Shown here in pieces: positions 1 to 64,000 of a DNA stretch of 64,000 nt. How positions within the stretch are numbered: the first letter of the stretch is position 1; each line of letters starts with the position of its first letter. A program made the translations under genes and the position numbers. This stretch comes from an uncultured Bacteroidia bacterium. GTDB lineage: Bacteria > Bacteroidota > Bacteroidia > Bacteroidales > UBA932. The stretch covers positions 186,001 to 250,000 of the forward strand of contig CADAAA010000002.1 in assembly GCA_902785785.1 (NCBI GenBank), read 5' to 3'. Below the pieces are notes generated by a model. That model was not told the DNA's origin. It ran no database searches and saw only the letters and a list, made by a program, of their open reading frames with translations.

Positions 1-1
1 A

Positions 2-130
2 TTCCATTCCGTGGCGTCCTTCAACATGGCGTTCAAGCTGTTCATGAACGATACTCCGAGCGAGTACATGCGCACGTTGCAGGCTATGGAACTGCTGCGG
101 TCAGACGAAGGCTTCCATGCCGCGCCATGA
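2..130 (+). CDS. AraC-family transcriptional regulator, C-terminal end (partial)
   Basis: Only the last 42 codons are in the window; the gene begins upstream. The visible residues include SVASFNMAFKLFMNDTPSEY, which fits the second helix-turn-helix of AraC/XylS regulators (typically SxSYFxRxFKxxxGxTPxxY). The effector and targets cannot be inferred. Its last 30 bases overlap the 3' end of the convergent pseudouridine synthase gene. Confidence 0.7.
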   Translation, partial: FHSVASFNMAFKLFMNDTPSEYMRTLQAMELLRSDEGFHAAP

Positions 131-814
131 GGAAGGAAGGGGAGCGGTGAGTTCAAGGGGCGTCTTCCTGACCGGGTGGACGAGACTGATGTGACGCGAG
201 TGGAGGGAAATGCCTCCGTCCGGGTTGGATCTTGGTGCTCCGTACTTGAGGTCTCCCTTTATCACACAGCCCATGCCGGCGAGCTGGCAGCGGATCTGAT
301 GGTGACGGCCTGTGAGGAGTTCGACCTCTATGAGATAATAGCGTTCCGTGGGCCCGAGATACCGGTATCGCAGGCGGGCGAGTTTCGCTTCGCGGTTCCC
401 GGCTTTCGCGATGAAGGATTTGTTCATCTTCTCGTTGCGCACGAGCCAGTCTTCCAGTTCGCCTTCCGGAGCTGATGGGGCTGCGCAGCACAGCGCCCAG
501 TAGGTTTTGTGTACCTCGCCTTCGCGGAACATCGCCGCAAGGCGTTCGAGGGCCTTGGAGGTCTTGGCGAATACGACTATTCCGCTGACAGGGCGGTCGA
601 GCCTGTGCGGGATGCCCATGAATACCTGACCCGGCTTGCCGTCACGCTGCGCGACGAAGGCCTTGAGGGTCTCCGCCAGGCATTCGTCGCCTGTCCTGTC
701 TCCCTGGACGATCTCGCCTGCCCGCTTGTTCACGACCAGCAGGTGGTTGTCCTCGTACAGGATCCTGCCTTCCAGGTCCCGGAATTCTTCCTCGGATAGT
801 GTTCTGTAGTACAT
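101..814 (-). CDS. RluA-family RNA pseudouridine synthase
   Basis: A 237-residue protein without an S4 domain. The catalytic motif HRLDRPVSGI starts at residue 70, with the nucleophilic Asp at about residue 73, and GRHHQIRCQLA further on is the usual C-terminal family motif. It should isomerise uridine to pseudouridine in rRNA or tRNA; the target base cannot be told from sequence. The open frame runs far upstream antisense to dnaK, but the ATG at 814 gives a normal N-terminus (MYYRTLSEEEF) and lies just downstream of a TATCTTTG promoter element on the same strand, so the longer start is rejected. Confidence 0.88.
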   Translation of the reverse strand: MYYRTLSEEEFRDLEGRILYEDNHLLVVNKRAGEIVQGDRTGDECLAETLKAFVAQRDGKPGQVFMGIPHRLDRPVSGIVVFAKTSKALERLAAMFREGEVHKTYWALCCAAPSAPEGELEDWLVRNEKMNKSFIAKAGNREAKLARLRYRYLGPTERYYLIEVELLTGRHHQIRCQLAGMGCVIKGDLKYGAPRSNPDGGISLHSRHISLVHPVRKTPLELTAPLPSSWRGMEAFV

Positions 815-833
815 ATCAGTCGCGATTCTGCCA

Positions 834-841
834 CAAAGATA
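834..841 (-). promoter_or_regulatory. -7 promoter element of the pseudouridine synthase gene
   Basis: TATCTTTG on the minus strand, 20 bases upstream of the chosen ATG, matches the Bacteroidota TAnnTTTG box. No well-spaced -33 TTTG was identified. Confidence 0.5.
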
Positions 842-850
842 GGAATAATT

Positions 851-865
851 CTGCCAAAATGTCAG
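851..865. promoter_or_regulatory. Palindromic operator-like site upstream of dnaK
   Basis: CTGCCAAAATGTCAG is a near-perfect inverted repeat (CTGnCA-nnn-TGnCAG) ending 91 bases before the dnaK ATG. Its reverse complement differs at two positions from a site 86 bases before htpG (29194-29208). About 11 bases downstream of each is a TGG(C/A)ACA sequence. Two chaperone genes sharing a palindrome at the same distance suggests a stress-response operator; that role is inferred. Confidence 0.55.
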
Positions 866-905
866 CGGAATCGAATGGCACAGCTTTAGATAGACAGTGT
901 GGTGT

Positions 906-924
906 CGCGGATGAAGTGTCCGCG
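906..924 (+). promoter_or_regulatory. Hairpin in the dnaK leader
   Basis: CGCGGA (906-911) and TCCGCG (919-924) form a 6-bp stem with a 7-base loop, 31 bases before the ATG. It is followed by CAATAAAAC (939-947). The htpG leader has a GC-rich hairpin and the same CAATAAAAC string in the same order. Confidence 0.45.
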
Positions 925-955
925 CAGGAATGAAAAAACAATAAAACGTAATATT

Positions 956-2857
956 ATGGGAAAAATCATCGGAATCGACCTTGGAACCACCAATTCGTGC
1001 GTTTCGGTCATGGAAGGCAACCAGCCTACCGTCATCATCAACAATGAAGGCGAGCGTACCACTCCTTCCGTAGTGGCGTTCACCGACGGCGGGGAACGCA
1101 AAGTCGGCAATCCCGCCAAGCGCCAGGCCATCACCAACCCGGCCAATACCATTTACTCGATCAAGCGTTTCATGGGAGAGACCTATGACCAGGTCTCGAC
1201 CGAGATCGCCCGCGTGCCTTACAAGGTCGTCAAGGGTGACAACAATACTCCCCGTGTCGACATCAACGGCCGCCTGTATACTCCTCAGGAGATTTCCGCA
1301 ATCATCCTCCAGAAGATGAAGAAGACCGCAGAGGATTATCTCCGCCAGGAGGTTACCGAGGCTGTCATCACTGTCCCTGCATACTTCTCGGATTCCCAGC
1401 GCCAGGCTACCAAGGAGGCCGGTAAGATCGCTGGCCTTGATGTGAAGCGTATCATCAACGAGCCTACTGCAGCCGCCCTGGCATACGGTCTCGACAAGAA
1501 GGACAAGAACTCCAAGGTCGCCGTCTTCGACCTCGGTGGCGGTACCTTCGATATCTCCATCCTTGAGCTCGGCGACGGTGTCTTCGAGGTCATGTCCACC
1601 AACGGTGACACCCACCTCGGCGGCGACGACTTCGACCAGGTCATCATCGACTGGCTTGCCCAGGAGTTCGCGAGCGAGAACCACGGAATCGACCTCAAGA
1701 AGGACCCCATGGCCCTCCAGCGTCTCAAGGAAGCTGCAGAGAAGGCGAAGATCGAGCTCTCCAACCAGACCTCCACTGAGATCAACCTGCCTTACATCAT
1801 GCCTGTGGACGGTATTCCGAAGCACCTTGTGAAGACCCTCAGCAGGGCCAAGTTCGAGATGCTCTGCGACACCTTGTTCCAGAAGACCATCGAGCCTTGC
1901 CGCAAGGCCCTGGCCGATGCCCATCTGAACGCATCCGATATTGACGAGGTCCTCCTCGTCGGCGGATCCACCCGTATCCCGAAGGTTCAGGAGCTCGTCA
2001 AGAACTTCTTCGGAAAGGAGCCCAACAAGAGCGTCAATCCTGATGAAGTCGTCGCTATCGGCGCATCCATCCAGGGCGGTGTCCTCACCGGCGACGTCAA
2101 GGATGTCCTCCTGCTCGACGTTACCCCTCTTTCCCTCGGTATCGAGACCCTTGGCGGCGTGATGACCAAGCTCATCGAGTCCAACACCACCATCCCTGTC
2201 AAGAAGTCCCAGGTGTTCTCCACCGCCGCTGACAACCAGCCTTCGGTACAGGTCCGCGTCCTTCAGGGCGAGCGCCCGATGGCCCGCGACAACAAGCTCA
2301 TCGGTGAGTTCAACCTCGACGGTATCGCTCCCGCTCCGCGCGGAATTCCTCAGATTGAGGTGACGTTCAACATCGACGCCAACGGCATCCTGAACGTGTC
2401 CGCGACAGATAAGGCCACCGGCAAGGCCCAGAACATCCGCATCGAGGCCTCTTCCGGCCTGAGCGATGCCGAGATCCAGCGCATGCGTGACGAGGCCAAG
2501 GCCAACGAGGCTGCCGACAAGGCCGCCAAGGACCGCGCCGACAAGATCAACAATGCCGACTCGCTCACCTTCCAGGCAGAGAAGTTCCTGAAGGAGAACG
2601 GCGACAAGGTGCCTGCCGACATCAAGGGAGAGGTCGAGAGCAATGTCAATCTCCTCAAGGAGGCTGTCAAGAACCAGAACCTCGACGATATCGACCGTTA
2701 CTCCGAGGCCCTCAACAAGGCTTTCGAGAAGATGTACCAGGCCAGTGCCGGCGCCCAGCAGGGCGGCCCTCAGGGCCCGTTCCAGGGCGGTCCCCAGGGA
2801 CCTCAGTATGGCCCTCAGGGCCCGAACAACGGTCCTGACACTCCGGACGAGCAGTAA
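956..2857 (+). CDS. dnaK: Molecular chaperone DnaK (Hsp70)
   Basis: A 633-residue cytoplasmic Hsp70, normal length for the family. The ATPase domain begins at once with [13 protein letters not shown] and carries the phosphate-loop motif [10 protein letters not shown]; the substrate-binding domain contains the linker [19 protein letters not shown]. The C-terminus is a Gly/Pro/Gln-rich tail with repeated GGPQGP units and ends in DTPDEQ. An in-frame start exists upstream at 899, but the ATG at 956 gives the standard N-terminus. dnaJ and grpE are not adjacent. The leader resembles that of htpG. Confidence 0.98.
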
Positions 2858-2864
2858 TACTTAC

Positions 2865-2897
2865 AGGCGGACGGCACTGCAGCCGCCCGCCTTTTTT
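2865..2897 (+). terminator. Rho-independent terminator after dnaK
   Basis: An 11-bp stem (2865-2875 with 2882-2892, one mismatch) followed by a run of six T, just after the dnaK stop and 11 bases before the next start codon. Confidence 0.75.
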
Positions 2898-2907
2898 CTG
2901 TTTTAGA

Positions 2908-4767
2908 ATGACAGTCAAGAAGAATTTCCCCGTTGTGGGGATGGGCTGCGCCGCCTGTGTGGCGCGTGTCGAAAATACGTTGAAAAAACAGCCGGGCGTC
3001 AAGGATGTCTCCGTCAGTCTGGCCTCCAACATGGCCCAGGTCGAGTATGATACTGCTGTAGTATCTGCCGCGGAACTTAAGCAGTCCGTGGTTGACGGCG
3101 GCTACGACCTGATCGTCCCCGAAGAGGATGACGAAGCCGTCCCGGAAGAGGCTGATGCTGAAAGCGTCAGCGGCTCCGATCTGGACGAAGAGGCGGAGCG
3201 CATACGCGCAAATGAATTGAGAACCCTACGTAATGACGCTTTGGCTAGCATCACTGCTGCTGTGATAGTCATGCTGGTGTCCATGGGTTTCAAGGACACG
3301 TTGTGGAGGGACATTTTCCTGGTCCTCCTTTCCACGCCGGTCGTGTTCGGCTGCGGCAGGCGTTTCTTCAGGAACGCCTGGAAGCAATTGAAGCACGGCA
3401 GCGCCAGCATGGATACCCTGGTGGCGCTCAGTGTCGGGATTTCTTTCATCTTCAGCCTCTTCAACCTCCTGTTCCCTTCATTCTGGGTTTCGCGCGGCCT
3501 GAAGGTGGGGCTCTATTTCGAGTCCGCCGTGATGATCACGGCTTTCATCCTTCTGGGACGCTGGCTCGAGGAAAGGGCGAAGCACGGAACGACGGCCAGC
3601 CTGCGTGCGCTCAAGCAACTGCAGCCCGAGGTCAAGTGTTCCGTAGGTGATGTCATCGCGATAGAACCGGGCTACAGGATTCCCGTTGACGGCGTGGTCG
3701 TGTCGGGAGAATCGCTTGTGGATGAGAGCGCTCTCACGGGCGAGTCCGTGCCGGTGAACAAAACTTCCGGGTCCAAGGTATATGCCGGAACGACAAACGG
3801 CTCCGCTGCGCTGAAAGTGCGGGCGGAGAAAGTCGGTAACGGCACCCTGCTGGCGGGCATCGTGGACATGGTTCGGGATGCACAGGGCAGCAAGGCACGC
3901 ATCCAAAGGACCGTGGACAAGGTCGCGGCGGTGTTCGTGCCTGTCATCATCGGTATCGCTTTGCTGACATTCCTCATCTGGACGCTTGCAGTCCCTGACG
4001 GGGGTGCCGTCAAGGGATTGCTGGCAGCAGTGAGCGTTCTGGTGATAGCCTGCCCGTGCTCTCTTGGCTTGGCTACACCGACGGCCATCATAGCCGGCAT
4101 AGGCAATGCGGCGCGCAAGGGCATCCTTGTCAAGGATGCGGATGCGCTGCAGGTGGCGGCCGGCATAAATGCCGTCGTCCTGGACAAGACCGGCACCGTG
4201 ACCGTAGGTTCGGCCGAAAAGTTCGACGCCGACTGGCGCGATGTCATCAAGCCTACATCGCGCGAGGCAGTGCAGACGATGAAGGACATGGGGATGAAAG
4301 TGTATATGCTTACGGGTGACAAGGACGATATCGCTGCCGAAGTGGCCTCGGAGGCCGGTATAGATAATGTCGTGTCTGAAGTCCTGCCCGATGAGAAGCA
4401 CCGTTTCGTGGAGAAACTGCAGGCTGAAGGCCTCAAAGTCGCGATGGTAGGCGACGGCATCAATGACAGTGCCGCACTGGCCAAGGCAGACCTGAGCGTG
4501 GCCATGGGCCGCGGCAGCGACATAGCCATAGATACAGCCATGGCGACGGTCATCTCATCCGACCTTCGCAAGGTCCCCGAACTGGTGAAGCTTTCCGGCC
4601 GTACCTCCAGGATCATAAAGGAAAACCTTTTCTGGGCGTTCTTCTATAATGTGCTGGCAGTGCCGCTGGCGGCCCTGGGGCTGGTCAATCCGATGGTAGC
4701 TGCCGCCTGCATGGCGCTCAGCAGCGTCTGCGTCGTATCGAACAGCTTGAGGTTGAGGAGGGGGTAG
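2908..4767 (+). CDS. Compact P1B-type (copper-type) ATPase lacking the nucleotide-binding domain
   Basis: A 619-residue inner-membrane heavy-metal ATPase. Visible in order are an N-terminal metal-binding domain (GMGCAAC, Cys14 and Cys17), transmembrane helices, the actuator motif TGES, the intramembrane CPC motif (about residues 382-384), the phosphorylation site DKTGT (Asp about 426), TGD (Asp about 471) and GDGIND. CPC with an HMA domain fits Cu(I) export (CopA-like). Only about 45 residues separate the phosphorylated Asp from TGD, so the nucleotide-binding domain with its SEHP-type motif is missing; the actuator loop before GDVIAIEPG is also about a dozen residues short. The frame is intact, so this looks like clean deletion rather than decay. 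Whether it still pumps is unknown. Confidence 0.85.
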   Translation: MTVKKNFPVVGMGCAACVARVENTLKKQPGVKDVSVSLASNMAQVEYDTAVVSAAELKQSVVDGGYDLIVPEEDDEAVPEEADAESVSGSDLDEEAERIRANELRTLRNDALASITAAVIVMLVSMGFKDTLWRDIFLVLLSTPVVFGCGRRFFRNAWKQLKHGSASMDTLVALSVGISFIFSLFNLLFPSFWVSRGLKVGLYFESAVMITAFILLGRWLEERAKHGTTASLRALKQLQPEVKCSVGDVIAIEPGYRIPVDGVVVSGESLVDESALTGESVPVNKTSGSKVYAGTTNGSAALKVRAEKVGNGTLLAGIVDMVRDAQGSKARIQRTVDKVAAVFVPVIIGIALLTFLIWTLAVPDGGAVKGLLAAVSVLVIACPCSLGLATPTAIIAGIGNAARKGILVKDADALQVAAGINAVVLDKTGTVTVGSAEKFDADWRDVIKPTSREAVQTMKDMGMKVYMLTGDKDDIAAEVASEAGIDNVVSEVLPDEKHRFVEKLQAEGLKVAMVGDGINDSAALAKADLSVAMGRGSDIAIDTAMATVISSDLRKVPELVKLSGRTSRIIKENLFWAFFYNVLAVPLAALGLVNPMVAAACMALSSVCVVSNSLRLRRG

Positions 4768-4769
4768 CC

Positions 4770-5330
4770 CTACATCAGATACTCAGACATGTCAAGGCCT
4801 TCTTCAAGGCCTTTTCTTATTTCCGTCGAGGAAATGTCCACCTGCGGAGCGTCGGCCAGGATGCGAATACGGAAGGAGTTGCCTTCGGGATCATCCCGCA
4901 GGGCTGCCGCGAGGGCCTCGGCATCATATCCCGGACGGGGATACACGACGATACCGTATTCCTTGAGTATACGCGTCGCCTGTTTCCAGCCACGGAAACG
5001 CTCGAGGTTGTCGGAGCCGATGACAAGTGTGAATTCGTTGTCCGGCTCCCTGGACTTGAGGATGTCAAGTGTGTCGATGGTGTACTGCGGAGGGTCGCGA
5101 TGAAGTTCGATGTCGTCCACGCGCACGCGGAGTCCGGGATGTCTGGCGACGGCATCGACCGCGGCCAGATAGCGGCGCTCGCCCTGCTCGGCCAGGGACG
5201 GGTCCTTGAAGGGATTCTGCGGCGAGACGATGAGGTATACACGGTCGAAGCCGGCTTCGCTGGTGAGATACTCCATGATGGCCTTGTGGCCGATATGCAG
5301 GGGATTGAATGATCCGGAATAGACCGCGAT
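4770..5330 (-). CDS. nadD: Nicotinate-nucleotide adenylyltransferase (non-canonical start)
   Basis: NAD biosynthesis enzyme that adenylates nicotinate mononucleotide. The reading frame contains the nucleotidyltransferase signature YSGSFNPLHIGHKAIMEYL, and SSTEIRKGL near the C-terminus is the second family motif. The frame opens directly after the gmk stop codon as AGG GAA AGG ATC, with no ATG, GTG or TTG before the signature; the family's initiator Met aligns with GAA. The first ATG (5274-5276) would remove the signature. The start given here is the ATC codon and is uncertain. It lies behind gmk, so translation may be coupled. Confidence 0.8.
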   Translation of the reverse strand: MAVYSGSFNPLHIGHKAIMEYLTSEAGFDRVYLIVSPQNPFKDPSLAEQGERRYLAAVDAVARHPGLRVRVDDIELHRDPPQYTIDTLDILKSREPDNEFTLVIGSDNLERFRGWKQATRILKEYGIVVYPRPGYDAEALAAALRDDPEGNSFRIRILADAPQVDISSTEIRKGLEEGLDMSEYLM

Positions 5331-5339
5331 CCTTTCCCT

Positions 5340-5909
5340 TCAGTGACCGTCGAGGAACTTGTCAACGACCTCCTCGGCCTCCTTCAGGGCGGTCTCCAGG
5401 TCGTCGTTGACGAGGACATAGTCGAACTTGTCGGCATATGTCATCTCTTCGGCGGCCTTGGCCACGCGCTTCTCGATGTCCTCCTCGCTGTCGGTGCCGC
5501 GCAGGACCAGCCTGCGGCGGAGCTCCTCGACGCTCGGAGCCTGGATGAATACCGACAGGGCCTTGTCGCCGAAATACTTCTTGAGGTTTACTCCTCCCTT
5601 GACATCTACGTCGAAGAGAATGACATGGTCTTTGGCCCAAATCCTCTCGACCTCTTCCTTCAGCGTGCCGTAGAACCGGCCCGGGTATACTTCCTCATAT
5701 TCCACGAAGGCGTCAGCCTCGATCCTGCGGCGGAACTCTTCGACGTCCAGGAAGTAATACTCGACTCCGTCCTGCTCCTGGCCGCGCGGCGGACGCGAAG
5801 TCGCTGATACCGAGAATTCGAATTCGGGATGGAACTTCAGAAGGTGATTGACGACTGTACTCTTGCCTGAACCGGAGGGGGCGGAAAAGATAAGGACTTT
5901 ATTGGCCAT
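5340..5909 (-). CDS. gmk: Guanylate kinase
   Basis: A 189-residue cytoplasmic enzyme that phosphorylates GMP to GDP. P-loop SAPSGSGKST lies at residues 9-18, followed by the GMP-binding segment SVSATSRPPRGQEQDGVEYYF and, later, ILFDVDVKGG. Length is typical. It is the first gene of a two-gene unit with nadD, whose frame begins immediately after its stop codon. Divergent from the aldolase gene. Confidence 0.96.
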   Translation of the reverse strand: MANKVLIFSAPSGSGKSTVVNHLLKFHPEFEFSVSATSRPPRGQEQDGVEYYFLDVEEFRRRIEADAFVEYEEVYPGRFYGTLKEEVERIWAKDHVILFDVDVKGGVNLKKYFGDKALSVFIQAPSVEELRRRLVLRGTDSEEDIEKRVAKAAEEMTYADKFDYVLVNDDLETALKEAEEVVDKFLDGH

Positions 5910-5939
5910 AGTTAATTATGATATTTCCACAAAAATAGT

Positions 5940-5947
5940 TAAATTTG
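5940..5947 (+). promoter_or_regulatory. -7 promoter element of the aldolase gene
   Basis: TAAATTTG, 40 bases before the aldolase ATG in the gmk-fba divergent spacer, matches TAnnTTTG. Confidence 0.6.
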
Positions 5948-5987
5948 CGTGATTCACAGTGCAATCGTTTAAAACAACTTTATAATT

Positions 5988-6989
5988 ATGGTTTCTTACA
6001 AAGATCTTGGCCTTGTGAACACCCGTGAGATGTTCAAGAAGGCCGTCGCAGGCGGATACGCCATCCCTGCTTTCAACTTCAACAACATGGAGCAGCTCCA
6101 GGCCATCATCATGGCTGCTGCCGAGACCAAGTCCCCCGTCATTCTCCAGGTCTCCAAGGGTGCACGCAACTATGCCAACCCCACCCTTCTCCGCTATATG
6201 GCAGAGGGTGCCGTAGCTTATGCCAAGGAACTTGGCTGGGCAAAGCCTGAGATTGTCCTCCACCTGGACCACGGCGACAGCTTCGAGCTCTGCAAGGACT
6301 GTGTCGACATGGGCTTCTCTTCCGTGATGATCGACGCTTCCTCCCTCCCTTACGAGGACAACATCGCCCTCACCAAGAAGGTTGTCGAATATGCCCACAA
6401 GTACGACGTGACCGTCGAGGCTGAGCTTGGCGTTCTCGCCGGCGTCGAGGATGAGGTTGCCTCCGAGGTCTCCCACTATACCAAACCCGAGGAAGTGATC
6501 GACTTCGCCACCCGTACCGGCTGCGACTCCCTTGCCATCTCCATCGGTACCTCCCACGGCGCTTACAAGTTCAAGCCCGAGCAGTGCACCCGCGATCCCA
6601 AGACCGGCCGTCTCGTACCTCCGCCGCTCGCATTCGACGTCCTGCACGAGATCGAGAAGAAGCTCCCCGGCTTCCCCATCGTCCTTCATGGTTCCTCCTC
6701 CGTCCCTCAGGAGTACGTAGATATGTGCAACAAGTATGGCGGAAACCTTCCCGACGCTGTCGGTATCCCCGAGGAGCAGCTCCGCGAGGCCTCCAAGAGC
6801 GCTGTCTGCAAGATCAACATCGACTCCGACAGCCGTCTGGCCATGACCGCAGCCGTCCGCAAGCATCTCGCTGAGAACCCCAGCCACTTCGATCCCCGCC
6901 AGTATCTCAAGCCGGCCCGCGAGGAGATGAAGAAGATGTACATCCACAAGATCGTCAACGTCCTCGGTTCCGACGGCAAGGCCGAATAA
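5988..6989 (+). CDS. fba: Class II fructose-bisphosphate aldolase
   Basis: A 333-residue zinc-dependent aldolase of glycolysis and gluconeogenesis, cleaving fructose 1,6-bisphosphate to two triose phosphates. The zinc/substrate motif HLDHGDSFE is present, as are EAELGVLAGVEDEV and the phosphate-binding stretch VLHGSSSVPQEY. Codon use is strongly biased (AAG, GAG, CTC, ATC) as in dnaK and rpsA, which fits high expression. Single-gene unit with its own promoter and terminator. Confidence 0.96.
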   Translation: MVSYKDLGLVNTREMFKKAVAGGYAIPAFNFNNMEQLQAIIMAAAETKSPVILQVSKGARNYANPTLLRYMAEGAVAYAKELGWAKPEIVLHLDHGDSFELCKDCVDMGFSSVMIDASSLPYEDNIALTKKVVEYAHKYDVTVEAELGVLAGVEDEVASEVSHYTKPEEVIDFATRTGCDSLAISIGTSHGAYKFKPEQCTRDPKTGRLVPPPLAFDVLHEIEKKLPGFPIVLHGSSSVPQEYVDMCNKYGGNLPDAVGIPEEQLREASKSAVCKINIDSDSRLAMTAAVRKHLAENPSHFDPRQYLKPAREEMKKMYIHKIVNVLGSDGKAE

Positions 6990-7014
6990 TCCCGGAGCGG
7001 ACTGATTGTCAATG

Positions 7015-7050
7015 AAGGTGACCGATAGTCTTTATTGGTCACCTTTTTTT
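7015..7050 (+). terminator. Rho-independent terminator after fba
   Basis: A perfect 9-bp stem AAGGTGACC (7015-7023) / GGTCACCTT (7037-7045) runs into a seven-T tract, 25 bases after the fba stop. Confidence 0.9.
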
Positions 7051-7067
7051 ATTATCTTTACGAGGTC

Positions 7068-8546
7068 ATGCGCAGAATCCTGGTTGTATTCCTATCCGGC
7101 CTGCTGGCCCTGGCGGCCGCAGCGCAGGAACTCCCTCTCAGGGAGTTCCGGGGCGCCTGGCTTCACATAGTCGGCAATGCCGACATGCAGAAGATGAGCC
7201 AGGACGAGATCCGCATCTGGTTGACTTCCACGCTGGACTCGCTTCAGAAATCAGGATGCAATGCAGTGTTCTTCCAGGTCAGGCCCGAGGCGGACGCTTT
7301 CTACATTTCCGATATCGAGCCATGGACTCGTTATCTTACCGGCACGCAGGGCAAGGCTCCGGAACCCTTGTGGGACCCTCTCAGCTTCATGGTTGAGGAG
7401 TCCCATGCCAGAGGGATGGAGCTCCATGCCTGGTTGAATCCGTATAGGGTGACGCTCAACGCAGCCGAGTCTCTGGTCCGTGACCACCTCGCCCGGAGGA
7501 ACCCTTCGATCTTCAAGAAATACTCCGGACAGGTCTATTTCGATCCCGGTGAACCTGCATCGAGGGAGCACGTCGTCAGGGTGGTGCGCGACATCGTGTC
7601 GCGATATGATGTGGACGGTATCCATTTCGACGATTATTTCTACCCTTATCCGGTGAGCGGGAGGCAGTTCCCCGATGATGATACTTTCGCCAAATACGGA
7701 AAGGCCCAGGGCTTCCGCAACAAGGCTGACTGGCGGAGGAACAATACCGCGATGCTCATCCATGAGGTGCAGCAGGCAGTCAAGGAGATCAAGCCTTGGG
7801 TACGTTTCGGCGTGTCTCCCTTCGGTATTCACCGGAATGCTTCCGAGTCGCCTGACGGCAGCCGTACCAACGGTCTGTCATGCTATAACGAGCTTTACGC
7901 GGATGCCCCTGCCTGGGCCAGGGCGGGAGACGTGGACTATCTCACTCCGCAGTTGTACTGGAAGATAGGCCACAGGCTGGCTGACTATGAGATACTTATC
8001 AACTGGTGGAATGACCTGGACCTGAAGGGACACCTGTATATAGGACAGGATATCAGTACTTTGGGAGAGCCGGACCTGAAGGATCCGAAGACAACCCAGC
8101 TCGGGCGTAAGATGGAGCTGGTGCGTGACCTTCCGGAAGTGGACGGCAATGTCTGGTGGCCAGGGTGGTCACTCTCCGACGGCACGCTCGGGCTCGCTGA
8201 TTCGCTCGCCCGGCGCTATCAGCGTTATCCGGCGCTTATCCCTGCATATACCGATATCGATGATGTCGCTCCCGCCCCGGTGTCGGACATCTGGGCGTCC
8301 CGTGGCTTCGTTCACTGGCGCGTGGATCCGGTGGACGATCCCATGCAGGAGCCTCATTTCTACATAGTGCGCCGTTACGATATGGACGATCCTGCGGACC
8401 TTACCGATCCTTCACATATAGTAGCTGTCACGAGAGATACCTCGTATGAGACGACGGATGATGATGACGGACCCTTCTATTACATCGTCACCGTGGTGGA
8501 CCGCTGCTGGAATGAAAGCCTTCCATCCGACGAGATCGTGTATTGA
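7068..8546 (+). CDS. Family-10-like glycoside hydrolase (GHL10/DUF187), exported
   Basis: A 492-residue protein with an N-terminal signal peptide (MRRILVVFLSGLLALAAAAQ). The body matches the GHL10 (DUF187) TIM-barrel family: EFRGAWLHIV, FFQVRPEADAFY, DGIHFDDYFYPYP and FGVSPFGIHR are characteristic. A fibronectin-like segment with repeated Asp/Pro near residues 390-490 follows the barrel. Members are thought to cleave cell-wall or other polysaccharides, but the substrate is unsettled. The ATG at 7068 is preferred over the in-frame upstream start because it opens the signal peptide. It is followed closely by the FKBP gene. Confidence 0.85.
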   Translation: MRRILVVFLSGLLALAAAAQELPLREFRGAWLHIVGNADMQKMSQDEIRIWLTSTLDSLQKSGCNAVFFQVRPEADAFYISDIEPWTRYLTGTQGKAPEPLWDPLSFMVEESHARGMELHAWLNPYRVTLNAAESLVRDHLARRNPSIFKKYSGQVYFDPGEPASREHVVRVVRDIVSRYDVDGIHFDDYFYPYPVSGRQFPDDDTFAKYGKAQGFRNKADWRRNNTAMLIHEVQQAVKEIKPWVRFGVSPFGIHRNASESPDGSRTNGLSCYNELYADAPAWARAGDVDYLTPQLYWKIGHRLADYEILINWWNDLDLKGHLYIGQDISTLGEPDLKDPKTTQLGRKMELVRDLPEVDGNVWWPGWSLSDGTLGLADSLARRYQRYPALIPAYTDIDDVAPAPVSDIWASRGFVHWRVDPVDDPMQEPHFYIVRRYDMDDPADLTDPSHIVAVTRDTSYETTDDDDGPFYYIVTVVDRCWNESLPSDEIVY

Positions 8547-8555
8547 CTTTTTTAC

Positions 8556-8563
8556 TACCTTTG
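8556..8563 (+). promoter_or_regulatory. -7 promoter element upstream of the FKBP gene
   Basis: TACCTTTG, 22 bases before the FKBP ATG; matches TAnnTTTG. Implies that FKBP, the BadF-type kinase, recR and mntP can be transcribed apart from the hydrolase. Confidence 0.5.
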
Positions 8564-8584
8564 TGTCCGGATAATAGCTTACAG

Positions 8585-9190
8585 ATGGATAAACTCAGTT
8601 ACGCGTTGGGCATGAGCATCGCCCGGAGCCTGTCCCAGTCAGGCGTTGAGAAGCTCGATTTCGAAGATTTCAAGAACGGTGTCAAGGACAGCCTCCTGGG
8701 CGCAAAGCCGGCGCTCTCCCTGGATGAGGCTAACAATGTCCTGAACGACTTTTTCGCCCGTGCCGAGGCCGAGGCCAAGGAGAAGCAGGCCGCGATGGCG
8801 TCCGCCTTCAAGGCCGAGGGCGAGACATGGCTCAAGGAGAATGCCCGCAAGGACGACGTGGTCGTCCTGCCCAGCGGGCTTCAGTACAAAGTCCTCAAGC
8901 AGGGCTCGGGCCGCAAGCCCGGCCGTACCGACCGTGTCCGCTGCCACTATGAGGGCAAGCTGACCAACGGCATGAAGTTCGACAGCTCATACGACCGCGG
9001 CGAGCCTGCCGTCTTCGGCCTCAACCAGGTCATCTCCGGTTGGACCGAGGGCCTTCAGTTGATGCCCGAAGGCTCCGTATGGGAGTTGTATATCCCTTAC
9101 CAGATGGCTTACGGCGAGGCCGGTGCCCATGGGAGCATCCCTCCCTGCGCCGCCCTTGTTTTCAAGGTGGAACTGCTCGAGGTCCTGTAG
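8585..9190 (+). CDS. FKBP-type peptidyl-prolyl cis-trans isomerase
   Basis: A 201-residue protein with an N-terminal alpha-helical FKBP_N (dimerisation) part (about residues 1-85) and a C-terminal FKBP domain (GSGRKPGRTDRVRCHYEG ... FDSSYDRGEPAVFGLNQVI). It resembles the Mip/FKBP22 class, but no signal peptide is visible, so it is probably cytoplasmic. It accelerates proline isomerisation in folding proteins. The ATG at 8585 gives the usual MDKLSYALG start; the longer open frame overlaps the previous stop. The stop codon directly abuts the next ATG. Confidence 0.92.
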   Translation: MDKLSYALGMSIARSLSQSGVEKLDFEDFKNGVKDSLLGAKPALSLDEANNVLNDFFARAEAEAKEKQAAMASAFKAEGETWLKENARKDDVVVLPSGLQYKVLKQGSGRKPGRTDRVRCHYEGKLTNGMKFDSSYDRGEPAVFGLNQVISGWTEGLQLMPEGSVWELYIPYQMAYGEAGAHGSIPPCAALVFKVELLEVL

Positions 9191-10027
9191 ATGAAACTTA
9201 TAATCGACAGCGGGGCGACGAAGGCCGACTGGTGTCTGGTGGAAGGCGGACAGGTCGTACGGAGGTTCAAGTCCGCCGGTATGAACGTGTCCGTGCTGAC
9301 GCCCGAGGCCGTGGCGACCATTGCCTCCGAAGCGTCGGCCGGCCTGGAAGGGCCGGCGGTCTCGGAGGCGTATCTGTACGCCGCCGGCCTGATCGAAGGC
9401 TCCGATGCCGCCGCTTTAGCGGTGGAGGCCGTTTCGGCAGCTTTCGGTGGCACTCCTGTCGAGGGCGCCTCGGATATGCTGGCCGCCGCCCGCGCAGCCT
9501 GCGGCCGTGCCGAAGGCCTCTGCGCCATCCTCGGTACCGGCTCCAACAGCTGCCTCTACGACGGTTCCGCCATAGTCCATATTGCCCGCTCGGGCGGTTT
9601 CATCCTGGGTGACGAGGGCGGGGGAGCCTGTCTCGGCAAGCTTTTCATCGCCGACTACGTCAAGGGGCTTGTCCCCGAGCCGCTGGCTTCGGAGTTCGGA
9701 CAAGCCTTTGAAGTCGATTATATGACTATCGTCCGCAGGGTATACAAGGAAGCGGCCCCGTCCGCCTATCTCGGTAGTTTCGCTCCATGGATACTTGAGC
9801 ATCGGGGTGACCCTTATGTGGACGCGCTGGTGGAACGCAATCTCACTGACTTTTTCGAGCGTTCGCTGCTGCGGCACGGTCGCCGCGACCTGCCCGCCGG
9901 CTTTGTCGGCGGTTTCGCGGCCGCGTGTGGGCCGCAGCTGCGCGCTGTCGCGCAGCGCTGCGGCGTCAGCATCTCACGTATCCTGGCCTCTCCGATGGAC
10001 GGCCTTGTCGAGTATCACAGCCTATGA
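9191..10027 (+). CDS. BadF/BadG/BcrA/BcrD-type ATPase, likely N-acetylglucosamine kinase
   Basis: A 278-residue ASKHA-fold kinase. The phosphate-1 motif IIDSGATKADW starts the protein, ILGTGSNSCLYDG forms phosphate-2 and GGFILGDEGGGACLG is typical of the N-acetylglucosamine kinase subgroup. The likely role is phosphorylating an amino sugar released from peptidoglycan or glycans; substrate not certain. It directly follows the FKBP gene and overlaps recR by four bases (ATGA). Confidence 0.83.
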   Translation: MKLIIDSGATKADWCLVEGGQVVRRFKSAGMNVSVLTPEAVATIASEASAGLEGPAVSEAYLYAAGLIEGSDAAALAVEAVSAAFGGTPVEGASDMLAAARAACGRAEGLCAILGTGSNSCLYDGSAIVHIARSGGFILGDEGGGACLGKLFIADYVKGLVPEPLASEFGQAFEVDYMTIVRRVYKEAAPSAYLGSFAPWILEHRGDPYVDALVERNLTDFFERSLLRHGRRDLPAGFVGGFAAACGPQLRAVAQRCGVSISRILASPMDGLVEYHSL

Positions 10028-10779
10028 TCGAAAAGTATCCTTCTGAACTCCTCCAGAATGCAGTCGAGGCGATCAGTTCGCTGCCCGGCGTGGGTTCGCG
10101 CAGCGCCCTGCGCCTGGCAATGCATCTGCTGGGCCAGCCTAAGGAGAACGTCCACCATTTCACGGACGCCATCAACCGCCTGGCCGACGAAGTGCAGTAC
10201 TGCCCCGAGTGCATGATGATCTCCGACAACGGGCTTTGCTCCATCTGCTCTGACCGCCACCGTGACCACCGCACCATCTGCGTGGTGGAGAATGTCCGGG
10301 ATGTCATGAGCATCGAGAATACCGGCCAGTACCGGGGAGTGTACCACGTACTCGGCGGCATCATCTCGCCTATAGCCGGAATCGGCCCTTCTGACCTCAC
10401 CATCCGCCAGCTCGTCGACCGCCTCCGCCGCCTCACCGGAGCCTCGGCTGGGGAAGGGTGTCCTGAAAATTTGTGCCACCCTCGGCAACATAAGAGGGGG
10501 GGACCCATTGCTGACGGCAATGGGGGGGGTCCTGCGGAGCAGGACAATTTTCAGGACACCCTTCCCCAGCAGGAGGCTACTGATATAGAGGTGATTCTGG
10601 CTCTGCCGGGTGATGTGGAAGGGGAGACGACGGCGTTCTATATCTATAGGCAGATAGCATCCCTGGGGGTAAAGGTGTCGGCGCTTGCCAGGGGGCTGGG
10701 CTTTGGAGATGACCTCGAATATGCCGATGCGTTGACACTGGGGCGTTCACTCGTGAACCGCCAGCCTTTCAAACCTTGA
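10024..10779 (+). CDS. recR: Recombination mediator RecR carrying an in-frame palindromic insertion
   Basis: A DNA-repair protein of the RecFOR pathway. At 251 residues it is about 45-50 longer than usual. Helix-hairpin-helix (SLPGVGSRSALRLA), zinc finger (CPECMMISDNGLCSIC) and Toprim motifs (CVVENVRDVMSIE, YHVLGGIISPIAGIGP, GETTAFYIYR, ARGLGFGDDLEYAD) are all intact. The extra residues, about 142-183 (AGEGCPENLCHPRQ onward), are encoded by the palindromic element at 10447-10570, between LVDRLRRLTG and EVILALPG. No stop is introduced and the frame is kept, so the product is probably made with the insert as a surface loop of the Toprim domain. Starts inside the previous gene's stop; mntP follows 4 bases later. 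Confidence 0.93.
   Translation: MIEKYPSELLQNAVEAISSLPGVGSRSALRLAMHLLGQPKENVHHFTDAINRLADEVQYCPECMMISDNGLCSICSDRHRDHRTICVVENVRDVMSIENTGQYRGVYHVLGGIISPIAGIGPSDLTIRQLVDRLRRLTGASAGEGCPENLCHPRQHKRGGPIADGNGGGPAEQDNFQDTLPQQEATDIEVILALPGDVEGETTAFYIYRQIASLGVKVSALARGLGFGDDLEYADALTLGRSLVNRQPFKP
10447..10570. repeat. Palindromic element, copy 1, in frame inside recR
   Basis: A 124-base element bounded by perfect 25-base inverted repeats (10447-10471 and 10546-10570). Inside are an 8-bp hairpin CCCATTGC/GCAATGGG (10504-10524) and a 6-bp hairpin TCCTGC/GCAGGA (10530-10544). Bases 10465-10498 are identical over 34 positions to 17573-17606 in copy 2. It encodes ENLCHPRQHKR...GPIA in the recR frame. No transposase is present, so it resembles a non-autonomous repeat such as REP/MITE or the Rickettsia palindromic elements that insert inside proteins. 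Confidence 0.88.
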
Positions 10780-10783
10780 TCCT

Positions 10784-11344
10784 ATGAGAGAAGTGATCCT
10801 TGCCCTCCTGCTGGCACTTTCGCTCTGTGCGGACTGCTTTGCCGTGTCGCTTTGCTCGGGTGTCACTATGAGGAGCACGCGGCGCCGTCAGGTACTGATG
10901 GTGGCGCTTGTGTTCGGCATCGTGCAGGCTGGACTGCTGCTGGCCGGCTATTTCTTCGGCGACCTCTTCGTCGGCTATATCGAGAAGTTCGCTCACTGGA
11001 TAGGTTTCCTCCTTCTGCTGTATGTCGGCGGATCTATGATTCTTGAAGCCGTCAAGGGCAAGGAAGAGGCGCGGGACCTGAACGGGATCAGGAATATCAT
11101 CGTCGCATCCGTCGCTACCAGCATCGACGCCCTCGCTGTAGGCATTTCACTTTCCATGGACTTGGAACCTGTGCGTTCCGCCCTAATGAAGGGAGCAGCA
11201 GTCTTTATCGTGACTGTCCTGACAGTGGTTGCCGGTATACTCGGCGGCAGGCGGATAGGTACGCGTTTCGGCCGCAGGGCTGAGTTTGCCGGCGGCTGCG
11301 TGCTCATCCTCCTCGGCCTGAATATACTGCTGGGCGTTTTTTAG
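10784..11344 (+). CDS. mntP: Manganese efflux pump MntP
   Basis: A 186-residue inner-membrane protein with six hydrophobic segments. The repeated acidic motifs of the family are visible in helix 1 (LCADCFAVSL) and helix 4 (SIDALAVGISL). It exports Mn(II). Lies 4 bases after recR and probably shares its transcript; no yybP-ykoY-like leader was recognised. Confidence 0.92.
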   Translation: MREVILALLLALSLCADCFAVSLCSGVTMRSTRRRQVLMVALVFGIVQAGLLLAGYFFGDLFVGYIEKFAHWIGFLLLLYVGGSMILEAVKGKEEARDLNGIRNIIVASVATSIDALAVGISLSMDLEPVRSALMKGAAVFIVTVLTVVAGILGGRRIGTRFGRRAEFAGGCVLILLGLNILLGVF

Positions 11345-11356
11345 GCCCGGAAGTGC

Positions 11357-11385
11357 TTGATTAACCGAAAAAATACATATCTTTG
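11357..11385 (+). promoter_or_regulatory. Promoter of corA
   Basis: TTG (11357-11359), an 18-base spacer and TATCTTTG (11378-11385) match the Bacteroidota vegetative promoter pattern. Confidence 0.65.
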
Positions 11386-11387
11386 CA

Positions 11388-11469
11388 GGCTGACTTCTCC
11401 GTAATGTCAGCCAGACACGAGTGTTAAACCCTCCCGGGCCATACCGTCCGGGCACAGAAGGGAAGAGGT
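11388..11469 (+). promoter_or_regulatory. Structured 5' leader of corA
   Basis: An untranslated leader of roughly 75-80 bases between promoter and ATG. It holds a 7-bp hairpin GGCTGAC/GTCAGCC (11388-11412) and a GC-rich 5-bp hairpin (11433-11437 with 11448-11452), then an AG-rich ribosome-binding stretch. A magnesium-responsive function is conceivable but no known riboswitch class was recognised. Confidence 0.35.
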
Positions 11470-12417
11470 ATGATCAGCATTTTCTACAGGCTTGGCGGTA
11501 AGGTAGATTACTTCCAGTCCGAAACGGAGTTCGCAAAACTGAAGAGGGAGGATGTCCTTTGGATCGACCTCCTCGATCCTTCAGGCGAAGAGAAAAGAGC
11601 CACGGAGATATTCCTTGGTACGGAGATCCAGAGCCGTGCGCAGGCGGAGGAGATCGAGAGTTCATCCCGTTTCTCCGAGTCCGATACGGCCATTTTCGCC
11701 AATACCAACTATCTTACCCCTACCGGAGACGAGTACAATTCCGACCCTGTTTCTTTCACCATTGTCGGAGACACCCTCACCACACTGCGCGAGATTCCGC
11801 TGCGAAGCATCACCAGCCTCCAGCAGAAGCTCTGTGCAAAGCCTGCGTTGTTCCCGAGCGGATGGAACATCTTCGTGACCATGCTGGACCAGCGCGTCGA
11901 CCTCGACGCCGATATGGTGGAGATCCTCGGAAAGGAGACTGCGCGTTTCTCCAAGCGCATCAACCAGCAGGAGGATATCAATGAGGACTTCCTCCTGGAT
12001 ATCAACCAGTTGCAGGAGAATACCATGATAGTCCGCGAGAATGTCGTGGACAAGCAGCGCCTCATCTCGAACCTGCTCAAGAGCGACCGTTATCCTTCCT
12101 CGCTGGAGCCCAGGCTCAACGTCCTGCTCCAGGATATCGCATCGCTTATCAACCATGCCAATTTCAACTTCGAAAGGCTTGAATATCTGCAGGATACGGT
12201 GCTTGGTCTGATCAACTTGGACCAGAACCGCATCATGAAGATCTTCACCCTGATCTCCCTGCTTATCATGCCTGCCACGCTCGTCGCCAGCTTCTACGGC
12301 ATGAACGTCAAGCTCCCGCTTGCCGGGATCGGCATCGCATGGGTGTTCATCCTCGTCATCATGGTGCTCTTCGCATTCGCGCTTTGGTTCACCTTCAAAA
12401 AGAAAAAATTGCTCTGA
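11470..12417 (+). CDS. corA: CorA-family divalent cation (Mg/Co) transporter
   Basis: A 315-residue protein: cytoplasmic N-terminal funnel domain, long helix, and two C-terminal transmembrane segments with the selectivity motif YGMN (in ASFYGMNVKLPL), ending in a basic tail FKKKKLL. It transports Mg(II), possibly Co(II). Own promoter and structured leader; not co-transcribed with mntP by distance. Confidence 0.93.
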   Translation: MISIFYRLGGKVDYFQSETEFAKLKREDVLWIDLLDPSGEEKRATEIFLGTEIQSRAQAEEIESSSRFSESDTAIFANTNYLTPTGDEYNSDPVSFTIVGDTLTTLREIPLRSITSLQQKLCAKPALFPSGWNIFVTMLDQRVDLDADMVEILGKETARFSKRINQQEDINEDFLLDINQLQENTMIVRENVVDKQRLISNLLKSDRYPSSLEPRLNVLLQDIASLINHANFNFERLEYLQDTVLGLINLDQNRIMKIFTLISLLIMPATLVASFYGMNVKLPLAGIGIAWVFILVIMVLFAFALWFTFKKKKLL

Positions 12418-12434
12418 AAAGAGCCATTTATTTC

Positions 12435-12465
12435 TTTGGAAATCAGAATATTTTACCTACCTTTG
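12435..12465 (+). promoter_or_regulatory. Strong promoter of rpsA
   Basis: TTTG (12435-12438), a 19-base spacer and TACCTTTG (12458-12465) are an almost ideal Bacteroidota promoter. The leader to the ATG at 12555 is about 80 bases. Confidence 0.75.
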
Positions 12466-12554
12466 CACGCTTTTCGCCCGGCGTGCTTTTTTTGTGCGCC
12501 CCGCAAAGCACGAGAAATAATGTTAAACCCCTAGTTTGTTTCAATTAAACAATT

Positions 12555-14327
12555 ATGGCAGAATTTTTAAACGCATCCGTTGCTCCCGAGAATTTTGACT
12601 GGGACGCTTTCGAAGGCAGCACCTCCGTCTACGGCGGTGAAGAGAAAGAGAAGATCCGCGAGGCTTACGACCAGACCCTTTCCAAGGTCGTCGAGAATGA
12701 AGTCGTTGAGGGCGAAGTCACCGCTATCAACAAGCGCGAGGTCATCGTGACCATCGGCGGAAAGAGCGAAGGTGTCATCTCCGCTCCCGAGTTCCGTTAC
12801 AACCCCGACCTCAAGGTCGGCGACAAGGTCGAGGTCTATGTAGAGTCCGCCGAGGACCGCAAGGGCCAGCTCATCCTTTCCCACAAGAAGGCCCGCGCCC
12901 TCAAGTCTTGGGACAGAGTCAACGAAGCTTACAACAATAACGAGATCGTCAAGGGTTTCGTCAAGACCCGCACGAAGGGCGGCATGATCGTCGACGTGTT
13001 CGGCATCGAGGCCTTCCTCCCCGGTTCCCAGATCGACATCAAGCCTATCCGTGACTATGATGCCTACGTAAACCAGACCATCGATTTCAAGATCGTCAAG
13101 ATCAACCAGGAGTTCCGCAACGTCGTCGTCTCCCACAAGGCCCTTCTCGAGGCCGAGCAGGAGCAGAAGAGGGCCGAGCTCATCTCCAAGCTGGAGAAGG
13201 GCCAGGTGCTCGAGGGTACCGTCAAGAATATCACCAACTACGGTGTGTTCGTGGACCTCGGCGGTGTAGACGGTCTCATCCACATCACCGACCTCTCCTG
13301 GGGTCGCGTCAACCATCCCGAGGAGTTCGTCCAGCTCGGCGAGAAGATCCAGGTCGTCGTCCTCGACTTCAACGAGCAGCAGAAGCGCATCGCCCTCGGT
13401 TACAAGCAGCTTACTCCCCATCCTTGGGACGCTCTCGACGAGAACCTCAAGGTTGGTGACAAGGTCAAGGGCAAGGTCATCCTCATCGCCGACTACGGCG
13501 CATTCGTGGAGCTTGTCCCCGGTGTCGAGGGTCTCATCCATGTTTCCGAGATGAGCTGGTCGCCCAGACTCCACTCCGCTCAGGAGTTCCTGAAGGTTGG
13601 TGACGAGGTCGAGGCCCAGATCCTGACCATCGACCGTGAGAACCGCAAGATGTCCCTCGGACTCAAGCAGCTCACCGTCAATCCTTGGGAGAATATCCGC
13701 ACCAAGTATCCTATCGGCTCGCAGCACAAGGCCGTCGTCCGCAACATCACCAACTTCGGCGTTTTCGCCGAGCTCGAGGATGGCGTCGAGGGTCTCGTCC
13801 ACATCAGCGACCTCTCCTGGAACAAGATCAAGCATCCTTCAGAGATGGTTGCCGTTGGTGACACCATCGACGTCCAGATCCTTGACTTCGACGAGGCCAA
13901 CCGCAAGCTCAGCCTCGGTCACAAGCAGCTCCTTCCCAACCCTTGGGACGAGGTTGAGGCCAAGTATCCCGTCGGTTCCACCGTCGAGGGTACCATCGCC
14001 GCCGTTACCGACAAGGGCGCTACCATCACCCTTGACGGAGAGGCTGAGGGCTTCGCTTTCAACCGCGAGATCCTCAAGGAGGACGGCAAGCCCGCCACTG
14101 TCGGCGAGACCCTTCCGTTCCGCGTCATCGAGCTTCGCCGCTCGACCCGCCGCATCCTTCTCTCGCACGTGAGGACTTATTCCGAGGCTAAGGAGAAGGC
14201 TGTCGCCGCTGAGGCTGACAACACCAAGAAGGCCGTCAAGAAGATCAATTCTTCCGTCGAAAGGACCACTCTCGGTGACATCGACGCCCTCGCCGCTCTC
14301 AAGGAGAAACTCGAGAAAGGTGAGTAA
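12555..14327 (+). CDS. rpsA: 30S ribosomal protein S1
   Basis: A 590-residue protein with six consecutive S1/OB-fold RNA-binding domains, visible as repeated units such as GTVKNITNYGVFVDLGGVDG, GKVILIADYGAFVELVPGVE and AVVRNITNFGVFAELEDGVE. The first two and last are more divergent, as usual. It helps the 30S subunit bind mRNA. Codon use is highly biased, consistent with heavy expression. rnz starts two bases after its stop codon. Confidence 0.97.
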   Translation: MAEFLNASVAPENFDWDAFEGSTSVYGGEEKEKIREAYDQTLSKVVENEVVEGEVTAINKREVIVTIGGKSEGVISAPEFRYNPDLKVGDKVEVYVESAEDRKGQLILSHKKARALKSWDRVNEAYNNNEIVKGFVKTRTKGGMIVDVFGIEAFLPGSQIDIKPIRDYDAYVNQTIDFKIVKINQEFRNVVVSHKALLEAEQEQKRAELISKLEKGQVLEGTVKNITNYGVFVDLGGVDGLIHITDLSWGRVNHPEEFVQLGEKIQVVVLDFNEQQKRIALGYKQLTPHPWDALDENLKVGDKVKGKVILIADYGAFVELVPGVEGLIHVSEMSWSPRLHSAQEFLKVGDEVEAQILTIDRENRKMSLGLKQLTVNPWENIRTKYPIGSQHKAVVRNITNFGVFAELEDGVEGLVHISDLSWNKIKHPSEMVAVGDTIDVQILDFDEANRKLSLGHKQLLPNPWDEVEAKYPVGSTVEGTIAAVTDKGATITLDGEAEGFAFNREILKEDGKPATVGETLPFRVIELRRSTRRILLSHVRTYSEAKEKAVAAEADNTKKAVKKINSSVERTTLGDIDALAALKEKLEKGE

Positions 14328-14329
14328 GG

Positions 14330-15256
14330 ATGGACTTTACGCTTAAGGTTATGGGCTCGGCTTCGGCCAAGCCCGTTCCCGAAAGATTCCAGAGCGCCCA
14401 AGTACTTTCAGTACGGGGGCGCTCCTTTTTAATCGACTGCGGCGAAGGCGTGCAGACCCGCCTGCAGCAGTTCGGGGTGTCTCCGATGAAGATCGATTCG
14501 ATATTCATCTCGCACATCCACGGAGACCATGTCTTCGGCATTTTCGGTCTGCTCTCCACGATGGGGATGCTCGCGCGTCCCACACCCCTGAATATCTATG
14601 CTCCCGTGTCCTTCGGACCCATACTCAAGTTCTTCCTGTCGTACTACGGGGAGGGAGTGGGTTTCGAGATCCGGCATATTCCTCTGAAGATGAAGGAGCC
14701 GGAAACGGTATATGACACGAAGTCCTTCGAGGTGCTGGCATTCCCGCTGAACCATGGGATTGAGACCTTCGGCTTCCTGTTCCGGGAGAAGAAACCTCCG
14801 CTCAATGTGTGGAAACACATGCTGTCTCGTTATGGGTTCACTCTTACGGAGATAGGGACCCTGAAGCGCGGCGAGGACGTCGTGCGCGATGACGAAGTCA
14901 TCCGCTGCGCCGACGCCGCGTACGAGCCGTGGGAGCCGCGGAGCTTCGCTTACTGCTCCGACACGGCACCGTTCCCCGAACTGGCTGGTTGGGTCAGAGG
15001 AGTCGACCTCCTGTACCATGAGGCGACTTATACTGCCGAGCATGCCGACCTGGCCGAGAAGCGTCACCATTCGACGACGCTCCAGGCGGCGCAGTGTGCC
15101 CTCGACGCAGGCGCGAAGCGCCTCGTCATCGGGCACTACAGCAGCCGCGAGCGCAACGCCTCTGTCTATGAGGCAGAATGCCGCACTGTCTTTCCGCAGA
15201 CCTATGCAGCCTCCGACGGATCCGTCTACGATATCCCGCTGGTAAAGAAAGACTGA
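14330..15256 (+). CDS. rnz: Ribonuclease Z
   Basis: A 308-residue metallo-beta-lactamase-fold nuclease that trims the 3' ends of tRNA precursors. The metal motif HIHGDH begins at residue 62, with later ligands in FPLNHGIE, YCSDTAP and IGHYSSR. Length is typical. It sits two bases behind rpsA, so both are probably on one transcript. Confidence 0.95.
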   Translation: MDFTLKVMGSASAKPVPERFQSAQVLSVRGRSFLIDCGEGVQTRLQQFGVSPMKIDSIFISHIHGDHVFGIFGLLSTMGMLARPTPLNIYAPVSFGPILKFFLSYYGEGVGFEIRHIPLKMKEPETVYDTKSFEVLAFPLNHGIETFGFLFREKKPPLNVWKHMLSRYGFTLTEIGTLKRGEDVVRDDEVIRCADAAYEPWEPRSFAYCSDTAPFPELAGWVRGVDLLYHEATYTAEHADLAEKRHHSTTLQAAQCALDAGAKRLVIGHYSSRERNASVYEAECRTVFPQTYAASDGSVYDIPLVKKD

Positions 15257-15329
15257 ACAAGCCTGTCCTAAGGCGGTTTTTCGATCACTATACGTGAGGA
15301 ATCGTCAATAATTGTTAACTTTACCACAT

Positions 15330-16511
15330 ATGAAAAGACGTGCATCCTTCCTTGCGATAGCCTTTGCCGCGATTGTCCTTTTCGTGTCCGCGGCTGATAC
15401 ACCCCAACAGCGCTATATCGACCGTTGGGCTGCCACTGCGGTCCGCGAGATGTACCGCAGCGGCGTTCCTGCAAGCATTACCCTGGCCCAGGGTATCCTC
15501 GAGTCGCGTTCCGGCCTTTCCGCTCTTGCGGTCGAAGGCAACAATCATTTCGGAATCAAATGCCACAAGGACTGGAAGGGCAAGACCATGCGGGTGGACG
15601 ACGACAGGAGGCGCGAGTGCTTCCGCGTATATGACACTGCGGAAGAGTCGTTCCGCGACCATTCCGATTTCCTCCGCTATTGGGACCGCTACAAATTCCT
15701 TTTTGATTTCAATACAAAGGATTATGAATCATGGGCTTATGGCCTGAAGAAAGCGGGCTATGCCACCGATCCGTCCTATCCTGAGAAGCTCATCAAGATC
15801 ATCGAGGAGAACGGCTTGTCGAAATACGATTCTATGACCCAGGCCCAGGCTGCACGTGCGTCTTCTTCGTCATCAAAGGCAACTCCTGCTCCTCCCAAGT
15901 CCTCGGATAACGCTTCTTCCAAGTCTTCATCAAAGACATCATCCAAGGCTTCCGTAAAGGCTTCCGCCAAAGAGGCTAAAGCAGCCGCCAGGGTATCGAA
16001 GGCTGAGGAGCGCGAGGCGGCGCGCGCTGCCCGCAGGGCCGCCCGCCGCGAGCGCCTCGCCGCCGCCGAGGTAATCCCCGACGAGATCCCCGAGGCGCCC
16101 AATGCCATCGAGGAGGCCGTTCTCGTCACGCCTGCGGCTGCCGAGGAGTTCCACTTCAGCCTTACGCGTCCGGTCTATACCCGCAACGGCGTGCCTTTCG
16201 TGTACTCTGTGGAAGGGGAGACTTACTCCAGTATCGCCTCGTCGTACAATCTCTTCCCCAAGGAAATTTTGAAGATCAACGACTTGAGCTCCGACACGCG
16301 TCTCCTTCCCGGTACCGTCGTCTATATCCAGCAGAAAAAGAACCAGGCGGAGAAAGGACTTGACAAATATATCGTCGAGTCTGACGGGGAGAACCTCCGC
16401 GACATCTGCCAGCGTTTTGCCGTGCGTATGTCCGCCGTCAACAAACTCAACGGCTTCAGCGCCGGCCATGTCCTCCGTGAAGGCGATACGATCATTCTCA
16501 GGAAACCTTAG
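15330..16511 (+). CDS. Exported glucosaminidase (Flg_hydrolase-like) with two LysM domains
   Basis: A 393-residue protein with a signal peptide (MKRRASFLAIAF...). Residues about 25-170 match the mannosyl-glycoprotein endo-beta-N-acetylglucosaminidase fold (VPASITLAQGILESRSG, NHFGIKCHKDWKG, YGLKKAGYATDPSYPEKL). A low-complexity Ser/Lys/Ala linker with repeated SSKS and RAARR follows, then two LysM repeats (VEGETYSSIASSYNLFPKEI and SDGENLRDICQRFAVRM). It probably cuts peptidoglycan glycan strands during growth. The linker may span periplasm or wall. mltG follows three bases later, a peptidoglycan-remodelling pair. Confidence 0.9.
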   Translation: MKRRASFLAIAFAAIVLFVSAADTPQQRYIDRWAATAVREMYRSGVPASITLAQGILESRSGLSALAVEGNNHFGIKCHKDWKGKTMRVDDDRRRECFRVYDTAEESFRDHSDFLRYWDRYKFLFDFNTKDYESWAYGLKKAGYATDPSYPEKLIKIIEENGLSKYDSMTQAQAARASSSSSKATPAPPKSSDNASSKSSSKTSSKASVKASAKEAKAAARVSKAEEREAARAARRAARRERLAAAEVIPDEIPEAPNAIEEAVLVTPAAAEEFHFSLTRPVYTRNGVPFVYSVEGETYSSIASSYNLFPKEILKINDLSSDTRLLPGTVVYIQQKKNQAEKGLDKYIVESDGENLRDICQRFAVRMSAVNKLNGFSAGHVLREGDTIILRKP

Positions 16512-16514
16512 CTC

Positions 16515-17543
16515 ATGAAAAGGACCCTTACATACATATTGGCCGCCGGAGCCATAATTGCAGCTGTCGCCGCTATGTTTGCGTACCGCTGGTACACTGA
16601 CAACAAGAGGCCCAATTTCAGCCGTGAGACTGTCCTGTACGTGTACCCGGGGATGGATGCGAACAAAGTCTTCCGCATGGTCGCGGACTCTGCGGGCGTC
16701 CTGCGGCCCAATAGCCTGGAGCGCGCCTTCAATGACAAGAAAGTGGCCGAATACATGCAGCCCGGCCGCTATGTCGTAAAGCCGTCGTCTTCGAGCGTCT
16801 ATGTCGCACGTATGCTCAACAACGGCTGGCAGACTCCCACGCGGCTCGTGCTCTCCGGCACTATGCGCCGCAAGGGCGACATCGCCCGCAAGATAGGCAA
16901 TCAGATGCTGGTGGACAGCGCCGAAGTGGCTGCCGCCCTGGATGACGACGTCCTTCTGGCAAAGTACGGCTTCAACTCCACAAATGTCTTCTCTCTCTTC
17001 ATCCCGGACACTTACGAGATGTACTGGACTGCCTCGGTAGAGGAGATCCTGCAGAAACAGAAAGACGCATATGATGCATTCTGGACACCGGAGAACGTTG
17101 CCAAGGCTGAGAAGCTGGGACTCACCAAGGAGGAGGTGAGCATCGTGGCTTCGATCGTCAAGGGAGAGACCAATTACGAGCCTGAGATGCCTTCCGTGGC
17201 AGGCGTGTATCTCAACCGCCTCCGGATCGGTATGCTGCTGCAGGCTGATCCCACGGTTGCCTATTGCTTCGACTATGAGCCCAACCGCATCCTGCTCCGT
17301 CACCTTCAGGTAGATTCACCGTACAATACCTACAAGTATCCCGGCCTTCCTCCCGGCCCCATAGCCGTACCTACTAAGGCCTGCCTGAACGCCGTGCTCA
17401 ATCCCGATCCGCACGACTACCTCTTCTTCTGCGCCAATTCCGATTTCAGCGGCACCCACAAGTTCGCTTCCACCCTCTCGGAGCACAACCGCAACGCCCG
17501 CGACTTCCAGGCCGCCCTCAACCGCCGCAATGCCTCCCGCTGA
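16515..17543 (+). CDS. mltG: Endolytic murein transglycosylase MltG
   Basis: A 342-residue inner-membrane-anchored enzyme with one N-terminal transmembrane helix (ILAAGAIIAAVAAMFAYRWY), a LysM-like subdomain and the YceG catalytic domain. The catalytic region includes IVASIVKGETNYEPEMPSVA, with the expected Glu, and NTYKYPGLPPGPIAVP. It cuts nascent glycan strands and limits their length. Last gene before the palindromic element, with relA/spoT converging from the other side. Confidence 0.94.
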   Translation: MKRTLTYILAAGAIIAAVAAMFAYRWYTDNKRPNFSRETVLYVYPGMDANKVFRMVADSAGVLRPNSLERAFNDKKVAEYMQPGRYVVKPSSSSVYVARMLNNGWQTPTRLVLSGTMRRKGDIARKIGNQMLVDSAEVAAALDDDVLLAKYGFNSTNVFSLFIPDTYEMYWTASVEEILQKQKDAYDAFWTPENVAKAEKLGLTKEEVSIVASIVKGETNYEPEMPSVAGVYLNRLRIGMLLQADPTVAYCFDYEPNRILLRHLQVDSPYNTYKYPGLPPGPIAVPTKACLNAVLNPDPHDYLFFCANSDFSGTHKFASTLSEHNRNARDFQAALNRRNASR

Positions 17544-17547
17544 TCCT

Positions 17548-17683
17548 TTCTCCGAGGGGAAGTATGCCCCACGAAAATTTGTGCCACCCTCGGCAACATA
17601 AGAGGGAGGGGCCCATTGCATCACAATGGGAGGGGCCGAACGAAGTGAAGGCAATTTTCGGGGGCATACTTCCCCTCGGAGAA
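17548..17683. repeat. Palindromic element, copy 2, between convergent mltG and relA/spoT
   Basis: A 136-base element with 31-32-base terminal inverted repeats (17548-17579 and 17653-17683) that are perfect except for one bulged A at 17571. The inner stem CCCATTG/CAATGGG is the same as in copy 1, and 34 bases (17573-17606) are identical. The outer arms differ from copy 1 (they share only GGGGAAG and the AATTTTC end) yet still pair with each other. It fills the whole spacer between two gene ends and may act as a two-way transcription terminator. The core is also open in the frame used inside recR. Confidence 0.88.
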
Positions 17684-17688
17684 GGTTG

Positions 17689-19851
17689 CTAGACGCGCTT
17701 GACCTTGATGACGTGCCTGAGGGCTGAGATCTGTGAGATGACCTTGTCGAGCTCCATGTTTGAGGGGACGAGGATGCGGGCTGAAATGTCGTAGCAGCCG
17801 TTGCGGTGATCCTCTTCGACGTTGAGGCTGCGGATGGATGCCTTGAAGTTGCCGACTACCTCCATGATCTTGGACATGACCGAGAAATCCATGTCCGCGA
17901 GGATCTTGAGGGTGCAGAGGAAATCTCCGGAACTCGGAGTCTCTGACCATACGACCCTTTGGATACGGTAAGGATAGCGGTCGAGCAAGCGCGCAGCGTT
18001 AGGGCAGGTGATCCTGTGGATCTTGATGCCTTCGCCGCGCGTCACGAAGCCGAATACATCGTCGCCGAACACTGGGTTGCAGCACTTTGCCATGCGGTAA
18101 TCCAGCCCCTTGACATCCTTTGCATTAAGTACAAGGATGTCATCCGACGATTTGTTGCCCTTCCAGTCCTTGACGGTCAGTTCCTCAGGCTTGAGCTGGG
18201 TGTCCTCTGCCGGAGCGTTCTGCGCTTGTATGAAGGCTTTGATGTCATTGATGTCCACAGTCCCTTCGCCGACAGCCCCGAGGAAGGAGTTGATGCTCGA
18301 GTACTTGTACTTCTTCATCAACTCGCGCATCATGCTGTCGGGGAGTTCGAGTTTCCAGTTCTTGAGGCGGCGCTCCAGCAGTTCGCGACCTTCGGCGGCC
18401 TTCTTGAACTCGGCCTCCTTCAGCTCGTGCTTGATGCGGCTCTTGGCCTTGGAGGTGACGACCCAGTTCAGCCAGTCCTGGGTGGGCCGCTGGTTCTTGC
18501 CGGTCATGATTTCCACCACGTCTCCAGTCGCAAGCTTTTCCTTGATGGATACTGCCTTGCCGTTGACGCGGGCTCCTGTGCAACGCGCGCCTATGCCGCT
18601 GTGGATGTTGAATGCGAAATCCAGCACGGACGAGCCTGCGGCGAGCTTTCTGAGTTCGCCGGAAGGCGTGAATACGAATATCTCCTTGGACGGGGGTGCC
18701 GGCAGGTCGTCTTCACCGTCATAATCCGGCGGAGACAGCGTCTCTGACGAGCCGTGCTCGAGTGAACTGCGCACGGCATTCAGCCACGCGTCGAGAGCAG
18801 CCTCCTGCTTGATGCCCTTGTAGGACCAGTGCGAAGCCAGGCCGCTCTCGGCCATCTCATCCATGCGCTTCGTGCGGATCTGCACCTCAAGGCATGCTCC
18901 TTCGGAGTTCTTCACGGTGATGTGAAGCGACTCATAGCCGTTGGGCTTGGGATTGGATATCCAGTCGCGCAGGCGGGAAGTGTCGGACTCGTACTCCTCT
19001 GTCACGAAGCCGAAAACCTTCCAGCAGAGGGCATGTTCTACAGCTCGGTCATCCTCGCAGTCTATGATGAAGCGTATGGCGAACACATCATACACGCCAT
19101 CAAAATCCACCTTCTGCTTCTGCATCTTCTTCCAGATGGAGAATGCGGTCTTGGTGCGGGCCTTGAGCTTGTATTTGATACCGGCTTCGGAGAGCGTGGC
19201 CTTGAGCGGCTCGATGAACTGCTTGGTGATGACCTGCCTGTCTCGTTCGGTGGCTTTGAGGCGGTTGGTGATGGCGCGGTACTCCTCCGGCTCGGCATAT
19301 TTGAAATAGATGTCCTCCATCTCGCTCTTCATGTTGTAGAGGCCGAGCTGGTGGGCGAGAGGAATGTAGAGGAGGAGGGTCTCGAGCTGCTTGCGCTCGC
19401 GCGATGCCTTGGGGAAGAGCTCAAGGCTGCGCATGACCTCGAGGCGGTCGGCGAGCTTCAGTACCACTACGCGGGGATCGGTGGAGTAGCTGACTATCAG
19501 TTTCTTGTAATTATCGGCTTCGAGGCGGGTATCCTTGGGCTTTATCGTTGCGATCTTGTTCAGTCCGTCCACCATGGTGAGGATGTCCCTGCCGAACGAC
19601 CCGGTATGGCGGAGATCGATGTCCTGCCTCTCGCGCGTGGCTTCGTGCAGGAACACCGCCGCGACGCACTCGGGCCCGAGACCAATCTCGTCCGCGGCTA
19701 TCTTCGCGACATTTTCCGCATGCTCGATGAAAGGTGCGCCGTTGCCGCGCTTCAAGCCTTCCAATGCATTGGAAGCGATGGCGTATGCGGCGGCCACCAG
19801 TTCTTTGTCCCTGCCTGTATAGGCGGGGAAGAGCTCTTCTATCCTTTCCAT
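17689..19851 (-). CDS. RelA/SpoT-family (p)ppGpp synthetase with degenerate HD domain
   Basis: A 720-residue long RSH protein. Order: HD region (about residues 40-160), synthetase (RTKTAFSIWKKMQKQ, GVYDVFAIRFI, GYESLHITV, EVQIRTKRMDE), TGS (FVFTPSGELRKLAAGSSVLD), helical/zinc-finger part (YRMAKCCNPVFGDDVFGF) and C-terminal ACT (LCTLKILADMDFSVMSKIME). The HD metal motif reads FLHEATRE instead of the LLHDVVEDT of active hydrolases, so ppGpp hydrolysis is probably lost and this is a RelA-type synthetase. Stringent-response alarmone production is the expected role. A TAACTTTG box lies upstream at 19880-19887. Confidence 0.93.
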   Translation of the reverse strand: MERIEELFPAYTGRDKELVAAAYAIASNALEGLKRGNGAPFIEHAENVAKIAADEIGLGPECVAAVFLHEATRERQDIDLRHTGSFGRDILTMVDGLNKIATIKPKDTRLEADNYKKLIVSYSTDPRVVVLKLADRLEVMRSLELFPKASRERKQLETLLLYIPLAHQLGLYNMKSEMEDIYFKYAEPEEYRAITNRLKATERDRQVITKQFIEPLKATLSEAGIKYKLKARTKTAFSIWKKMQKQKVDFDGVYDVFAIRFIIDCEDDRAVEHALCWKVFGFVTEEYESDTSRLRDWISNPKPNGYESLHITVKNSEGACLEVQIRTKRMDEMAESGLASHWSYKGIKQEAALDAWLNAVRSSLEHGSSETLSPPDYDGEDDLPAPPSKEIFVFTPSGELRKLAAGSSVLDFAFNIHSGIGARCTGARVNGKAVSIKEKLATGDVVEIMTGKNQRPTQDWLNWVVTSKAKSRIKHELKEAEFKKAAEGRELLERRLKNWKLELPDSMMRELMKKYKYSSINSFLGAVGEGTVDINDIKAFIQAQNAPAEDTQLKPEELTVKDWKGNKSSDDILVLNAKDVKGLDYRMAKCCNPVFGDDVFGFVTRGEGIKIHRITCPNAARLLDRYPYRIQRVVWSETPSSGDFLCTLKILADMDFSVMSKIMEVVGNFKASIRSLNVEEDHRNGCYDISARILVPSNMELDKVISQISALRHVIKVKRV

Positions 19852-19879
19852 AGCATCAGTGCGATTAACCGTGTCTATA

Positions 19880-19887
19880 CAAAGTTA
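19880..19887 (-). promoter_or_regulatory. -7 promoter element of relA/spoT
   Basis: TAACTTTG on the minus strand, 28 bases before the ATG; matches TAnnTTTG. Confidence 0.5.
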
Positions 19888-19896
19888 ATCAAAAAA

Positions 19897-21765
19897 TCAG
19901 AACTGGAAATAGATGAACGCCTGAAGGTCGGCGGTGATGAACTGATATACGATGAAGACGACGGCAACGACCGCCAGGACCATTACCGGCAGGGGAAGCA
20001 TGGCGAAATTGAGCCTGTACCAGCGTTTGAAACGCTCCGGAAGCCAGTGGATGACCATGCCTAGAATCACGAGGATGAATACATTGCGGTATTCGTGGCA
20101 GATCTGGGGGACGATGGATATGTTCCATGTAGACCCGATCTGGTGCACCATGTTGCGGGCCGTGCGCCACGCCACTTCGTTGGCCGTGGCCGGATCGAGA
20201 TTGGAGCCGCTGCGGAAGAACAGGCGGGTGAAGGTGATGAAGGTGAAAGTCTGCGCCACTCCCCAGACGGTTCCGAGACCCTTGAAGGGGTGTTTCCCTC
20301 CGCAAAGGTGGTAGATGTACCGGATCAAGGTACCTGCACAGACTATGGCGGTCCAGACGGAGAGAAGGTTGAAGACGGGGGCCGGAGAGACCCTGGCCAG
20401 GACGGCGCATGCCGCCGTCGCCAGGGCTACCGCCCCCATCCTGAGATGCCAGTTCATGTCTTTCCAGAACTGGTAACCGATGGTCCCCAGCCCGTTAAGC
20501 CCGCCCCAGATGATGAAGTTCCAGCTGGCACCGTGCCACAAGCCGCCCAGAAGCATGGTGATGAAGCGGTTCATGTTGGCGGTGATCTTCTTGCGTCTGG
20601 CGGGATTGAACCAGGCGACTATGCCGACGATGGCGGCGAATGAGAGGACTCCCGCCCCCACCCAGATACTTCCGGACAGCCACACTCCCAGTGCGGCGAA
20701 GACGACTGTCCAGAAATAGGTTCCGAAACTGGCGTTACGGTTGCCTCCCAGCGGGATGTAGAGGTAGTTCTTCAGCCACCGGCTCAGGGACATGTGCCAT
20801 CGCCTCCAGAAATCCTGGGGATTGGTGGCCTTGTACGGGGAGTTGAAATTCTTGGGCAGGTAGAACCCCATGAGCATCGCCACTCCGATGGCGATGTCGG
20901 TATAGCCCGAAAAGTCGGCATACACTTGCAGGGAATACCCGAATATGGCGCACAGGTTCTCGAACCCGGTGAAAAGCAAGGGGTTGTCAAATACCCTGTC
21001 GATGAAATTGACGGCGATGTAGTCGCTCAGCACTATCTTCTTGACCAGTCCGTTGAGTATCCAGAAAACGGCAATGCCGAACTGCTTCCTTCCCAGGTTC
21101 CACGGCCTGTACATCTGCGGGATGAACTCGCTCGCGCGAACGATGGGTCCTGCGACCAACTGGGGAAAGAAACTGACGAAGAAGCCGAAATCCAGGATGT
21201 TGCCTACCGGCTTGAGCTGGCCCCGGTACACGTCCACGGTGTAACTGATGACCTGGAAGGTGAAGAACGAAATGCCCACCGGCAGCACGATGCTGTCGAC
21301 ACTCCAGCGGTTCGCCCCTGCTATCTGGTTGCCCGCCCAGGAGAAGACATCGAACACCTTGAAGTCAACTCCGAGCAGGTTGTTGACGACATCAGTGAAG
21401 AAATATGCGTACTTGAAATAGCACAGCAGGAAGAGGTCGATGCAGATGCTCAGGACCAGCCAGGCTTTCTTTCGGCCGCCTGTCCGGGCAGAGTGTATCC
21501 TTTTCGCTATCAGGAAGTCCGAGCAGGTGACGAAGATGAGTATCAGAACCGACAGGCCACTGGTCTTGTAGTAGAAGAAGAGACTGACGAAGAACAGATA
21601 GGCGTTGCGGAGCAGACGGCGGTCCTTGACGAGAGTGAATCCCGCGAATACGAAGGCGAAGAACGCCCAGAAATAGAACTGGGTGAAAAGCAGGGGAGAG
21701 CCCGCGTCAAACGCGAACACCCGATGCAGGAAGGCGCCTGCCGTATCCGGGATTCCGGCCATCAT
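19897..21765 (-). CDS. MBOAT-family membrane O-acyltransferase (AlgI/PatA-like)
   Basis: A 622-residue polytopic membrane protein with about a dozen hydrophobic segments. Family motifs: GPIVRASEFIPQM, GYTDIAIGVAMLMGF, NFNSPYKATNPQDFWRRWHM, SRWLKNYLYIPLGGNR, and GLWHGASWNFIIWGGLNG with the catalytic His. It should carry acetyl groups across the inner membrane for transfer to a polysaccharide. The ATG at 21765 overlaps the stop of the upstream SGNH gene (ATGA); the longer open frame is rejected. Forms an operon with two SGNH proteins. Confidence 0.92.
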   Translation of the reverse strand: MMAGIPDTAGAFLHRVFAFDAGSPLLFTQFYFWAFFAFVFAGFTLVKDRRLLRNAYLFFVSLFFYYKTSGLSVLILIFVTCSDFLIAKRIHSARTGGRKKAWLVLSICIDLFLLCYFKYAYFFTDVVNNLLGVDFKVFDVFSWAGNQIAGANRWSVDSIVLPVGISFFTFQVISYTVDVYRGQLKPVGNILDFGFFVSFFPQLVAGPIVRASEFIPQMYRPWNLGRKQFGIAVFWILNGLVKKIVLSDYIAVNFIDRVFDNPLLFTGFENLCAIFGYSLQVYADFSGYTDIAIGVAMLMGFYLPKNFNSPYKATNPQDFWRRWHMSLSRWLKNYLYIPLGGNRNASFGTYFWTVVFAALGVWLSGSIWVGAGVLSFAAIVGIVAWFNPARRKKITANMNRFITMLLGGLWHGASWNFIIWGGLNGLGTIGYQFWKDMNWHLRMGAVALATAACAVLARVSPAPVFNLLSVWTAIVCAGTLIRYIYHLCGGKHPFKGLGTVWGVAQTFTFITFTRLFFRSGSNLDPATANEVAWRTARNMVHQIGSTWNISIVPQICHEYRNVFILVILGMVIHWLPERFKRWYRLNFAMLPLPVMVLAVVAVVFIVYQFITADLQAFIYFQF

Positions 21766-23012
21766 CTCTTCTGTGCGTTGTAATCGTCCACCAGTGCGTT
21801 GTAAAGCATGTCTCCGAGCAAGACGTAGCCTTCCTGGGTAAAATGCAGCCTGTCGGATTTGACCAGTCCGGCATTCCTCCATTTAATGACGCTGTCCTTG
21901 CCGCCCATGATGTCATATACGTCCCATACCGCAGCGCCATACTCCTTTGCGAGTTCGAACATGGCCTTCTGTACGGTAGGACCGTTGTGATTGTATGTCA
22001 TGCCGCGGCTGATATAGCGGTAGCTGTCGTTGTTGGTGATAAAGACGAAGGCGCAGTCAGGCGACTGCTCGCGGATGAGGCGGATCAGCCTGCGGTAGTT
22101 CTCCTTGAAGACCTCCGGCTTGAAATCCACGGCCTTGCAGGCCGAGTCGTTGATGCCTACGGCGAAGATCGCGAGGTCGGGCTTGACGAGTTGAAGGTCG
22201 CGGGGCAGGTCGGGGCACTGCTCCAGCCAGGTCGTCAGTCTTGCTCCGTTTACGCCTGAGCAGTAATAGTTTATCCCTTTGCGTCCGCTGATGGGCTCAG
22301 TGCCTGTCAACGTGAAGGACTGCCCTTGGGGGATGTGGAAACCTATCATCACCGTATCTGTCTCGGCAGGAAGGTCGAAGAGATAGCTTTGTGTCTCCTG
22401 GTCAATGACGAAGTCAAGGGTGTCTGTCCCGCTTACGAGGTAGGGGCGTACATCAGGCGAAGAAGCGTAGCCGAGTATGCGGAAACGGTTGAACCGCCAT
22501 AGCGTATCCGCGCTTATGTTCAGCCCGATACCGACCGTTGCAAGTGAATCGGAAGTCTGTGCAGCGATCCCCATGATGCCGAATCGAGGATTCAGGTCCT
22601 TATGGGTGCTTGCAGCCATGGCAGAGAGCCATTCTCCCGTAAAGGAAGTCCGGAAGCTCTTGTCAGAGTTGGTCTTGGCTATACGGTAAGGGAAGATGAA
22701 ACCCCTTTCTCCCTTGAGGGAATCCGCCATCGTGGTCAGCCGCTCCTGGAGCCTGTATGAGAAATGCCCTGCCTGGACGTGCGAACCGCCGACATGCCAG
22801 ATGTTGACGCTTCGTCCAGAGCCCGCCATCAGCGAGTCCAGCAGACCGTAGAAATGGTCCTGCGCATCCCGCGAACCGGGGAAATGGAGGCCTGCCCTGT
22901 CCACATGGACGCAGGGTGGCTGCTGGGCGATCTCCGCCTTTGGAAGTTCCTGGGCGGGCAGGATTGCGCACAGCAGCGCCGCCAGGACGGAGAAGGTAAG
23001 TCTCTTATTCAT
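21762..23012 (-). CDS. SGNH/GDSL-family hydrolase or O-acetyltransferase, exported
   Basis: A 416-residue protein with a signal peptide (MNKRLTFSVLAALLCAILPAQ). SGNH features are WHVGGSHVQAGH (block I, with Ser), IFAVGINDS (block III-like) and SDRLHFTQEGYVLLG (block V with the Asp-x-x-His pair). It is probably the periplasmic enzyme that receives acetyl groups from the MBOAT protein encoded downstream and places them on a glycan, or removes them. Overlaps both neighbours by 4-8 bases, so the three genes are translationally coupled. Confidence 0.82.
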   Translation of the reverse strand: MNKRLTFSVLAALLCAILPAQELPKAEIAQQPPCVHVDRAGLHFPGSRDAQDHFYGLLDSLMAGSGRSVNIWHVGGSHVQAGHFSYRLQERLTTMADSLKGERGFIFPYRIAKTNSDKSFRTSFTGEWLSAMAASTHKDLNPRFGIMGIAAQTSDSLATVGIGLNISADTLWRFNRFRILGYASSPDVRPYLVSGTDTLDFVIDQETQSYLFDLPAETDTVMIGFHIPQGQSFTLTGTEPISGRKGINYYCSGVNGARLTTWLEQCPDLPRDLQLVKPDLAIFAVGINDSACKAVDFKPEVFKENYRRLIRLIREQSPDCAFVFITNNDSYRYISRGMTYNHNGPTVQKAMFELAKEYGAAVWDVYDIMGGKDSVIKWRNAGLVKSDRLHFTQEGYVLLGDMLYNALVDDYNAQKR

Positions 23013-24363
23013 AGTGTGTCAGTTTGTAGTAGTCGTAATAGAGCATGAAGGTGTCGAAGAGCATGTCACCCATCTTCTCCGCTCCTCTCGGCGTGAAATG
23101 GACATAGTCCGGGCCGGCGAGGGGAGGGACTTGCTTCACCCATTGCGCCATGGAGTTCAGCCCTCCCATGGCAGCGTACATGTCCCAGAATGCCGCTCCG
23201 GCATCGGTTACAGCGGTACGGAGCGAATCTACGAAAGCTGGAAGATGCTTGTAAGTCTGCATCTTGCCCTGGATGGTGGTTGACATGTCGGAAGGCCCGA
23301 TGAAAAGGATGCGGGCCTCCGGAGCCTGCTCCTGCAGGTATGCTATCTGCCTTGCGATATCGGAGCAATACTCTGCGATCTTGTCCTCCCGCTTGGTGAA
23401 GGGGACGACATTTCCACCGTACTGGAGGATAATGAGGCGGACGTTCTCGTTGTTGTAATAGTCAGAGAGTTGTTCGGCCTTGATCCCGGTGAAGATTGTT
23501 CCTCCGCATCCCCGCATGGGGATATTGTCCAGTGCCACTCCGGTGTCGTTGTCGAGCATTACTCCGTAGATGTCGTGACTTCCCGAATGCGTGATGCTGA
23601 CACGTTCAGTGCTGTCTGGCAGGTCGAAGCGGATATGACGGATATCCGCGGTAGCTTCCACCCTCAGAGTCGAGTCTTTGCAGCGTATGAATACATCCCC
23701 GCCTGAAGAAAGGAATGTCAGGCGGTTGAAGTACCGGCTCGGACCGTGGTTGTTCTTGACGGGGAAGAAGGTGGTCACAACGGTAGAGTCGTAATGGCTT
23801 TTCTGGGCCATGGGGCCGTAACGGCCGCCGGCGCCGCGCATTTCCGCCGGGCCGTAGGCCAGATAGCGGCGCGGCGCGGCCGAACTCGCTTCGGAGATGC
23901 TCAGGTTGTAGTATTCATCCAGGACGGGCAGCCAGCCCGGACCGCCACCGCCGAAGCGGGTCTGCAGGCTATCTCGCAACACCTTGCTGATACGGTCTTC
24001 CTCGATCTGGGAATCACCGTAATGCACGATGCGCATACGATGCCGGCCTGCACTGTCAAGCGCGTTGAAGAAAGCGTCAAGATATCCTATGCTGTCCCCT
24101 GGGAAATAGATTCGGGCGGGATTGTCCTTGAAATACTCCAGGAAGTCGCTCTTGCGGGCTTCCCTGATGGCTGCCATGCGTTTGGCAAGCAGTTCTTCAG
24201 GACTCTCTCCCGCCGGCTCGTCACCTGTCAGTATTTCCGCGAGGGAAGGGAATTTGAGCGTGAGAGGTCCCATTACGATGCCGTCCCTCGGGAAGAAACG
24301 GCACAGCAGCGCGAGGGCTGCGATGACTGACAGTATGAAGAGTAGAACGCTGCGGGACCTCAT
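23005..24363 (-). CDS. Membrane-anchored SGNH-family protein
   Basis: A 452-residue protein with one N-terminal transmembrane helix (LLFILSVIAALALLCRFF). SGNH motifs: RIVHYGDSQIEEDRIS (block I), LIILQYGGNVV (block III-like) and GPDYVHFTPRGAEKMG (block V). A central beta-rich region may bind carbohydrate. It is a distant paralog of the next gene; having two SGNH proteins with one MBOAT resembles the AlgJ/AlgX plus AlgI arrangement. Starts 4 bases from the uvrB stop. Confidence 0.82.
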   Translation of the reverse strand: MRSRSVLLFILSVIAALALLCRFFPRDGIVMGPLTLKFPSLAEILTGDEPAGESPEELLAKRMAAIREARKSDFLEYFKDNPARIYFPGDSIGYLDAFFNALDSAGRHRMRIVHYGDSQIEEDRISKVLRDSLQTRFGGGGPGWLPVLDEYYNLSISEASSAAPRRYLAYGPAEMRGAGGRYGPMAQKSHYDSTVVTTFFPVKNNHGPSRYFNRLTFLSSGGDVFIRCKDSTLRVEATADIRHIRFDLPDSTERVSITHSGSHDIYGVMLDNDTGVALDNIPMRGCGGTIFTGIKAEQLSDYYNNENVRLIILQYGGNVVPFTKREDKIAEYCSDIARQIAYLQEQAPEARILFIGPSDMSTTIQGKMQTYKHLPAFVDSLRTAVTDAGAAFWDMYAAMGGLNSMAQWVKQVPPLAGPDYVHFTPRGAEKMGDMLFDTFMLYYDYYKLTHYE

Positions 24364-24367
24364 CTTG

Positions 24368-26539
24368 TCAATCCTTGTCTTTCCACACCTTCAAGTACTC
24401 CTGGAGGGCCCACATCTCGTCGCGGTATTTCGCGGCGGCGTTGAAGTCGAGTTCTGCGGCCGATTTCTTCATGCGCCTGCGGTCTTCCTCGACCATCTTC
24501 TCGACCATCTCGCGGGTCATGGAACGTATGACAGGGTCCTGAAGGACCGCGGCCAGGTCGGCCTTGACGTATCCGTCGACATACGCGGTCTTCTCCTCGC
24601 GGCGCGAGTCGAGACCGAGGTCGACGGAGACCGTGCCGCGGCCGAGTTCCGACGGATCGGGTATGTATGTAGGGCCTTCCCATGAGTTCGGGGCGCTTAG
24701 TCGGTTGAGGCCGTTGGTGAGGCGGACCTTGCCGTCCCTTCCTCCGAGCTCTGCGGCAAGGACGTTGTGCTTCACCTCCACCTGCTCCGGCGTGATGTGA
24801 TGCAACTCATTGTATTCCATCTGCTTGGCCCTACGGCGGTTGGTCTCGCGTATGGTCTCGTCCATGGACTTGGTGATGGAATCGGCGTACATTATGACCA
24901 GTCCATTGACGTTTCGGGCCGCACGGCCGGCGGTCTGTGTCAATGCCCGGCCGGTGCGCAGGAATCCTTCCTTGTCGGCGTCGAGTATGGCTACTAGTGA
25001 GACGGAAGGGATATCAAGTCCTTCGCGCAGAAGGTTGACGCCCACCAGGACATCGAACAGTCCGTTCTTGAAATCCTCGATGATCTCCACGCGTTCGGTG
25101 GTGTCCACATCCGAATGGATGTATCGGCAGCGGATACCTATCTTGGCCAGATACTCGTACAACTCCTCTGCCATGCGCTTGGTCAGGGTGGTGACGAGCA
25201 CACGCTCGTCCCTTTCCGCACGGACGCGGATCTCCTCCACGAGGTCGTCTACCTGGTTCTCGATGGGCCGGACCTCTATCGGAGGGTCCAGAAGGCCCGT
25301 CGGCCGGACGACCTGCTCCACGACGAGTCCTTCGGACTTGCGGAGTTCATAGTCGGCAGGCGTCGCGCTGACATATACCTTCTGGCCGGTGACGGCCTCG
25401 AATTCCTCGAAGGTCAGCGGGCGGTTGTCGGCGGCTGCCGGCAGGCGGAATCCGTACTCGACGAGTACGGACTTGCGCGAATGGTCGCCGCCGAACATCG
25501 CGTGGATCTGCGGCAGGGTCACATGGCTCTCGTCGATGAAGGTGATGAAGTCATCCGGGAAATAGTCTATCAGGCAGAACGGCCTCTGTCCCGGCTTGCG
25601 CCCGTCGAAATAGCGGGAATAGTTCTCTATGCCGGGGCAGTAGCCCATCTCCTTTATCATCTCGAGGTCGTACTCGACGCGCTGCTTCAATCTCTTGGCT
25701 TCCAGGTTCTTGCCTATGCTCTCGAAATAGTCGAGCTGAAGCTTGAGATCATCCTGGATATGGCTCACGGCGGCTATGCCGCGTTCCTTGGTGGTCACGA
25801 AATTGTTGGCGGGATAGATGGATATCTCGTCGACTTCCTCGATCCGTGCGCCGGTCACGGGATCGATGACGGAGATGCTTTCCACTTCGTCTCCGAAGAA
25901 CTCTATGCGCATGGCGTTGTCCGCTCCGCTGAGATAAACATCCACTGTGTCGCCCCTTACACGGAAGGTGCCTCGCTTGAACTCCACTTCCGTACGGGAA
26001 TACAGGGCGTCCACCAGCTGGTAAAGGAGCCGTGTAAGGCTGCGCTGCTCGCCCTTCTTCACTATGACCGTCTGCTCGTGGAAGTCATCGGGATTGCCGA
26101 TGCCGTACAGACAGGATACGCTGGAGATGACGATGACGTCGCGCCGCCCGCTCAACAGGGCGCTGGCGGCGCTTAGGCGCAGCTTCTCGATCTGGTCGTT
26201 GATGCTGAGGTCCTTCTCGATGTATGTGTCGCTGCTGGGCAGGTATGCCTCCGGCTGATAGTAGTCGTAGTACGAGACGAAATATTCCACGGCATTGTCC
26301 GGGAAGAAAGACTTGAACTCGCCGTAGAGCTGCGCTGCGAGGGTCTTGTTGTGGCTCAGGATGAGTGTCGGCCGCTGGAGACGCTCGATCACGTTGGCCA
26401 TCGTGAATGTCTTGCCCGAGCCCGTGACGCCGAGCAGCGTGACGTCCGTCACGCCGTCATTGAGGGCCGAGCAGAGCTGTTCGATGGCCTCCGGCTGGTC
26501 TCCGGAGGGCTTGAAGGGCGACTGAATCCTGAATTTCAT
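24368..26539 (-). CDS. uvrB: Excinuclease ABC subunit B
   Basis: A 723-residue nucleotide-excision-repair helicase-like protein. Walker A GVTGSGKT at residues 37-44, beta-hairpin region [16 protein letters not shown]-like [11 protein letters not shown], helicase motif [14 protein letters not shown], and a C-terminal UVR domain ([20 protein letters not shown]) that contacts UvrC. Slightly longer than the common 660-680 residues. The upstream TATATTTG (26565-26572) is its probable promoter; it may be co-transcribed with the O-acetylation genes downstream. Confidence 0.97.
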
Positions 26540-26564
26540 CCGTGTCTTTCAAAAAAGGAAGACA

Positions 26565-26572
26565 CAAATATA
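26565..26572 (-). promoter_or_regulatory. -7 promoter element of uvrB
   Basis: TATATTTG on the minus strand, 25 bases before the uvrB ATG. Confidence 0.55.
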
Positions 26573-26588
26573 CGGTTTTTTCCGCTAT

Positions 26589-27428
26589 CTACTGGTACTT
26601 CGAAAGGAATTCCAAGTCGTTGTCGGCCTTGATGCGGTCGATGATGGTGCAGACGATGCGGTAGGTGCGGCTGTCCTTTGTATAGACAGCGGGTGTGATG
26701 AACTTAACGCGCCCCTGTCGCAGAAGTTTCTGCGTGCTGGTGCGCTTCTTTTCATTGCTCGGGTTGAACACGGCGATGGAGTTGCCTCCGAACATGTTGA
26801 CGATCTTCATGCAGGGCACGTCGGTATCACCGTCCCCGAAATAGATCATGTGGCTGAACGGGATGCGTTTCTTGTCGTCGGCGATGCTGGAATTGACTAT
26901 CTTGTTGTCCCGCGAGCTGAAGATACCCTTGCTGATCTTGAATAGGAACTGTGTCTTGGCGGTATAGTCTACGGCTATGCCCGGCCATTCCGCCTCACCC
27001 TTCTCATCGTAGATGAATGTCCCGGCGAAGATGTGTTTGAACTCCTTGGCGATAGGGGAGCCTTCGATGATCTCCTTGAGGCCGGAGGAATTGATGTAGT
27101 GCTCGATCTTGACACCGTGCGATTCGCCGTACTCGTTGATAAGCTTGAACCATCCGCGGACGCCCTCGTACAGTTCGATATGCTTGCCGAACTCCTTGAA
27201 CTCCTTGCGGCGCAGGGGTATGTTGTTCTTCCTGGCCTCGTCGAACATGAGTTTCATGTAGGCGAGTATGTTGCTGGCATCCTGGCCGCGGGCTATGCTG
27301 TCACTTTTGGTCCAGAACTCCTCGGGAGTCTGTCCGACGGCCTGTATGAAGCCGAACTCCTGCATGTTGCCTGGAGAGAGAGTTCCGTCGAAGTCGTAGA
27401 TGAGCGCGATGATGGGTTTCCTTCTCAT
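26589..27428 (-). CDS. HAD-superfamily phosphatase
   Basis: A 279-residue cytoplasmic protein. HAD motif I is IALIYDFDGTLSPGN, motif II HYINSSGLKE, and motif IV MIYFGDGDTDVPCMK. It is likely a phosphohydrolase of small phosphorylated compounds; substrate unknown. Divergent from an acyl-CoA ligase, with the shared 32-base block between them. The ATG at 27428 is chosen over an upstream start because it opens directly into the HAD strand. Confidence 0.85.
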   Translation of the reverse strand: MRRKPIIALIYDFDGTLSPGNMQEFGFIQAVGQTPEEFWTKSDSIARGQDASNILAYMKLMFDEARKNNIPLRRKEFKEFGKHIELYEGVRGWFKLINEYGESHGVKIEHYINSSGLKEIIEGSPIAKEFKHIFAGTFIYDEKGEAEWPGIAVDYTAKTQFLFKISKGIFSSRDNKIVNSSIADDKKRIPFSHMIYFGDGDTDVPCMKIVNMFGGNSIAVFNPSNEKKRTSTQKLLRQGRVKFITPAVYTKDSRTYRIVCTIIDRIKADNDLEFLSKYQ

Positions 27429-27440
27429 TTTCCTATTTAT

Positions 27441-27472
27441 GATTTCACCATATATACGGCGATTTCGCCACA
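27441..27472. promoter_or_regulatory. Conserved 32-base block upstream of acyl-CoA ligase, copy 1
   Basis: Identical at 26 of 32 positions to 62913-62944 upstream of the paralogous ligase, by hand alignment. Conserved parts are GATTTCACCA, TACGG and TCGCCACA. It lies 57 bases before the ligase ATG and upstream of a TATTTTAG box (27501-27508). A regulator-binding site shared by the two ligase genes is inferred. Confidence 0.5.
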
Positions 27473-27528
27473 TTATTTCAAATAGTACGCGTGAAGTATT
27501 TATTTTAGCAAAACTAAAACCACATCAC

Positions 27529-29190
27529 ATGGATCAGAACTATTTGAGCAAGCATTATCTCTGGAAACTCCAGGAGACAGTAAAGGGGTGCTGGGACAAG
27601 AAAGCGCTCTGCAACTACAACGGCGAGTCCTTCACTTTCAGCGACCTGGCTGCAAATATAGAGAAATTCCACATACTTTTCGAACAGTCGGGCATTCAAA
27701 AGGGTGATAAAATCGCCATTTGCGCCAAGAACACCGCCCGCTGGGCCGTTTCTTTCTTTGCCATCAACACTTATGGCGCCGTGGCAGTACCTATCCTCTG
27801 CGACTTCCATCCCGACAGCATCAACCACCTTGTGGACCACTCGGAGAGCATCGCTTTCTTCGTCGACGGTGATATCTGGGCGAAGCTGGATGTCAAGAAG
27901 ATGCCCCTTGTCAGGAGTGTAGTCAACGTGCAGGATTTCACGGTATTGTACTCTTCCGACGGATTGATCGAGAAGGCTTTCGCTGGCCTTGAGGCTTCAT
28001 TCGCCGCCAAGTATCCCTCCGGATTCTCGCGCGACGATGTCGTCTATCCGACCGACAATGCCGAGGACCTTGCCATCATCAATTATACTTCCGGCACGAC
28101 GAGCGCCCCGAAGGGTGTCATGCTGAAGTATGACAGCTTCACCGCGACGGTCGAGTACGCCCAGACCAATGTCAAGGCTACTCCCGATGATACGCTGGTG
28201 TCAATGCTGCCGATGGCGCACATGTACGGTCTCGCTTTCGAACTGACCTATCCCTTGTGCTCCGGAGTCACCATCTATTTCCTTGGCAAGACCCCTTCGC
28301 CGAGCCTGCTGCTCAAAGCCATGAAGGAAGTGCGTCCTTACATGATAGTCACTGTGCCTCTGGTGATGGAGAAAGTCTACAAATCTTCGCTGAAGCCCAT
28401 GCTGCAGAAGCCTTCGATCAAGTTCGCGACCAAGGTTCCCGGCATCCGCGGGATCATTTACAAGAAGATGCGCGAGGGACTGGATGCTGCTTTCGGAGGA
28501 CGTTGCGGCCATTATATCATGGGCGGAGCGCCGCTCAATCCCGAGGTCGAAGACCTTTTCCGCAAGATCAAGCTGCGCTATACGGTAGGCTACGGCATGA
28601 CGGAGGCCTGCCCTCTGCTTGCCTATGAGGACCCCGCCCGTTTCGTCAAGGGGTCCTGCGGCAAGCCGGTCACTTGTGCGGAGGTCCGTATCGACTCCGA
28701 GGACCCGCAGAATATTGCCGGCGAGATCCAGGCGAAGGGCCGCAACATCTGTATCGGCTATTTCAAGAATCCAGAGGCTTCGGCCGGAGCTTTCACCGAG
28801 GACGGATTCCTGCGTACTGGAGACCTGGGCGTGATGGACGCTGCCGGCAACATCTTCATCAAGGGCCGCTCGAAGAGCATGATACTCTCCTCCAACGGTC
28901 AGAACATCTATCCTGAGGAAGTTGAGGCCGTCGTCAACAGCCAGGACTTCGTCGTCGAGTCCGTCGTCGTGGACCGCGCTTCAAAGCTCGTCGCGATGGT
29001 CTACCTCGATGAGGATGCCATGAAGAAGGCGGGCCTGGATGCCGAGGCCGTCTCCGATGTGCCCGAGGCCATCCGCATCGCCGCAAACCGCAAGCTCCCG
29101 GTTTACAGCCAGATAACCAAGGTCGAAGTCGTCCCCGTGCCTTTCGAGAAGACTCCCAAGATGAGCATCAAGCGCTTCCTGTACAAGTAG
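27529..29190 (+). CDS. AMP-binding long-chain fatty acid-CoA ligase-like enzyme
   Basis: A 553-residue member of the ANL adenylate-forming family. The ATP motif is IINYTSGTTSAPKGVM (around residue 185), followed by GYGMTEACPLLAYEDP, the adenylate motif LRTGDLGVMDAAGNIFIKGR and the C-terminal Lys in KTPKMSIKRFLYK. It activates an acyl chain to acyl-AMP and acyl-CoA. Compact relative to E. coli FadD. The ATG at 27529 is preferred to a longer frame that reads into the regulatory spacer. A close paralog starts at 63026. Confidence 0.88.
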   Translation: MDQNYLSKHYLWKLQETVKGCWDKKALCNYNGESFTFSDLAANIEKFHILFEQSGIQKGDKIAICAKNTARWAVSFFAINTYGAVAVPILCDFHPDSINHLVDHSESIAFFVDGDIWAKLDVKKMPLVRSVVNVQDFTVLYSSDGLIEKAFAGLEASFAAKYPSGFSRDDVVYPTDNAEDLAIINYTSGTTSAPKGVMLKYDSFTATVEYAQTNVKATPDDTLVSMLPMAHMYGLAFELTYPLCSGVTIYFLGKTPSPSLLLKAMKEVRPYMIVTVPLVMEKVYKSSLKPMLQKPSIKFATKVPGIRGIIYKKMREGLDAAFGGRCGHYIMGGAPLNPEVEDLFRKIKLRYTVGYGMTEACPLLAYEDPARFVKGSCGKPVTCAEVRIDSEDPQNIAGEIQAKGRNICIGYFKNPEASAGAFTEDGFLRTGDLGVMDAAGNIFIKGRSKSMILSSNGQNIYPEEVEAVVNSQDFVVESVVVDRASKLVAMVYLDEDAMKKAGLDAEAVSDVPEAIRIAANRKLPVYSQITKVEVVPVPFEKTPKMSIKRFLYK

Positions 29191-29193
29191 GGA

Positions 29194-29208
29194 CTGACAT
29201 TTCGTCAG
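29194..29208. promoter_or_regulatory. Palindromic operator-like site upstream of htpG
   Basis: CTGACATTTCGTCAG is an inverted repeat ending 86 bases before the htpG ATG, just past the stop of the ligase gene. It matches the dnaK-upstream palindrome (851-865, opposite strand) at 13 of 15 positions. TGGAACA follows at 29220, as TGGCACA does before dnaK. Confidence 0.55.
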
Positions 29209-29244
29209 TCATGCCGGACTGGAACACAATTTGACTGAATAGAT

Positions 29245-29273
29245 GCGTCGCCTCATGGCGGCGCACTTTTTTT
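29245..29273 (+). promoter_or_regulatory. GC-rich hairpin with T-tract in the htpG leader
   Basis: GCGTCGCC/GGCGGCGC (8 bp, one G-T pair, TCAT loop) followed after AC by seven T. By itself it reads as a terminator for the ligase gene. Its position between the shared promoter-like region and CAATAAAAC (29276-29284) matches the dnaK leader hairpin, so it may be part of the htpG 5' leader. Confidence 0.5.
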
Positions 29274-29293
29274 GTCAATAAAACAACAACGAT

Positions 29294-31294
29294 ATGGAAA
29301 ACAAAGGTAAAATCGGAGTGACTACCGAGAACATATTCCCGGTCATCAAGCAGTTTCTTTATTCGGACCATGAGATATTCTTGCGCGAACTTGTGGCGAA
29401 TGCCGTCGATGCCACGCAGAAGATGAAGGCTCTGGCCCTCAGCGGGGATTACAAGGAGGAGCTCGGGGACCTGAAGGTCCGCATAGAGCTCGACGAGAAG
29501 GCAAAGACCCTGAAGGTCATCGACGAAGGCATAGGCATGACCGAAGAGGAAGTCGACAAGTACATCAACCAGATAGCGTTCTCCTCGGCAGGGGAGTTCC
29601 TTGAGAAGTACAAGGACCAGATCGGCAATATCATCGGCCATTTCGGACTGGGATTCTATTCCGCTTTCATGGTGTCCGAAAAGGTTACCATCGAGACTCT
29701 GAGCTGGAAGGAGGGTGCCAAGGCAGTCAAATGGACCTGCGACGGCAGCCCGGAGTATACGATGGAGGAGTGTGACAAGTCCGGTCGTGGAACCGTCATT
29801 ACGCTATATCTCGACAAGGATTCCGAGGAGTTCGCTTCCAAGGGCCGTATCCAGCAGCTGCTCAACAAGTACTGCAAGTTCATGCCGGTACCCATCGTGT
29901 TCGGCAAGGAGCAGGAGTGGAAGGACGGCAAGTATGTCGACACGGACAAGGACAACGTCGTCAACAAGATCGAGCCCATCTGGACCAAGGCCCCGTCCAG
30001 CCTCAAGGAGGAGGACTACATGGCATTCTACAAGGCCTTGTATCCGATGGAAGAGGATCCCATGTTCCACATCCACCTGAACGTGGATTATCCTTTCAAC
30101 CTCACCGGAGTGCTGTACTTCCCGAAGATCAAGGAGAGGATGGCCATCGACAAGCACAAGATACAGTTGTACTGCAACCAGATGTTCGTCACGGACCACG
30201 TCGACAATATAGTCCCTGACTTCCTGACGCTTCTCCACGGTGTCATAGATTCTCCTGATATTCCGCTGAACGTCTCCAGGAGCTATCTCCAGAGTGACGC
30301 GAACGTCAAGAAGATTTCCACATACATCACCAAGAAGGTTGCTGACAGGCTTGAAGACATCTTCAAGAATGAACGGCAGGCTCTCGAGAGCAAGTGGGAC
30401 AACCTCAAGCTCTTCATAGAGTACGGTATGCTCACTGACGAGAAGTTCTGTGAGAGGGCCCTCAAGTTTGCTTTGCTTAAGAATACCGACGGCAAGTACT
30501 TCAGCCTTGACGAATACCGTACGGCGATCGAGCCGCAGCAGACCGACAAGGACAAGAAGGTAGTGTACCTGTATGCCACCGATGTGGAGGCACAGTATCC
30601 ATTCATCGAAGGCGCGAAGGCTCAGGGCTATGACGTATTGCTGATGGACTGCGAGCTCGATTCGCACTTCGTGAACCTGCTTGAAAGCAAGGTCGAGAAT
30701 ACCAGGTTCGCACGCGTCGATTCCGACTCCGTAGCCAACCTCATCCCGAAGGAGGACCGCGTGAAGCTTGAGATGAAGGAGGACGAGCGCTACGACCTCG
30801 AGAATATGTTCAAGGCCGTCATGCCGTCCGAGAACGAGTACTATGTGATTGGCGACAATCTCGGTGAGGATGCAGCGCCTATCCTTATCACCCAGAGCGA
30901 GTTCATGCGCCGCTACCGCGAGATGAGCGCTCTCGGCGGAGGTATGAACTTCTACGGCGAGATGCCCAAGTCGTACAATATCACAGTGAACATGGACAAC
31001 CCGCTCGTCGCGCAGATCATGGCCGCGAAGCAGGAAGGTGTCGCGCCGCAGGGCGAACTTCCGCCGGAGGCTCCGAAGGATGCCTCCGACGCGGAGAAGG
31101 AAGCCGCCCGTCAGGCGCGCGACGATGTCCGTCATGCACACAAGGCCGATGTCGAGGCTTTCGCCCGTTCCAACGAGATGCTTCATCAGATCGCAGACCT
31201 GGCCCTGCTTGCTAACGGCATGCTCAAGGGCAAGGCGCTCAGCGACTTCATCTCGCGAAGCGAGAAAGTCGTCAGGGATGCGTTCTTGAAATAA
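29294..31294 (+). CDS. htpG: Molecular chaperone HtpG (Hsp90)
   Basis: A 666-residue cytosolic Hsp90 homodimer subunit. The GHKL ATPase domain shows LRELVANAVDATQKM, KVIDEGIGMTEEEV and GHFGLGFYSAFMV; the middle domain contains SRSYLQSDANVKK, typically involved in ATP hydrolysis. An acidic/Ala-rich insert (about residues 580-620) precedes the dimerisation end. The leader shares a palindrome and CAATAAAAC motif with dnaK. Confidence 0.97.
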   Translation: MENKGKIGVTTENIFPVIKQFLYSDHEIFLRELVANAVDATQKMKALALSGDYKEELGDLKVRIELDEKAKTLKVIDEGIGMTEEEVDKYINQIAFSSAGEFLEKYKDQIGNIIGHFGLGFYSAFMVSEKVTIETLSWKEGAKAVKWTCDGSPEYTMEECDKSGRGTVITLYLDKDSEEFASKGRIQQLLNKYCKFMPVPIVFGKEQEWKDGKYVDTDKDNVVNKIEPIWTKAPSSLKEEDYMAFYKALYPMEEDPMFHIHLNVDYPFNLTGVLYFPKIKERMAIDKHKIQLYCNQMFVTDHVDNIVPDFLTLLHGVIDSPDIPLNVSRSYLQSDANVKKISTYITKKVADRLEDIFKNERQALESKWDNLKLFIEYGMLTDEKFCERALKFALLKNTDGKYFSLDEYRTAIEPQQTDKDKKVVYLYATDVEAQYPFIEGAKAQGYDVLLMDCELDSHFVNLLESKVENTRFARVDSDSVANLIPKEDRVKLEMKEDERYDLENMFKAVMPSENEYYVIGDNLGEDAAPILITQSEFMRRYREMSALGGGMNFYGEMPKSYNITVNMDNPLVAQIMAAKQEGVAPQGELPPEAPKDASDAEKEAARQARDDVRHAHKADVEAFARSNEMLHQIADLALLANGMLKGKALSDFISRSEKVVRDAFLK

Positions 31295-31297
31295 AAC

Positions 31298-31326
31298 GAA
31301 AGGGACCCGGCCGGGGTCCCTTTCTT
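31298..31326. terminator. Bidirectional terminator between htpG and folE
   Basis: An 11-bp stem GAAAGGGACCC/GGGTCCCTTTC with a short GC loop sits between the convergent htpG and folE ends, flanked by A-rich and T-rich sequence on either side. Confidence 0.8.
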
Positions 31327-31918
31327 ATTTCCTGTCGATCAGGTTGAGGAATTCGTTCCTTGTCCTGGCCGAACTCAGGAAGATACCCGAGAAGGCCGAG
31401 GTGGTCGTGACTGCGTTTGACTTCTGCACGCCGCGCATCGACATGCAGGTATGCTGCGCCTCGATGACGACCGCGACTCCGAGTGGATGCAGCGACTCCT
31501 CGATGCAGTTGCGGATTTGTACGGTCAGGCGCTCCTGGACCTGGAGCCTGCGGGCGTAGGTCTCCACGACGCGAGCGATCTTGCTCAGTCCGGTAATCTT
31601 TCCGTTAGGGATATATGCTACGTGGGCCTTGCCAATGAAGGGGCACATGTGGTGCTCGCACATAGAATAGAGCTCGATGTCCCTGACGATGACCATCTGC
31701 TTGTACTCCTCGTCAAAAATGGCCTTCTGGATGATCTCGGTGCCATCCTGCTCATAGCCCTGGGTCATGAACTGCAGCGCTTTCGCCACGCGCTCGGGGG
31801 TCTTCACGAGCCCCTCGCGCGCGGGATCCTCACCGATGAGGCGGAGTATCTCCTTGACGTGAGCAGCTATCTCCGAGGTCACTTTTTCGTCGTATATTTC
31901 TTCTTTGATATATGGCAT
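31325..31918 (-). CDS. folE: GTP cyclohydrolase I
   Basis: A 197-residue enzyme that converts GTP to dihydroneopterin triphosphate, the first step of folate (and queuosine precursor) synthesis. Zinc-binding motif [15 protein letters not shown] and later [12 protein letters not shown] supply the conserved Cys and His ligands; [20 protein letters not shown] is also typical. Divergent from the DUF2795 gene. Confidence 0.97.
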
Positions 31919-31938
31919 AGGATATGTAGTATTTTTTC

Positions 31939-31946
31939 TATCTTTG
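31939..31946 (+). promoter_or_regulatory. -7 promoter element of the DUF2795 gene
   Basis: TATCTTTG, 61 bases before the ATG; matches TAnnTTTG. Confidence 0.6.
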
Positions 31947-32007
31947 CGGAAAATTACCGCATAGCAAATTTAGGAAAAATAATAACAACTTAACTATTAC
32001 CGAGTAT

Positions 32008-32229
32008 ATGTATTGGACATTGGAATTTGCCGGTAGCCTGGACGACGCACCGTGGCCGGCAACTAAGGACGAACTTATCGACTACGCCAACCGTTCCGGC
32101 GCTCCCGAGGAAGTGATCGAGAACCTCTCGGAACTCGAGGACGACGGCGAGATCTATGAAAGCATCGAAGACATCTGGCCCGACTACCCCACGAAGGAAG
32201 ATTTTTTCTTTAACGAGGAAGAGTACTAA
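32008..32229 (+). CDS. DUF2795 family protein, host gene of the integration site
   Basis: A 73-residue acidic protein (MYWTLEFAGSLDDAPWPATK ... FFFNEEEY) matching the short DUF2795 proteins common in Bacteroidota; function unknown. Its last 21 bases (32209-32229, including the stop codon) recur with 2-3 differences at 35054-35074 and 36134-36154. This is what a site-specific element inserting at the gene's 3' end and restoring its coding sequence would leave. Confidence 0.88.
   Translation: MYWTLEFAGSLDDAPWPATKDELIDYANRSGAPEEVIENLSELEDDGEIYESIEDIWPDYPTKEDFFFNEEEY
32209..32229 (+). repeat. att-like 21-base direct repeat, copy A
   Basis: TTTAACGAGGA followed by AGAG and TACTAA, at the end of the DUF2795 gene. 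Copies B and C differ only in the four central bases. The following ~120 bases (to 32352) also recur after copy C. Interpreted as the left attachment site of the island. Confidence 0.6.
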
Positions 32230-32300
32230 TTGTAAATCATTTATCTACAATGTGTTATAGGAACGGTCTGGTTTGATGCCGGATCGTTTCTTTTTAAAGC

Positions 32301-33617
32301 CTACTTGTGCCACATATTCTTGAGCTGCCAGTATGAATACTGTGGTCCGGAACTATAATAACTATGGGACGGCTTTGATTCTTCGGTCTTGATGATCCTT
32401 GGATTGATCAGTTTGTCAATATGTTTCTTAGAGAGAAGGGGGTCCTTTCCTTTGATGAATGGATCGATGAAATCGGCTTTTGATTTCATCCATCCAATCT
32501 CATCCATTTTCTCCTGATCTTCGGAAAGACCTTGTTTCTCCAGATGTGCTTCAAAGGCGGCGATGTATTCCCGGATCATGCAGGAGACTCTCCATCGATT
32601 TACATCAAAGAGCAGATCCTGGACTTTTTCCAGTTCCGCGTCTTTAAGTGCCTGAATCCGTTTGCGTTCTTCCTCCTCAAGACGTTTCCGCTCTTCTTCC
32701 TGTCTTCTGCGTTCTTCTTCCAATTTCCTTTGGCGCTCCCTCTCATCTCGGTCATCCGCGATTATTCCCAGAACCTCGATGACATGCTGTATCTTTTCCT
32801 CCAGTTTCGTGTATTTGGTATCCTGTGCTGCACATAGGTCATATGAAGAACCACAGTGGTGCTCGTACCGATCGCATTCAAATCTCAATACTCCACTACC
32901 GACGGTATGATACCGGTCCTTGGTCCCATCGTCATTGGTTGCCTGGCGATAAACTTCTCTCAGGAAGGTTTGGATTTCGTGGCCGCGTACGATGATGAAG
33001 GTAGTACATTCCGGACGATACTGGCTCTTGTCATTGACTATTTTCAGGTCATATCCTTTGGCCTTGGCAGCCTTGATGATGGTGGAATAGATGCGGAGAG
33101 CCCTGTCCTCTTGCTCTTGTGACACTCGCATGGAAAGCCATTTGTCTGCCTTGCATTGAAATGGGTTTTTGGCATTCCATGGATTATTCTCGCGGAAATT
33201 CTTCTCACGGAGTTTCGCTTTCGTGTCCAGGATAATCGGGTCTATTGCATAGAGGACATCCGGCACCCGATAGAGGGGGGCGATTTCATTTTCTTCAGAA
33301 GGCAGTTCTTTGGTCGGATACTTTCCGCCCGGATCTTTCTTGGCTTCCGTTTTCTTCGGTTGTACCGAGAAATATTTCTTGATGATATATTCATCGGTAT
33401 TGATCAAGACTGAATCATCCTTTGTCTCGGGCAATGCTGTCTTCTGCGCTGGCTTCCCGAACTTCAAAGCACTCCAATATCCGCTGGAGGGCCGTGGGAT
33501 GTTGTATTTAAAGCAGATAGCTTTCAACTCAGTTTGCTTAAGACCAAGGGCTTTTTCGGTTTTCCCGACACCTTCGGTCCACATCATGTCATAGATTTGT
33601 TTCCTTGTCAGTTCCAT
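32301..33617 (-). CDS. Island protein of unknown function with N-terminal LTR-YW module and coiled coil
   Basis: A 438-residue protein, not assigned to a named family. The N-terminus (LTRKQIYDMMWTEGVGKTEK ... IPRPSSGYWSALKFGKPAQK) matches a pattern I recall from scattered mobile-element proteins (LTR-E-LY--VW ... IP-P--GYWA-L--GK), probably a DNA-binding fold. Residues about 290-345 form a strongly charged coiled coil (RQRKLEEERRRQEEERKR). A DUF-like centre holds ECTTFIIVRGHEIQTFLREV. A fragment of a second copy's C-terminus survives at 36222-36277. Probable operon with the helix-turn-helix gene, 2 bases apart. Confidence 0.7.
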   Translation of the reverse strand: MELTRKQIYDMMWTEGVGKTEKALGLKQTELKAICFKYNIPRPSSGYWSALKFGKPAQKTALPETKDDSVLINTDEYIIKKYFSVQPKKTEAKKDPGGKYPTKELPSEENEIAPLYRVPDVLYAIDPIILDTKAKLREKNFRENNPWNAKNPFQCKADKWLSMRVSQEQEDRALRIYSTIIKAAKAKGYDLKIVNDKSQYRPECTTFIIVRGHEIQTFLREVYRQATNDDGTKDRYHTVGSGVLRFECDRYEHHCGSSYDLCAAQDTKYTKLEEKIQHVIEVLGIIADDRDERERQRKLEEERRRQEEERKRLEEEERKRIQALKDAELEKVQDLLFDVNRWRVSCMIREYIAAFEAHLEKQGLSEDQEKMDEIGWMKSKADFIDPFIKGKDPLLSKKHIDKLINPRIIKTEESKPSHSYYSSGPQYSYWQLKNMWHK

Positions 33618-33619
33618 GG

Positions 33620-33952
33620 CTATCTTCTGTAATAACTGGAGTATGTAACGGGCTTTACTTTGGATTCTTCAACCCATTTGATCAATTCATCCTCAAAGAA
33701 ATAGATGTTATGTCCCCGTTTGTAATGGGGGATTTCCCTGTCATTGACAAATCTTCGTACAGTACCGACTTTCATTTGAAGGATTTCCGCCGCACGCTCG
33801 ATCAGGATAGGCCGATGCTTGTCAGCGCCCAGTCCCAATTGTTTTTCAATATGATCCAGGGCGGCACGCATCTCAGCGACTTCTTCGATGAGATAGTTCA
33901 CCGCTTTGGGAACTGCACTCATTGTGAGTTCCTCTTTGATAATTTCTTCCAT
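33620..33952 (-). CDS. Helix-turn-helix (excisionase/MerR-like) DNA-binding protein
   Basis: A 110-residue protein. A helical N-terminus (NYLIEEVAEMRAALDHIEKQ) is followed by an HTH_17-type module: LIERAAEILQMKVGTVRRFV, then NDREIPHYKRGHNIYFFEDELIKWV. Such proteins occur next to toxin or mobile-element genes and may regulate the island or act as an excision factor. It precedes the 438-residue gene by 2 bases. Confidence 0.75.
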   Translation of the reverse strand: MEEIIKEELTMSAVPKAVNYLIEEVAEMRAALDHIEKQLGLGADKHRPILIERAAEILQMKVGTVRRFVNDREIPHYKRGHNIYFFEDELIKWVEESKVKPVTYSSYYRR

Positions 33953-34016
33953 AATATGTTAAATGAGATTGGTTTTTGAAAAATAAGAATAAAAGCTGCT
34001 ATTTGCAACATTTAAT

Positions 34017-34039
34017 AACCTATGCTTTTTACATAGGTT
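34017..34039. repeat. Short hairpin upstream of the HTH gene
   Basis: AACCTATG (34017-34024) and CATAGGTT (34032-34039) form a perfect 8-bp stem with a 7-base loop, 65 bases before the HTH start. Could be an operator; function unknown. Confidence 0.4.
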
Positions 34040-34069
34040 GATACGATTTGGTACGTCGTATTGTTTTCT

Positions 34070-34100
34070 GCTAAATCATCGAAACATTTCGAGATTTAGC
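34070..34100. promoter_or_regulatory. 31-base palindrome (GCTAAATC...GATTTAGC), copy 1
   Basis: GCTAAATC (34070-34077) and GATTTAGC (34093-34100) flank an inner TCGAAA/TTTCGA repeat. A weaker version lies at 36314-36344, 33 bases before an ATPase-gene remnant. It may mark the place where an ATPase gene was lost, or regulate the HTH or RelB genes. Confidence 0.5.
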
Positions 34101-34159
34101 GGAAAATGATCACATACTGCGTTGAGAATATCGTAAATAATATTTCGTCATTTTGGGGC

Positions 34160-34196
34160 ACATTTATTGCATCTTGCTATAAATGTATTATATTTG
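34160..34196 (+). promoter_or_regulatory. Operator and promoter of the RelB/PIN toxin-antitoxin operon
   Basis: Inverted repeat ACATTTAT (34160-34167) / ATAAATGT (34179-34186) lies directly upstream of TATATTTG (34189-34196), 20 bases before the antitoxin ATG. This is the expected layout for autorepression by a ribbon-helix-helix antitoxin. Confidence 0.55.
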
Positions 34197-34216
34197 CATG
34201 ACTAATAGATGATAAT

Positions 34217-34513
34217 ATGTCACAGGTTTCAATGACTGTCCGGATGGATTCCGGCCTTAAATCTTCATTTGATGCGCTCTGTTCCCAGTTTGGAATGAGT
34301 GCCAATACTGCTATGAATATCTTTGCCAAGGCGGTTGTCCAGCGCGGCAAGATTCCTTTTGAGATCCGAGGTGATAAGCCGGTTGCTGCTGAAGAAAGTG
34401 AGGGACTGAAAGCATTTCGTGCCATACGTGCTATGGCGGAAGCGGGTGCTTTCCCTGACCTTACCCTTGATGAAATCAACGAGGAAATCCGCGAGGCGAG
34501 GAGGACAAGATGA
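34217..34513 (+). CDS. RelB/DinJ-family antitoxin
   Basis: A 98-residue protein with the ribbon-helix-helix N-terminus VSMTVRMDSGLKSSFDALCS then GMSANTAMNIFAKAVVQ, typical of RelB/DinJ. The C-terminal half, ending EINEEIREARRTR, would bind the toxin. Its stop overlaps the next start by four bases. The partner is a PIN nuclease rather than a RelE/YafQ toxin. Confidence 0.87.
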   Translation: MSQVSMTVRMDSGLKSSFDALCSQFGMSANTAMNIFAKAVVQRGKIPFEIRGDKPVAAEESEGLKAFRAIRAMAEAGAFPDLTLDEINEEIREARRTR

Positions 34514-34917
34514 AAGTATTCGCTGTTTTCGACACGAACATCCTTGTTTCTGCGTTAATCTCACGTCGGTCCGACACTGCCGTCGTGCTTGCATTGGAGA
34601 CTTTGCTCTCGGGTGAAGTCATTCCGTTGTACAATGACGAGATTCTTCAGGAATATGATGAGGTGCTGCACCGGGAGAAGTTTAATCTTCCGGAAAGTCT
34701 TGTTGATGCGACTATAGGCCAGATTAAAAAGGATGGGATCGCTTCCGAGAGAATTCATACGGAAGAATCATTCCCGGATTCGACAGATATAGTCTTCTAC
34801 GAGGTCGCATTGTCAAAGGACGACTCCTTCCTGGTTACCGGAAACATCAAACATTTTCCCAAAAATCCCATTGTCGTTACTCCTTCTGAATTCTTAAGAC
34901 TGATTGGGAAACTATAG
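34510..34917 (+). CDS. PIN-domain toxin (COG1569-type RNase)
   Basis: A 135-residue putative toxin. Conserved acidic residues sit in VFDTNILVSAL (Asp8), near YNDEILQEY, and in SKDDSFLVTGNIKHFP. PIN proteins are Mg-dependent RNases, often cutting tRNA or rRNA. It overlaps the RelB-type antitoxin gene, giving a toxin-antitoxin module that probably stabilises the island. Confidence 0.87.
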   Translation: MKVFAVFDTNILVSALISRRSDTAVVLALETLLSGEVIPLYNDEILQEYDEVLHREKFNLPESLVDATIGQIKKDGIASERIHTEESFPDSTDIVFYEVALSKDDSFLVTGNIKHFPKNPIVVTPSEFLRLIGKL

Positions 34918-34919
34918 TA

Positions 34920-35015
34920 GGTTATGCCATGTTTCTTTCAACTCGTTTTAGGGCATGGGCGTGTGAAACAAGTCATGCCAGATCTGGGGCCAGAACATAG
35001 TGAAGCAGCATAACC
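34920..35015. repeat. Imperfect inverted-repeat stretch downstream of the PIN gene
   Basis: GGTTATGC (34920-34927) and GCATAACC (35008-35015) bound about 80 bases that contain further partial complementarity (CATGTTTC, GAAACAAGTCATG). It covers most of the spacer between the PIN gene and repeat B. Could be a terminator or recombination remnant; no gene is seen here. Confidence 0.35.
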
Positions 35016-35053
35016 CATTGACAATCAACCAGCATTCAATCCTCTGCAACCAA

Positions 35054-35074
35054 TTTAACGAGGAGGAATACTAA
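35054..35074 (+). repeat. att-like 21-base direct repeat, copy B
   Basis: TTTAACGAGGA-GGAA-TACTAA; 18 of 21 bases as in copy A. An ATTGACAATCAA motif lies 26 bases upstream (35017-35028), and a related ATTGAGAATCAA lies 15 bases before copy C, so B and C may both be right ends of elements. Confidence 0.55.
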
Positions 35075-35249
35075 GGCAGAGATTCGCTCTTAACATACTG
35101 ATTTACGGCGAGATAAGCAAAAATTATTTGTTTGTCTCGCTGTCATTTTTGCATCAAATTTAGTCGTAAATAACGCTGAAAGACGCTAAAAATCGCGTGT
35201 TTTACAGATAAACTTGTCAATTTTTCATCCGATTGATTTTTCCTCGTGA
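35075..35249. other. Gene-free AT-rich island segment
   Basis: No open frame of note. It contains an inverted repeat GCGAGA...TCTCGC around 35108-35139. Nothing else could be supported. Confidence 0.4.
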
Positions 35250-35384
35250 ATATTGGGGTGCATCATTAAAACAGTCCTCCAGAATCAAAGAGCCGAATAT
35301 GGCAAAGCAATTGTGTCAACGCTGTCGACACAATTACAGGAACGTTACGGCGTGGATTCAATCTCCGGAATAATCGGAGAATGA
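35250..35384 (+). pseudogene. Remnant of a DUF1016 (YhcG-like) nuclease gene
   Basis: An open stretch after a stop codon, without a start of its own, reads QNQRAEYGKAIVSTLSTQLQ then ERYGVDSISGIIGE and stops. This fits the N-terminal helical region of DUF1016/PDDEXK proteins (typically RAEYGKAVI--LS--L---YG). Such genes are common cargo of restriction and mobile loci. Only about 45 codons remain. Confidence 0.5.
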
Positions 35385-35390
35385 TGCAAT

Positions 35391-35666
35391 TTACTTGTTC
35401 TGGTAGTGCCCCTTCATTGAGAAAACATATACCAGAATCCTTTCTCCGTCTACTGAGTAGATAATCCTGTCAGTTTTGTTGATTCTACGGGACCACTTGC
35501 CAGTGAGGTTGTGCTTGAGCGGCTCCGGTTTTCCGATGCCTGAGTAGGGATGCTCAGCAATATCCTTGAGGATTTCCTTTATTTTAATGACCGTTTTCTC
35601 ATCAGTTTTCTTCCACTCGTCAAAATCCTTCCGCGCCTGGGGAAGAAAGGCAATATTATAGCTCAT
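35391..35666 (-). CDS. YoeB/Txe-family mRNA interferase toxin
   Basis: A 91-residue RelE-superfamily toxin: NIAFLPQARKDFDEWKKTD, GIGKPEPLKHNLTGKWSRRI, and the C-terminal MKGHYQNK with the His-Tyr pair expected at the active site. YoeB toxins cut mRNA at the ribosome. Overlaps its antitoxin gene by 11 bases. Confidence 0.93.
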   Translation of the reverse strand: MSYNIAFLPQARKDFDEWKKTDEKTVIKIKEILKDIAEHPYSGIGKPEPLKHNLTGKWSRRINKTDRIIYSVDGERILVYVFSMKGHYQNK

Positions 35667-35910
35667 CGACGTTTACAACTTCATAGTTCCCGTTTTTTAC
35701 ATCCTCATCTCCCTGCCGGATAGCTTCAACCAGGTCCGGCTGGGACATGATGTATGCTGTTTCTACCATAGACTCATACTCTTCCAAAGACATAATGACA
35801 ACGGCGGATCCGTTTCCCCTGTTCACTATGACATTGTCGGAATCCTTGACTACCCTGTCGAGATAGTCTTTGAGATTTGACCGAAGGTCTGTATATGTTG
35901 CTGTAATCAT
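35656..35910 (-). CDS. YefM/Phd-family antitoxin
   Basis: An 84-residue antitoxin with YTDLRSNLKDYLDRVVKDSD then VNRGNGSAVVIMSLEEYESM, the classic YefM/Phd fold. It neutralises the adjoining YoeB toxin and represses the operon by binding the palindrome upstream of its start. Confidence 0.93.
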   Translation of the reverse strand: MITATYTDLRSNLKDYLDRVVKDSDNVIVNRGNGSAVVIMSLEEYESMVETAYIMSQPDLVEAIRQGDEDVKNGNYEVVNVDEL

Positions 35911-35916
35911 ATTCTA

Positions 35917-35943
35917 AGTACTTAAATAAGTACTGCAAAGATA
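35917..35943 (-). promoter_or_regulatory. Operator and promoter of the YefM/YoeB operon
   Basis: A perfect 18-base palindrome, AGTACTTA/TAAGTACT arms (35917-35924, 35927-35934), lies just downstream of the minus-strand TATCTTTG box (35936-35943), 6 bases before the antitoxin ATG. It covers the expected transcription start, as in autorepressed toxin-antitoxin operons. Confidence 0.7.
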
Positions 35944-36107
35944 ATGCTTAATTCTGAAAACGCAATACTGGAAAGGAAAAACTACCGCAATTTAAGTTCA
36001 AACACTGTCCGATTAACATCGCTTCTTAATAATCAATGCCACCTTCAGTTTTAGTACTCTATAATACAATGTTTGTTTGTCTAAACAAGCATAGATTTAT
36101 TTAATTC
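35944..36107. other. Gene-free AT-rich spacer upstream of the YefM operon
   Basis: No convincing gene, promoter or repeat was found between the YefM promoter and the right-end motif at 36108. Confidence 0.4.
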
Positions 36108-36133
36108 ATTGAGAATCAATATAGAAAAACATC

Positions 36134-36154
36134 TTTAACGAGGAGGGGTACTAA
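36134..36154 (+). repeat. att-like 21-base direct repeat, copy C
   Basis: TTTAACGAGGA-GGGG-TACTAA. Unlike copy B, the homology with copy A continues for another ~120 bases, so that 36133-36276 repeats 32208-32352 with scattered differences. This indicates a third, decayed insertion beginning here. Confidence 0.6.
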
Positions 36155-36221
36155 TTGTAAGTTATTAATTTATAGTGTATTATGGAAACGATTCGGCGAA
36201 TACCGGATCGTTTCTTATTAT

Positions 36222-36277
36222 AGCCTACTTATGCCACATATTCTTGAGCTGACAGTATGAATACTGTGGTCCGGAAC
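36222..36277 (-). pseudogene. Remnant of a second copy of the 438-residue island gene (C-terminus)
   Basis: The minus strand encodes SGPQYSYCQLKNMWHK and a stop, nearly identical to the C-terminus of the 32301-33617 gene (SGPQYSYWQLKNMWHK). Upstream coding sequence is gone, replaced by the ATPase-associated palindrome region. Confidence 0.75.
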
Positions 36278-36313
36278 ACTTCTTCAATAAACTGTCAATT
36301 AAGATTGTTTTTC

Positions 36314-36344
36314 GCTAAATCTACGAAATAAACCGAGATTTAGC
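36314..36344. promoter_or_regulatory. 31-base palindrome, copy 2, upstream of an ATPase remnant
   Basis: GCTAAATCT and AGATTTAGC arms, with flanks TTTTTCG and AGAAAATG matching copy 1 at 34070-34100. Sits 33 bases before the ATG of the truncated ATPase gene, as a promoter-operator would. Confidence 0.5.
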
Positions 36345-36376
36345 AGAAAATGTTTAACTTACAACATCAATACGAT

Positions 36377-36508
36377 ATGACTACGCTTATTGGCAGAAAA
36401 GATGAACTCAGGGGTATTAATGAAGCGTTCAAGTCGAAATACTCCGAATTTGTGGCGGTGACGGACCAATCCTCCTTCAGAGCCACGGCGATCCCAGCCC
36501 GCCTATAA
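36377..36508 (+). pseudogene. Truncated ATP-binding protein (AAA/DUF234-type) gene
   Basis: Forty-three codons: TTLIGRKDELRGINEAFKSK YSEFVAV, then unrelated residues and a stop. The start fits the LIGR-EL--L---Y-S---EFVAVYGRRRVGKT pattern of archaeal-type ATPases common in Bacteroidota, but the sequence breaks off exactly before the Walker A motif. A decayed island gene. Confidence 0.6.
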
Positions 36509-36672
36509 GCTACCGAAATATCTGGATCAGGAAGCTTTAAGTTTTAATCCTTTGAAATGGGACAACCGATAAGGTAGACCGGGATGCCCATGGCCTGGTC
36601 CTGTCTTTTTCACTAAAAAAACAGTCGTCATGGACTTAACTTCTTGTGATTTTTGTATTTTTACATCCCGAT
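36509..36672. other. Spacer between island remnants and the thioesterase gene
   Basis: Nothing recognisable except T-rich sequence (GATTTTTG at about 36649) that might serve as a weak -7 box for the thioesterase. Probable right-hand edge of the accessory region. Confidence 0.35.
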
Positions 36673-37098
36673 ATGAAAGAAATACAATTCCATCACAGTT
36701 TGCCCGTCCAGATACGCTGGAAAGACTGGGACCGCTTCGGCCATGTTAACAATGCGACGTACTTCGAGTTCTACGATACGGGCAAGGTCGACTATTTTGA
36801 GACCGTATGCAATGGTGTAGACTGGAACAAGAGCGCGATTATGATCGTGCATGGAGAGTGCGACTTCATGTCGCAGATAAAGGAGTTCAACAACATTTCC
36901 GTCCGGACTGCGGTAACCAAGCTCGGTCACAAGAGTTTCACTCTCTGTCAGGAGGTCTACAATCATCGCAACAACGAGCTCAAGGCCCGCTGCACCTCTG
37001 TCATGGTGTATTACAACCATGAGACCAATCAAGCCGAGCCTGTGCCGGACTCCTGGCGCGAAGCCATTACGGCTTTCGAGGGCGATAATCTCGAATAG
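36673..37098 (+). CDS. Acyl-CoA thioesterase (4HBT hotdog fold)
   Basis: A 141-residue hotdog-fold protein. The YbgC/4-hydroxybenzoyl-CoA thioesterase motif is IRWKDWDRFGHVNNATYFEF, with the catalytic Asp. It hydrolyses an acyl-CoA; substrate not predicted. The ATG at 36673 is chosen over an earlier in-frame start because it gives the usual N-terminal length. Confidence 0.9.
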   Translation: MKEIQFHHSLPVQIRWKDWDRFGHVNNATYFEFYDTGKVDYFETVCNGVDWNKSAIMIVHGECDFMSQIKEFNNISVRTAVTKLGHKSFTLCQEVYNHRNNELKARCTSVMVYYNHETNQAEPVPDSWREAITAFEGDNLE

Positions 37099-37130
37099 GG
37101 GTTGGACTGGCTCCGCATTATTTTTTGCTT

Positions 37131-37622
37131 ATGAAGAAGTTGTTTTTATCGCTGTTCCTTTGCGCAGCATGTGTCTGTTCTTTTGCACAGGGCCCTTTCG
37201 GCAAAGTTGAAGCTCCTGCGGGCTACAAGGAGGTCCTGACCATCAAGATAGACATCACCGGCTCCCAGACCGTGACCGCCGACTCCCTATCTGTGACCAT
37301 GATCCCCTTCGCCGGTAGCGTGGACTGTGCTAACTTCAAAGGGGAAGTGCTGCCTACAGGCGTCGATACTCAGATAGGGCGGCCTGCCGGCAGGACCCTC
37401 TCCGCCCGATATTTTATCACGGGCAAGGATCTCGCCGGAGAGGACAGCAGTATTTTCATAGAGAACAATGGCGACATGCGTGAGCCGTATACGCATCCGT
37501 TCATTGTGACCGACAGCAATGCGCTCTCTTACCTGAATGGCGCTGACCTGCTGGGCCAGCTCGATTTCAGCACCGGCGGCCTGGTGATCAGGATCTATTG
37601 CCCCGAAGGGCTGGTGAAGTAA
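37131..37622 (+). CDS. Exported DUF3237 domain protein
   Basis: A 163-residue protein with a signal peptide (MKKLFLSLFLCAACVCSFAQ). The mature part resembles DUF3237: GEVLPTGVDTQIGRPAGRTL, ARYFITGKDLAGEDSSIFIE and NALSYLNGADLLGQLDF. Function unknown. The ATG at 37131 opens the signal peptide. Confidence 0.75.
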   Translation: MKKLFLSLFLCAACVCSFAQGPFGKVEAPAGYKEVLTIKIDITGSQTVTADSLSVTMIPFAGSVDCANFKGEVLPTGVDTQIGRPAGRTLSARYFITGKDLAGEDSSIFIENNGDMREPYTHPFIVTDSNALSYLNGADLLGQLDFSTGGLVIRIYCPEGLVK

Positions 37623-37768
37623 AAGCATGATGTTTGCCGCATGCAACGGCTAAGAAAAGCTAAACCAGGGAAGATAATAGGCGAAAATGAGTGAAAGAAT
37701 AGTTATTTTTGCCCGACTCATCCAGGTCTGTCTGGAAAACAAAAACGAACTTAATTGAATCTTTGGAA

Positions 37769-37927
37769 ATGAAGGCTTACTCCTTCCTTATGCTTTCGGT
37801 GGCCGCGGAGGTTTACTCTGTCGATTCCATTCCGGACAACCTTCTGATCAACCCCGAAGGCATCGTCGTCGCCCGTGGCCTTCGCGGCGAAGCGCTGGCG
37901 AAGAAACTCGCCGAAGCCTTCAACTGA
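37769..37927 (+). pseudogene. C-terminal remnant of a TlpA/AhpC-TSA thioredoxin-like protein
   Basis: Fifty-two codons ending YSVDSIPDNLLINPEGIVVA then RGLRGEALAKKLAEAF. This is the usual last third of TlpA-like proteins (Y-V--IP--FLI-P-G-IVAR-LRG--L---L). The thioredoxin active-site half is absent; the first residues (MKAYSFLMLSVAA) look like junction sequence. Probably not functional. Confidence 0.6.
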
Positions 37928-37953
37928 TCGTTATCAGGAAAGAAGTATCTACA

Positions 37954-37988
37954 AAAAAAGCCGTAAGATAGCTCTTACGGCTTTTTTA
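37954..37988. terminator. Rho-independent terminator
   Basis: A 15-bp stem AAAAAAGCCGTAAGA/TCTTACGGCTTTTTT with a TAGC loop, between the thioredoxin remnant and the convergent esterase gene. Works in both directions because of its A and T runs. Confidence 0.9.
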
Positions 37989-38005
37989 TTCCACCTACGG
38001 CCGGC

Positions 38006-39181
38006 CTAATTCTTCCAAAGCTTAGGGAGGAATCCGTAATAGAGGAGATGTCTCCAGGTCGACCAGTCGTGACCGGTTTCACCTATGCAGAAGTACTCGT
38101 ATTCGATTCCGTGCTTGTCGAGGGCATCCCTGAGGCCCTTTACACGAACGTTGAACATGCCCTTCTCTTCTGCGCCTCCCTGTCCGATGAACAGATAGTC
38201 CACCTTGTCATTGGCTTTCGGGTCATTGAGGAACCCACCAAGGGTCTCCTCAGGAGTGTTGTCTCCTGCGCTGAGGACACCGAAATTAGCGAAGAGGTCA
38301 AGGGACTTAAGACCTACGAAAATAGTGTGACGGCCACCCATCGAGAGACCGGAAATGGCACGGCCATGAGGATTCGCAATGGTCTTGTAGTGACTGTCGA
38401 CGAAGGGGATGACGGCCTCGCGATACTCACGTTCCATGATATCGAAAGTGAGGTCGGCGTGCTGGGGATGATTGCGGTGAATGACCTGGTTGTTCACAAG
38501 TGCGATCAACATCGGTTCGGCTTTCCCTTCCGCGAGAAGGTTGTCCATGATGAAGTTCACGCGTCCGTCATACATCCAGTTCGACGGGAGCTCGCCGCTT
38601 CCGCCCATGAGATAGAGGACGGGGTATTCCTTCTGGGGGTCATACTGGGGAGGGGTATATACGTAGATCTCACGCTCTCCCTTGGTAACGGGGCTGTAGT
38701 AGATATGACGGGTAACGGCTCCGTGAGGCACATCCTTCGCATCCCACCAGGACGGTCCGTCGCCATGGACGATGAGCTCACTGTAAGGAGGCATTGCCGT
38801 AAAGGATGCATATGTATTATTGGGGTCGGCCATACTGACTCCGTCTACAACGAGGTTGTACTGGTACATATCGACAGGGAGAGGGCCGATGGTGAGGGTC
38901 CAGATGCCGTCTTCTCCTTTGGTGAAAGGAATCCTGCCATTGACTCCCATGACTGTGGTCATGGCGCCCGAGAGGGCGACGGACTCTGCCTTCGGGGCCC
39001 TGAGCCGGAATATGACGGTATGGTCGTCATTCACCTGCGGCGAATTCAGATTCGCGCTGAAGGGGATTAACCCCTCGGTGTCTTTCTGAGGGTTGTAGCT
39101 GAGGTTTACGTTCGACTGCTGGGCAAATGCCGTCAGAGCGAAAAGTAGCGAAATCGCCACGGTAATTGTTTTCTTGATCAT
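38006..39181 (-). CDS. Exported CE1-like carbohydrate esterase with N-terminal E-set domain
   Basis: A 391-residue protein with a signal peptide (MIKKTITVAISLLFALTAFA). Residues about 30-150 form a CBM48/E-set domain (VIFRLRAPKAESVALSGAMT); the rest is an alpha/beta-hydrolase of the feruloyl/acetyl esterase type with YPVLYLMGGSGE, nucleophile motif GLSMGG and catalytic His in GETGHDWSTWRH. It probably removes feruloyl or acetyl groups from plant polysaccharides. Lies just after the GH95 gene on the same strand. Confidence 0.88.
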   Translation of the reverse strand: MIKKTITVAISLLFALTAFAQQSNVNLSYNPQKDTEGLIPFSANLNSPQVNDDHTVIFRLRAPKAESVALSGAMTTVMGVNGRIPFTKGEDGIWTLTIGPLPVDMYQYNLVVDGVSMADPNNTYASFTAMPPYSELIVHGDGPSWWDAKDVPHGAVTRHIYYSPVTKGEREIYVYTPPQYDPQKEYPVLYLMGGSGELPSNWMYDGRVNFIMDNLLAEGKAEPMLIALVNNQVIHRNHPQHADLTFDIMEREYREAVIPFVDSHYKTIANPHGRAISGLSMGGRHTIFVGLKSLDLFANFGVLSAGDNTPEETLGGFLNDPKANDKVDYLFIGQGGAEEKGMFNVRVKGLRDALDKHGIEYEYFCIGETGHDWSTWRHLLYYGFLPKLWKN

Positions 39182-39247
39182 AATAATGCTGTTTTACGCT
39201 GCAATATAGTCAATCATTAGGATACATGAATCAAAATCGTAGTAAGA

Positions 39248-41608
39248 TTATTCCAATCCTGGCCCGAATTTGACGGACTTGCCGGCGGCGAGGGTGAAGT
39301 CCTTGGTCTTGCCGGCGTAGCGGACAGTGAAGGGATGGCCGAACTCGGATTTGATCTCGCAGGAGGTCATCTTTCCGTCCTTCCAGCTGATGCTTACCTC
39401 ATAGCCGCCTCTGGCCTTCAGGCCGCTGACGGATCCGTCTTTCCAGCTTGCCGGCAGCGCGGGCAGGATGGATATCTCGCCGGCGTGGCTCTGCAGTAGG
39501 CTTTCAGCGATGGCAGCAGTGATGCCGAAGTTGATGTCAGACTGGTTGGAGCCGGAGAAGTGGAGGTTGTTGCCGAAACCTCCTCTGCGTCCGGCGGGGC
39601 TCATGAATATCTTTCTCAGGATCTCATCCGTCTTTTCTCCATTTTCAAGCCTAGCCCATTGGCAGATGTCTATCGCGCTGTTCCAGAATACCGTGACCGG
39701 ACGGGGCTCCAGCCAGGTCTCGACGGCCTTGGCAAGCTCCGGAGTACCCCTGAGGGTGATGGAGTTTCCCGGATAAAGCCCGAAGGTTCCCGACCAGTTG
39801 TGGTTCTCCCTTCCGCGTGTCCAGTCCTCGATCCAGCCTTGCAGCATTCCGTTCTCGCCGATCATGTACGGCGGGATCTTCTCCAATGCGGCCGCGAGCT
39901 CGCTGCTGAACTCGCTGTCGACGTTCAGCAGCCTGGCCGCCTCGATGCAGTGGGGGAAGAGATCCCTGATCAGTGCATTGTCCATTGTGGTGGACGGTGC
40001 GAGGAACATCTCTTCGGGATTGCCGTCGATGTAATAGCCTTGCTCGGGGGACATGGAGAAGGGGATTGTCAGGTAGCCATAATTGGGATTGACCTCCAGG
40101 ATGTCCATCACGAACTGGGCTGCGCCCTTCATTATGGGATAATACTTCTTGAGGAAGTCGATATCCTCCGTAAAGAGATAATGCTCCCAGATATGCTGGC
40201 ACAGCCATACGCCGCTCATCGGCCACATGCCGTAGCGCGCGGCGTCCACGGGGGCTGTGCCGCGCCAGAGGTCGGTATTGTGGTGGGACACCCAGCCGTC
40301 AGCGCCATAATAAAGCTTTGCCGTTTCGGCTCCATTCTCCGCCAGGTCTTCGATCAGGTGGAACAGCGGGGGTGTACACTCCGAAAGGTTGGTGACCTCG
40401 GCAGGCCAGTAGTTCATCTCGGTGTTGACGTTGAGGGTATATTTGCTGCCCCAGTTGGGCAACAGGTCCTGAAGCCAGCGTCCCTGGAGATTTGTGGGTT
40501 CGCTACCCTCCCTGCTGCCGGAAACGGTGATATACCGGCCGAACTGGAAGAGCTTGGCCTGGAGATCGGCATCCGGCTCGCCCTTCTTGAGGGCATCGAC
40601 ACGTACATTCGTGGGCTTTTCGTTCTCCGCACCATCACCGACTGTGAGATGGACGCGGCTCATCAAGCCGGAGAAGTCCTTGAGGTGCGTCTCCTTGAAC
40701 TGCTTGTAGCTCTTGCCCTTGACAGCAGCGAGGACCTCCTCGCAGCGAGCCGAAGGATCGCCGCTGATGTCCTTGTAATTGACCAGGTTTGTGGCTATTG
40801 TAAGGACGAAAGTCACTGAATTGGCGCCGCTTATGACCAGGCTGGAGTCGGTCGCCTCCAGTTTTCCCTTCTCGGGAAGGGCGATGACATCCGTCTGGAA
40901 ACTCATTCCGTCGCCTTCGACCTTGGCGATCAGGTCGAATACCCTGGTGGGGAGATAGCTCCAGGTGCCTTTCATCGTCAATCGGTTGTCCGAGGAGGAA
41001 ATGTCCCTCAGGAAGGGGCTCTTGAGTTTTGCCTCCACGTTCACCTTGCCGGGTTTGTCGGCGGAGACCTTCATCACCATTACATGGTCGGGATAGGACA
41101 TGAAGACCTCCCTCGTCATCTTGACGTTGCCCTCGGTATAGTTGACGGTGACTATGCCGGTCTCCATATCGAGCTCACGATAGTAATCCTTGACGGGCCC
41201 TTCTCCGGGCTTGAAATCAAGGAGCAGGTCTCCGACAGGGGCATAGGTCTGCTGGTTGGCGGGCTTTCCGTAGAAGTGCTCGTTCACCAGTTTTTCCGCC
41301 TCCTTGTATTTCTTGGCATACATCAGTTCCTTGATCTGGTCATAGTAATTGTGGGCCTCAGGATCGTTGTAGTCGTGGGGACGTCCTGACCAGAATGTCG
41401 ACTCATTCAGCGCAATGCGCTCATTATCAGTCCTTCCGAATACGTTGCCGCCCATATAGCCGTTGCCGATGAACAGACCGTCCAGCCATACGTCGCCGGC
41501 CGGCTGGTCGTACCAAAGGACCATCTCCCGGCTCGATCCGGGAGCGGACTCGGAGCATGAAACGAATGCTGGGAGAATCAAGCAGAACAGAAACAAAACC
41601 CTTTTCAT
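39248..41608 (-). CDS. GH95 family glycoside hydrolase (alpha-L-fucosidase/galactosidase type), lipoprotein
   Basis: A 786-residue protein with a lipobox signal (LPAFVSC, Cys18), so probably anchored to a membrane and surface or periplasmic. Hallmarks: MVLWYDQPAGDVWLDGLFIG at the start, GNVFGRTDNERIALNESTFW, LNVNTEMNYWPAEVTNLSEC, a Glu in PFSMSPEQGYY, and a C-terminal beta domain. Family members cleave alpha-1,2-L-fucose or alpha-L-galactose from glycans such as xyloglucan or mucin. Paired with the esterase downstream. Confidence 0.9.
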   Translation of the reverse strand: MKRVLFLFCLILPAFVSCSESAPGSSREMVLWYDQPAGDVWLDGLFIGNGYMGGNVFGRTDNERIALNESTFWSGRPHDYNDPEAHNYYDQIKELMYAKKYKEAEKLVNEHFYGKPANQQTYAPVGDLLLDFKPGEGPVKDYYRELDMETGIVTVNYTEGNVKMTREVFMSYPDHVMVMKVSADKPGKVNVEAKLKSPFLRDISSSDNRLTMKGTWSYLPTRVFDLIAKVEGDGMSFQTDVIALPEKGKLEATDSSLVISGANSVTFVLTIATNLVNYKDISGDPSARCEEVLAAVKGKSYKQFKETHLKDFSGLMSRVHLTVGDGAENEKPTNVRVDALKKGEPDADLQAKLFQFGRYITVSGSREGSEPTNLQGRWLQDLLPNWGSKYTLNVNTEMNYWPAEVTNLSECTPPLFHLIEDLAENGAETAKLYYGADGWVSHHNTDLWRGTAPVDAARYGMWPMSGVWLCQHIWEHYLFTEDIDFLKKYYPIMKGAAQFVMDILEVNPNYGYLTIPFSMSPEQGYYIDGNPEEMFLAPSTTMDNALIRDLFPHCIEAARLLNVDSEFSSELAAALEKIPPYMIGENGMLQGWIEDWTRGRENHNWSGTFGLYPGNSITLRGTPELAKAVETWLEPRPVTVFWNSAIDICQWARLENGEKTDEILRKIFMSPAGRRGGFGNNLHFSGSNQSDINFGITAAIAESLLQSHAGEISILPALPASWKDGSVSGLKARGGYEVSISWKDGKMTSCEIKSEFGHPFTVRYAGKTKDFTLAAGKSVKFGPGLE

Positions 41609-41649
41609 ATGCCTTTGAATGTTTAAGTTTTCCGTACAATATAATCAAT

Positions 41650-42306
41650 TCAATCTGAAATCTGACTGAGGTAGGAAAGAATAATCTCGACAGCCTGGTC
41701 TTCTGTCAGGCCGTCAACGTTGAGGGACAGGTCATAGTTGCGGGCGTCATAGCGGCTTTTGCCGGTGAAACGCTTGATGTAGTTCTCCCTCGATTCGTCG
41801 ACTCTTTCAAGGATATCTACAGCTTCCTCTTCGGTCACGCCCTGCCTTGCCATGATCCGCTTGATACGGTTCGGCTTCGAGGCCGTGATGAAGATGCTCT
41901 TCTCGTTGGGATGGTCCTTGAGGATGTGGAAGCCGGAACGGCCGGCGATGACGCAGGCCCCCTCATCGGCCAGGGCGCGGAGGATTTCCGCCTCGGCCTT
42001 GTAGATGTCGTCCGAAGTGACTTCGGAATAGGACTCCTTGCCGAATTTGGCATCGGACTCGAGAATGGCGGATGCCGCAGGCATGGGGGATACAAAGCGG
42101 ATGAAGTCAGACAGCCAGCTTTTCTTCTCTCCCTTGATCTGCTCGATGGTTTCGGCGTTGAGGTTGAAACGCTTCATCAGGACATGGATAAGCTCCTTGT
42201 CGTAGAAGTTGATATCCATCCTTTCCGCGAGTTTCCGACCGATGGTACGTCCTCCGGTACCGACTTCGCGGCTGATCGTAATGACAAATGATTCTTTGAA
42301 TTTCAT
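41650..42306 (-). CDS. Cytidylate kinase-like family protein
   Basis: A 218-residue P-loop protein of the Cytidylate_kin2 family: ITISREVGTGGRTIGRKLAE (phosphate loop with Gly-rich turn), INFYDKELI, VIAGRSGFHILKDHP and NVDGLTEDQAVEIILSYL. Many Bacteroidota carry several; the phosphorylated substrate is unknown and it need not be the essential CMP kinase. Confidence 0.88.
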   Translation of the reverse strand: MKFKESFVITISREVGTGGRTIGRKLAERMDINFYDKELIHVLMKRFNLNAETIEQIKGEKKSWLSDFIRFVSPMPAASAILESDAKFGKESYSEVTSDDIYKAEAEILRALADEGACVIAGRSGFHILKDHPNEKSIFITASKPNRIKRIMARQGVTEEEAVDILERVDESRENYIKRFTGKSRYDARNYDLSLNVDGLTEDQAVEIILSYLSQISD

Positions 42307-42335
42307 ATTGATACAGGTTTATCGTTAGCTGTGGT

Positions 42336-43046
42336 TCAAGCCTCCCCGAGATCTTCAAGGAGATTGTAAAGGCCGTCCTGGGACAGGACTCCGCGCTTGA
42401 GTGCCGGAGGGATCTCCCCGGCCTCGTCCGCTTCATAATCCAGGCGCCACTGGCCTGAATCCATATACTCCTTCAGGAGGGCCACGTCGGCCGGGGCAGC
42501 CCCGGCTCCAGCCGCGCTGACGCGGTCGAAGGCCGCCTCCATCCCCTGGATGCGCACGATGCGTTCGGCATTCTCCTTTTCCGATGCCGGCATGCCGGCT
42601 ATGATCTGGCCTGCCGCGTTCTTGGTGTCGACCTTTTCGATGATACGTTCAAGGATGCCGTTCTCGTCAAAGATGAACGTGCGGCGGAGAGTACCCATGG
42701 TACTCTTGCCGTACATCTTCTTCTCTCCCCACGCCCCGAAGTCCTGGAGCATCTGCGTCGAGGTATCGGCAAGCAGCCTGAAGGGAAGCTCGAACTTCGC
42801 GCGGAAGCCCGTGTGGGATTTGGCGCTGTCCTTGCTCACGCCCACAATGTTGTATCCTGCGGCCGTGAGGGCAGCGTAGTTGTCCCTGAAGCTGCAGGCC
42901 TCGGCTGTACAGCCGGAGGTGTTGTCCTTGGGATAGAAGTAGATGATGGTCCTGCGGCCCTTTCCGATGAAGTCTTCCGACTTCACCGGATTCCCGTCCT
43001 GGTCCATGACTTCGAAGGACGGCATTCTGTCTCCGATTTTCATCAT
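42336..43046 (-). CDS. Peroxiredoxin (Bcp/PrxQ type) fused to a DUF4298 domain
   Basis: A 236-residue protein. Residues 1-155 are a PrxQ peroxiredoxin: FYPKDNTSGCTAEACSFRDN, with peroxidatic Cys46 and resolving Cys51 in the same helix. Residues about 160-236 match DUF4298: RIVRIQGMEAAFDRVSA, YMDSGQWRLDYEADEAGEIP, LKRGVLSQDGLYNLLEDLG. It reduces peroxides with thioredoxin; the added domain's job is unknown. The first of two adjacent Met codons is used. Confidence 0.88.
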   Translation of the reverse strand: MMKIGDRMPSFEVMDQDGNPVKSEDFIGKGRRTIIYFYPKDNTSGCTAEACSFRDNYAALTAAGYNIVGVSKDSAKSHTGFRAKFELPFRLLADTSTQMLQDFGAWGEKKMYGKSTMGTLRRTFIFDENGILERIIEKVDTKNAAGQIIAGMPASEKENAERIVRIQGMEAAFDRVSAAGAGAAPADVALLKEYMDSGQWRLDYEADEAGEIPPALKRGVLSQDGLYNLLEDLGEA

Positions 43047-43066
43047 AAGCGTTGTGGATTGTCCCG

Positions 43067-45028
43067 TCAGTTCCTGGCGATGAAATCAAGTATTGTGCGG
43101 TAGTAGCGCATCTGGTTGTCAATGCCTTTGTATCCGTGACCCTGTCCTTCCATGATAAGGAACTCCACCGGCTTTCCGGCTTCCTTCAGGGCGTCGTAGA
43201 GCATCTGTGAGCCTCCTATGTCCACGCGGTCGTCATGGTCTCCGTGGATCAGCAGGAGCGGCCCGGAGATCTTGTCCACATGGTTGATGGGGGAACGGTC
43301 CATGAGTTTGTCGCGCTCCGTGACGGGATCTCCTGCCTCCAGGTAGTCCCAGTCAGGGATGTTGGTGTGGTAATGCTCATATATGATGTCGCTGAAGCCG
43401 GCGACTGCCACTCCGAATCCGAAGGGGAAAGAAGCCTTGAAGCCGTTCACTTCACCCGGGAAGGTCATCAGCCGCATGGTTTCATAGCCTCCGTGGCTCA
43501 TGCCGAAACAACCGACACGCTCCGGAGGAATACCCAGCATCTCGGATACATATCGTGCGCAGTAGATCATGTCGATGGTCTCGTTGCCCCCGAGGTCGTG
43601 GTCGTTGAGCGCGGCGAAGTCGCGGCCGAAGCCGCTGGAGCCGCGCGGCGATGCGCTGAGGACATACATTCCGGCATCAGTAAAGATCTGGTGCTCTATG
43701 TCATAGGCGTTTTCTCCTCCATAGAAGGACATTACCATCAGCCTTGCCTGATCGGCGGGAAGCGGGTTGTCCGGAACCATCAGGTAAGCATGCAGCATCC
43801 TGGTCTCACCGGTGGCAGGGTCGATGTCGAAGGTCGGAATGCTGAGTTTCTCTGCATGGGAAGTAACCATGGAAGACTTGATGTCTTCCGGGAGATCGAC
43901 AAGGACGGACTGCTCCAGCTTGCCGCCATCGAAACTGACGGTCCATATCTGGAAGAGGATGTCGGTCGCTCCGGCGGTGAAATACATTTTGTTGCCGACT
44001 GTGGTCTGGAAAGAAAGCGTCGCCGGGTACAGTGTCTGGGCGAGTTCGGTCCCGTCAGGCTCCAGTACTCGAACGAGCGAACCCTCCGGGCTTGTGCTCA
44101 CGCAGGCAAGATACTTCTTCCCGTCATACTCGATCCATTCAGCGGAGACGTCCTGGGTGTAAGATGTGATCTGGGAGGTCTTGCCGGTACGGCGGTCGTA
44201 TGAATATACGTTCGCATAGCCGCTCTGGTCCGACAGGAAATAGGCTACATCGGCGGAATACCAGGGCGAAATGACGGCACATCCGGAAAGGCTGGCTTCA
44301 AGTGAAGGATCGGTGACGACTTTGTACTCTCCAGTCGCGAAGTCGAGATATGCCATGTTGGTATAGGTCCTGTTAACGTTCTTGAGGACCGTAAGCATGC
44401 ATCCGGTGTTGTCCGGACTGACAGCGAATTCGCTCCAGGTCATGCGGAAGTCGGGCTTGTCCTCGCAAATCAACTTGTCCTCGAGGGTCTTGACATTCAA
44501 CAGGCGGAATTCGTCAGTATGGTCGTCCCCATCCTGCGAGGTCCTCGCCACATATGCTATCAGACTCTTGTCATCGTTGAAACTCCATCCGTAGATGTAG
44601 GGCACGTCGGTGAAGCAGACGGTCTCGCCGGTCGAAGGATCCATCCGGTAGAGGTCTATCTTTTCGTCGTTGGACTTGTCGCCCATCCAGTACAGGCAGC
44701 CGTCATTCTCATTAACCTCCGGGCTCCAGAAGTTGCGTTCCGCCCAGTTCTCGTTGGAAATGACTTTACCTCGGCTGATGTCAGTGCTTTCCGCAAGGTC
44801 GAGCAAGAGCAGGGGATTGCCGTCGGTATTGCGGACGTAAATCAGCTTTGAAGCGTCATCAGAGAGGTAGAATCCCCATGTGGAGTAAGGGAATCCTTCG
44901 AGGAAAGAAAGTACATCGACCTCGCGGTCGATGAACGGGACCTTTCCTTCGTCCTGCTTCTGGGAGCAGGAAGTGAAAAGGAATGCTGCCGATATCAGCA
45001 GCATTCCTGAAATCAATATCTTTCTCAT
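43067..45028 (-). CDS. S9-family prolyl oligopeptidase, lipoprotein
   Basis: A 653-residue exported peptidase. Lipobox SAAFLFTSC (Cys21). Residues about 40-380 form a beta-propeller (repeats such as WSPEVNENDGCLYWMGD); the alpha/beta-hydrolase end has GCFGMSHGGYE with Ser about 511, LLIHGDHDDRVD and GQGHGYKG supplying Asp and His. It cleaves short peptides, often dipeptidyl or acylaminoacyl units. Its ATG overlaps the SusD stop by one base, so it is co-translated with the SusCD pair. Confidence 0.9.
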   Translation of the reverse strand: MRKILISGMLLISAAFLFTSCSQKQDEGKVPFIDREVDVLSFLEGFPYSTWGFYLSDDASKLIYVRNTDGNPLLLLDLAESTDISRGKVISNENWAERNFWSPEVNENDGCLYWMGDKSNDEKIDLYRMDPSTGETVCFTDVPYIYGWSFNDDKSLIAYVARTSQDGDDHTDEFRLLNVKTLEDKLICEDKPDFRMTWSEFAVSPDNTGCMLTVLKNVNRTYTNMAYLDFATGEYKVVTDPSLEASLSGCAVISPWYSADVAYFLSDQSGYANVYSYDRRTGKTSQITSYTQDVSAEWIEYDGKKYLACVSTSPEGSLVRVLEPDGTELAQTLYPATLSFQTTVGNKMYFTAGATDILFQIWTVSFDGGKLEQSVLVDLPEDIKSSMVTSHAEKLSIPTFDIDPATGETRMLHAYLMVPDNPLPADQARLMVMSFYGGENAYDIEHQIFTDAGMYVLSASPRGSSGFGRDFAALNDHDLGGNETIDMIYCARYVSEMLGIPPERVGCFGMSHGGYETMRLMTFPGEVNGFKASFPFGFGVAVAGFSDIIYEHYHTNIPDWDYLEAGDPVTERDKLMDRSPINHVDKISGPLLLIHGDHDDRVDIGGSQMLYDALKEAGKPVEFLIMEGQGHGYKGIDNQMRYYRTILDFIARN

Positions 45029-46515
45029 TACTTTCTCCAGTATTCGTTCTGGTCGGCTGCAGTGAGAGCGTGGTTGTAGAGCATTTCATACTCCGGAATC
45101 GGGAGCATGAAGCGCGGGCTGTCCGCCGGAAGGCTCTTGACTTCGGCCCAATGCTCGGGATCCTTGGTACGGTCGAGTGGCTGGTGCAGGCGACGCAGGT
45201 CGTGCAGGCGGAAGCCCTCTCCGTAGAGCTCCTTGCGGCGCTCGTAGTAGATCTTGTCAAGGGAGCCGTCGGTCGGGGTGGCGCCTCGGGCTACCTGAAG
45301 GGCGTTGAGCACACTCTTGGCAACGGAGGCGTTACCGCTGTTGGCTTCAGCCTCAGCCTTGATGAGATAGGCTTCGGCTATGCGTGCCAACGGGAACTCT
45401 GCATCACCGATGACAGTCCTGTGGCTGAACTTGTTGGTAATGTAGCCGTCAGCCTCATAGAAATAGAACGGGAACATCTTTCGGCAGTCGCTGTCCTCGA
45501 AGGACTCACGGAAACGCTTGGTCCAGCGCACGGTGCTGTATCCGTCGAGCACGTTCCAGCCCTGGTCCCACTTCTCGAAGTCCACCTTTCCATCCTCGGC
45601 TGCATCGTCGTAGCCGTCTGCAAGATAGTAGAAGGAAGGGAGGGAAGCGTAGTAGTTGCTGGTAGCAGGGACGAAGTTGAAGAACATGAGCCATTCTGCG
45701 TTATGGTCCTTGAAGCCGCTCCGCCACTCTTCCTTGCTCATCAGGTTGGAGCCGTCGAAGACATTGCCGGCAGCGATTTCCGCATACTTTGCCGCATTTG
45801 ACCAGTCGGCCATATCCTGATACGCACGGGCCATGAACAGGGCGACGCTTCTGGTCGTAAAGTAGTCTGTGGAGGTGTTGCTTATGAGGTTCATCGCCTG
45901 GCTGAAGTCGCTGATGACCTGGGCGTAGACCTCCTTGACGGAAGAGCGGCCGAGATTCTCGGAAGCGGCATCTGCCGGCTCCGTCCTCAGGATCACTCCG
46001 GGAGCGTTTGCATCCAGGGTATAAGCAGGGGCGAACAGGCGGATGAGACGCAGGAACATGAAGCCGCGAAGGGCATAGGCTTGTCCAAGGAGGTTGTCTT
46101 TTCCGGCTTCGTCCTCCATCTCGCTGACATACTTTATGATGCTGTTGGCGGCATCGATGCCGTGATAGTCAGCAGGCCAGATGTAGTTGGCGTAGCCGAA
46201 CCACCAGGGCTCGGATGCCGGAACCTGGGAATAAGTATAGGAGTAGAGGTTCCAGTTGTAGGTGGGGAATCCATAGGCTCCTGACGACATGGCTGCATCC
46301 TCGCCCATCACTTCGGCCATCACGGTGCCCAATGTGAGTGACATATAGTGACCGACGTATGCCATACCGGAATTGAGTGCGGTCTGCGCAGACTCGACCG
46401 AGGAGAATATCTGCTCGTCGGAAACTGCATTGGATGGCACCGGGTTAAGTGTCTCCTTGGAGCAGGAGACCAGTGCTGTCAGACTTATAAGCGCAATGTA
46501 TATTATCTTTTTCAT
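45028..46515 (-). CDS. SusD/RagB-family outer-membrane nutrient-binding lipoprotein
   Basis: A 495-residue lipoprotein (LTALVSC, Cys18). TPR-rich SusD fold: QAYALRGFMFLRLIRLFAP is the conserved helix, and the C-terminus has LARIAEAYLIKAEAEANSG and YYERRKELYGEGFRLHDLRR. It forms the lid of the SusC channel and captures ligand at the cell surface. Lies 12 bases after SusC. Confidence 0.95.
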   Translation of the reverse strand: MKKIIYIALISLTALVSCSKETLNPVPSNAVSDEQIFSSVESAQTALNSGMAYVGHYMSLTLGTVMAEVMGEDAAMSSGAYGFPTYNWNLYSYTYSQVPASEPWWFGYANYIWPADYHGIDAANSIIKYVSEMEDEAGKDNLLGQAYALRGFMFLRLIRLFAPAYTLDANAPGVILRTEPADAASENLGRSSVKEVYAQVISDFSQAMNLISNTSTDYFTTRSVALFMARAYQDMADWSNAAKYAEIAAGNVFDGSNLMSKEEWRSGFKDHNAEWLMFFNFVPATSNYYASLPSFYYLADGYDDAAEDGKVDFEKWDQGWNVLDGYSTVRWTKRFRESFEDSDCRKMFPFYFYEADGYITNKFSHRTVIGDAEFPLARIAEAYLIKAEAEANSGNASVAKSVLNALQVARGATPTDGSLDKIYYERRKELYGEGFRLHDLRRLHQPLDRTKDPEHWAEVKSLPADSPRFMLPIPEYEMLYNHALTAADQNEYWRK

Positions 46516-46527
46516 AAGGCTGTCGAT

Positions 46528-49500
46528 TTAGAAAGTGATGTTCACACCCATCGTATAGGTCTTGCTGATCGGGACGTAGTAAGGATAAGCATCGTATCCG
46601 CCGACACCGAAGATGTCGATGTCATCATAACCCTTGTAACCCTTGTCCTTGAACACGGTGAAGAGGTTGTCGGCATTGACGTACACGCGGAGACCGTCGA
46701 TGATTCCCAGCTTGCTGGTCACACTCTTGGGCAGGGAGTAGGAGAGGCTCACATTCTTGAGCTTGAAGTACGTGGCATCATAAAGGAAGCGGGTAGAAGG
46801 GGAGTTGGACTGGTTGTCGTTCGAATTGGTGTACTTAGGTACGTTGGTGTTGGTATTCGACGGAGTCCAGGCGTTCAGCGCATCCTTGTGTAGATTCTTT
46901 CCGGAATCGTTGCCCTCGTGCATCATACCTGCATAGATGGCGTCATAGAACTTGCCGCCGAGGTTGTAGTAGAGCATGAAGGAGAAGTTCAGACCCTTCC
47001 AGTTGAAGTTGTTGGTGAGGGAACCGAAACCCCATGGAGTGGCACGGCCCTGCATGTCGTAGTCGGCATCGGAGTAGACACTCGTCGTGCCGTTGCCCTG
47101 CTTCCACAGGGGATTGCCGTTGGCGGGATCCACGCCTGCCCAGGTAGGCAGGTAGAACTCATACTGGCTGTGGCCGATCTTCCATATCTTCTTCGTGTCG
47201 GACATGGTGATGTCGTCATCGCCCGCGAGGTCAAGTATCTCATCTGCGTTGTACGAGTAGTTGAAACTGATGTCCCAGCTGAAGTCATTGTTCTGGACGG
47301 GGGTGCCGTTCAGGACGAACTCAAGGCCCCGGTTGCGTACCTTGGCAAGGTTCATCATCACCGAACTGACCTGGTCGTAATAGTTGCCTACACCGTGCGA
47401 AGCGGGAAGGGGATACTCGTAGAGAAGGTCGTCGGAAGTCTTGTCAAACACCTCGATGGATCCGGTCAGACGGTTCTTGAAGAATCCGAAATCAAGTCCG
47501 ACATTGAGCATTCTCTGCTTCTCCCAACCGAGGTCGGGATTGGAGAAACTCTCGTGGCCGAGACCGGAGACATTGCCGTATTGATAAGAGGAATCAGCGA
47601 TCCAGAGACCCAGGGACTGGTAACGGCCGATACCGGCGTCATTTCCGGAAGTACCGTAGCTGGCGCGCAGCTTGAGGTCGCTGATCCAGTCGACACCCTG
47701 GAGGAAGCCCTCCTGCTTCATACGCCAGGAAGCTCCTACGCTGAAGAAGTTACCGAACTTTCTATCTGCACCGAAAACGGAGGAACCGTCACGTCTGAAC
47801 GATCCGGACAGGAAGTATTTCTCAGCGAAGTTGTATTCCGCATGGCCGAGGTAGGAGATGAGGGCAGCCTCGGTGAAGTACGAAGTCATGGATTGGAAGC
47901 TGCTAGCGCCGGCAAGTTCGGTCATGAAGTCGAACGCGAAGTCTGTCTTCACCCCGTTGAAATAGTTCCTCTTGCTCTTCCAGAACTCATATCCGGCCAT
48001 GGCGGAGAAGTTGTGGTTCTCTGCGAAGGTCCTGGCGAAGTTGAGTGTGGTGGTGCTCGTGAACATCATGTCGTATGTCTGGTTCTTGCTGCCGCGTCCG
48101 TTGTAGGCGGGTCCGTTGCCGTGGTACTTGTTCCAGTAACTGGTATCATAGACGGAAACGAAGTCAGGGGAGAAAACGGTACGGGCGGTCAGGCCGTCGG
48201 CCAGGCTGATCTCGGTGTAGAACGAGGCGAACAGGCGGTAGGTCTCGGCCTTGTTGGTGTCCATTGTGGGCAGCCCAACGGGGTTGAAGTCCTTGGATGC
48301 AGGGTTGGTCCAGTTGTACTGTTTCTCGCCTGCAGCGTCAAGCACATAGTTGCCATTGCTGTCCACGATGTAGACAGGGACTGCATTGGGGAACTGGGCG
48401 GCATTGAAGAGAGGTGATGCTCCGGCAGAGGAACCAACCTCGTTGTTCTGCAGGGAGTAGGAGAAGATGGCGTTGGCGCCGCCTTTGAGCCAGGGCTTGA
48501 CCTGGGCGTCGATGGTGGCTTTGCCGGAGTAGCGGGTATAGCTGGCCGAAGGGGTGGTACCGGTCTGGTCGAAATAACCGCCGGAGAAGAAATAATTGAT
48601 CTTGTCGTTACCTCCTGAGTAGCTGAGGCTGTAGTCCTTGGAGAATCCGGTCTTCATGACCTCATCCTGCCATTCAGTATCGATGATGATCTTGGCACCG
48701 TTCACGACGTTGCCGGAGGCATCAAGCGGATTGGCGTTGTTGTAGGGGTTCCAAGTGAGGAGACCCTGGGTCTGGGCATTGGCCCATTCGGCACCGTTGC
48801 CGGACTCCAGATAGCTGTTGAATACGGTCTTGTAATATTCGGCAGAGTTCATCACGTCATACTTCTTGGGGACGGATGAGATTCCATACTGGGCGTTGAA
48901 GTTGACGTGTCCGTTACCGGCCTTGCCGTTCTTGGTGGTGATGATGACCACGCCGTTGGCGGCACGGGAACCGTACAATGAAGCGGCGGCAGCGTCCTTC
49001 AGGACGGTGATGGACTCGATGTCCTGAGGATTGATGGTCGAGAGGATACTGCTGGTAGCGTCGGTGTAAGAGGCATTGTAAGAATAACTTACATTGGTCG
49101 TGGCAACACCGTCGATAACGTAGAGAGGATCGGCGGAGGCGTTGAGGGTGCCGGTACCGCGGATGCGGAAGGTGGTAGCGGCACCGGGCTGACCGGATGC
49201 CGTGGTCACCTGCAGACCGGCGACCTTGCCCTGAAGAGCCTGCTCGACGGAAGCGACAGGCTTCTGGGCGAGCTCTTCCGAGCGGACCATGGAGGCCGAT
49301 CCGGAATAGGATGACTTCTTGGCTGTACCATATGCAACGACGATGGTCTCGTCGAGGAACTCGGCGCTGGGTGTGAGTTCGACATTGAGACTGCGGTTGC
49401 CCCTGACGGGCACCTGCATGGTCTCATAGCCAATGGAAGAGAAGATCAGGACTCCATCAGAGGGAGCGGTGACGGAATAGTTTCCGTTCACGTCGGAGAC

Positions 49501-49659
49501 GACGCCGTTGGTCGTGCCGCTGACGATGACGGATGCTCCCGGGACCGGCTCTCCGTTGGAGGCGTCGGTCACGGTGCCTCTCACCGTAATGTTTTGCGCC
49601 TGTACGGCAGCACATACGGAGACAAGCAGAATCGAAATAAGACTCTTGATACCTTTCAT
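46528..49659 (-). CDS. SusC/RagA-family TonB-linked outer-membrane transporter
   Basis: A 1043-residue TonB-dependent transporter. Order: signal peptide, carboxypeptidase-regulatory-like domain (VRGTVTDASNGEPVPGASVI), plug (LAQKPVASVEQALQGKVAGL, VLKDAAAASLYGSRAANGVV) and a long beta-barrel ending MGVNITF. It imports the ligand caught by SusD using TonB energy. No anti-sigma FecR or sensor gene adjoins. With the S9 peptidase, a peptide cargo is more likely than a sugar. Confidence 0.96.
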   Translation of the reverse strand: MKGIKSLISILLVSVCAAVQAQNITVRGTVTDASNGEPVPGASVIVSGTTNGVVSDVNGNYSVTAPSDGVLIFSSIGYETMQVPVRGNRSLNVELTPSAEFLDETIVVAYGTAKKSSYSGSASMVRSEELAQKPVASVEQALQGKVAGLQVTTASGQPGAATTFRIRGTGTLNASADPLYVIDGVATTNVSYSYNASYTDATSSILSTINPQDIESITVLKDAAAASLYGSRAANGVVIITTKNGKAGNGHVNFNAQYGISSVPKKYDVMNSAEYYKTVFNSYLESGNGAEWANAQTQGLLTWNPYNNANPLDASGNVVNGAKIIIDTEWQDEVMKTGFSKDYSLSYSGGNDKINYFFSGGYFDQTGTTPSASYTRYSGKATIDAQVKPWLKGGANAIFSYSLQNNEVGSSAGASPLFNAAQFPNAVPVYIVDSNGNYVLDAAGEKQYNWTNPASKDFNPVGLPTMDTNKAETYRLFASFYTEISLADGLTARTVFSPDFVSVYDTSYWNKYHGNGPAYNGRGSKNQTYDMMFTSTTTLNFARTFAENHNFSAMAGYEFWKSKRNYFNGVKTDFAFDFMTELAGASSFQSMTSYFTEAALISYLGHAEYNFAEKYFLSGSFRRDGSSVFGADRKFGNFFSVGASWRMKQEGFLQGVDWISDLKLRASYGTSGNDAGIGRYQSLGLWIADSSYQYGNVSGLGHESFSNPDLGWEKQRMLNVGLDFGFFKNRLTGSIEVFDKTSDDLLYEYPLPASHGVGNYYDQVSSVMMNLAKVRNRGLEFVLNGTPVQNNDFSWDISFNYSYNADEILDLAGDDDITMSDTKKIWKIGHSQYEFYLPTWAGVDPANGNPLWKQGNGTTSVYSDADYDMQGRATPWGFGSLTNNFNWKGLNFSFMLYYNLGGKFYDAIYAGMMHEGNDSGKNLHKDALNAWTPSNTNTNVPKYTNSNDNQSNSPSTRFLYDATYFKLKNVSLSYSLPKSVTSKLGIIDGLRVYVNADNLFTVFKDKGYKGYDDIDIFGVGGYDAYPYYVPISKTYTMGVNITF

Positions 49660-49845
49660 GTTAAGCTGATTTATGATACTAAATGGTGAAGACTCTCACC
49701 GTCCGGCAGGAGGATTCACACTACTTACTTTCCAGCAAGATACAAAGTTTTTTATTTTTATGCAAAAAATAGGAGTAAAAAGCATCAAAATTTGTATAAA
49801 ATGCGAATAATCTGTTATGGCAATAGGGTAACAGGCGGTTACAGA
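49660..49845. other. SusC upstream spacer
   Basis: AT-rich gap between SusC and the epimerase gene. On the minus strand an AAACTTTG sequence (about 49752) preceded by TTTTTTG resembles a weak promoter for SusC. Nothing else seen. Confidence 0.3.
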
Positions 49846-50667
49846 TTAACAGTGCAACAATTCCTTGACATACTTGACGCTGGCCTCGTACTCCTCATCT
49901 GTATCGAGATGCTCGATAATCATAGGCATGCGTGGATTCTCCTCCGTGGCGAGGCGGGAATAAAATCTCAGGTCCAAGGAACCCTCGCCGCAGGCGCATT
50001 CCTCCAGCTGGAAAGTGTATTCCTCCTTCAGGCGTATGTCCTTGAGGTGGCAGCTGACAATGGTGCCTTTCAGTTTTGAGAAACACTCCTTGAGGAACTC
50101 ATCGTTGTAGAAAAAACGTCGCGGAGAGGTTATCATATTGACAACGTCGAGATGGGTCCCGAACTCCGGCCGGTCAACTTCTTCGATCAGGCGGATATAT
50201 TCATCCGGGCTGGAAGGGATCATCCAGGGCATCGATTCTATGCAGAATTTCGTATGTTGAGGATGCACGGAGTCGATGATTCCGCGTATCATTCCGACAG
50301 CCATTGTCCAAAGACCGGCAGAGAAATTGTCGCGGTACCCGCCATCCCAGCGCGGGCCATACGGGGTGCCGACGACGTTGACGCAGCAGGCGGCACCGAT
50401 GGCATCCGCCATGCGGAGCTGGCCTATGGCGTAGTCGGTCCAGCGCCGGCGCTCGGCCGGTTCGGCGGCGAGCGTATTGCGCCAGACGCCGACCTCGGCG
50501 ATGCTCAGGCCGGCCTCGTCGGCTGCGGCCTTGTAGGCCATGACCGCCTCCTCGCCGGCCAGATGGTCGACAGGGAATACGACGGCCTCCAGGCCAAGGG
50601 CCTTGTGCTTCGCAGCCCATTCCCGCGGCGAGCGGTGTCGGAGAGGTGAGGAAATGCCCAGGATCAT
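49846..50667 (-). CDS. Sugar phosphate isomerase/epimerase (AP-endonuclease-2-like TIM barrel)
   Basis: A 273-residue xylose isomerase-like TIM barrel: LGLEAVVFPVDHL, ADAIGAACCVNVVG, FCIESMPWMIPSS (Glu metal ligand), FGTHLDVVNMI (His, Asp) and SCHLKDIRLKEEYTF. Interconverts keto sugars or related compounds; substrate unknown. Its ATG overlaps the stop of the upstream transporter gene (ATGA), so both act in one pathway. Confidence 0.86.
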   Translation of the reverse strand: MILGISSPLRHRSPREWAAKHKALGLEAVVFPVDHLAGEEAVMAYKAAADEAGLSIAEVGVWRNTLAAEPAERRRWTDYAIGQLRMADAIGAACCVNVVGTPYGPRWDGGYRDNFSAGLWTMAVGMIRGIIDSVHPQHTKFCIESMPWMIPSSPDEYIRLIEEVDRPEFGTHLDVVNMITSPRRFFYNDEFLKECFSKLKGTIVSCHLKDIRLKEEYTFQLEECACGEGSLDLRFYSRLATEENPRMPMIIEHLDTDEEYEASVKYVKELLHC

Positions 50668-52070
50668 TGTCTGTTGGTTATTGTAGCGTTGATATCATCC
50701 ATGACCTTGTCGGAAAGCTCGTACTTGCCGATCACGTAAATGGCGAGAAGGAAGAGCAGTGCCGGGATAAGGGTTACGAGCCAGAGGATGCCCTGTTCCG
50801 CAAGGGGAGTCTGGGCCTGGCTGGAAGAGTTGAATCCCACCCAGGCTAGCACGAGCCCGGGAATGACGCCGCCTAGCGCCATTCCGGCCTTCATGAAGAT
50901 GCAGATAAGCGCATTGACTATGCCCGCTACGCGGCGGCCGGTGGCGTATTCGCCGTAAGTCACGACCTCAGGCACAAGGGCCCACATATATCCCGTCGCG
51001 ACGAGGATTCCCGTGCTCTTGACGAACTGTATGACGCAAAGCAGAGGGAAGCAGGACTTCACGGCAGGGAAGGATACGCAGAGGTACATAAGCACCATTC
51101 CAACGATGGCGATGCCGAGGAACATGCGGAACATGCCGTTCTTGCCTACCTTTTTCTTGATGGCTGGTACCAGGGGGAGGAAAATGAATGCAGGAATGGT
51201 TCCAAGCCACATGAACGCCGTAGTCATGAAAGGTGAGGCGCCTATGTTGTAGGTCATGAAATAAGAGTCGGCGGCATTGCTGATGCTCATCGTCGTGAAA
51301 GCGATGACGAAGAAGAAAGACAGTATCCTGAGCGGGCGGTTGCGAACGAGCTCCATCCAAAGGTCGCTGACCTTCACCTCAGACGCTCCCTTTTCGTCCA
51401 TGACTATGCGCTCCTTGCTTTCGAAGAAGCAGAATATCAGCAGCGCAAGGCCCGTCAGGGCGAAGATGCTCATGGTGATGAACCATGCGTGGGCTGACTC
51501 GGGAGTGTTGTATACCGCTTCCATCTTTCCGGAAACGGGATTGTATGCTTTCGGAGCGAAAATGGCGATGACAAGGGGCAGGGTCTTGATGATCAACCCG
51601 GCGAGATTGGCCAGAAACATGCGGACGCTCGTCAGGACGGTGATCTCATTGGTATCGCGGGTGAGCGATGCCCCCAGCGCACCGTACGGGACATTGATGA
51701 GTGTGAAGCACATGCTCAGGCCTACGTAGGTGATGTATGCGTACAGAAGCGAACCGCTGAAGCCGTTCCAGAAACAGAGCATGGCAAATCCCGCAAGGGG
51801 AAGACCGCCCATGACCAGCCATGAGCGGTACTTGCCCCAACGGGGATTGGACTTGTCAACGAAGGCCCCTACGACGGGGTCCCAGATGACGTCTATGATG
51901 CGGACTACAAGGAACATCACCGCAGCTACCGTCGGCTTGAGCCCGTAGACATTGGTGTAGAAGAACAGGAGCCATATGCTTACCGTCTGATAGATCAGAT
52001 TCTGGGCAAGGTCTCCTGAGCTGTAGCCGATACGCTGGCACCAGCTCAGCTTGTAGTTGCCGTTATCCAC
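50664..52070 (-). CDS. GPH-family sugar:cation symporter (MFS)
   Basis: A 468-residue inner-membrane protein with about 12 transmembrane segments. Family motifs: RIGYSSGDLAQNLIYQTVSI, RIIDVIWDPVVGAFVDKSNP and RWGKYRSWLV. The glycoside-pentoside-hexuronide group imports sugars or uronides with Na+ or H+. In an operon between a Fe-alcohol dehydrogenase and an epimerase. Confidence 0.92.
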   Translation of the reverse strand: MDNGNYKLSWCQRIGYSSGDLAQNLIYQTVSIWLLFFYTNVYGLKPTVAAVMFLVVRIIDVIWDPVVGAFVDKSNPRWGKYRSWLVMGGLPLAGFAMLCFWNGFSGSLLYAYITYVGLSMCFTLINVPYGALGASLTRDTNEITVLTSVRMFLANLAGLIIKTLPLVIAIFAPKAYNPVSGKMEAVYNTPESAHAWFITMSIFALTGLALLIFCFFESKERIVMDEKGASEVKVSDLWMELVRNRPLRILSFFFVIAFTTMSISNAADSYFMTYNIGASPFMTTAFMWLGTIPAFIFLPLVPAIKKKVGKNGMFRMFLGIAIVGMVLMYLCVSFPAVKSCFPLLCVIQFVKSTGILVATGYMWALVPEVVTYGEYATGRRVAGIVNALICIFMKAGMALGGVIPGLVLAWVGFNSSSQAQTPLAEQGILWLVTLIPALLFLLAIYVIGKYELSDKVMDDINATITNRQ

Positions 52071-52079
52071 GGTTGACGG

Positions 52080-53261
52080 TTATTTGGCCATCTGGTAGAT
52101 GGCTTCCATGTCCTTGGCCGCCAGGACTTTGAAGGCTCCGATGGTCTTTGTGCCGCCGTTGCTGCACTTGACGGTCATCTCATCTATCTCGGCATCGGTG
52201 ATCTTTCTGCCGATCAGTTCGTGGATGTTTATCGGCATGCCGATATGGTGGTAGAAACGCTCCATGGCTTGGATACCTTTTTCAGCGGTACCCTCCGGGT
52301 CGGTGTAGTCGTTGGGAACATCCATGACGTTGACGGCGAATTGGACGAAACGGGCTATGTCCTCCTTCATGACATATCGCGCCCAGCTCGGCCATACCGC
52401 AGCGAGGCCGGCGCCATGGGTCACATCGAACATCGCGCTGAGCTCGTGCTCGAGCAGGTGCGTGGCCCAGTCGCCTTCCGTGCCGCAGCCTGTCAAGTCA
52501 TTGTGCGCCAGGCTGCCGCCCCACATGATCTGTGCGCGGTGACGGTAGTCCTCGGGGTCCTTCAGGACTGCGAAGACGCTTTCCTTCATTGTGCGAAGGA
52601 GTCCTTCGGCTATGGCGTCGGTGAGCGACATGTCCATGTCATGGGAGAAATAGCGCTCCATCGTGTGCATCATGATGTCGGTCACGCCGGCGGCTGTCTG
52701 ATACGGAGGGAGGGTGAAAGTGCGGCAAGGGTTCATGATGGCGAACTTGACGCGGCAAAGGTTGTTGGAGTAGCCGTGCTTGATCCAACCGTCCTCGTTG
52801 GTGATGACGCTGGAGTCGCTCATCTCGCTGCCTGCGGCAGGGATGGTAAGCACCGCAGCCACCGGAAGCGCGCTCTGTGGATGCTTCTTGTAGGCATAGA
52901 AATCCCAAACGTCCCCGTCGTAGGGAACTCCGTATGCGATTGCTTTGGACGAGTCTATGACGCTGCCGCCGCCTATGGCCAGAATGAAGTCGACGCCTTC
53001 CTTGCGGCAAAGGTCGATGCCTTTGTGGACCAGGGAAAGACGGGGATTCGGAACGACGCCCCCGAGCTTGATGAAGTTGACACCTTCATAGTCGAGGATC
53101 CCGCAGATCTTGTCCAGCAGGCCGGACTTCTCGGCGCTCTTCCCGCCATAATGGACTAGGACTTTGTGTCCACCATATCGCTTGATGAGTTTCGCTACCT
53201 GCTCTTCCGAGTCCCGTCCGAACACGACCTCCGTCGGGGCATAAAAATTGAAATCTTTCAT
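52080..53261 (-). CDS. Iron-containing alcohol dehydrogenase (YqhD/butanol dehydrogenase type)
   Basis: A 393-residue NAD(P)-dependent oxidoreductase: FGRDSEEQVAKLIKRYGG, the nucleotide motif IGGGSVIDSSKAIAYG, TIPAAGSEMSDSSVI, and the metal-binding His residues in SLAHNDLTGCG, LLEHELSAMF and VTHGAGLAAV. It reduces an aldehyde or oxidises an alcohol or sugar alcohol. First gene of the transporter-epimerase operon. The ATG at 53261 gives the usual MKDFNFYAPT start. Confidence 0.92.
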   Translation of the reverse strand: MKDFNFYAPTEVVFGRDSEEQVAKLIKRYGGHKVLVHYGGKSAEKSGLLDKICGILDYEGVNFIKLGGVVPNPRLSLVHKGIDLCRKEGVDFILAIGGGSVIDSSKAIAYGVPYDGDVWDFYAYKKHPQSALPVAAVLTIPAAGSEMSDSSVITNEDGWIKHGYSNNLCRVKFAIMNPCRTFTLPPYQTAAGVTDIMMHTMERYFSHDMDMSLTDAIAEGLLRTMKESVFAVLKDPEDYRHRAQIMWGGSLAHNDLTGCGTEGDWATHLLEHELSAMFDVTHGAGLAAVWPSWARYVMKEDIARFVQFAVNVMDVPNDYTDPEGTAEKGIQAMERFYHHIGMPINIHELIGRKITDAEIDEMTVKCSNGGTKTIGAFKVLAAKDMEAIYQMAK

Positions 53262-53384
53262 TTTAGGGTTTGTTTTACGGATTTTTGACAATTTACGTTT
53301 TTTTCGCGATATTTCAATATAAAAAGTGTACCTTCGCGGCCGTTTTTAAGCAGTGTTCTTTATTTGGCATCGTTATATAAAAGT

Positions 53385-54350
53385 ATGACAGCAAGTCAGG
53401 AACCCAAAGTATCGGTGGTCGTCCCCGTATATGGCGTTGAAGCATATATCGGGCAGTGTGTCCGTTCACTGTTCTCCCAGACTTGGGATAACTGTGAATT
53501 CATTTTCGTGGACGACGGTTCTCCTGACAATTCCATACACATTCTGGAGAGGATACTGACTACGGAGTTCCCGCAACTGCAGTCCAGCGTGAAGGTCCTC
53601 CATGAGCCGAATTCCGGCCTGCCGCGTGCGCGTATGACCGGCCTTGCCGAGGCTAAGGGTGATTTTATCATCCATGTCGATTCGGATGACTGGGTGGAGC
53701 CCGACTATGTGCGGAATCTGGTAGGAAAGGCCCTCGATGAGGGTGCGGACGTGGTTTACTGCGATTTCTACAAGGAATACTCCGGTAAGAAGCCTAAAGT
53801 GTACAGGGAAGGTGATGTGGACCCTGCGACTGGTCCCGTAGCTGCCAAGTGCATGCACAACAGCATCATACGGGGGTATATGTGGAACAAGCTTGAAAAG
53901 CGTTCCCTCTATGACCTTCCGTCTATGTTCGTACCTGTGCATGGTTATCATGAAGACCTTGTGTTCCAGACACAGACACTGTGCAAGGCGCGGAAGGTCG
54001 TCCATCTGGAGGAACCCCTCTATCACTATCGCCGCCGCAGGAGAGGCGCACTGACATCAAGCTCCCTGATAAAAACGAGGAAAGAGTCTGCAGAGAACAT
54101 GCTGAAGCTCTATGATGCACTTCCCAAGGACAGTGTACCCATAAGGGCATGCGGCGAGGATATACTTCTGCGGGGCGGCTGGTACGGTGCGTGCATATTG
54201 AACATCAAGCTTTTGCGCGCTCATCCTGAAGCTGTGGACAGAATCTTGGAGATGGATTACATCCGCGGTTGCCGGGTGCCGGTGTCGAAGCAGCGCTTTA
54301 CCAAGTTTATCTGCCGCCTCATCCGCCGGGCGGACAAAAAAGTTTCCTGA
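53385..54350 (+). CDS. Family 2 glycosyltransferase
   Basis: A 321-residue GT-A-fold enzyme: VSVVVPVYGVEAYIGQCVRS, FIFVDDGSPDNS, the DXD-like HVDSDDWVEPDY and a C-terminal helix-rich part ending in basic residues. It transfers a sugar from a nucleotide donor to an unknown acceptor, probably a surface glycan. ATG at 53385 is used; a TACCTTCG box lies at 53329-53336. No other glycan-synthesis genes adjoin. Confidence 0.88.
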   Translation: MTASQEPKVSVVVPVYGVEAYIGQCVRSLFSQTWDNCEFIFVDDGSPDNSIHILERILTTEFPQLQSSVKVLHEPNSGLPRARMTGLAEAKGDFIIHVDSDDWVEPDYVRNLVGKALDEGADVVYCDFYKEYSGKKPKVYREGDVDPATGPVAAKCMHNSIIRGYMWNKLEKRSLYDLPSMFVPVHGYHEDLVFQTQTLCKARKVVHLEEPLYHYRRRRRGALTSSSLIKTRKESAENMLKLYDALPKDSVPIRACGEDILLRGGWYGACILNIKLLRAHPEAVDRILEMDYIRGCRVPVSKQRFTKFICRLIRRADKKVS

Positions 54351-54376
54351 TTCTCGGAAATCATGCCTTTTATCGG

Positions 54377-54384
54377 TATATTTG
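54377..54384 (+). promoter_or_regulatory. -7 promoter element directly upstream of the AspT/YidE gene
   Basis: TATATTTG ends only 4 bases before the ATG at 54389. If used, transcription would start at or near the start codon, giving a leaderless or nearly leaderless mRNA. No good -33 element was found. Confidence 0.45.
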
Positions 54385-54388
54385 CATA

Positions 54389-56071
54389 ATGATAGAATTG
54401 TTTACAGGGACAGGTATTGCTCACAGCATCCTCCTTTTCGCCATAGTCATCGCGTCTGGCCTGTATTTGGCCCGTTTCAAGGTCAAGGGTATCTCCATAG
54501 GTTCCACTTGGATACTCTTCCTTGCAATTCTGCTCAGCCATTTCGGATTCAGGGCGGATCCGCTGGTGCTCGCTTTCATGAAAGAATTCGGCTTGATCCT
54601 GTTCGTTTTCTCCATAGGCCTGCAGGTCGGTCCTGGATTCTTCCATTCCTTCAAGGTTGGAGGCGTCAAGTTGAACCTGCTTTCTTTTATAAGTATTCTC
54701 ATGGCAGTGCTGGTCACATTGATTATCCACTTTGTGACCGGCGAGAGCCTTCAGACGATGGTGGGCGTGATGTCAGGCGCTGTGACCAATACGCCCGGGC
54801 TCGGTGCCGCCCAGCAGTCCTTGTCTGACATAATGGTCGAGAGAGGGGCTCCTGTAGAGGCTGCCGCAGATGCCGTAGGAAACATGGCGTCTGCCTATGC
54901 AGTAGCATATCCGCTGGGCGTCATCGGTGTCATCCTGATGATCGTCATTTTCAAGTCACTTTTCAAAATAGATATAGCGAAGGAAAAAGCCGAGTTGGAG
55001 AAGGAGGACAATGATGCGGATGTTGCACGCCGCATGCATGTCGAGGTCGAGAATCCGGCGGTCGTAGGGCATACCCTCGGCGAGATCATGAAGGAAATTG
55101 GGGACGGTGCCGTGATTTCCAGGCTTTGGAGAGGAGGAGTGATCAGCGTCCCCCGTTCGACTGCCGTCTTTGAGAAGGGTGACAGACTCCTGATAGTGAC
55201 TTCCCAGTCGCATGTGGATACCTTGCGCCTAATCTTCGGCGAAGAGGTCCCGATGCACCAGAAAGACTGGATCAAGATGAATGAATCGCTTGTGACCCGC
55301 AGGATGTCCATCACTAAATCCTCGCTCACCGGCAAGCGTCTCAAGGACCTTCGCCTGAGGTCTATATATGGCGTTACTGTCACGAGGGTGGTGCGCTCCG
55401 GTGTCGAGCTGGTAGCAAGCCCCAACCTCAAACTGCAGATGGGTGACGGCATCCAGGTGGTCGGAGTAGCCTCCGAGCTTGACCAGGTTGCTGAAATGGT
55501 CGGCAACAAGCCGGAGGATCTGTCCCATCCCAACCTTGTCCCCATTTTCTTCGGGATCGCGCTTGGAGTCATCTTCGGATCTATTCCTTTCCATTTCCCC
55601 GGCATACCTCAGCCTGTGAAGCTGGGACTCGCCGGCGGGCCGCTCATCATCGCCATCCTCCTGGGCCATTTCGGCCCCCAGTGGCATATCACCACCTACA
55701 CGACACACAGCGCCAATATGATGATACGTGAGATCGGCATCAGTTTCTTCCTTGCGGCAGTCGGCCTTGGGGCTGGAGAGGGATTCGTCTCGTCGGTCGT
55801 CAACGGAGGCTACTGGTGGATCCTCTATGGTGTTCTGATTACCATGGTACCGGTCTTCGTGATGGGGCTTGTGGCACGGCTGGCCTTCAAGGTCAACTTC
55901 TATCAGCTTTGCGGTCTTGTGGCCGGCTCGATGACCAATCCCGCGGCGCTTGCCTATGCCCAGGGCGAGTTCGGAACCGAATATACATCAGTCAATTACG
56001 CGACGGTCTACCCTCTGTCGATGTTCCTCCGTGTGTTGGCAGCGCAGATCCTGATCCTGTTCGCATTGTAA
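54389..56071 (+). CDS. AspT/YidE-family (AAE) transporter with RCK_C domains
   Basis: A 560-residue inner-membrane protein. Two hydrophobic AspT/YidE repeats carry SGAVTNTPGLGAAQQSLSD and VAGSMTNPAALAYAQGE; between them, two TrkA-C/RCK_C-like cytosolic modules (VVGHTLGEIMKEIGDGAVIS; MSITKSSLTGKRLKDLRLRS). Related proteins exchange dicarboxylates or amino acids (aspartate:alanine), but the Bacteroidota substrate is unknown. The ATG at 54389 gives the family's start (MIELFTGTGIAHS). Confidence 0.9.
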   Translation: MIELFTGTGIAHSILLFAIVIASGLYLARFKVKGISIGSTWILFLAILLSHFGFRADPLVLAFMKEFGLILFVFSIGLQVGPGFFHSFKVGGVKLNLLSFISILMAVLVTLIIHFVTGESLQTMVGVMSGAVTNTPGLGAAQQSLSDIMVERGAPVEAAADAVGNMASAYAVAYPLGVIGVILMIVIFKSLFKIDIAKEKAELEKEDNDADVARRMHVEVENPAVVGHTLGEIMKEIGDGAVISRLWRGGVISVPRSTAVFEKGDRLLIVTSQSHVDTLRLIFGEEVPMHQKDWIKMNESLVTRRMSITKSSLTGKRLKDLRLRSIYGVTVTRVVRSGVELVASPNLKLQMGDGIQVVGVASELDQVAEMVGNKPEDLSHPNLVPIFFGIALGVIFGSIPFHFPGIPQPVKLGLAGGPLIIAILLGHFGPQWHITTYTTHSANMMIREIGISFFLAAVGLGAGEGFVSSVVNGGYWWILYGVLITMVPVFVMGLVARLAFKVNFYQLCGLVAGSMTNPAALAYAQGEFGTEYTSVNYATVYPLSMFLRVLAAQILILFAL

Positions 56072-56127
56072 TCCAAACCACTCAATAATCACCATTTTTT
56101 GGGATTGCCCGGAAACCGTGGCATGGC

Positions 56128-56135
56128 TATTTTTG
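56128..56135 (+). promoter_or_regulatory. -7 promoter element of the porin-imelysin-diheme operon
   Basis: TATTTTTG, 20 bases before the porin ATG; a TTG (56105-56107) lies 20 bases upstream. Good fit to the Bacteroidota promoter. Confidence 0.6.
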
Positions 56136-56155
56136 CATCCCGAAAAGTGTATTGT

Positions 56156-57412
56156 ATGAAAAGGTTTGTTTTGGCGGCCATGGCTTTTGCCGCCGGAATC
56201 TGTGCCTGGGGCCAGCAGAGGCTGAGTGTGGGCGGATACGGCGAGGTGGCCTTGAGCCGTAATTTCTACAGCGATCATGTCTATCGCTATACTTCGGCGT
56301 CTTCACATACCGGAGAGCAGCACGGTCGTTTCGACGTGCCTCATTTCGTTGTTTATCTTGGATATGATTTCGGCAAAGGCTGGACCATGCAGTCCGAAAT
56401 CGAGTTTGAGCATACAGGCACAGGCGCTGCGGTTGAGAAAGAGTTCGAAGAGGCCGGTGAATGGGAGAGCGAAGTAGAGAAGGGTGGCGAAGTGGAGCTG
56501 GAACAGTTCTGGATCCAAAAGAGTTTCAACCCTGAATTCAATATCAGGATGGGCCATATGGTCGTACCGGTCGGCGGGCTCAACAATGCTCATGAGCCCC
56601 TCAACTTCTTCACTGTATACCGTCCGGAAGGGGAGTATACCATCCTCCCTTCCACATGGCATGATACCGGCATCAGCCTGTGGGGACGCACGGATCACTG
56701 GCGCTATGAGGTGCAGATGATCGCCGGACTCGATGCGTATATGTTCAGCCGTGACAATTTCATCAGGAACGGAGCCGGATCACCCTTCGAATTCAAGGTC
56801 GCGAACAAGTACGGTTTCGTAGGACGCCTGGACAATTATTCCGTCAGGAATCTCCGCATCGGTCTCAGCGGATATTATGGCAACTCCATGCACAATACAT
56901 ACCCTTACGAGAAGCTGTCCGACACCTATTCCGACGTCAAGGGACGTACGGCATTCGGGGCTTTGGATTTCGAGTACAAGGGCAAGCGGCTGACAGCCAG
57001 GGGCAATGCTGATTATGGCTATGTCGGCGATGCCGCGACCATCAGCAAGCTCAAGCGCAACCGTACCGCCAATGAAGCTCCCTATGACAAGTCCACCATC
57101 GGCCAGAATGCCGTGGCGGCAGGGGCTGAAGCGGGATATGACATCCTGCCTTGGTTCTGCCCCGTGGATGAGGAGCAGAAACTGTATGCTTTCGGTCGCT
57201 ACGAATACTACGATTCGTTCATTCCGGGTCCCGGTCAGACGGACAATGTCCCTTATACGGCCAAGCATCGTGTCGCATTGGGTGTCAACTGGTTCCCGGT
57301 GCCGGAAATCGCCGTCAAGGCGGAGTGGTCGCACCGCTTCCTCCCGTCGCAGTACAACGACGAGCCTTCAGTATCGATAGGAGTCGCCTATATGGCATTT
57401 TTCAAAAGATAA
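56156..57412 (+). CDS. Outer-membrane porin-like beta-barrel protein
   Basis: A 418-residue protein with a signal peptide (MKRFVLAAMAFAAGICAWGQ) and many aromatic-ended beta strands (LSVGGYGEVALSRNFYSDHV; GWTMQSEIEFEHTGTGA), ending in VSIGVAYMAFFKR. It resembles phosphate-selective or other Bacteroidota porins. It heads a run with an imelysin, a di-heme oxidoreductase and a CcsBA protein, suggesting it lets a metal complex or small substrate into the periplasm. Confidence 0.8.
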   Translation: MKRFVLAAMAFAAGICAWGQQRLSVGGYGEVALSRNFYSDHVYRYTSASSHTGEQHGRFDVPHFVVYLGYDFGKGWTMQSEIEFEHTGTGAAVEKEFEEAGEWESEVEKGGEVELEQFWIQKSFNPEFNIRMGHMVVPVGGLNNAHEPLNFFTVYRPEGEYTILPSTWHDTGISLWGRTDHWRYEVQMIAGLDAYMFSRDNFIRNGAGSPFEFKVANKYGFVGRLDNYSVRNLRIGLSGYYGNSMHNTYPYEKLSDTYSDVKGRTAFGALDFEYKGKRLTARGNADYGYVGDAATISKLKRNRTANEAPYDKSTIGQNAVAAGAEAGYDILPWFCPVDEEQKLYAFGRYEYYDSFIPGPGQTDNVPYTAKHRVALGVNWFPVPEIAVKAEWSHRFLPSQYNDEPSVSIGVAYMAFFKR

Positions 57413-57436
57413 TCAGATTAAATGTACTATAGAGTT

Positions 57437-58660
57437 ATGAAAAAGTCTTTAAGAATTTCAGCGTTCCTTGCCCTAGGAGTCATTGCACTGGCTTCCTGCA
57501 ACGGCAAGGAGGACCTCGACGTCATTTCAAAGGAGGAGGCTGCCCTCAAGTCCGTCATGGAGCAGTATGTCCCCAATGTCATCTATGATATCTACGGTAA
57601 TCTTGCTGACAAGACAGAGGCCCTTTGGGGGCAGCTCGTAGCCATGCGTGATGCGGGATCCCTGACACAGGCGGATATCGACAAGGTCTGCAAGACCTTC
57701 CTCGAGGCCCGTGAATACTGGGAAAAGAGCGAGGCCTTCCTTTTCGGAGCCGCAACAGCTTTCGGCATCGATCCGCATATCGACTCATGGCCGCTTGACA
57801 AGGACAAGCTTGCCCTGTCCCTTTCCAACGCGGAGGTCATCGAGCATCTTCTTTCCGAAGGCGCAGGTGCCGCCGACGAGGTCGGCGCCGCATCCCTTGG
57901 TTTCCATGGCATAGAATTCATCCTTTTCCGTGACGGTAAGAACCGTACCGCAGCCGCCCTTCAGGGCGACGAGACCGATGCTGCTTTCGCCGGGCGGAAA
58001 GTGTCCGGGCACAACGAACTTATCTTTGCTGCAGCCGTCGCCGAAGACCTCTACAATTCGTGCGCACAGCTTCAGGTCTCCTGGAATCCCAATGCTCCCA
58101 AGAGCCGTCAGGACCTCATAGAAGAGCTGGAACTCAACTGCACCGTGGAAGGGTCGGACATGACTTTCGGTGAGAATCTGCTTGGCGCTGCGGCTGCTGG
58201 AAGCACATATGCTACCTGGCAGGAGGCAGCTGCCAAATCCATCTTGAACGGAAGCGCCAGCATCGCCGATGAGGTTGCTAACACCAAGATAGGAACGGCA
58301 CATTATGTCAACAGTGCGGACTACGATGCCGATTACATCGAGTCACCATATTCACATCGTTCATATTACGACTTCCGCGACAATATCCTGAGCATACAGT
58401 ACTCGCTTTATGGTGCTGCCGGAGCTTCCAGCGCAGGAGCAAAGTCACTGATGTCTTTCCTCCGGGATTTCAATTACAGCGGAGCCTCGCAGCTTGAGTC
58501 CGACCTCAAGGCGGCCCTTTCATCCCTTGAAGCCTGTATCGCCAGCGGTGTCGCTTTTGTCGAGAACCCCCAGGCGGAACTGGCCGAAAAAGCCATTGAG
58601 GCTATAAACAAGCTCAACGATGATCTCGGAGATGCAGCTGAATGGATAGTGAAACTATAA
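57437..58660 (+). CDS. Imelysin family (IrpA/EfeO-like) lipoprotein
   Basis: A 407-residue lipoprotein (VIALASC, Cys21). The imelysin GxHxxE motif occurs as GFHGIE (about residues 155-160), with a helical-bundle duplication on either side (VMEQYVPNVIYDIYGNLADK). Imelysins bind metals or are involved in iron uptake. Gene lies 24 bases after the porin and 10 bases before the di-heme gene. Confidence 0.88.
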   Translation: MKKSLRISAFLALGVIALASCNGKEDLDVISKEEAALKSVMEQYVPNVIYDIYGNLADKTEALWGQLVAMRDAGSLTQADIDKVCKTFLEAREYWEKSEAFLFGAATAFGIDPHIDSWPLDKDKLALSLSNAEVIEHLLSEGAGAADEVGAASLGFHGIEFILFRDGKNRTAAALQGDETDAAFAGRKVSGHNELIFAAAVAEDLYNSCAQLQVSWNPNAPKSRQDLIEELELNCTVEGSDMTFGENLLGAAAAGSTYATWQEAAAKSILNGSASIADEVANTKIGTAHYVNSADYDADYIESPYSHRSYYDFRDNILSIQYSLYGAAGASSAGAKSLMSFLRDFNYSGASQLESDLKAALSSLEACIASGVAFVENPQAELAEKAIEAINKLNDDLGDAAEWIVKL

Positions 58661-58670
58661 TATAACCGAT

Positions 58671-60437
58671 ATGAAAAAGATATCCGGACTGTTGCCCGTT
58701 GTGGCATTGTCCTTCCTCGCACTTGCATGCGACCGTTCCGGTGACGAACCGGAACCCAAGGAGACGGACGCGAAATACATAGGACAGGCTGTCGGCAACT
58801 TCACGGCTGAAGAGTGGTACCCGGGCGGAATGCTCGGTACCACTTTGAACGTTGCCGACGACAGTTATGAAAATGAGGCTCCTGCCGTGACCGAGCAGGG
58901 CCTCAGCCGTGCTTTCGTCCACGGTGAGATGTTCTTCGAACGCAATGTTACGCTCAATACCGCACCCTTCAAGGGCCTCGGCCCCGCCTCGGTGCGCAAG
59001 TCCTGCCTGGACTGCCATCCTGGCTACGGCCACGGCCAGTGGCAGGACAGCTATGTGGCCAACGGATCCCGTTCATATGGAAACGGTTATCTGCTTGTCG
59101 TATATCATCCTGTCGAACCGGGCTCCAACGACGGACCGTATGTATCCGAGGTAACGGGAATGCCGCAGACCATGGCTGTCGATCCTTTCCTCCCTCCCAT
59201 CGATGAGAGCCAGATCAAGATGACCTGGAATATCGTTCCCGCTATGGAGAGCGGCCTGCCCATGCAGTTCCCTGACGGGGAGACGTATTCCCTCATCTAT
59301 CCTGAGCTCACTATTCCCGAGAGTGCATTCAATACTGATCCGACGCCTTATTCCGACGGACGGCAGGTGGCTTTCCGTCTCGAATCCACCATCGGAATTC
59401 CCGGCAGCGGCCTGATAGATGCCATCCCGCAAGACAGCATCAAGGCCCAGTATGCCAAGGAGTCAAGGTTCGCCGAGCTTAATCCTGCCTTCTGGGACAA
59501 GGCCGCCGGAGATTTCGCCGCCTCAGCCTTTTATCACAACTGGCAGAAAGGAGAATACGGCGACGGATACGATGCCGACGGCAATTTCGTCCCGCGCGAT
59601 TCTTACAATGGCGGCAAGGCTCTGAAGCGCTTCACTTATGCAATGACACGTGCATCCCTTCAGGATGGAGCCGGTGCCAATGCCATATGGAATATCACCA
59701 ATGTATCCCGTCCCGACCGCCCTTTTCTTTACACTACGGCAGCATGGGCCAAGAAGATGTCCGAGACTCCTTCCGTGATCGCATCGATCAAGGCGGAGGG
59801 AGAGCGTTCTCCTTATTATGTGGATGTCAATGGTGACGGCACCGTGACCGACGAGGAGATTTCTGAGGCTGTCCTTGCCCTTCTCTCTCCTTCGACGAAT
59901 CAGTTTGACAACGCATATCACAACTTCGAGCCGGAAATGGATCCGGACGAGTTCTACGATTTCATGGTCTGGCACCGAGGACTTGCAGTCCCCCGTGCCC
60001 GCAACCTGAATGATGCAGCTGTCCAGAAAGGCAAGAAACTGTTCACTGATATGGGATGCGCCTCGTGTCACCGTCCCTCATGGACTACAGGTGATGACAA
60101 CTATTGGGCTCCTGCAATGAACGGCACCAAGCTGCTGCCACGTTACAAGAATCAGAAGATTTGGCCGTATTCCGACTTTATCCAGCACAGGCTCTGGATG
60201 AAGAACGACATTCACGGCACGTGGTGCCGTACCACACCCCTCTGGGGACGTGGGCTGTCCAAGCAGAACACGGGCCGTGGCGACCGTCTGCATGACTGCC
60301 GCGCCCGTAATGTGATCGAAGCGATCATGTGGCACGGTTTTTCCAAGAAAAGCGATGCCTATCCTTCCGTCGAGAAGTTCTCCAGGCTCTCCAAGGAAGA
60401 CCGCGACGCCGTCGTTAAATTCATAGAATCGATATAG
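58671..60437 (+). CDS. Di-heme oxidoreductase (DHOR/DUF1111), periplasmic lipoprotein
   Basis: A 588-residue lipoprotein (SFLALAC, Cys20). Two heme-attachment motifs: SCLDCHPGYG (Cys112, Cys115, His116) and GCASCHRP (Cys463, Cys466, His467). Length and layout match the di-heme thiol-oxidoreductase family usually encoded beside imelysins. Probable electron-transfer role, for example iron or thiol oxidation at the cell surface. Three bases separate it from the cytochrome c assembly gene. Confidence 0.92.
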   Translation: MKKISGLLPVVALSFLALACDRSGDEPEPKETDAKYIGQAVGNFTAEEWYPGGMLGTTLNVADDSYENEAPAVTEQGLSRAFVHGEMFFERNVTLNTAPFKGLGPASVRKSCLDCHPGYGHGQWQDSYVANGSRSYGNGYLLVVYHPVEPGSNDGPYVSEVTGMPQTMAVDPFLPPIDESQIKMTWNIVPAMESGLPMQFPDGETYSLIYPELTIPESAFNTDPTPYSDGRQVAFRLESTIGIPGSGLIDAIPQDSIKAQYAKESRFAELNPAFWDKAAGDFAASAFYHNWQKGEYGDGYDADGNFVPRDSYNGGKALKRFTYAMTRASLQDGAGANAIWNITNVSRPDRPFLYTTAAWAKKMSETPSVIASIKAEGERSPYYVDVNGDGTVTDEEISEAVLALLSPSTNQFDNAYHNFEPEMDPDEFYDFMVWHRGLAVPRARNLNDAAVQKGKKLFTDMGCASCHRPSWTTGDDNYWAPAMNGTKLLPRYKNQKIWPYSDFIQHRLWMKNDIHGTWCRTTPLWGRGLSKQNTGRGDRLHDCRARNVIEAIMWHGFSKKSDAYPSVEKFSRLSKEDRDAVVKFIESI

Positions 60438-60439
60438 TT

Positions 60440-61648
60440 ATGAAGAAAGCAGCCAAATACTTGAGCTATGGGTCGCTGGCAGCCGTCATCGTAATGATGG
60501 TGGCTGCCACGGTCGTTGAAAAGCTTCACGGGACGGATTTCGCGCTCCGCCATTTCTATTACAGTCCGATATTCATCGCACTGTGGGCGGTACTGGCCGT
60601 CTGCGGCATGGTATATCTCGTGTCCAGAGGCGGTCACAAGCGTCTTTTCACCTTCCTCATGCATGTTTCCTTCGTTCTGATCCTGGCAGGTGCCCTGGTC
60701 ACCCATCTGACGGGTATCAGCGGAGGGATCAGCCTGCGCACGGGAGAAGAATGCGGTACAATCGAGCTTGAGGACGGGACGACGATGGCATTGCCGTTCT
60801 CACTGCGGCTGGATGAGTTCGCCATCGAGCATTATCCTGGCTCAATGGCTCCGAAGGACTACAGGAGCGAGGTGACGGTGCTCCCTTCGGAAGAGTCGTT
60901 TACTATCTCCATGAACCATATCCTCAAATATGACGGATTCCGGTTCTATCAGGCGGATTATGACGAAGACCTGCAGGGTAGTATCCTCGCTGTGTCCCAC
61001 GACCCGTGGGGCATCGGTATCACCTATACCGGATACCTGCTGCTCCTGGTTTCGATGATAGGATTCTTTTTCCAGAAGGAATCGTATTACAGGAAGAAGG
61101 TCTTGGCGGGACTTCCGGCCCTGCCCCGCTGGCTTAAGATCATCCTCTACTCAGTGGCCTTCCTCCTCCTTATAGGCTGTTTCTGGCTTATGTGCCGAAG
61201 GCTGCTGTTCAAGCCGCTGATGCCTGTGCTGCGTTCTCCCTTGCTGGTTGTCCATATCGTTGCGATGATAGTGTCCTATACCGTTTTCGGGCTGACAGCC
61301 CTTATGGGTATCACTGCCCTGATCCTTCCCTCACCCAGAGCGAAGGAGAGTATGCGTGACATCAGCCTGGCCATACTCTACCCGGCTGTTTTCTTCCTCG
61401 CTTTCGGTATCTTCATCGGAGCCGTATGGGCTAATATCTCGTGGGGCAATTATTGGGGATGGGATCCCAAGGAGACGTGGGCGCTGATCACGCTGTTGGT
61501 TTACTCATTCGCCCTGCATGGCAGTTCCATCAAGGCTTTCCGCAAGCCGGTGTTCTTCCATATCTACATGATAGTGGCTTTCCTCTCCGTGCTTGTCACG
61601 TATTTCGGCGTGAACCTTCTGCTGGGAGGAGTACATTCTTATATGTAA
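60440..61648 (+). CDS. Cytochrome c biogenesis protein, compact CcsBA (ResB-CcsA) type
   Basis: A 402-residue inner-membrane protein. The N-terminal ~200 residues carry three or four membrane segments and a periplasmic beta region (ResB-like: YDGFRFYQADYDED). The C-terminal part has the heme-handling WGNYWGWDPKETWALITLLV motif (Trp339 onward). It ligates heme to apocytochromes in the periplasm. Shorter than fused CcsBA of other phyla. Adjacent to the di-heme protein, its probable substrate. Confidence 0.9.
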   Translation: MKKAAKYLSYGSLAAVIVMMVAATVVEKLHGTDFALRHFYYSPIFIALWAVLAVCGMVYLVSRGGHKRLFTFLMHVSFVLILAGALVTHLTGISGGISLRTGEECGTIELEDGTTMALPFSLRLDEFAIEHYPGSMAPKDYRSEVTVLPSEESFTISMNHILKYDGFRFYQADYDEDLQGSILAVSHDPWGIGITYTGYLLLLVSMIGFFFQKESYYRKKVLAGLPALPRWLKIILYSVAFLLLIGCFWLMCRRLLFKPLMPVLRSPLLVVHIVAMIVSYTVFGLTALMGITALILPSPRAKESMRDISLAILYPAVFFLAFGIFIGAVWANISWGNYWGWDPKETWALITLLVYSFALHGSSIKAFRKPVFFHIYMIVAFLSVLVTYFGVNLLLGGVHSYM

Positions 61649-61654
61649 CGGGCA

Positions 61655-62806
61655 TCAGACAGTCCGGTCCGCGCCGTCTTGTTCCCTTTCGGGGATAAGG
61701 CGGCGGACCGGTTTATATTTGTAGAAGAAGCGGCTCGCAATGACGCGGATCACGGTGTATGAGGGGATAGCGACCAGCATTCCTACCACTCCGCCGACAT
61801 GCCCGGCTATGAGCAGCACGATAAATATCTCCAAAGGATTGGCCCTGATGCTGGTGGAATAGATGAGCGGCTGGTAGATGAAGTTGTCGACAAACTGCGT
61901 TCCCTGCATGATGGCGAATACGATGAGGATGAATATCCACACGTTGACGTCCAGACCCACTCCAGCGCCGTATTTGAGTATCAGGCAGAGACCGATGCCG
62001 ATTACGTCCCCTATGAGCGGTCCCACATATGGAATGACGTTCAGGATGCCGGCTATGAAGGCGATACCGATGGCATAGTTCACCCCGATCCTCGCGATCA
62101 GCCACAGCCCCAGGAAGTCCAGCAGCATCACTCCCAGCACTTCGATCGTCAGCCCCACGAAATAGCGCGAGAGCAGCATCTCGATGTCGAGTATGGTCTT
62201 CCCGACGGACTCTTCAATACGGTCGGGAACCAGTGCTCCGACTATCTTTCCGAAGAGGGCTTCGTCCTTGATGAAGAAGAAGGAGATGAATACGATGGAG
62301 AAAACTCCTATGACGATGCTTGCAACTATCGATGCGACGGACCCCAGGATGTTGGACACTCCGGAAAAACTGGTCAGGTCCTTAAGTTTGCCGAGGGAAA
62401 AAGTGACGATGTCGAAATCCCTGCCAACATCCGGAAACATGCTTATAATCCAGGCATTGATGCGGTCCAGCATGTCCCGGTCGAAGGTGATGGAATTGTT
62501 CATGGCCAGGGCATCGCGGATGATACCGGATACGATAGGGATGACCTGGGTCACTATGAGGGCGAGGATGAGTATGATCGAGACGAGCGTAAAAGCCGAA
62601 AGTAGCCAGTCCGGGGCGGACCGGCCTTTGATCGTGATCTGTTTGAGCGTACGGAAGACCGGCTGGCCGATAAGGGATATGACGAAAGCTACTATGATGT
62701 AGATCAAAACGCTTCGGAAATACCAGCAGAGGACGGCTATGATGGCGAACGCCCCCAGATTGATGATATGCTTTGCCAGCCTGTCGATGTTCCTTTCCTG
62801 TTCCAT
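61655..62806 (-). CDS. AI-2E (PerM) family membrane transporter
   Basis: A 383-residue polytopic protein. The family end pattern is visible: GIAFIAGILNVIPYVGPLIG, QFVDNFIYQPLIYSTSIRAN and VAIPSYTVIRVIASRFFYKY. Members act as small-molecule or ion exporters; substrate unknown. A TTG start at 62830 would lie within the -7 box (TATATTTG, 62828-62835), so the ATG at 62806 is used. Convergent with CcsBA. Confidence 0.88.
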   Translation of the reverse strand: MEQERNIDRLAKHIINLGAFAIIAVLCWYFRSVLIYIIVAFVISLIGQPVFRTLKQITIKGRSAPDWLLSAFTLVSIILILALIVTQVIPIVSGIIRDALAMNNSITFDRDMLDRINAWIISMFPDVGRDFDIVTFSLGKLKDLTSFSGVSNILGSVASIVASIVIGVFSIVFISFFFIKDEALFGKIVGALVPDRIEESVGKTILDIEMLLSRYFVGLTIEVLGVMLLDFLGLWLIARIGVNYAIGIAFIAGILNVIPYVGPLIGDVIGIGLCLILKYGAGVGLDVNVWIFILIVFAIMQGTQFVDNFIYQPLIYSTSIRANPLEIFIVLLIAGHVGGVVGMLVAIPSYTVIRVIASRFFYKYKPVRRLIPEREQDGADRTV

Positions 62807-62827
62807 GTCACGTAGTGTCTTGTATGA

Positions 62828-62835
62828 CAAATATA
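62828..62835 (-). promoter_or_regulatory. -7 promoter element of the AI-2E transporter gene
   Basis: TATATTTG on the minus strand, 21 bases before the chosen ATG. Confidence 0.55.
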
Positions 62836-62878
62836 AGAAAAAAAGCTCCGACCACGAACACTGTCAGTTTTTTATGAC

Positions 62879-62886
62879 TAAATTTG
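62879..62886 (+). promoter_or_regulatory. Possible distal -7 element upstream of ligase 2
   Basis: TAAATTTG on the plus strand. If active it would give ligase 2 a ~135-base leader that includes the 32-base block and the flanking ACATACCTATG/CATAGGTATATGT repeat. Confidence 0.4.
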
Positions 62887-62897
62887 CGACTTGGGAA

Positions 62898-62965
62898 CAT
62901 ACCTATGTGTCCGATTTCACCACATTTACGGGCAAGTCGCCACAAATGGTGCCATAGGTATATGT
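62898..62965. promoter_or_regulatory. Conserved 32-base block within a long inverted repeat upstream of ligase 2
   Basis: Bases 62913-62944 match 27441-27472 at 26 of 32 positions. In this copy the block lies between imperfect inverted repeats ACATACCTATG (62898-62908) and CATAGGTATATGT (62953-62965), with inner CACCACATTT/AAATGGTG. Could be a DNA operator or a leader RNA structure. Confidence 0.5.
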
Positions 62966-62983
62966 TACGCGTGCGATTGTTCT

Positions 62984-62991
62984 TATTTTTG
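62984..62991 (+). promoter_or_regulatory. -7 promoter element of acyl-CoA ligase 2
   Basis: TATTTTTG, 34 bases before the ATG; corresponds to TATTTTAG at 27501-27508 in the paralog. Confidence 0.5.
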
Positions 62992-63025
62992 TAAAATTTC
63001 AATAAGGACTAAAAAGCAGAGAATT

Positions 63026-64000
63026 ATGATCAACTATTTGGAACTTTTCACCGAGACGACCCGGAAGTACTGGAACGAGAAAGCCCTTTGTGACTGGAGG
63101 GGTGACGCTTTTACCTTCGGAGAAGTCGCGAATCAGATAAAGAGGCTGCATGTTCTTTTCGAGAACACCGGCATAGCCAAGAGGGAGAAGGTCACTGTCT
63201 GTGCACCCAACTCCGCCCGCTGGGCCATCTCCTTCCTCGCAACCAACACTTACGGCACGGTTACCGTCCCGCTTCTCGCGGACTTCACTCCGGATGCCAT
63301 TTGCGGCCTCGTGGACCACTCCGAGAGCGTGGCGCTCTTCACGGACAAGGATACATTCTCAAAGCTCGACGTCACCCGCATGCCTCGTCTGAAGTTTATC
63401 GTCTGCACGGGCGATTTCTCGCTTCTGTGGGCTGCTGACAAGGAGTATGAGGATGCGTTCAGCGGACTTGAAGCCGCATTTGCGGCAAAGTACCCCGGAG
63501 GTCTCCGCCCCGAGGACGTCGATTATACTCCCGAAGATGAGAGCGAACTCGCCATCATCAACTATACATCAGGTACTACCAGTGCCCCTAAGGGCGTCAT
63601 GCTTCAGTACAAGGCCCTCAGTACCTCGATAGATTTCGCTATCCGCTACATTCCCGCCAGCAAGAAGGACAGCATCGTCTCGATGCTCCCCATGGGCCAT
63701 ATCTACGGCATGGTGTTCGAGTTCCTGTACCCGCTCTGCAGCGGCGTTACCGTCTACTATCTGGGCAAGGCCCCTGCAGCGTCCACGCTGCTCAAAGCTA
63801 TGGCGGATGTCAAGCCTTATATTGTCATCACGGTCCCTCTCGTAATGGAAAAGGTTTACAACAACTCCATCAAGCCCGTCCTGAACAAGTGGTACATGAA
63901 GCTTCTCACCTCTATCCCCGGAGTCAAGAAGGTCATTTACAAGGCAGTTGTGGACAAGCTCAAGGCCAGTTTCGGCGGCAACGTCCAGCAGTTCATCATG
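63026..64000 (+). CDS. AMP-binding fatty acid-CoA ligase-like enzyme, paralog 2 (partial)
   Basis: The first 325 residues of a second ANL-family acyl-CoA ligase; the gene runs past the window end. ATP motif IINYTSGTTSAPKGVMLQ is present. It is collinear with and clearly similar to the 27529 gene (YPLCSGVTVYYLGKAPAAST against YPLCSGVTIYFLGKTPSPSL). The two may have different chain-length preference. The shared upstream block suggests common control. Confidence 0.9.
   Translation, partial: MINYLELFTETTRKYWNEKALCDWRGDAFTFGEVANQIKRLHVLFENTGIAKREKVTVCAPNSARWAISFLATNTYGTVTVPLLADFTPDAICGLVDHSESVALFTDKDTFSKLDVTRMPRLKFIVCTGDFSLLWAADKEYEDAFSGLEAAFAAKYPGGLRPEDVDYTPEDESELAIINYTSGTTSAPKGVMLQYKALSTSIDFAIRYIPASKKDSIVSMLPMGHIYGMVFEFLYPLCSGVTVYYLGKAPAASTLLKAMADVKPYIVITVPLVMEKVYNNSIKPVLNKWYMKLLTSIPGVKKVIYKAVVDKLKASFGGNVQQFIM

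What the first reader, a model, noticed from the sequence alone, without database searches (positions are those of the whole stretch)
10447..10570. Palindromic element inserted in frame inside recR
RecR gains about 42 residues from a 124-base element with perfect 25-base terminal inverted repeats, set between a helix and a strand of the Toprim domain. No stop arises and every catalytic motif is intact. This resembles the Rickettsia palindromic elements (protein-tolerated selfish repeats), which are not a usual feature of Bacteroidales, and here the host gene is itself a DNA-repair protein. The related core of copy 2 is also open in the same frame (ENLCHPRQHKR...GPIA), as if the element tolerates translation.
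Basis: partly seen in the sequence, partly recalled or inferred. Interest (0 to 1): 0.85.

Follow-up and report, generated by a model that had tools for sequence, protein, structure and literature searches.

The report
Hairpin insert family inside housekeeping genes
The insert in this DNA-repair gene is one copy of a mobile-looking hairpin sequence of Bacteroidales bacteria that sits in frame inside housekeeping genes and whose two ends differ from site to site yet still match each other.

Summary
In detail: window 10447-10570 is a 124-bp element with perfect 25-nt inverted arms, in frame in recR. It is one of 16 dispersed places in this genome; its core occurs in at least 116 stretches of other genomes (80 titles listed, all Bacteroidales-type). 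The core is a conserved, covarying structure (stem with pseudoknot, then two hairpins). The outer arms differ between loci, yet each pair is complementary. Of 14 full copies here, 12 lie in frame inside conserved genes (recR, uvrA, uvrD, atpG, tilS, truB and others), in either orientation. Enzymes acting on DNA or RNA are over-represented, as reported for REPs in other phyla. A close relative has empty recR, uvrA, tilS, mtaB and aroK sites. At tilS and mtaB one relative each carries similar arms with the core inverted. Best explanation: a protein-tolerated, non-autonomous mobile hairpin that works like Rickettsia palindromic elements without being shown to be one; replication template switching would keep arms paired and flip the core. 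Empty sites favour the 5' arm being target DNA and the 3' arm its inverted copy: suggestive, not proven. The mobilising enzyme is unknown.

The parts
10024..10779 (+). recR, host gene of the in-frame insert (251 aa)
   Evidence: TIGR00615 recR, E 4.4e-61, two matched stretches, the best ending just before the insert; translation
10447..10471 (+). left (5') arm, locus-specific; of the 20 arm bases compared, 14 align with the recR empty site of G193 and 13 are identical
10472..10498 (+). conserved core: stem NNT-GCC/GGC-AnNN with loop ACCCTC, whose CCCTC can pair with GAGGG (pseudoknot)
   Evidence: pattern; (pseudoknot pairs invariant in 78 of 78 rows; two outer stem pairs covary)
10504..10524 (+). 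second hairpin, CCCATTGC / GCAATGGG, variable but largely complementary among copies
10529..10545 (+). third hairpin GTCCTGC-GGA-GCAGGAC (triloop of GNA type in many copies, read by eye)
10546..10570 (+). right (3') arm, perfect inverted copy of the left arm
17548..17683 (+). copy 2 of the element, intergenic between convergent mltG and rsh-type genes; core 17580-17606; arms unlike those in recR
   Evidence: absent from G193 and G140

Best explanation
The insert belongs to a family of small, non-autonomous palindromic mobile elements of Bacteroidales for which I found no description. Shown: a conserved structured core (about 60-80 nt) lies between two arms of roughly 20-25 nt that are complementary to each other but differ from locus to locus; in this genome 12 of 14 full copies sit in frame inside conserved genes; close relatives have empty sites. 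Inferred: the core is inserted by a trans-acting enzyme; translation continues through it as a disordered surface loop, so only in-frame, stop-free insertions in tolerant loops survive. The right arm is, at least partly, an inverted copy of the target DNA to the left, made by snap-back or template-switched synthesis primed by the short complementary ends of the core. Later template switching inside the hairpin keeps the arms complementary as they drift and occasionally inverts the core. Copies are gained or lost repeatedly at the same permissive sites.
For: 16 places at E<=0.002 in G000, two self-matches left out; 14 cores with 0 or 1 mismatch. Core 94% but arm 43% mean identity over 91 pairs of G000 copies (shuffled arms 37%). 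Complementarity of a copy's own outer arms exceeds the 99th percentile of 1000 mismatched pairings in 126 of 149 copies and their maximum in 114. Covariation: 411 double-change cells against 136.6 shuffled; all 11 arm pairs counted have changes on both sides. Empty sites: recR and copy 2, uvrA, aroK, hemW, atpG, tilS and mtaB; seven of these empty loci hold no perfect inverted repeat above 10 nt within 240 nt, against 25 in recR. The uvrA empty site in G193 (flank 93% identical) has about the loop length of element-free relatives (three compared by eye) and matches the left arm. Keeping the left arm fits the empty site better than keeping the right arm in 9 of 10 comparisons. Core inversion with similar arms: tilS G000/G214, mtaB G000/G140. 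Copies shared by site: core 23-25 of 25 identical while arms drift. 36 of 60 ORFs running through elements have a named model. Template switching is known to homogenise arms and invert spacers (abstracts of PMC8604942 and PMC8794818).
Against: No mobilising enzyme is linked: RAYT-type transposases occur in 6 of 6 genomes with several copies but also in 3 of 10 without pattern matches, none of 10 such loci carries the core, and the RAYT of G008 has palindromes of its own on both sides. No target duplication: direct repeats equal the control over 118 copies. Arm origin: one of ten comparisons (tilS) favours the right arm by 0.5 points; at recR, aroK and hemW removing both arms scores better than keeping the left; by locus the sign test is only p=0.07. 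G193, the closest relative, is empty at uvrA, aroK, mtaB and tilS where the more distant G214 is filled, which needs losses or repeated gains, so G193 sites could be deletion scars. The near-invariant core in drifting shared copies could mean selection for a function, and my searches start from the core, so copies with a decayed core are under-counted. For 14 of the 36 named ORFs the model covers only one side of the element, which then may lie in a linker, at a terminus or in a spurious extension.
Confidence: 0.65

Rival explanations
1. It is a functional structured RNA (or ssDNA) element kept by selection at each site, for example a regulator in mRNAs of RNA-modifying and DNA-repair enzymes; covariation of stems then reflects selection for structure, not template switching.
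For: Pseudoknot invariant in 78 of 78 aligned copies and strong covariation elsewhere; core conserved in shared copies while arms drift; G-T pairs exceed A-C pairs in the arms, 70 to 40; host genes enriched for nucleic-acid enzymes, 24 of 36 named against 2 to 4 of 16 in neighbour ORFs.
Against: Patchy: 10 of 61 genomes (G000 included) match the core pattern, and 6 of the 9 relatives have a single match; both orientations occur at the same gene site, so no fixed RNA strand; a close relative does without it at several genes; no relevant Rfam match in the 8.5 kb searched.
Confidence: 0.15
2. It is a REP-like element mobilised by the RAYT (TnpA_REP, HUH) proteins of these genomes, acting on single-stranded hairpins at replication forks. 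This overlaps with the best explanation, which leaves the enzyme open.
For: RAYT-type genes in 6 of 6 genomes with several copies against 3 of 10 without pattern matches, p=0.011, genomes chosen by me; two histidines and a tyrosine invariant in 8 aligned proteins; GACG, i.e. CGTC on the other strand, follows the third hairpin in 55 of 78 copies, recalling the CGTC foot of one REP class; gene classes hit match those of REPs in other phyla (PMC3733652 section 15).
Against: No core copy at any of 10 RAYT loci; RAYTs of the G000/G193 pair and the G140/G214 pair are only 29-33% identical and lie beside different genes; the RAYT of G008 has another palindrome on both sides and that of G140 has one downstream; no GTAG in the 14 columns 5' of the core in any of 78 copies.
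Confidence: 0.3
3. The elements insert into pre-existing palindromes, so both arms are older than the core and cores are swapped.
For: Same sites carry different core types and orientations, and at the L021 methyltransferase-like site three relatives carry a different palindrome (family B) with the same outer arm GGTTCGG/CCGAAC (read by eye).
Against: Seven empty loci (uvrA, recR in two genomes, tilS, mtaB, aroK, copy 2) have no perfect inverted repeat above 10 nt within 240 nt.
Confidence: 0.1
4. Chance palindrome or assembly artefact in recR.
For: Only one assembly of this genome was available; no reads.
Against: At least 116 stretches in many assemblies; truncated copy in recR of G140; fold z -9.55.
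Confidence: 0.01

Closest known systems
Rickettsia palindromic elements (RPE; Ogata et al. 2000 and 2002, seen here only through passages of PMC10969869 and PMC3733652)
   Same: Palindromes of about 150 bp, dispersed (44 in R. conorii by that review), in frame in unrelated genes; truB is hit in R. conorii too (PMC3733652 section 15)
   Different: Different phylum; arms are locus-specific here, a pseudoknot core is conserved, and the core is inverted in some relatives. RPE sequences themselves were not compared.
REP/REPIN elements with RAYT transposases (GTAG and CGTC REPs; PMC3733652)
   Same: Short palindromes, some inside genes, many in DNA repair and replication genes (uvrA, uvrD, truB named); RAYT-type genes present in the element-bearing genomes tested; CGTC next to one hairpin in many copies
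   Different: REPs are 20-40 bp (abstract); here mostly 110-140 bp with locus-specific outer arms, and no copy was found at a RAYT gene
MITEs
   Same: Short, non-autonomous, terminal inverted repeats, dispersed
   Different: MITE termini are shared between copies and usually give target duplications (recalled); here termini differ per locus and no duplication signal was found
Template-switch (quasipalindrome) hairpins (PMC8794818, PMC8604942; abstracts and outlines seen)
   Same: Reverse-complement copying, arm homogenisation and spacer inversion are the process proposed here
   Different: Those papers describe changes at existing inverted repeats or RNA genes; here a repeated, structured core lies between the arms

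Membership tests
Rickettsia palindromic elements | palindrome of about 100-150 bp, dispersed in the genome | tested here: met
Rickettsia palindromic elements | in-frame insertion in unrelated protein genes | tested here: met
   (by sequence; translation not tested)
Rickettsia palindromic elements | sequence similarity to an RPE family, or occurrence in Rickettsiales | tested here: inconclusive
Rickettsia palindromic elements | palindrome sequence shared along its whole length between copies (recalled) | tested here: not met
   arms 43% identical against 94% for the core
REP / REPIN with RAYT | 20-40 bp hairpin with a GTAG or CGTC tetranucleotide at its foot | tested here: inconclusive
   GTAG absent 5' of the core in 78 of 78; CGTC (other strand) beside the third hairpin in 55 of 78, but three of its bases are part of the stem; whole element mostly 110-140 bp
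REP / REPIN with RAYT | copies flank the RAYT gene | tested here: not met
   no core in the stretches held around 10 RAYT genes
MITE | terminal inverted repeats shared between copies | tested here: not met
MITE | target-site duplication | tested here: not met
   direct repeats equal the mismatched control over 118 copies; short or decayed ones could be missed
Rfam RNA families | match to a curated model | tested here: not met
   window 10000-18500, both copies included: one match at E<=1, elsewhere and below its cut-off

The most novel reading that the evidence does not exclude
A new mode of insertion: the element carries only a structured core, and on joining to target DNA its end folds back and copies the target flank, so that every insertion builds its own locus-specific hairpin; the same fold-back process later keeps the arms paired and flips the core, making a self-maintaining, translated palindrome family that exploits loops of DNA- and RNA-processing enzymes.
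Probability: 0.35. Interest if true: 0.86.

Novelty: new variant of a known kind. Interest (0 to 1): 0.74.

Why it matters
Protein-coding palindromes are known from Rickettsia, and intragenic REPs from several other groups. Here a structurally distinct family does the same in Bacteroidales, with many related genomes to compare, empty and filled sites, and the same classes of genes hit. That makes two open questions testable: how such hairpins move, and why they gather in DNA- and RNA-processing enzymes. The locus-specific arms give a natural record of how long hairpins arise and stay paired.

Tried and rejected
Rejected: that both arms are foreign (my early reading of the uvrA and atpG comparisons; withdrawn after the G193 empty site). 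Rejected: target-site duplication. Weak only: a small hairpin in the target (stem of 5 or more in 12% of 116 copies against 3-6% in controls). Without result: viral contigs (0 matches); Rfam; other copies of the recR arm in the genome (none with 0-1 mismatch apart from the element). A first guess at a repeat pattern found nothing. Considered and rejected: self-splicing or ribosomal bypass, because the 12 intragenic copies of G000 continue in the same frame, which neither would require.

Rows dropped before counts: 3 of 152 copies lay too near a locus end; searches used copies with arm score 16 or more (118, 116 and as printed), those with 14 or more (134 of 149); 78 of 102 non-redundant copies went into the alignment; 60 of the 74 ORFs listed went to NCBIfam (L021, L032, L056, L059, L064, L068, L099, L100, L118, L137, L142, L143, L153, L166 left out, several being repeats of the same gene). 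Of the 36 named ORFs, 22 have a model that spans the element or matches in two stretches (the place of the second stretch is not printed), 14 a model on one side only: L019, L036, L039, L084, L087, L090, L094, L109, L111, L145, L146, L155, L158, L160.

Full report
Observation. Arms 10447-10471 and 10546-10570 are perfectly complementary over 25 nt, and recR reads through them. With an exact seed of 14, only this element and copy 2 at 17548-17683 have inverted arms of 20 nt or more close together in the 64-kb window. The two copies share a core stretch (47 nt at 96%) but not the arms. Copy 2 lies between the mltG stop at 17543 and a convergent gene ending at 17689. The strand folds far better than shuffles.

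Copy number and range. The genome of the window (G000, 2.36 Mb) holds 16 places at E<=0.002, self-matches left out; 14 have the core with at most one mismatch to a degenerate pattern, the other two (L023, L024) are interrupted. Among 61 genomes, G000 included, 10 match that pattern, all in the same genus; six of the nine relatives have one match, G036 two, G015 four, G008 six. Viral contigs gave none.

Arms are locus-specific. From the held loci 152 copies were read, 149 usable. Left and right arms of the same copy match beyond the 11 inner nucleotides in 126 of 149 copies at the 99% level of 1000 mismatched pairings. Within G000 the 30-nt core is on average 94% identical over 91 pairs, the 25-nt arms 43% (shuffled 37%). 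Arm ends fall mostly 28-35 nt from the core start.

Structure. In 78 aligned copies the arms, a stem with a pseudoknot partner, and two hairpins form 92.3% standard pairs; 411 cells have changes on both sides against 136.6 in shuffles, and sliding the structure by one column about halves the pairing. The pseudoknot itself never varies and so gives no covariation. Rfam had nothing relevant. Among arm mismatches G-T outnumber A-C, 70 to 40.

Host genes. In G000 twelve of the 14 full copies are in frame in conserved genes: recR, atpG, tilS, mtaB, aroK, uvrA, truB, rsmE, hemW, ribF, uvrD/pcrA, and a methyltransferase-like gene at L021 that I name from its sequence, not from a model. Arok, rsmE, hemW, ribF and uvrD run opposite to the element, as does the L021 gene. 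The other two are copy 2 (intergenic) and L015, which has no frame through it of 90 nt on both sides. Over all loci 86 of 134 well-formed copies lie in a frame open through the element by at least 60 nt on each side; some such frames may be spurious. Of 60 ORFs given to NCBIfam, 36 have a model at E<=1e-20 (22 spanning the element or in two stretches, 14 on one side only), and 24 of the 36 act on RNA or DNA (tilS, mtaB, truB, rsmE, rlmI, rsmF, trmB, RNase R, trmO, fmt; recR, uvrA, uvrD, xerC, polA, ftsK): 16 of 26 distinct genes (my classification). Of 40 neighbouring ORFs 16 were named at the same threshold and 2 (gyrB, recG), 3 (with IF-2) or 4 (with RicT, as recalled) are of that kind. Fisher p: 0.0006, 0.002, 0.007 for 24 of 36; 0.003 and 0.011 for distinct genes against 2 or 3; 0.0009, 0.004, 0.02 for the 15 of 22 with a model on both sides. 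The same bias is described for REPs in other phyla, with uvrA, uvrD and truB named (PMC3733652, section 15 read).

Empty sites and relatives. Close relatives G193, G214 and G140 were found through uvrA. recR is empty in G193 and G214; G140 keeps a truncated copy in frame. Copy 2 is absent from G193 and G140. uvrA is empty in G193, aroK in G193, atpG in G140, hemW in G140 and G214, tilS and mtaB in G193. Seven of these empty loci have no perfect inverted repeat above 10 nt within 240 nt. The uvrA loop of G193 has about the length seen in element-free relatives and matches the left arm of G000. Over 10 comparisons at 8 loci the left arm fits the empty site better than the right in 9; tilS is a near tie the other way; at recR, aroK and hemW removing both arms fits better still. 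This favours a native left arm and a copied right arm but does not prove it, since G193 lacks elements that the more distant G214 has and may carry deletion scars.

Turnover and inversion. At tilS the core is inverted in G214, at mtaB in G140, with arms similar to those of G000. In 19 comparisons at 11 shared sites the 25-nt core keeps 23-25 identical bases while the arm compared ranges from identical to about 69%; only copies with a core could enter this comparison. atpG in G193 has a copy in the opposite orientation with other arms. At the L021 site three relatives carry another palindrome whose outer arm is shared with the G000 copy. Template switching within hairpins is known to homogenise arms and invert spacers (abstracts and outlines of PMC8604942 and PMC8794818), so it could explain compensated drift and inversion without selection; I did not test it directly.

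Mobiliser. A Y1 transposase search found matches in 6 of 6 genomes with several copies and 3 of 10 without pattern matches, all chosen by me (p=0.011). Eight proteins scanned hit the REP-associated tyrosine transposase model, below its cut-off, one also IS200/IS605 weakly, and keep two histidines and a tyrosine. No core lies in the stretches held around ten such genes. The G008 gene has its own palindrome on both sides. CGTC stands beside the third hairpin on the other strand in 55 of 78 copies. The link is a lead only.

Protein. The model of RecR built on 28 aligned sequences keeps its fold at high confidence in most parts (mean pLDDT 78.0), with the insert (142-183) of very low confidence between a helix and a strand. 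Whether the peptide is made is untested.

Verdict. A real, repeated palindromic element, in frame in many genes, working like the Rickettsia elements but differing in its locus-specific arms, conserved pseudoknot core and core inversion. Searches of the held library (listings only, top rows) showed no description of it; PMC3733652 mentions CGTC repeats in Bacteroidetes (passages), which are shorter.

Noticed in passing
L285, L286, L287 (methyltransferase-like gene of G193, G140, G214): A second palindromic insert (family B) with its own core, in frame, whose arms show compensated changes between three species (read by eye); three motif patterns found it only at this site in 1.39 Mb of held sequence.
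   Followed up: partly
L290 (tilS of G140) and L301 2359-2442: A repeated CATCCTTCGGG/CCCGAAGGATG palindrome lies next to the RAYT gene of G140 and also in frame in its tilS, at the loop where G000 and G214 carry the element described here.
   Followed up: no
L305 798-869 and 1964-2007: The RAYT gene of G008 lies between two palindromes sharing TTACGAA..TAACCTTCGGAG, a REPtron-like layout.
   Followed up: no
L307/L308 and L301/L306: RAYT-type genes beside the same neighbours are only 60% identical, although G000 and G193 are about 88-93% identical at other loci: fast evolution. Identity of G140 to G214 elsewhere was not measured.
   Followed up: no
L023, L024, L280: Nested or interrupted copies: one element copy broken by further sequence or another copy.
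   Followed up: no
window 32276-32353 and 36200-36277: A 78-nt direct repeat at 94% identity, 3.9 kb apart.
   Followed up: no
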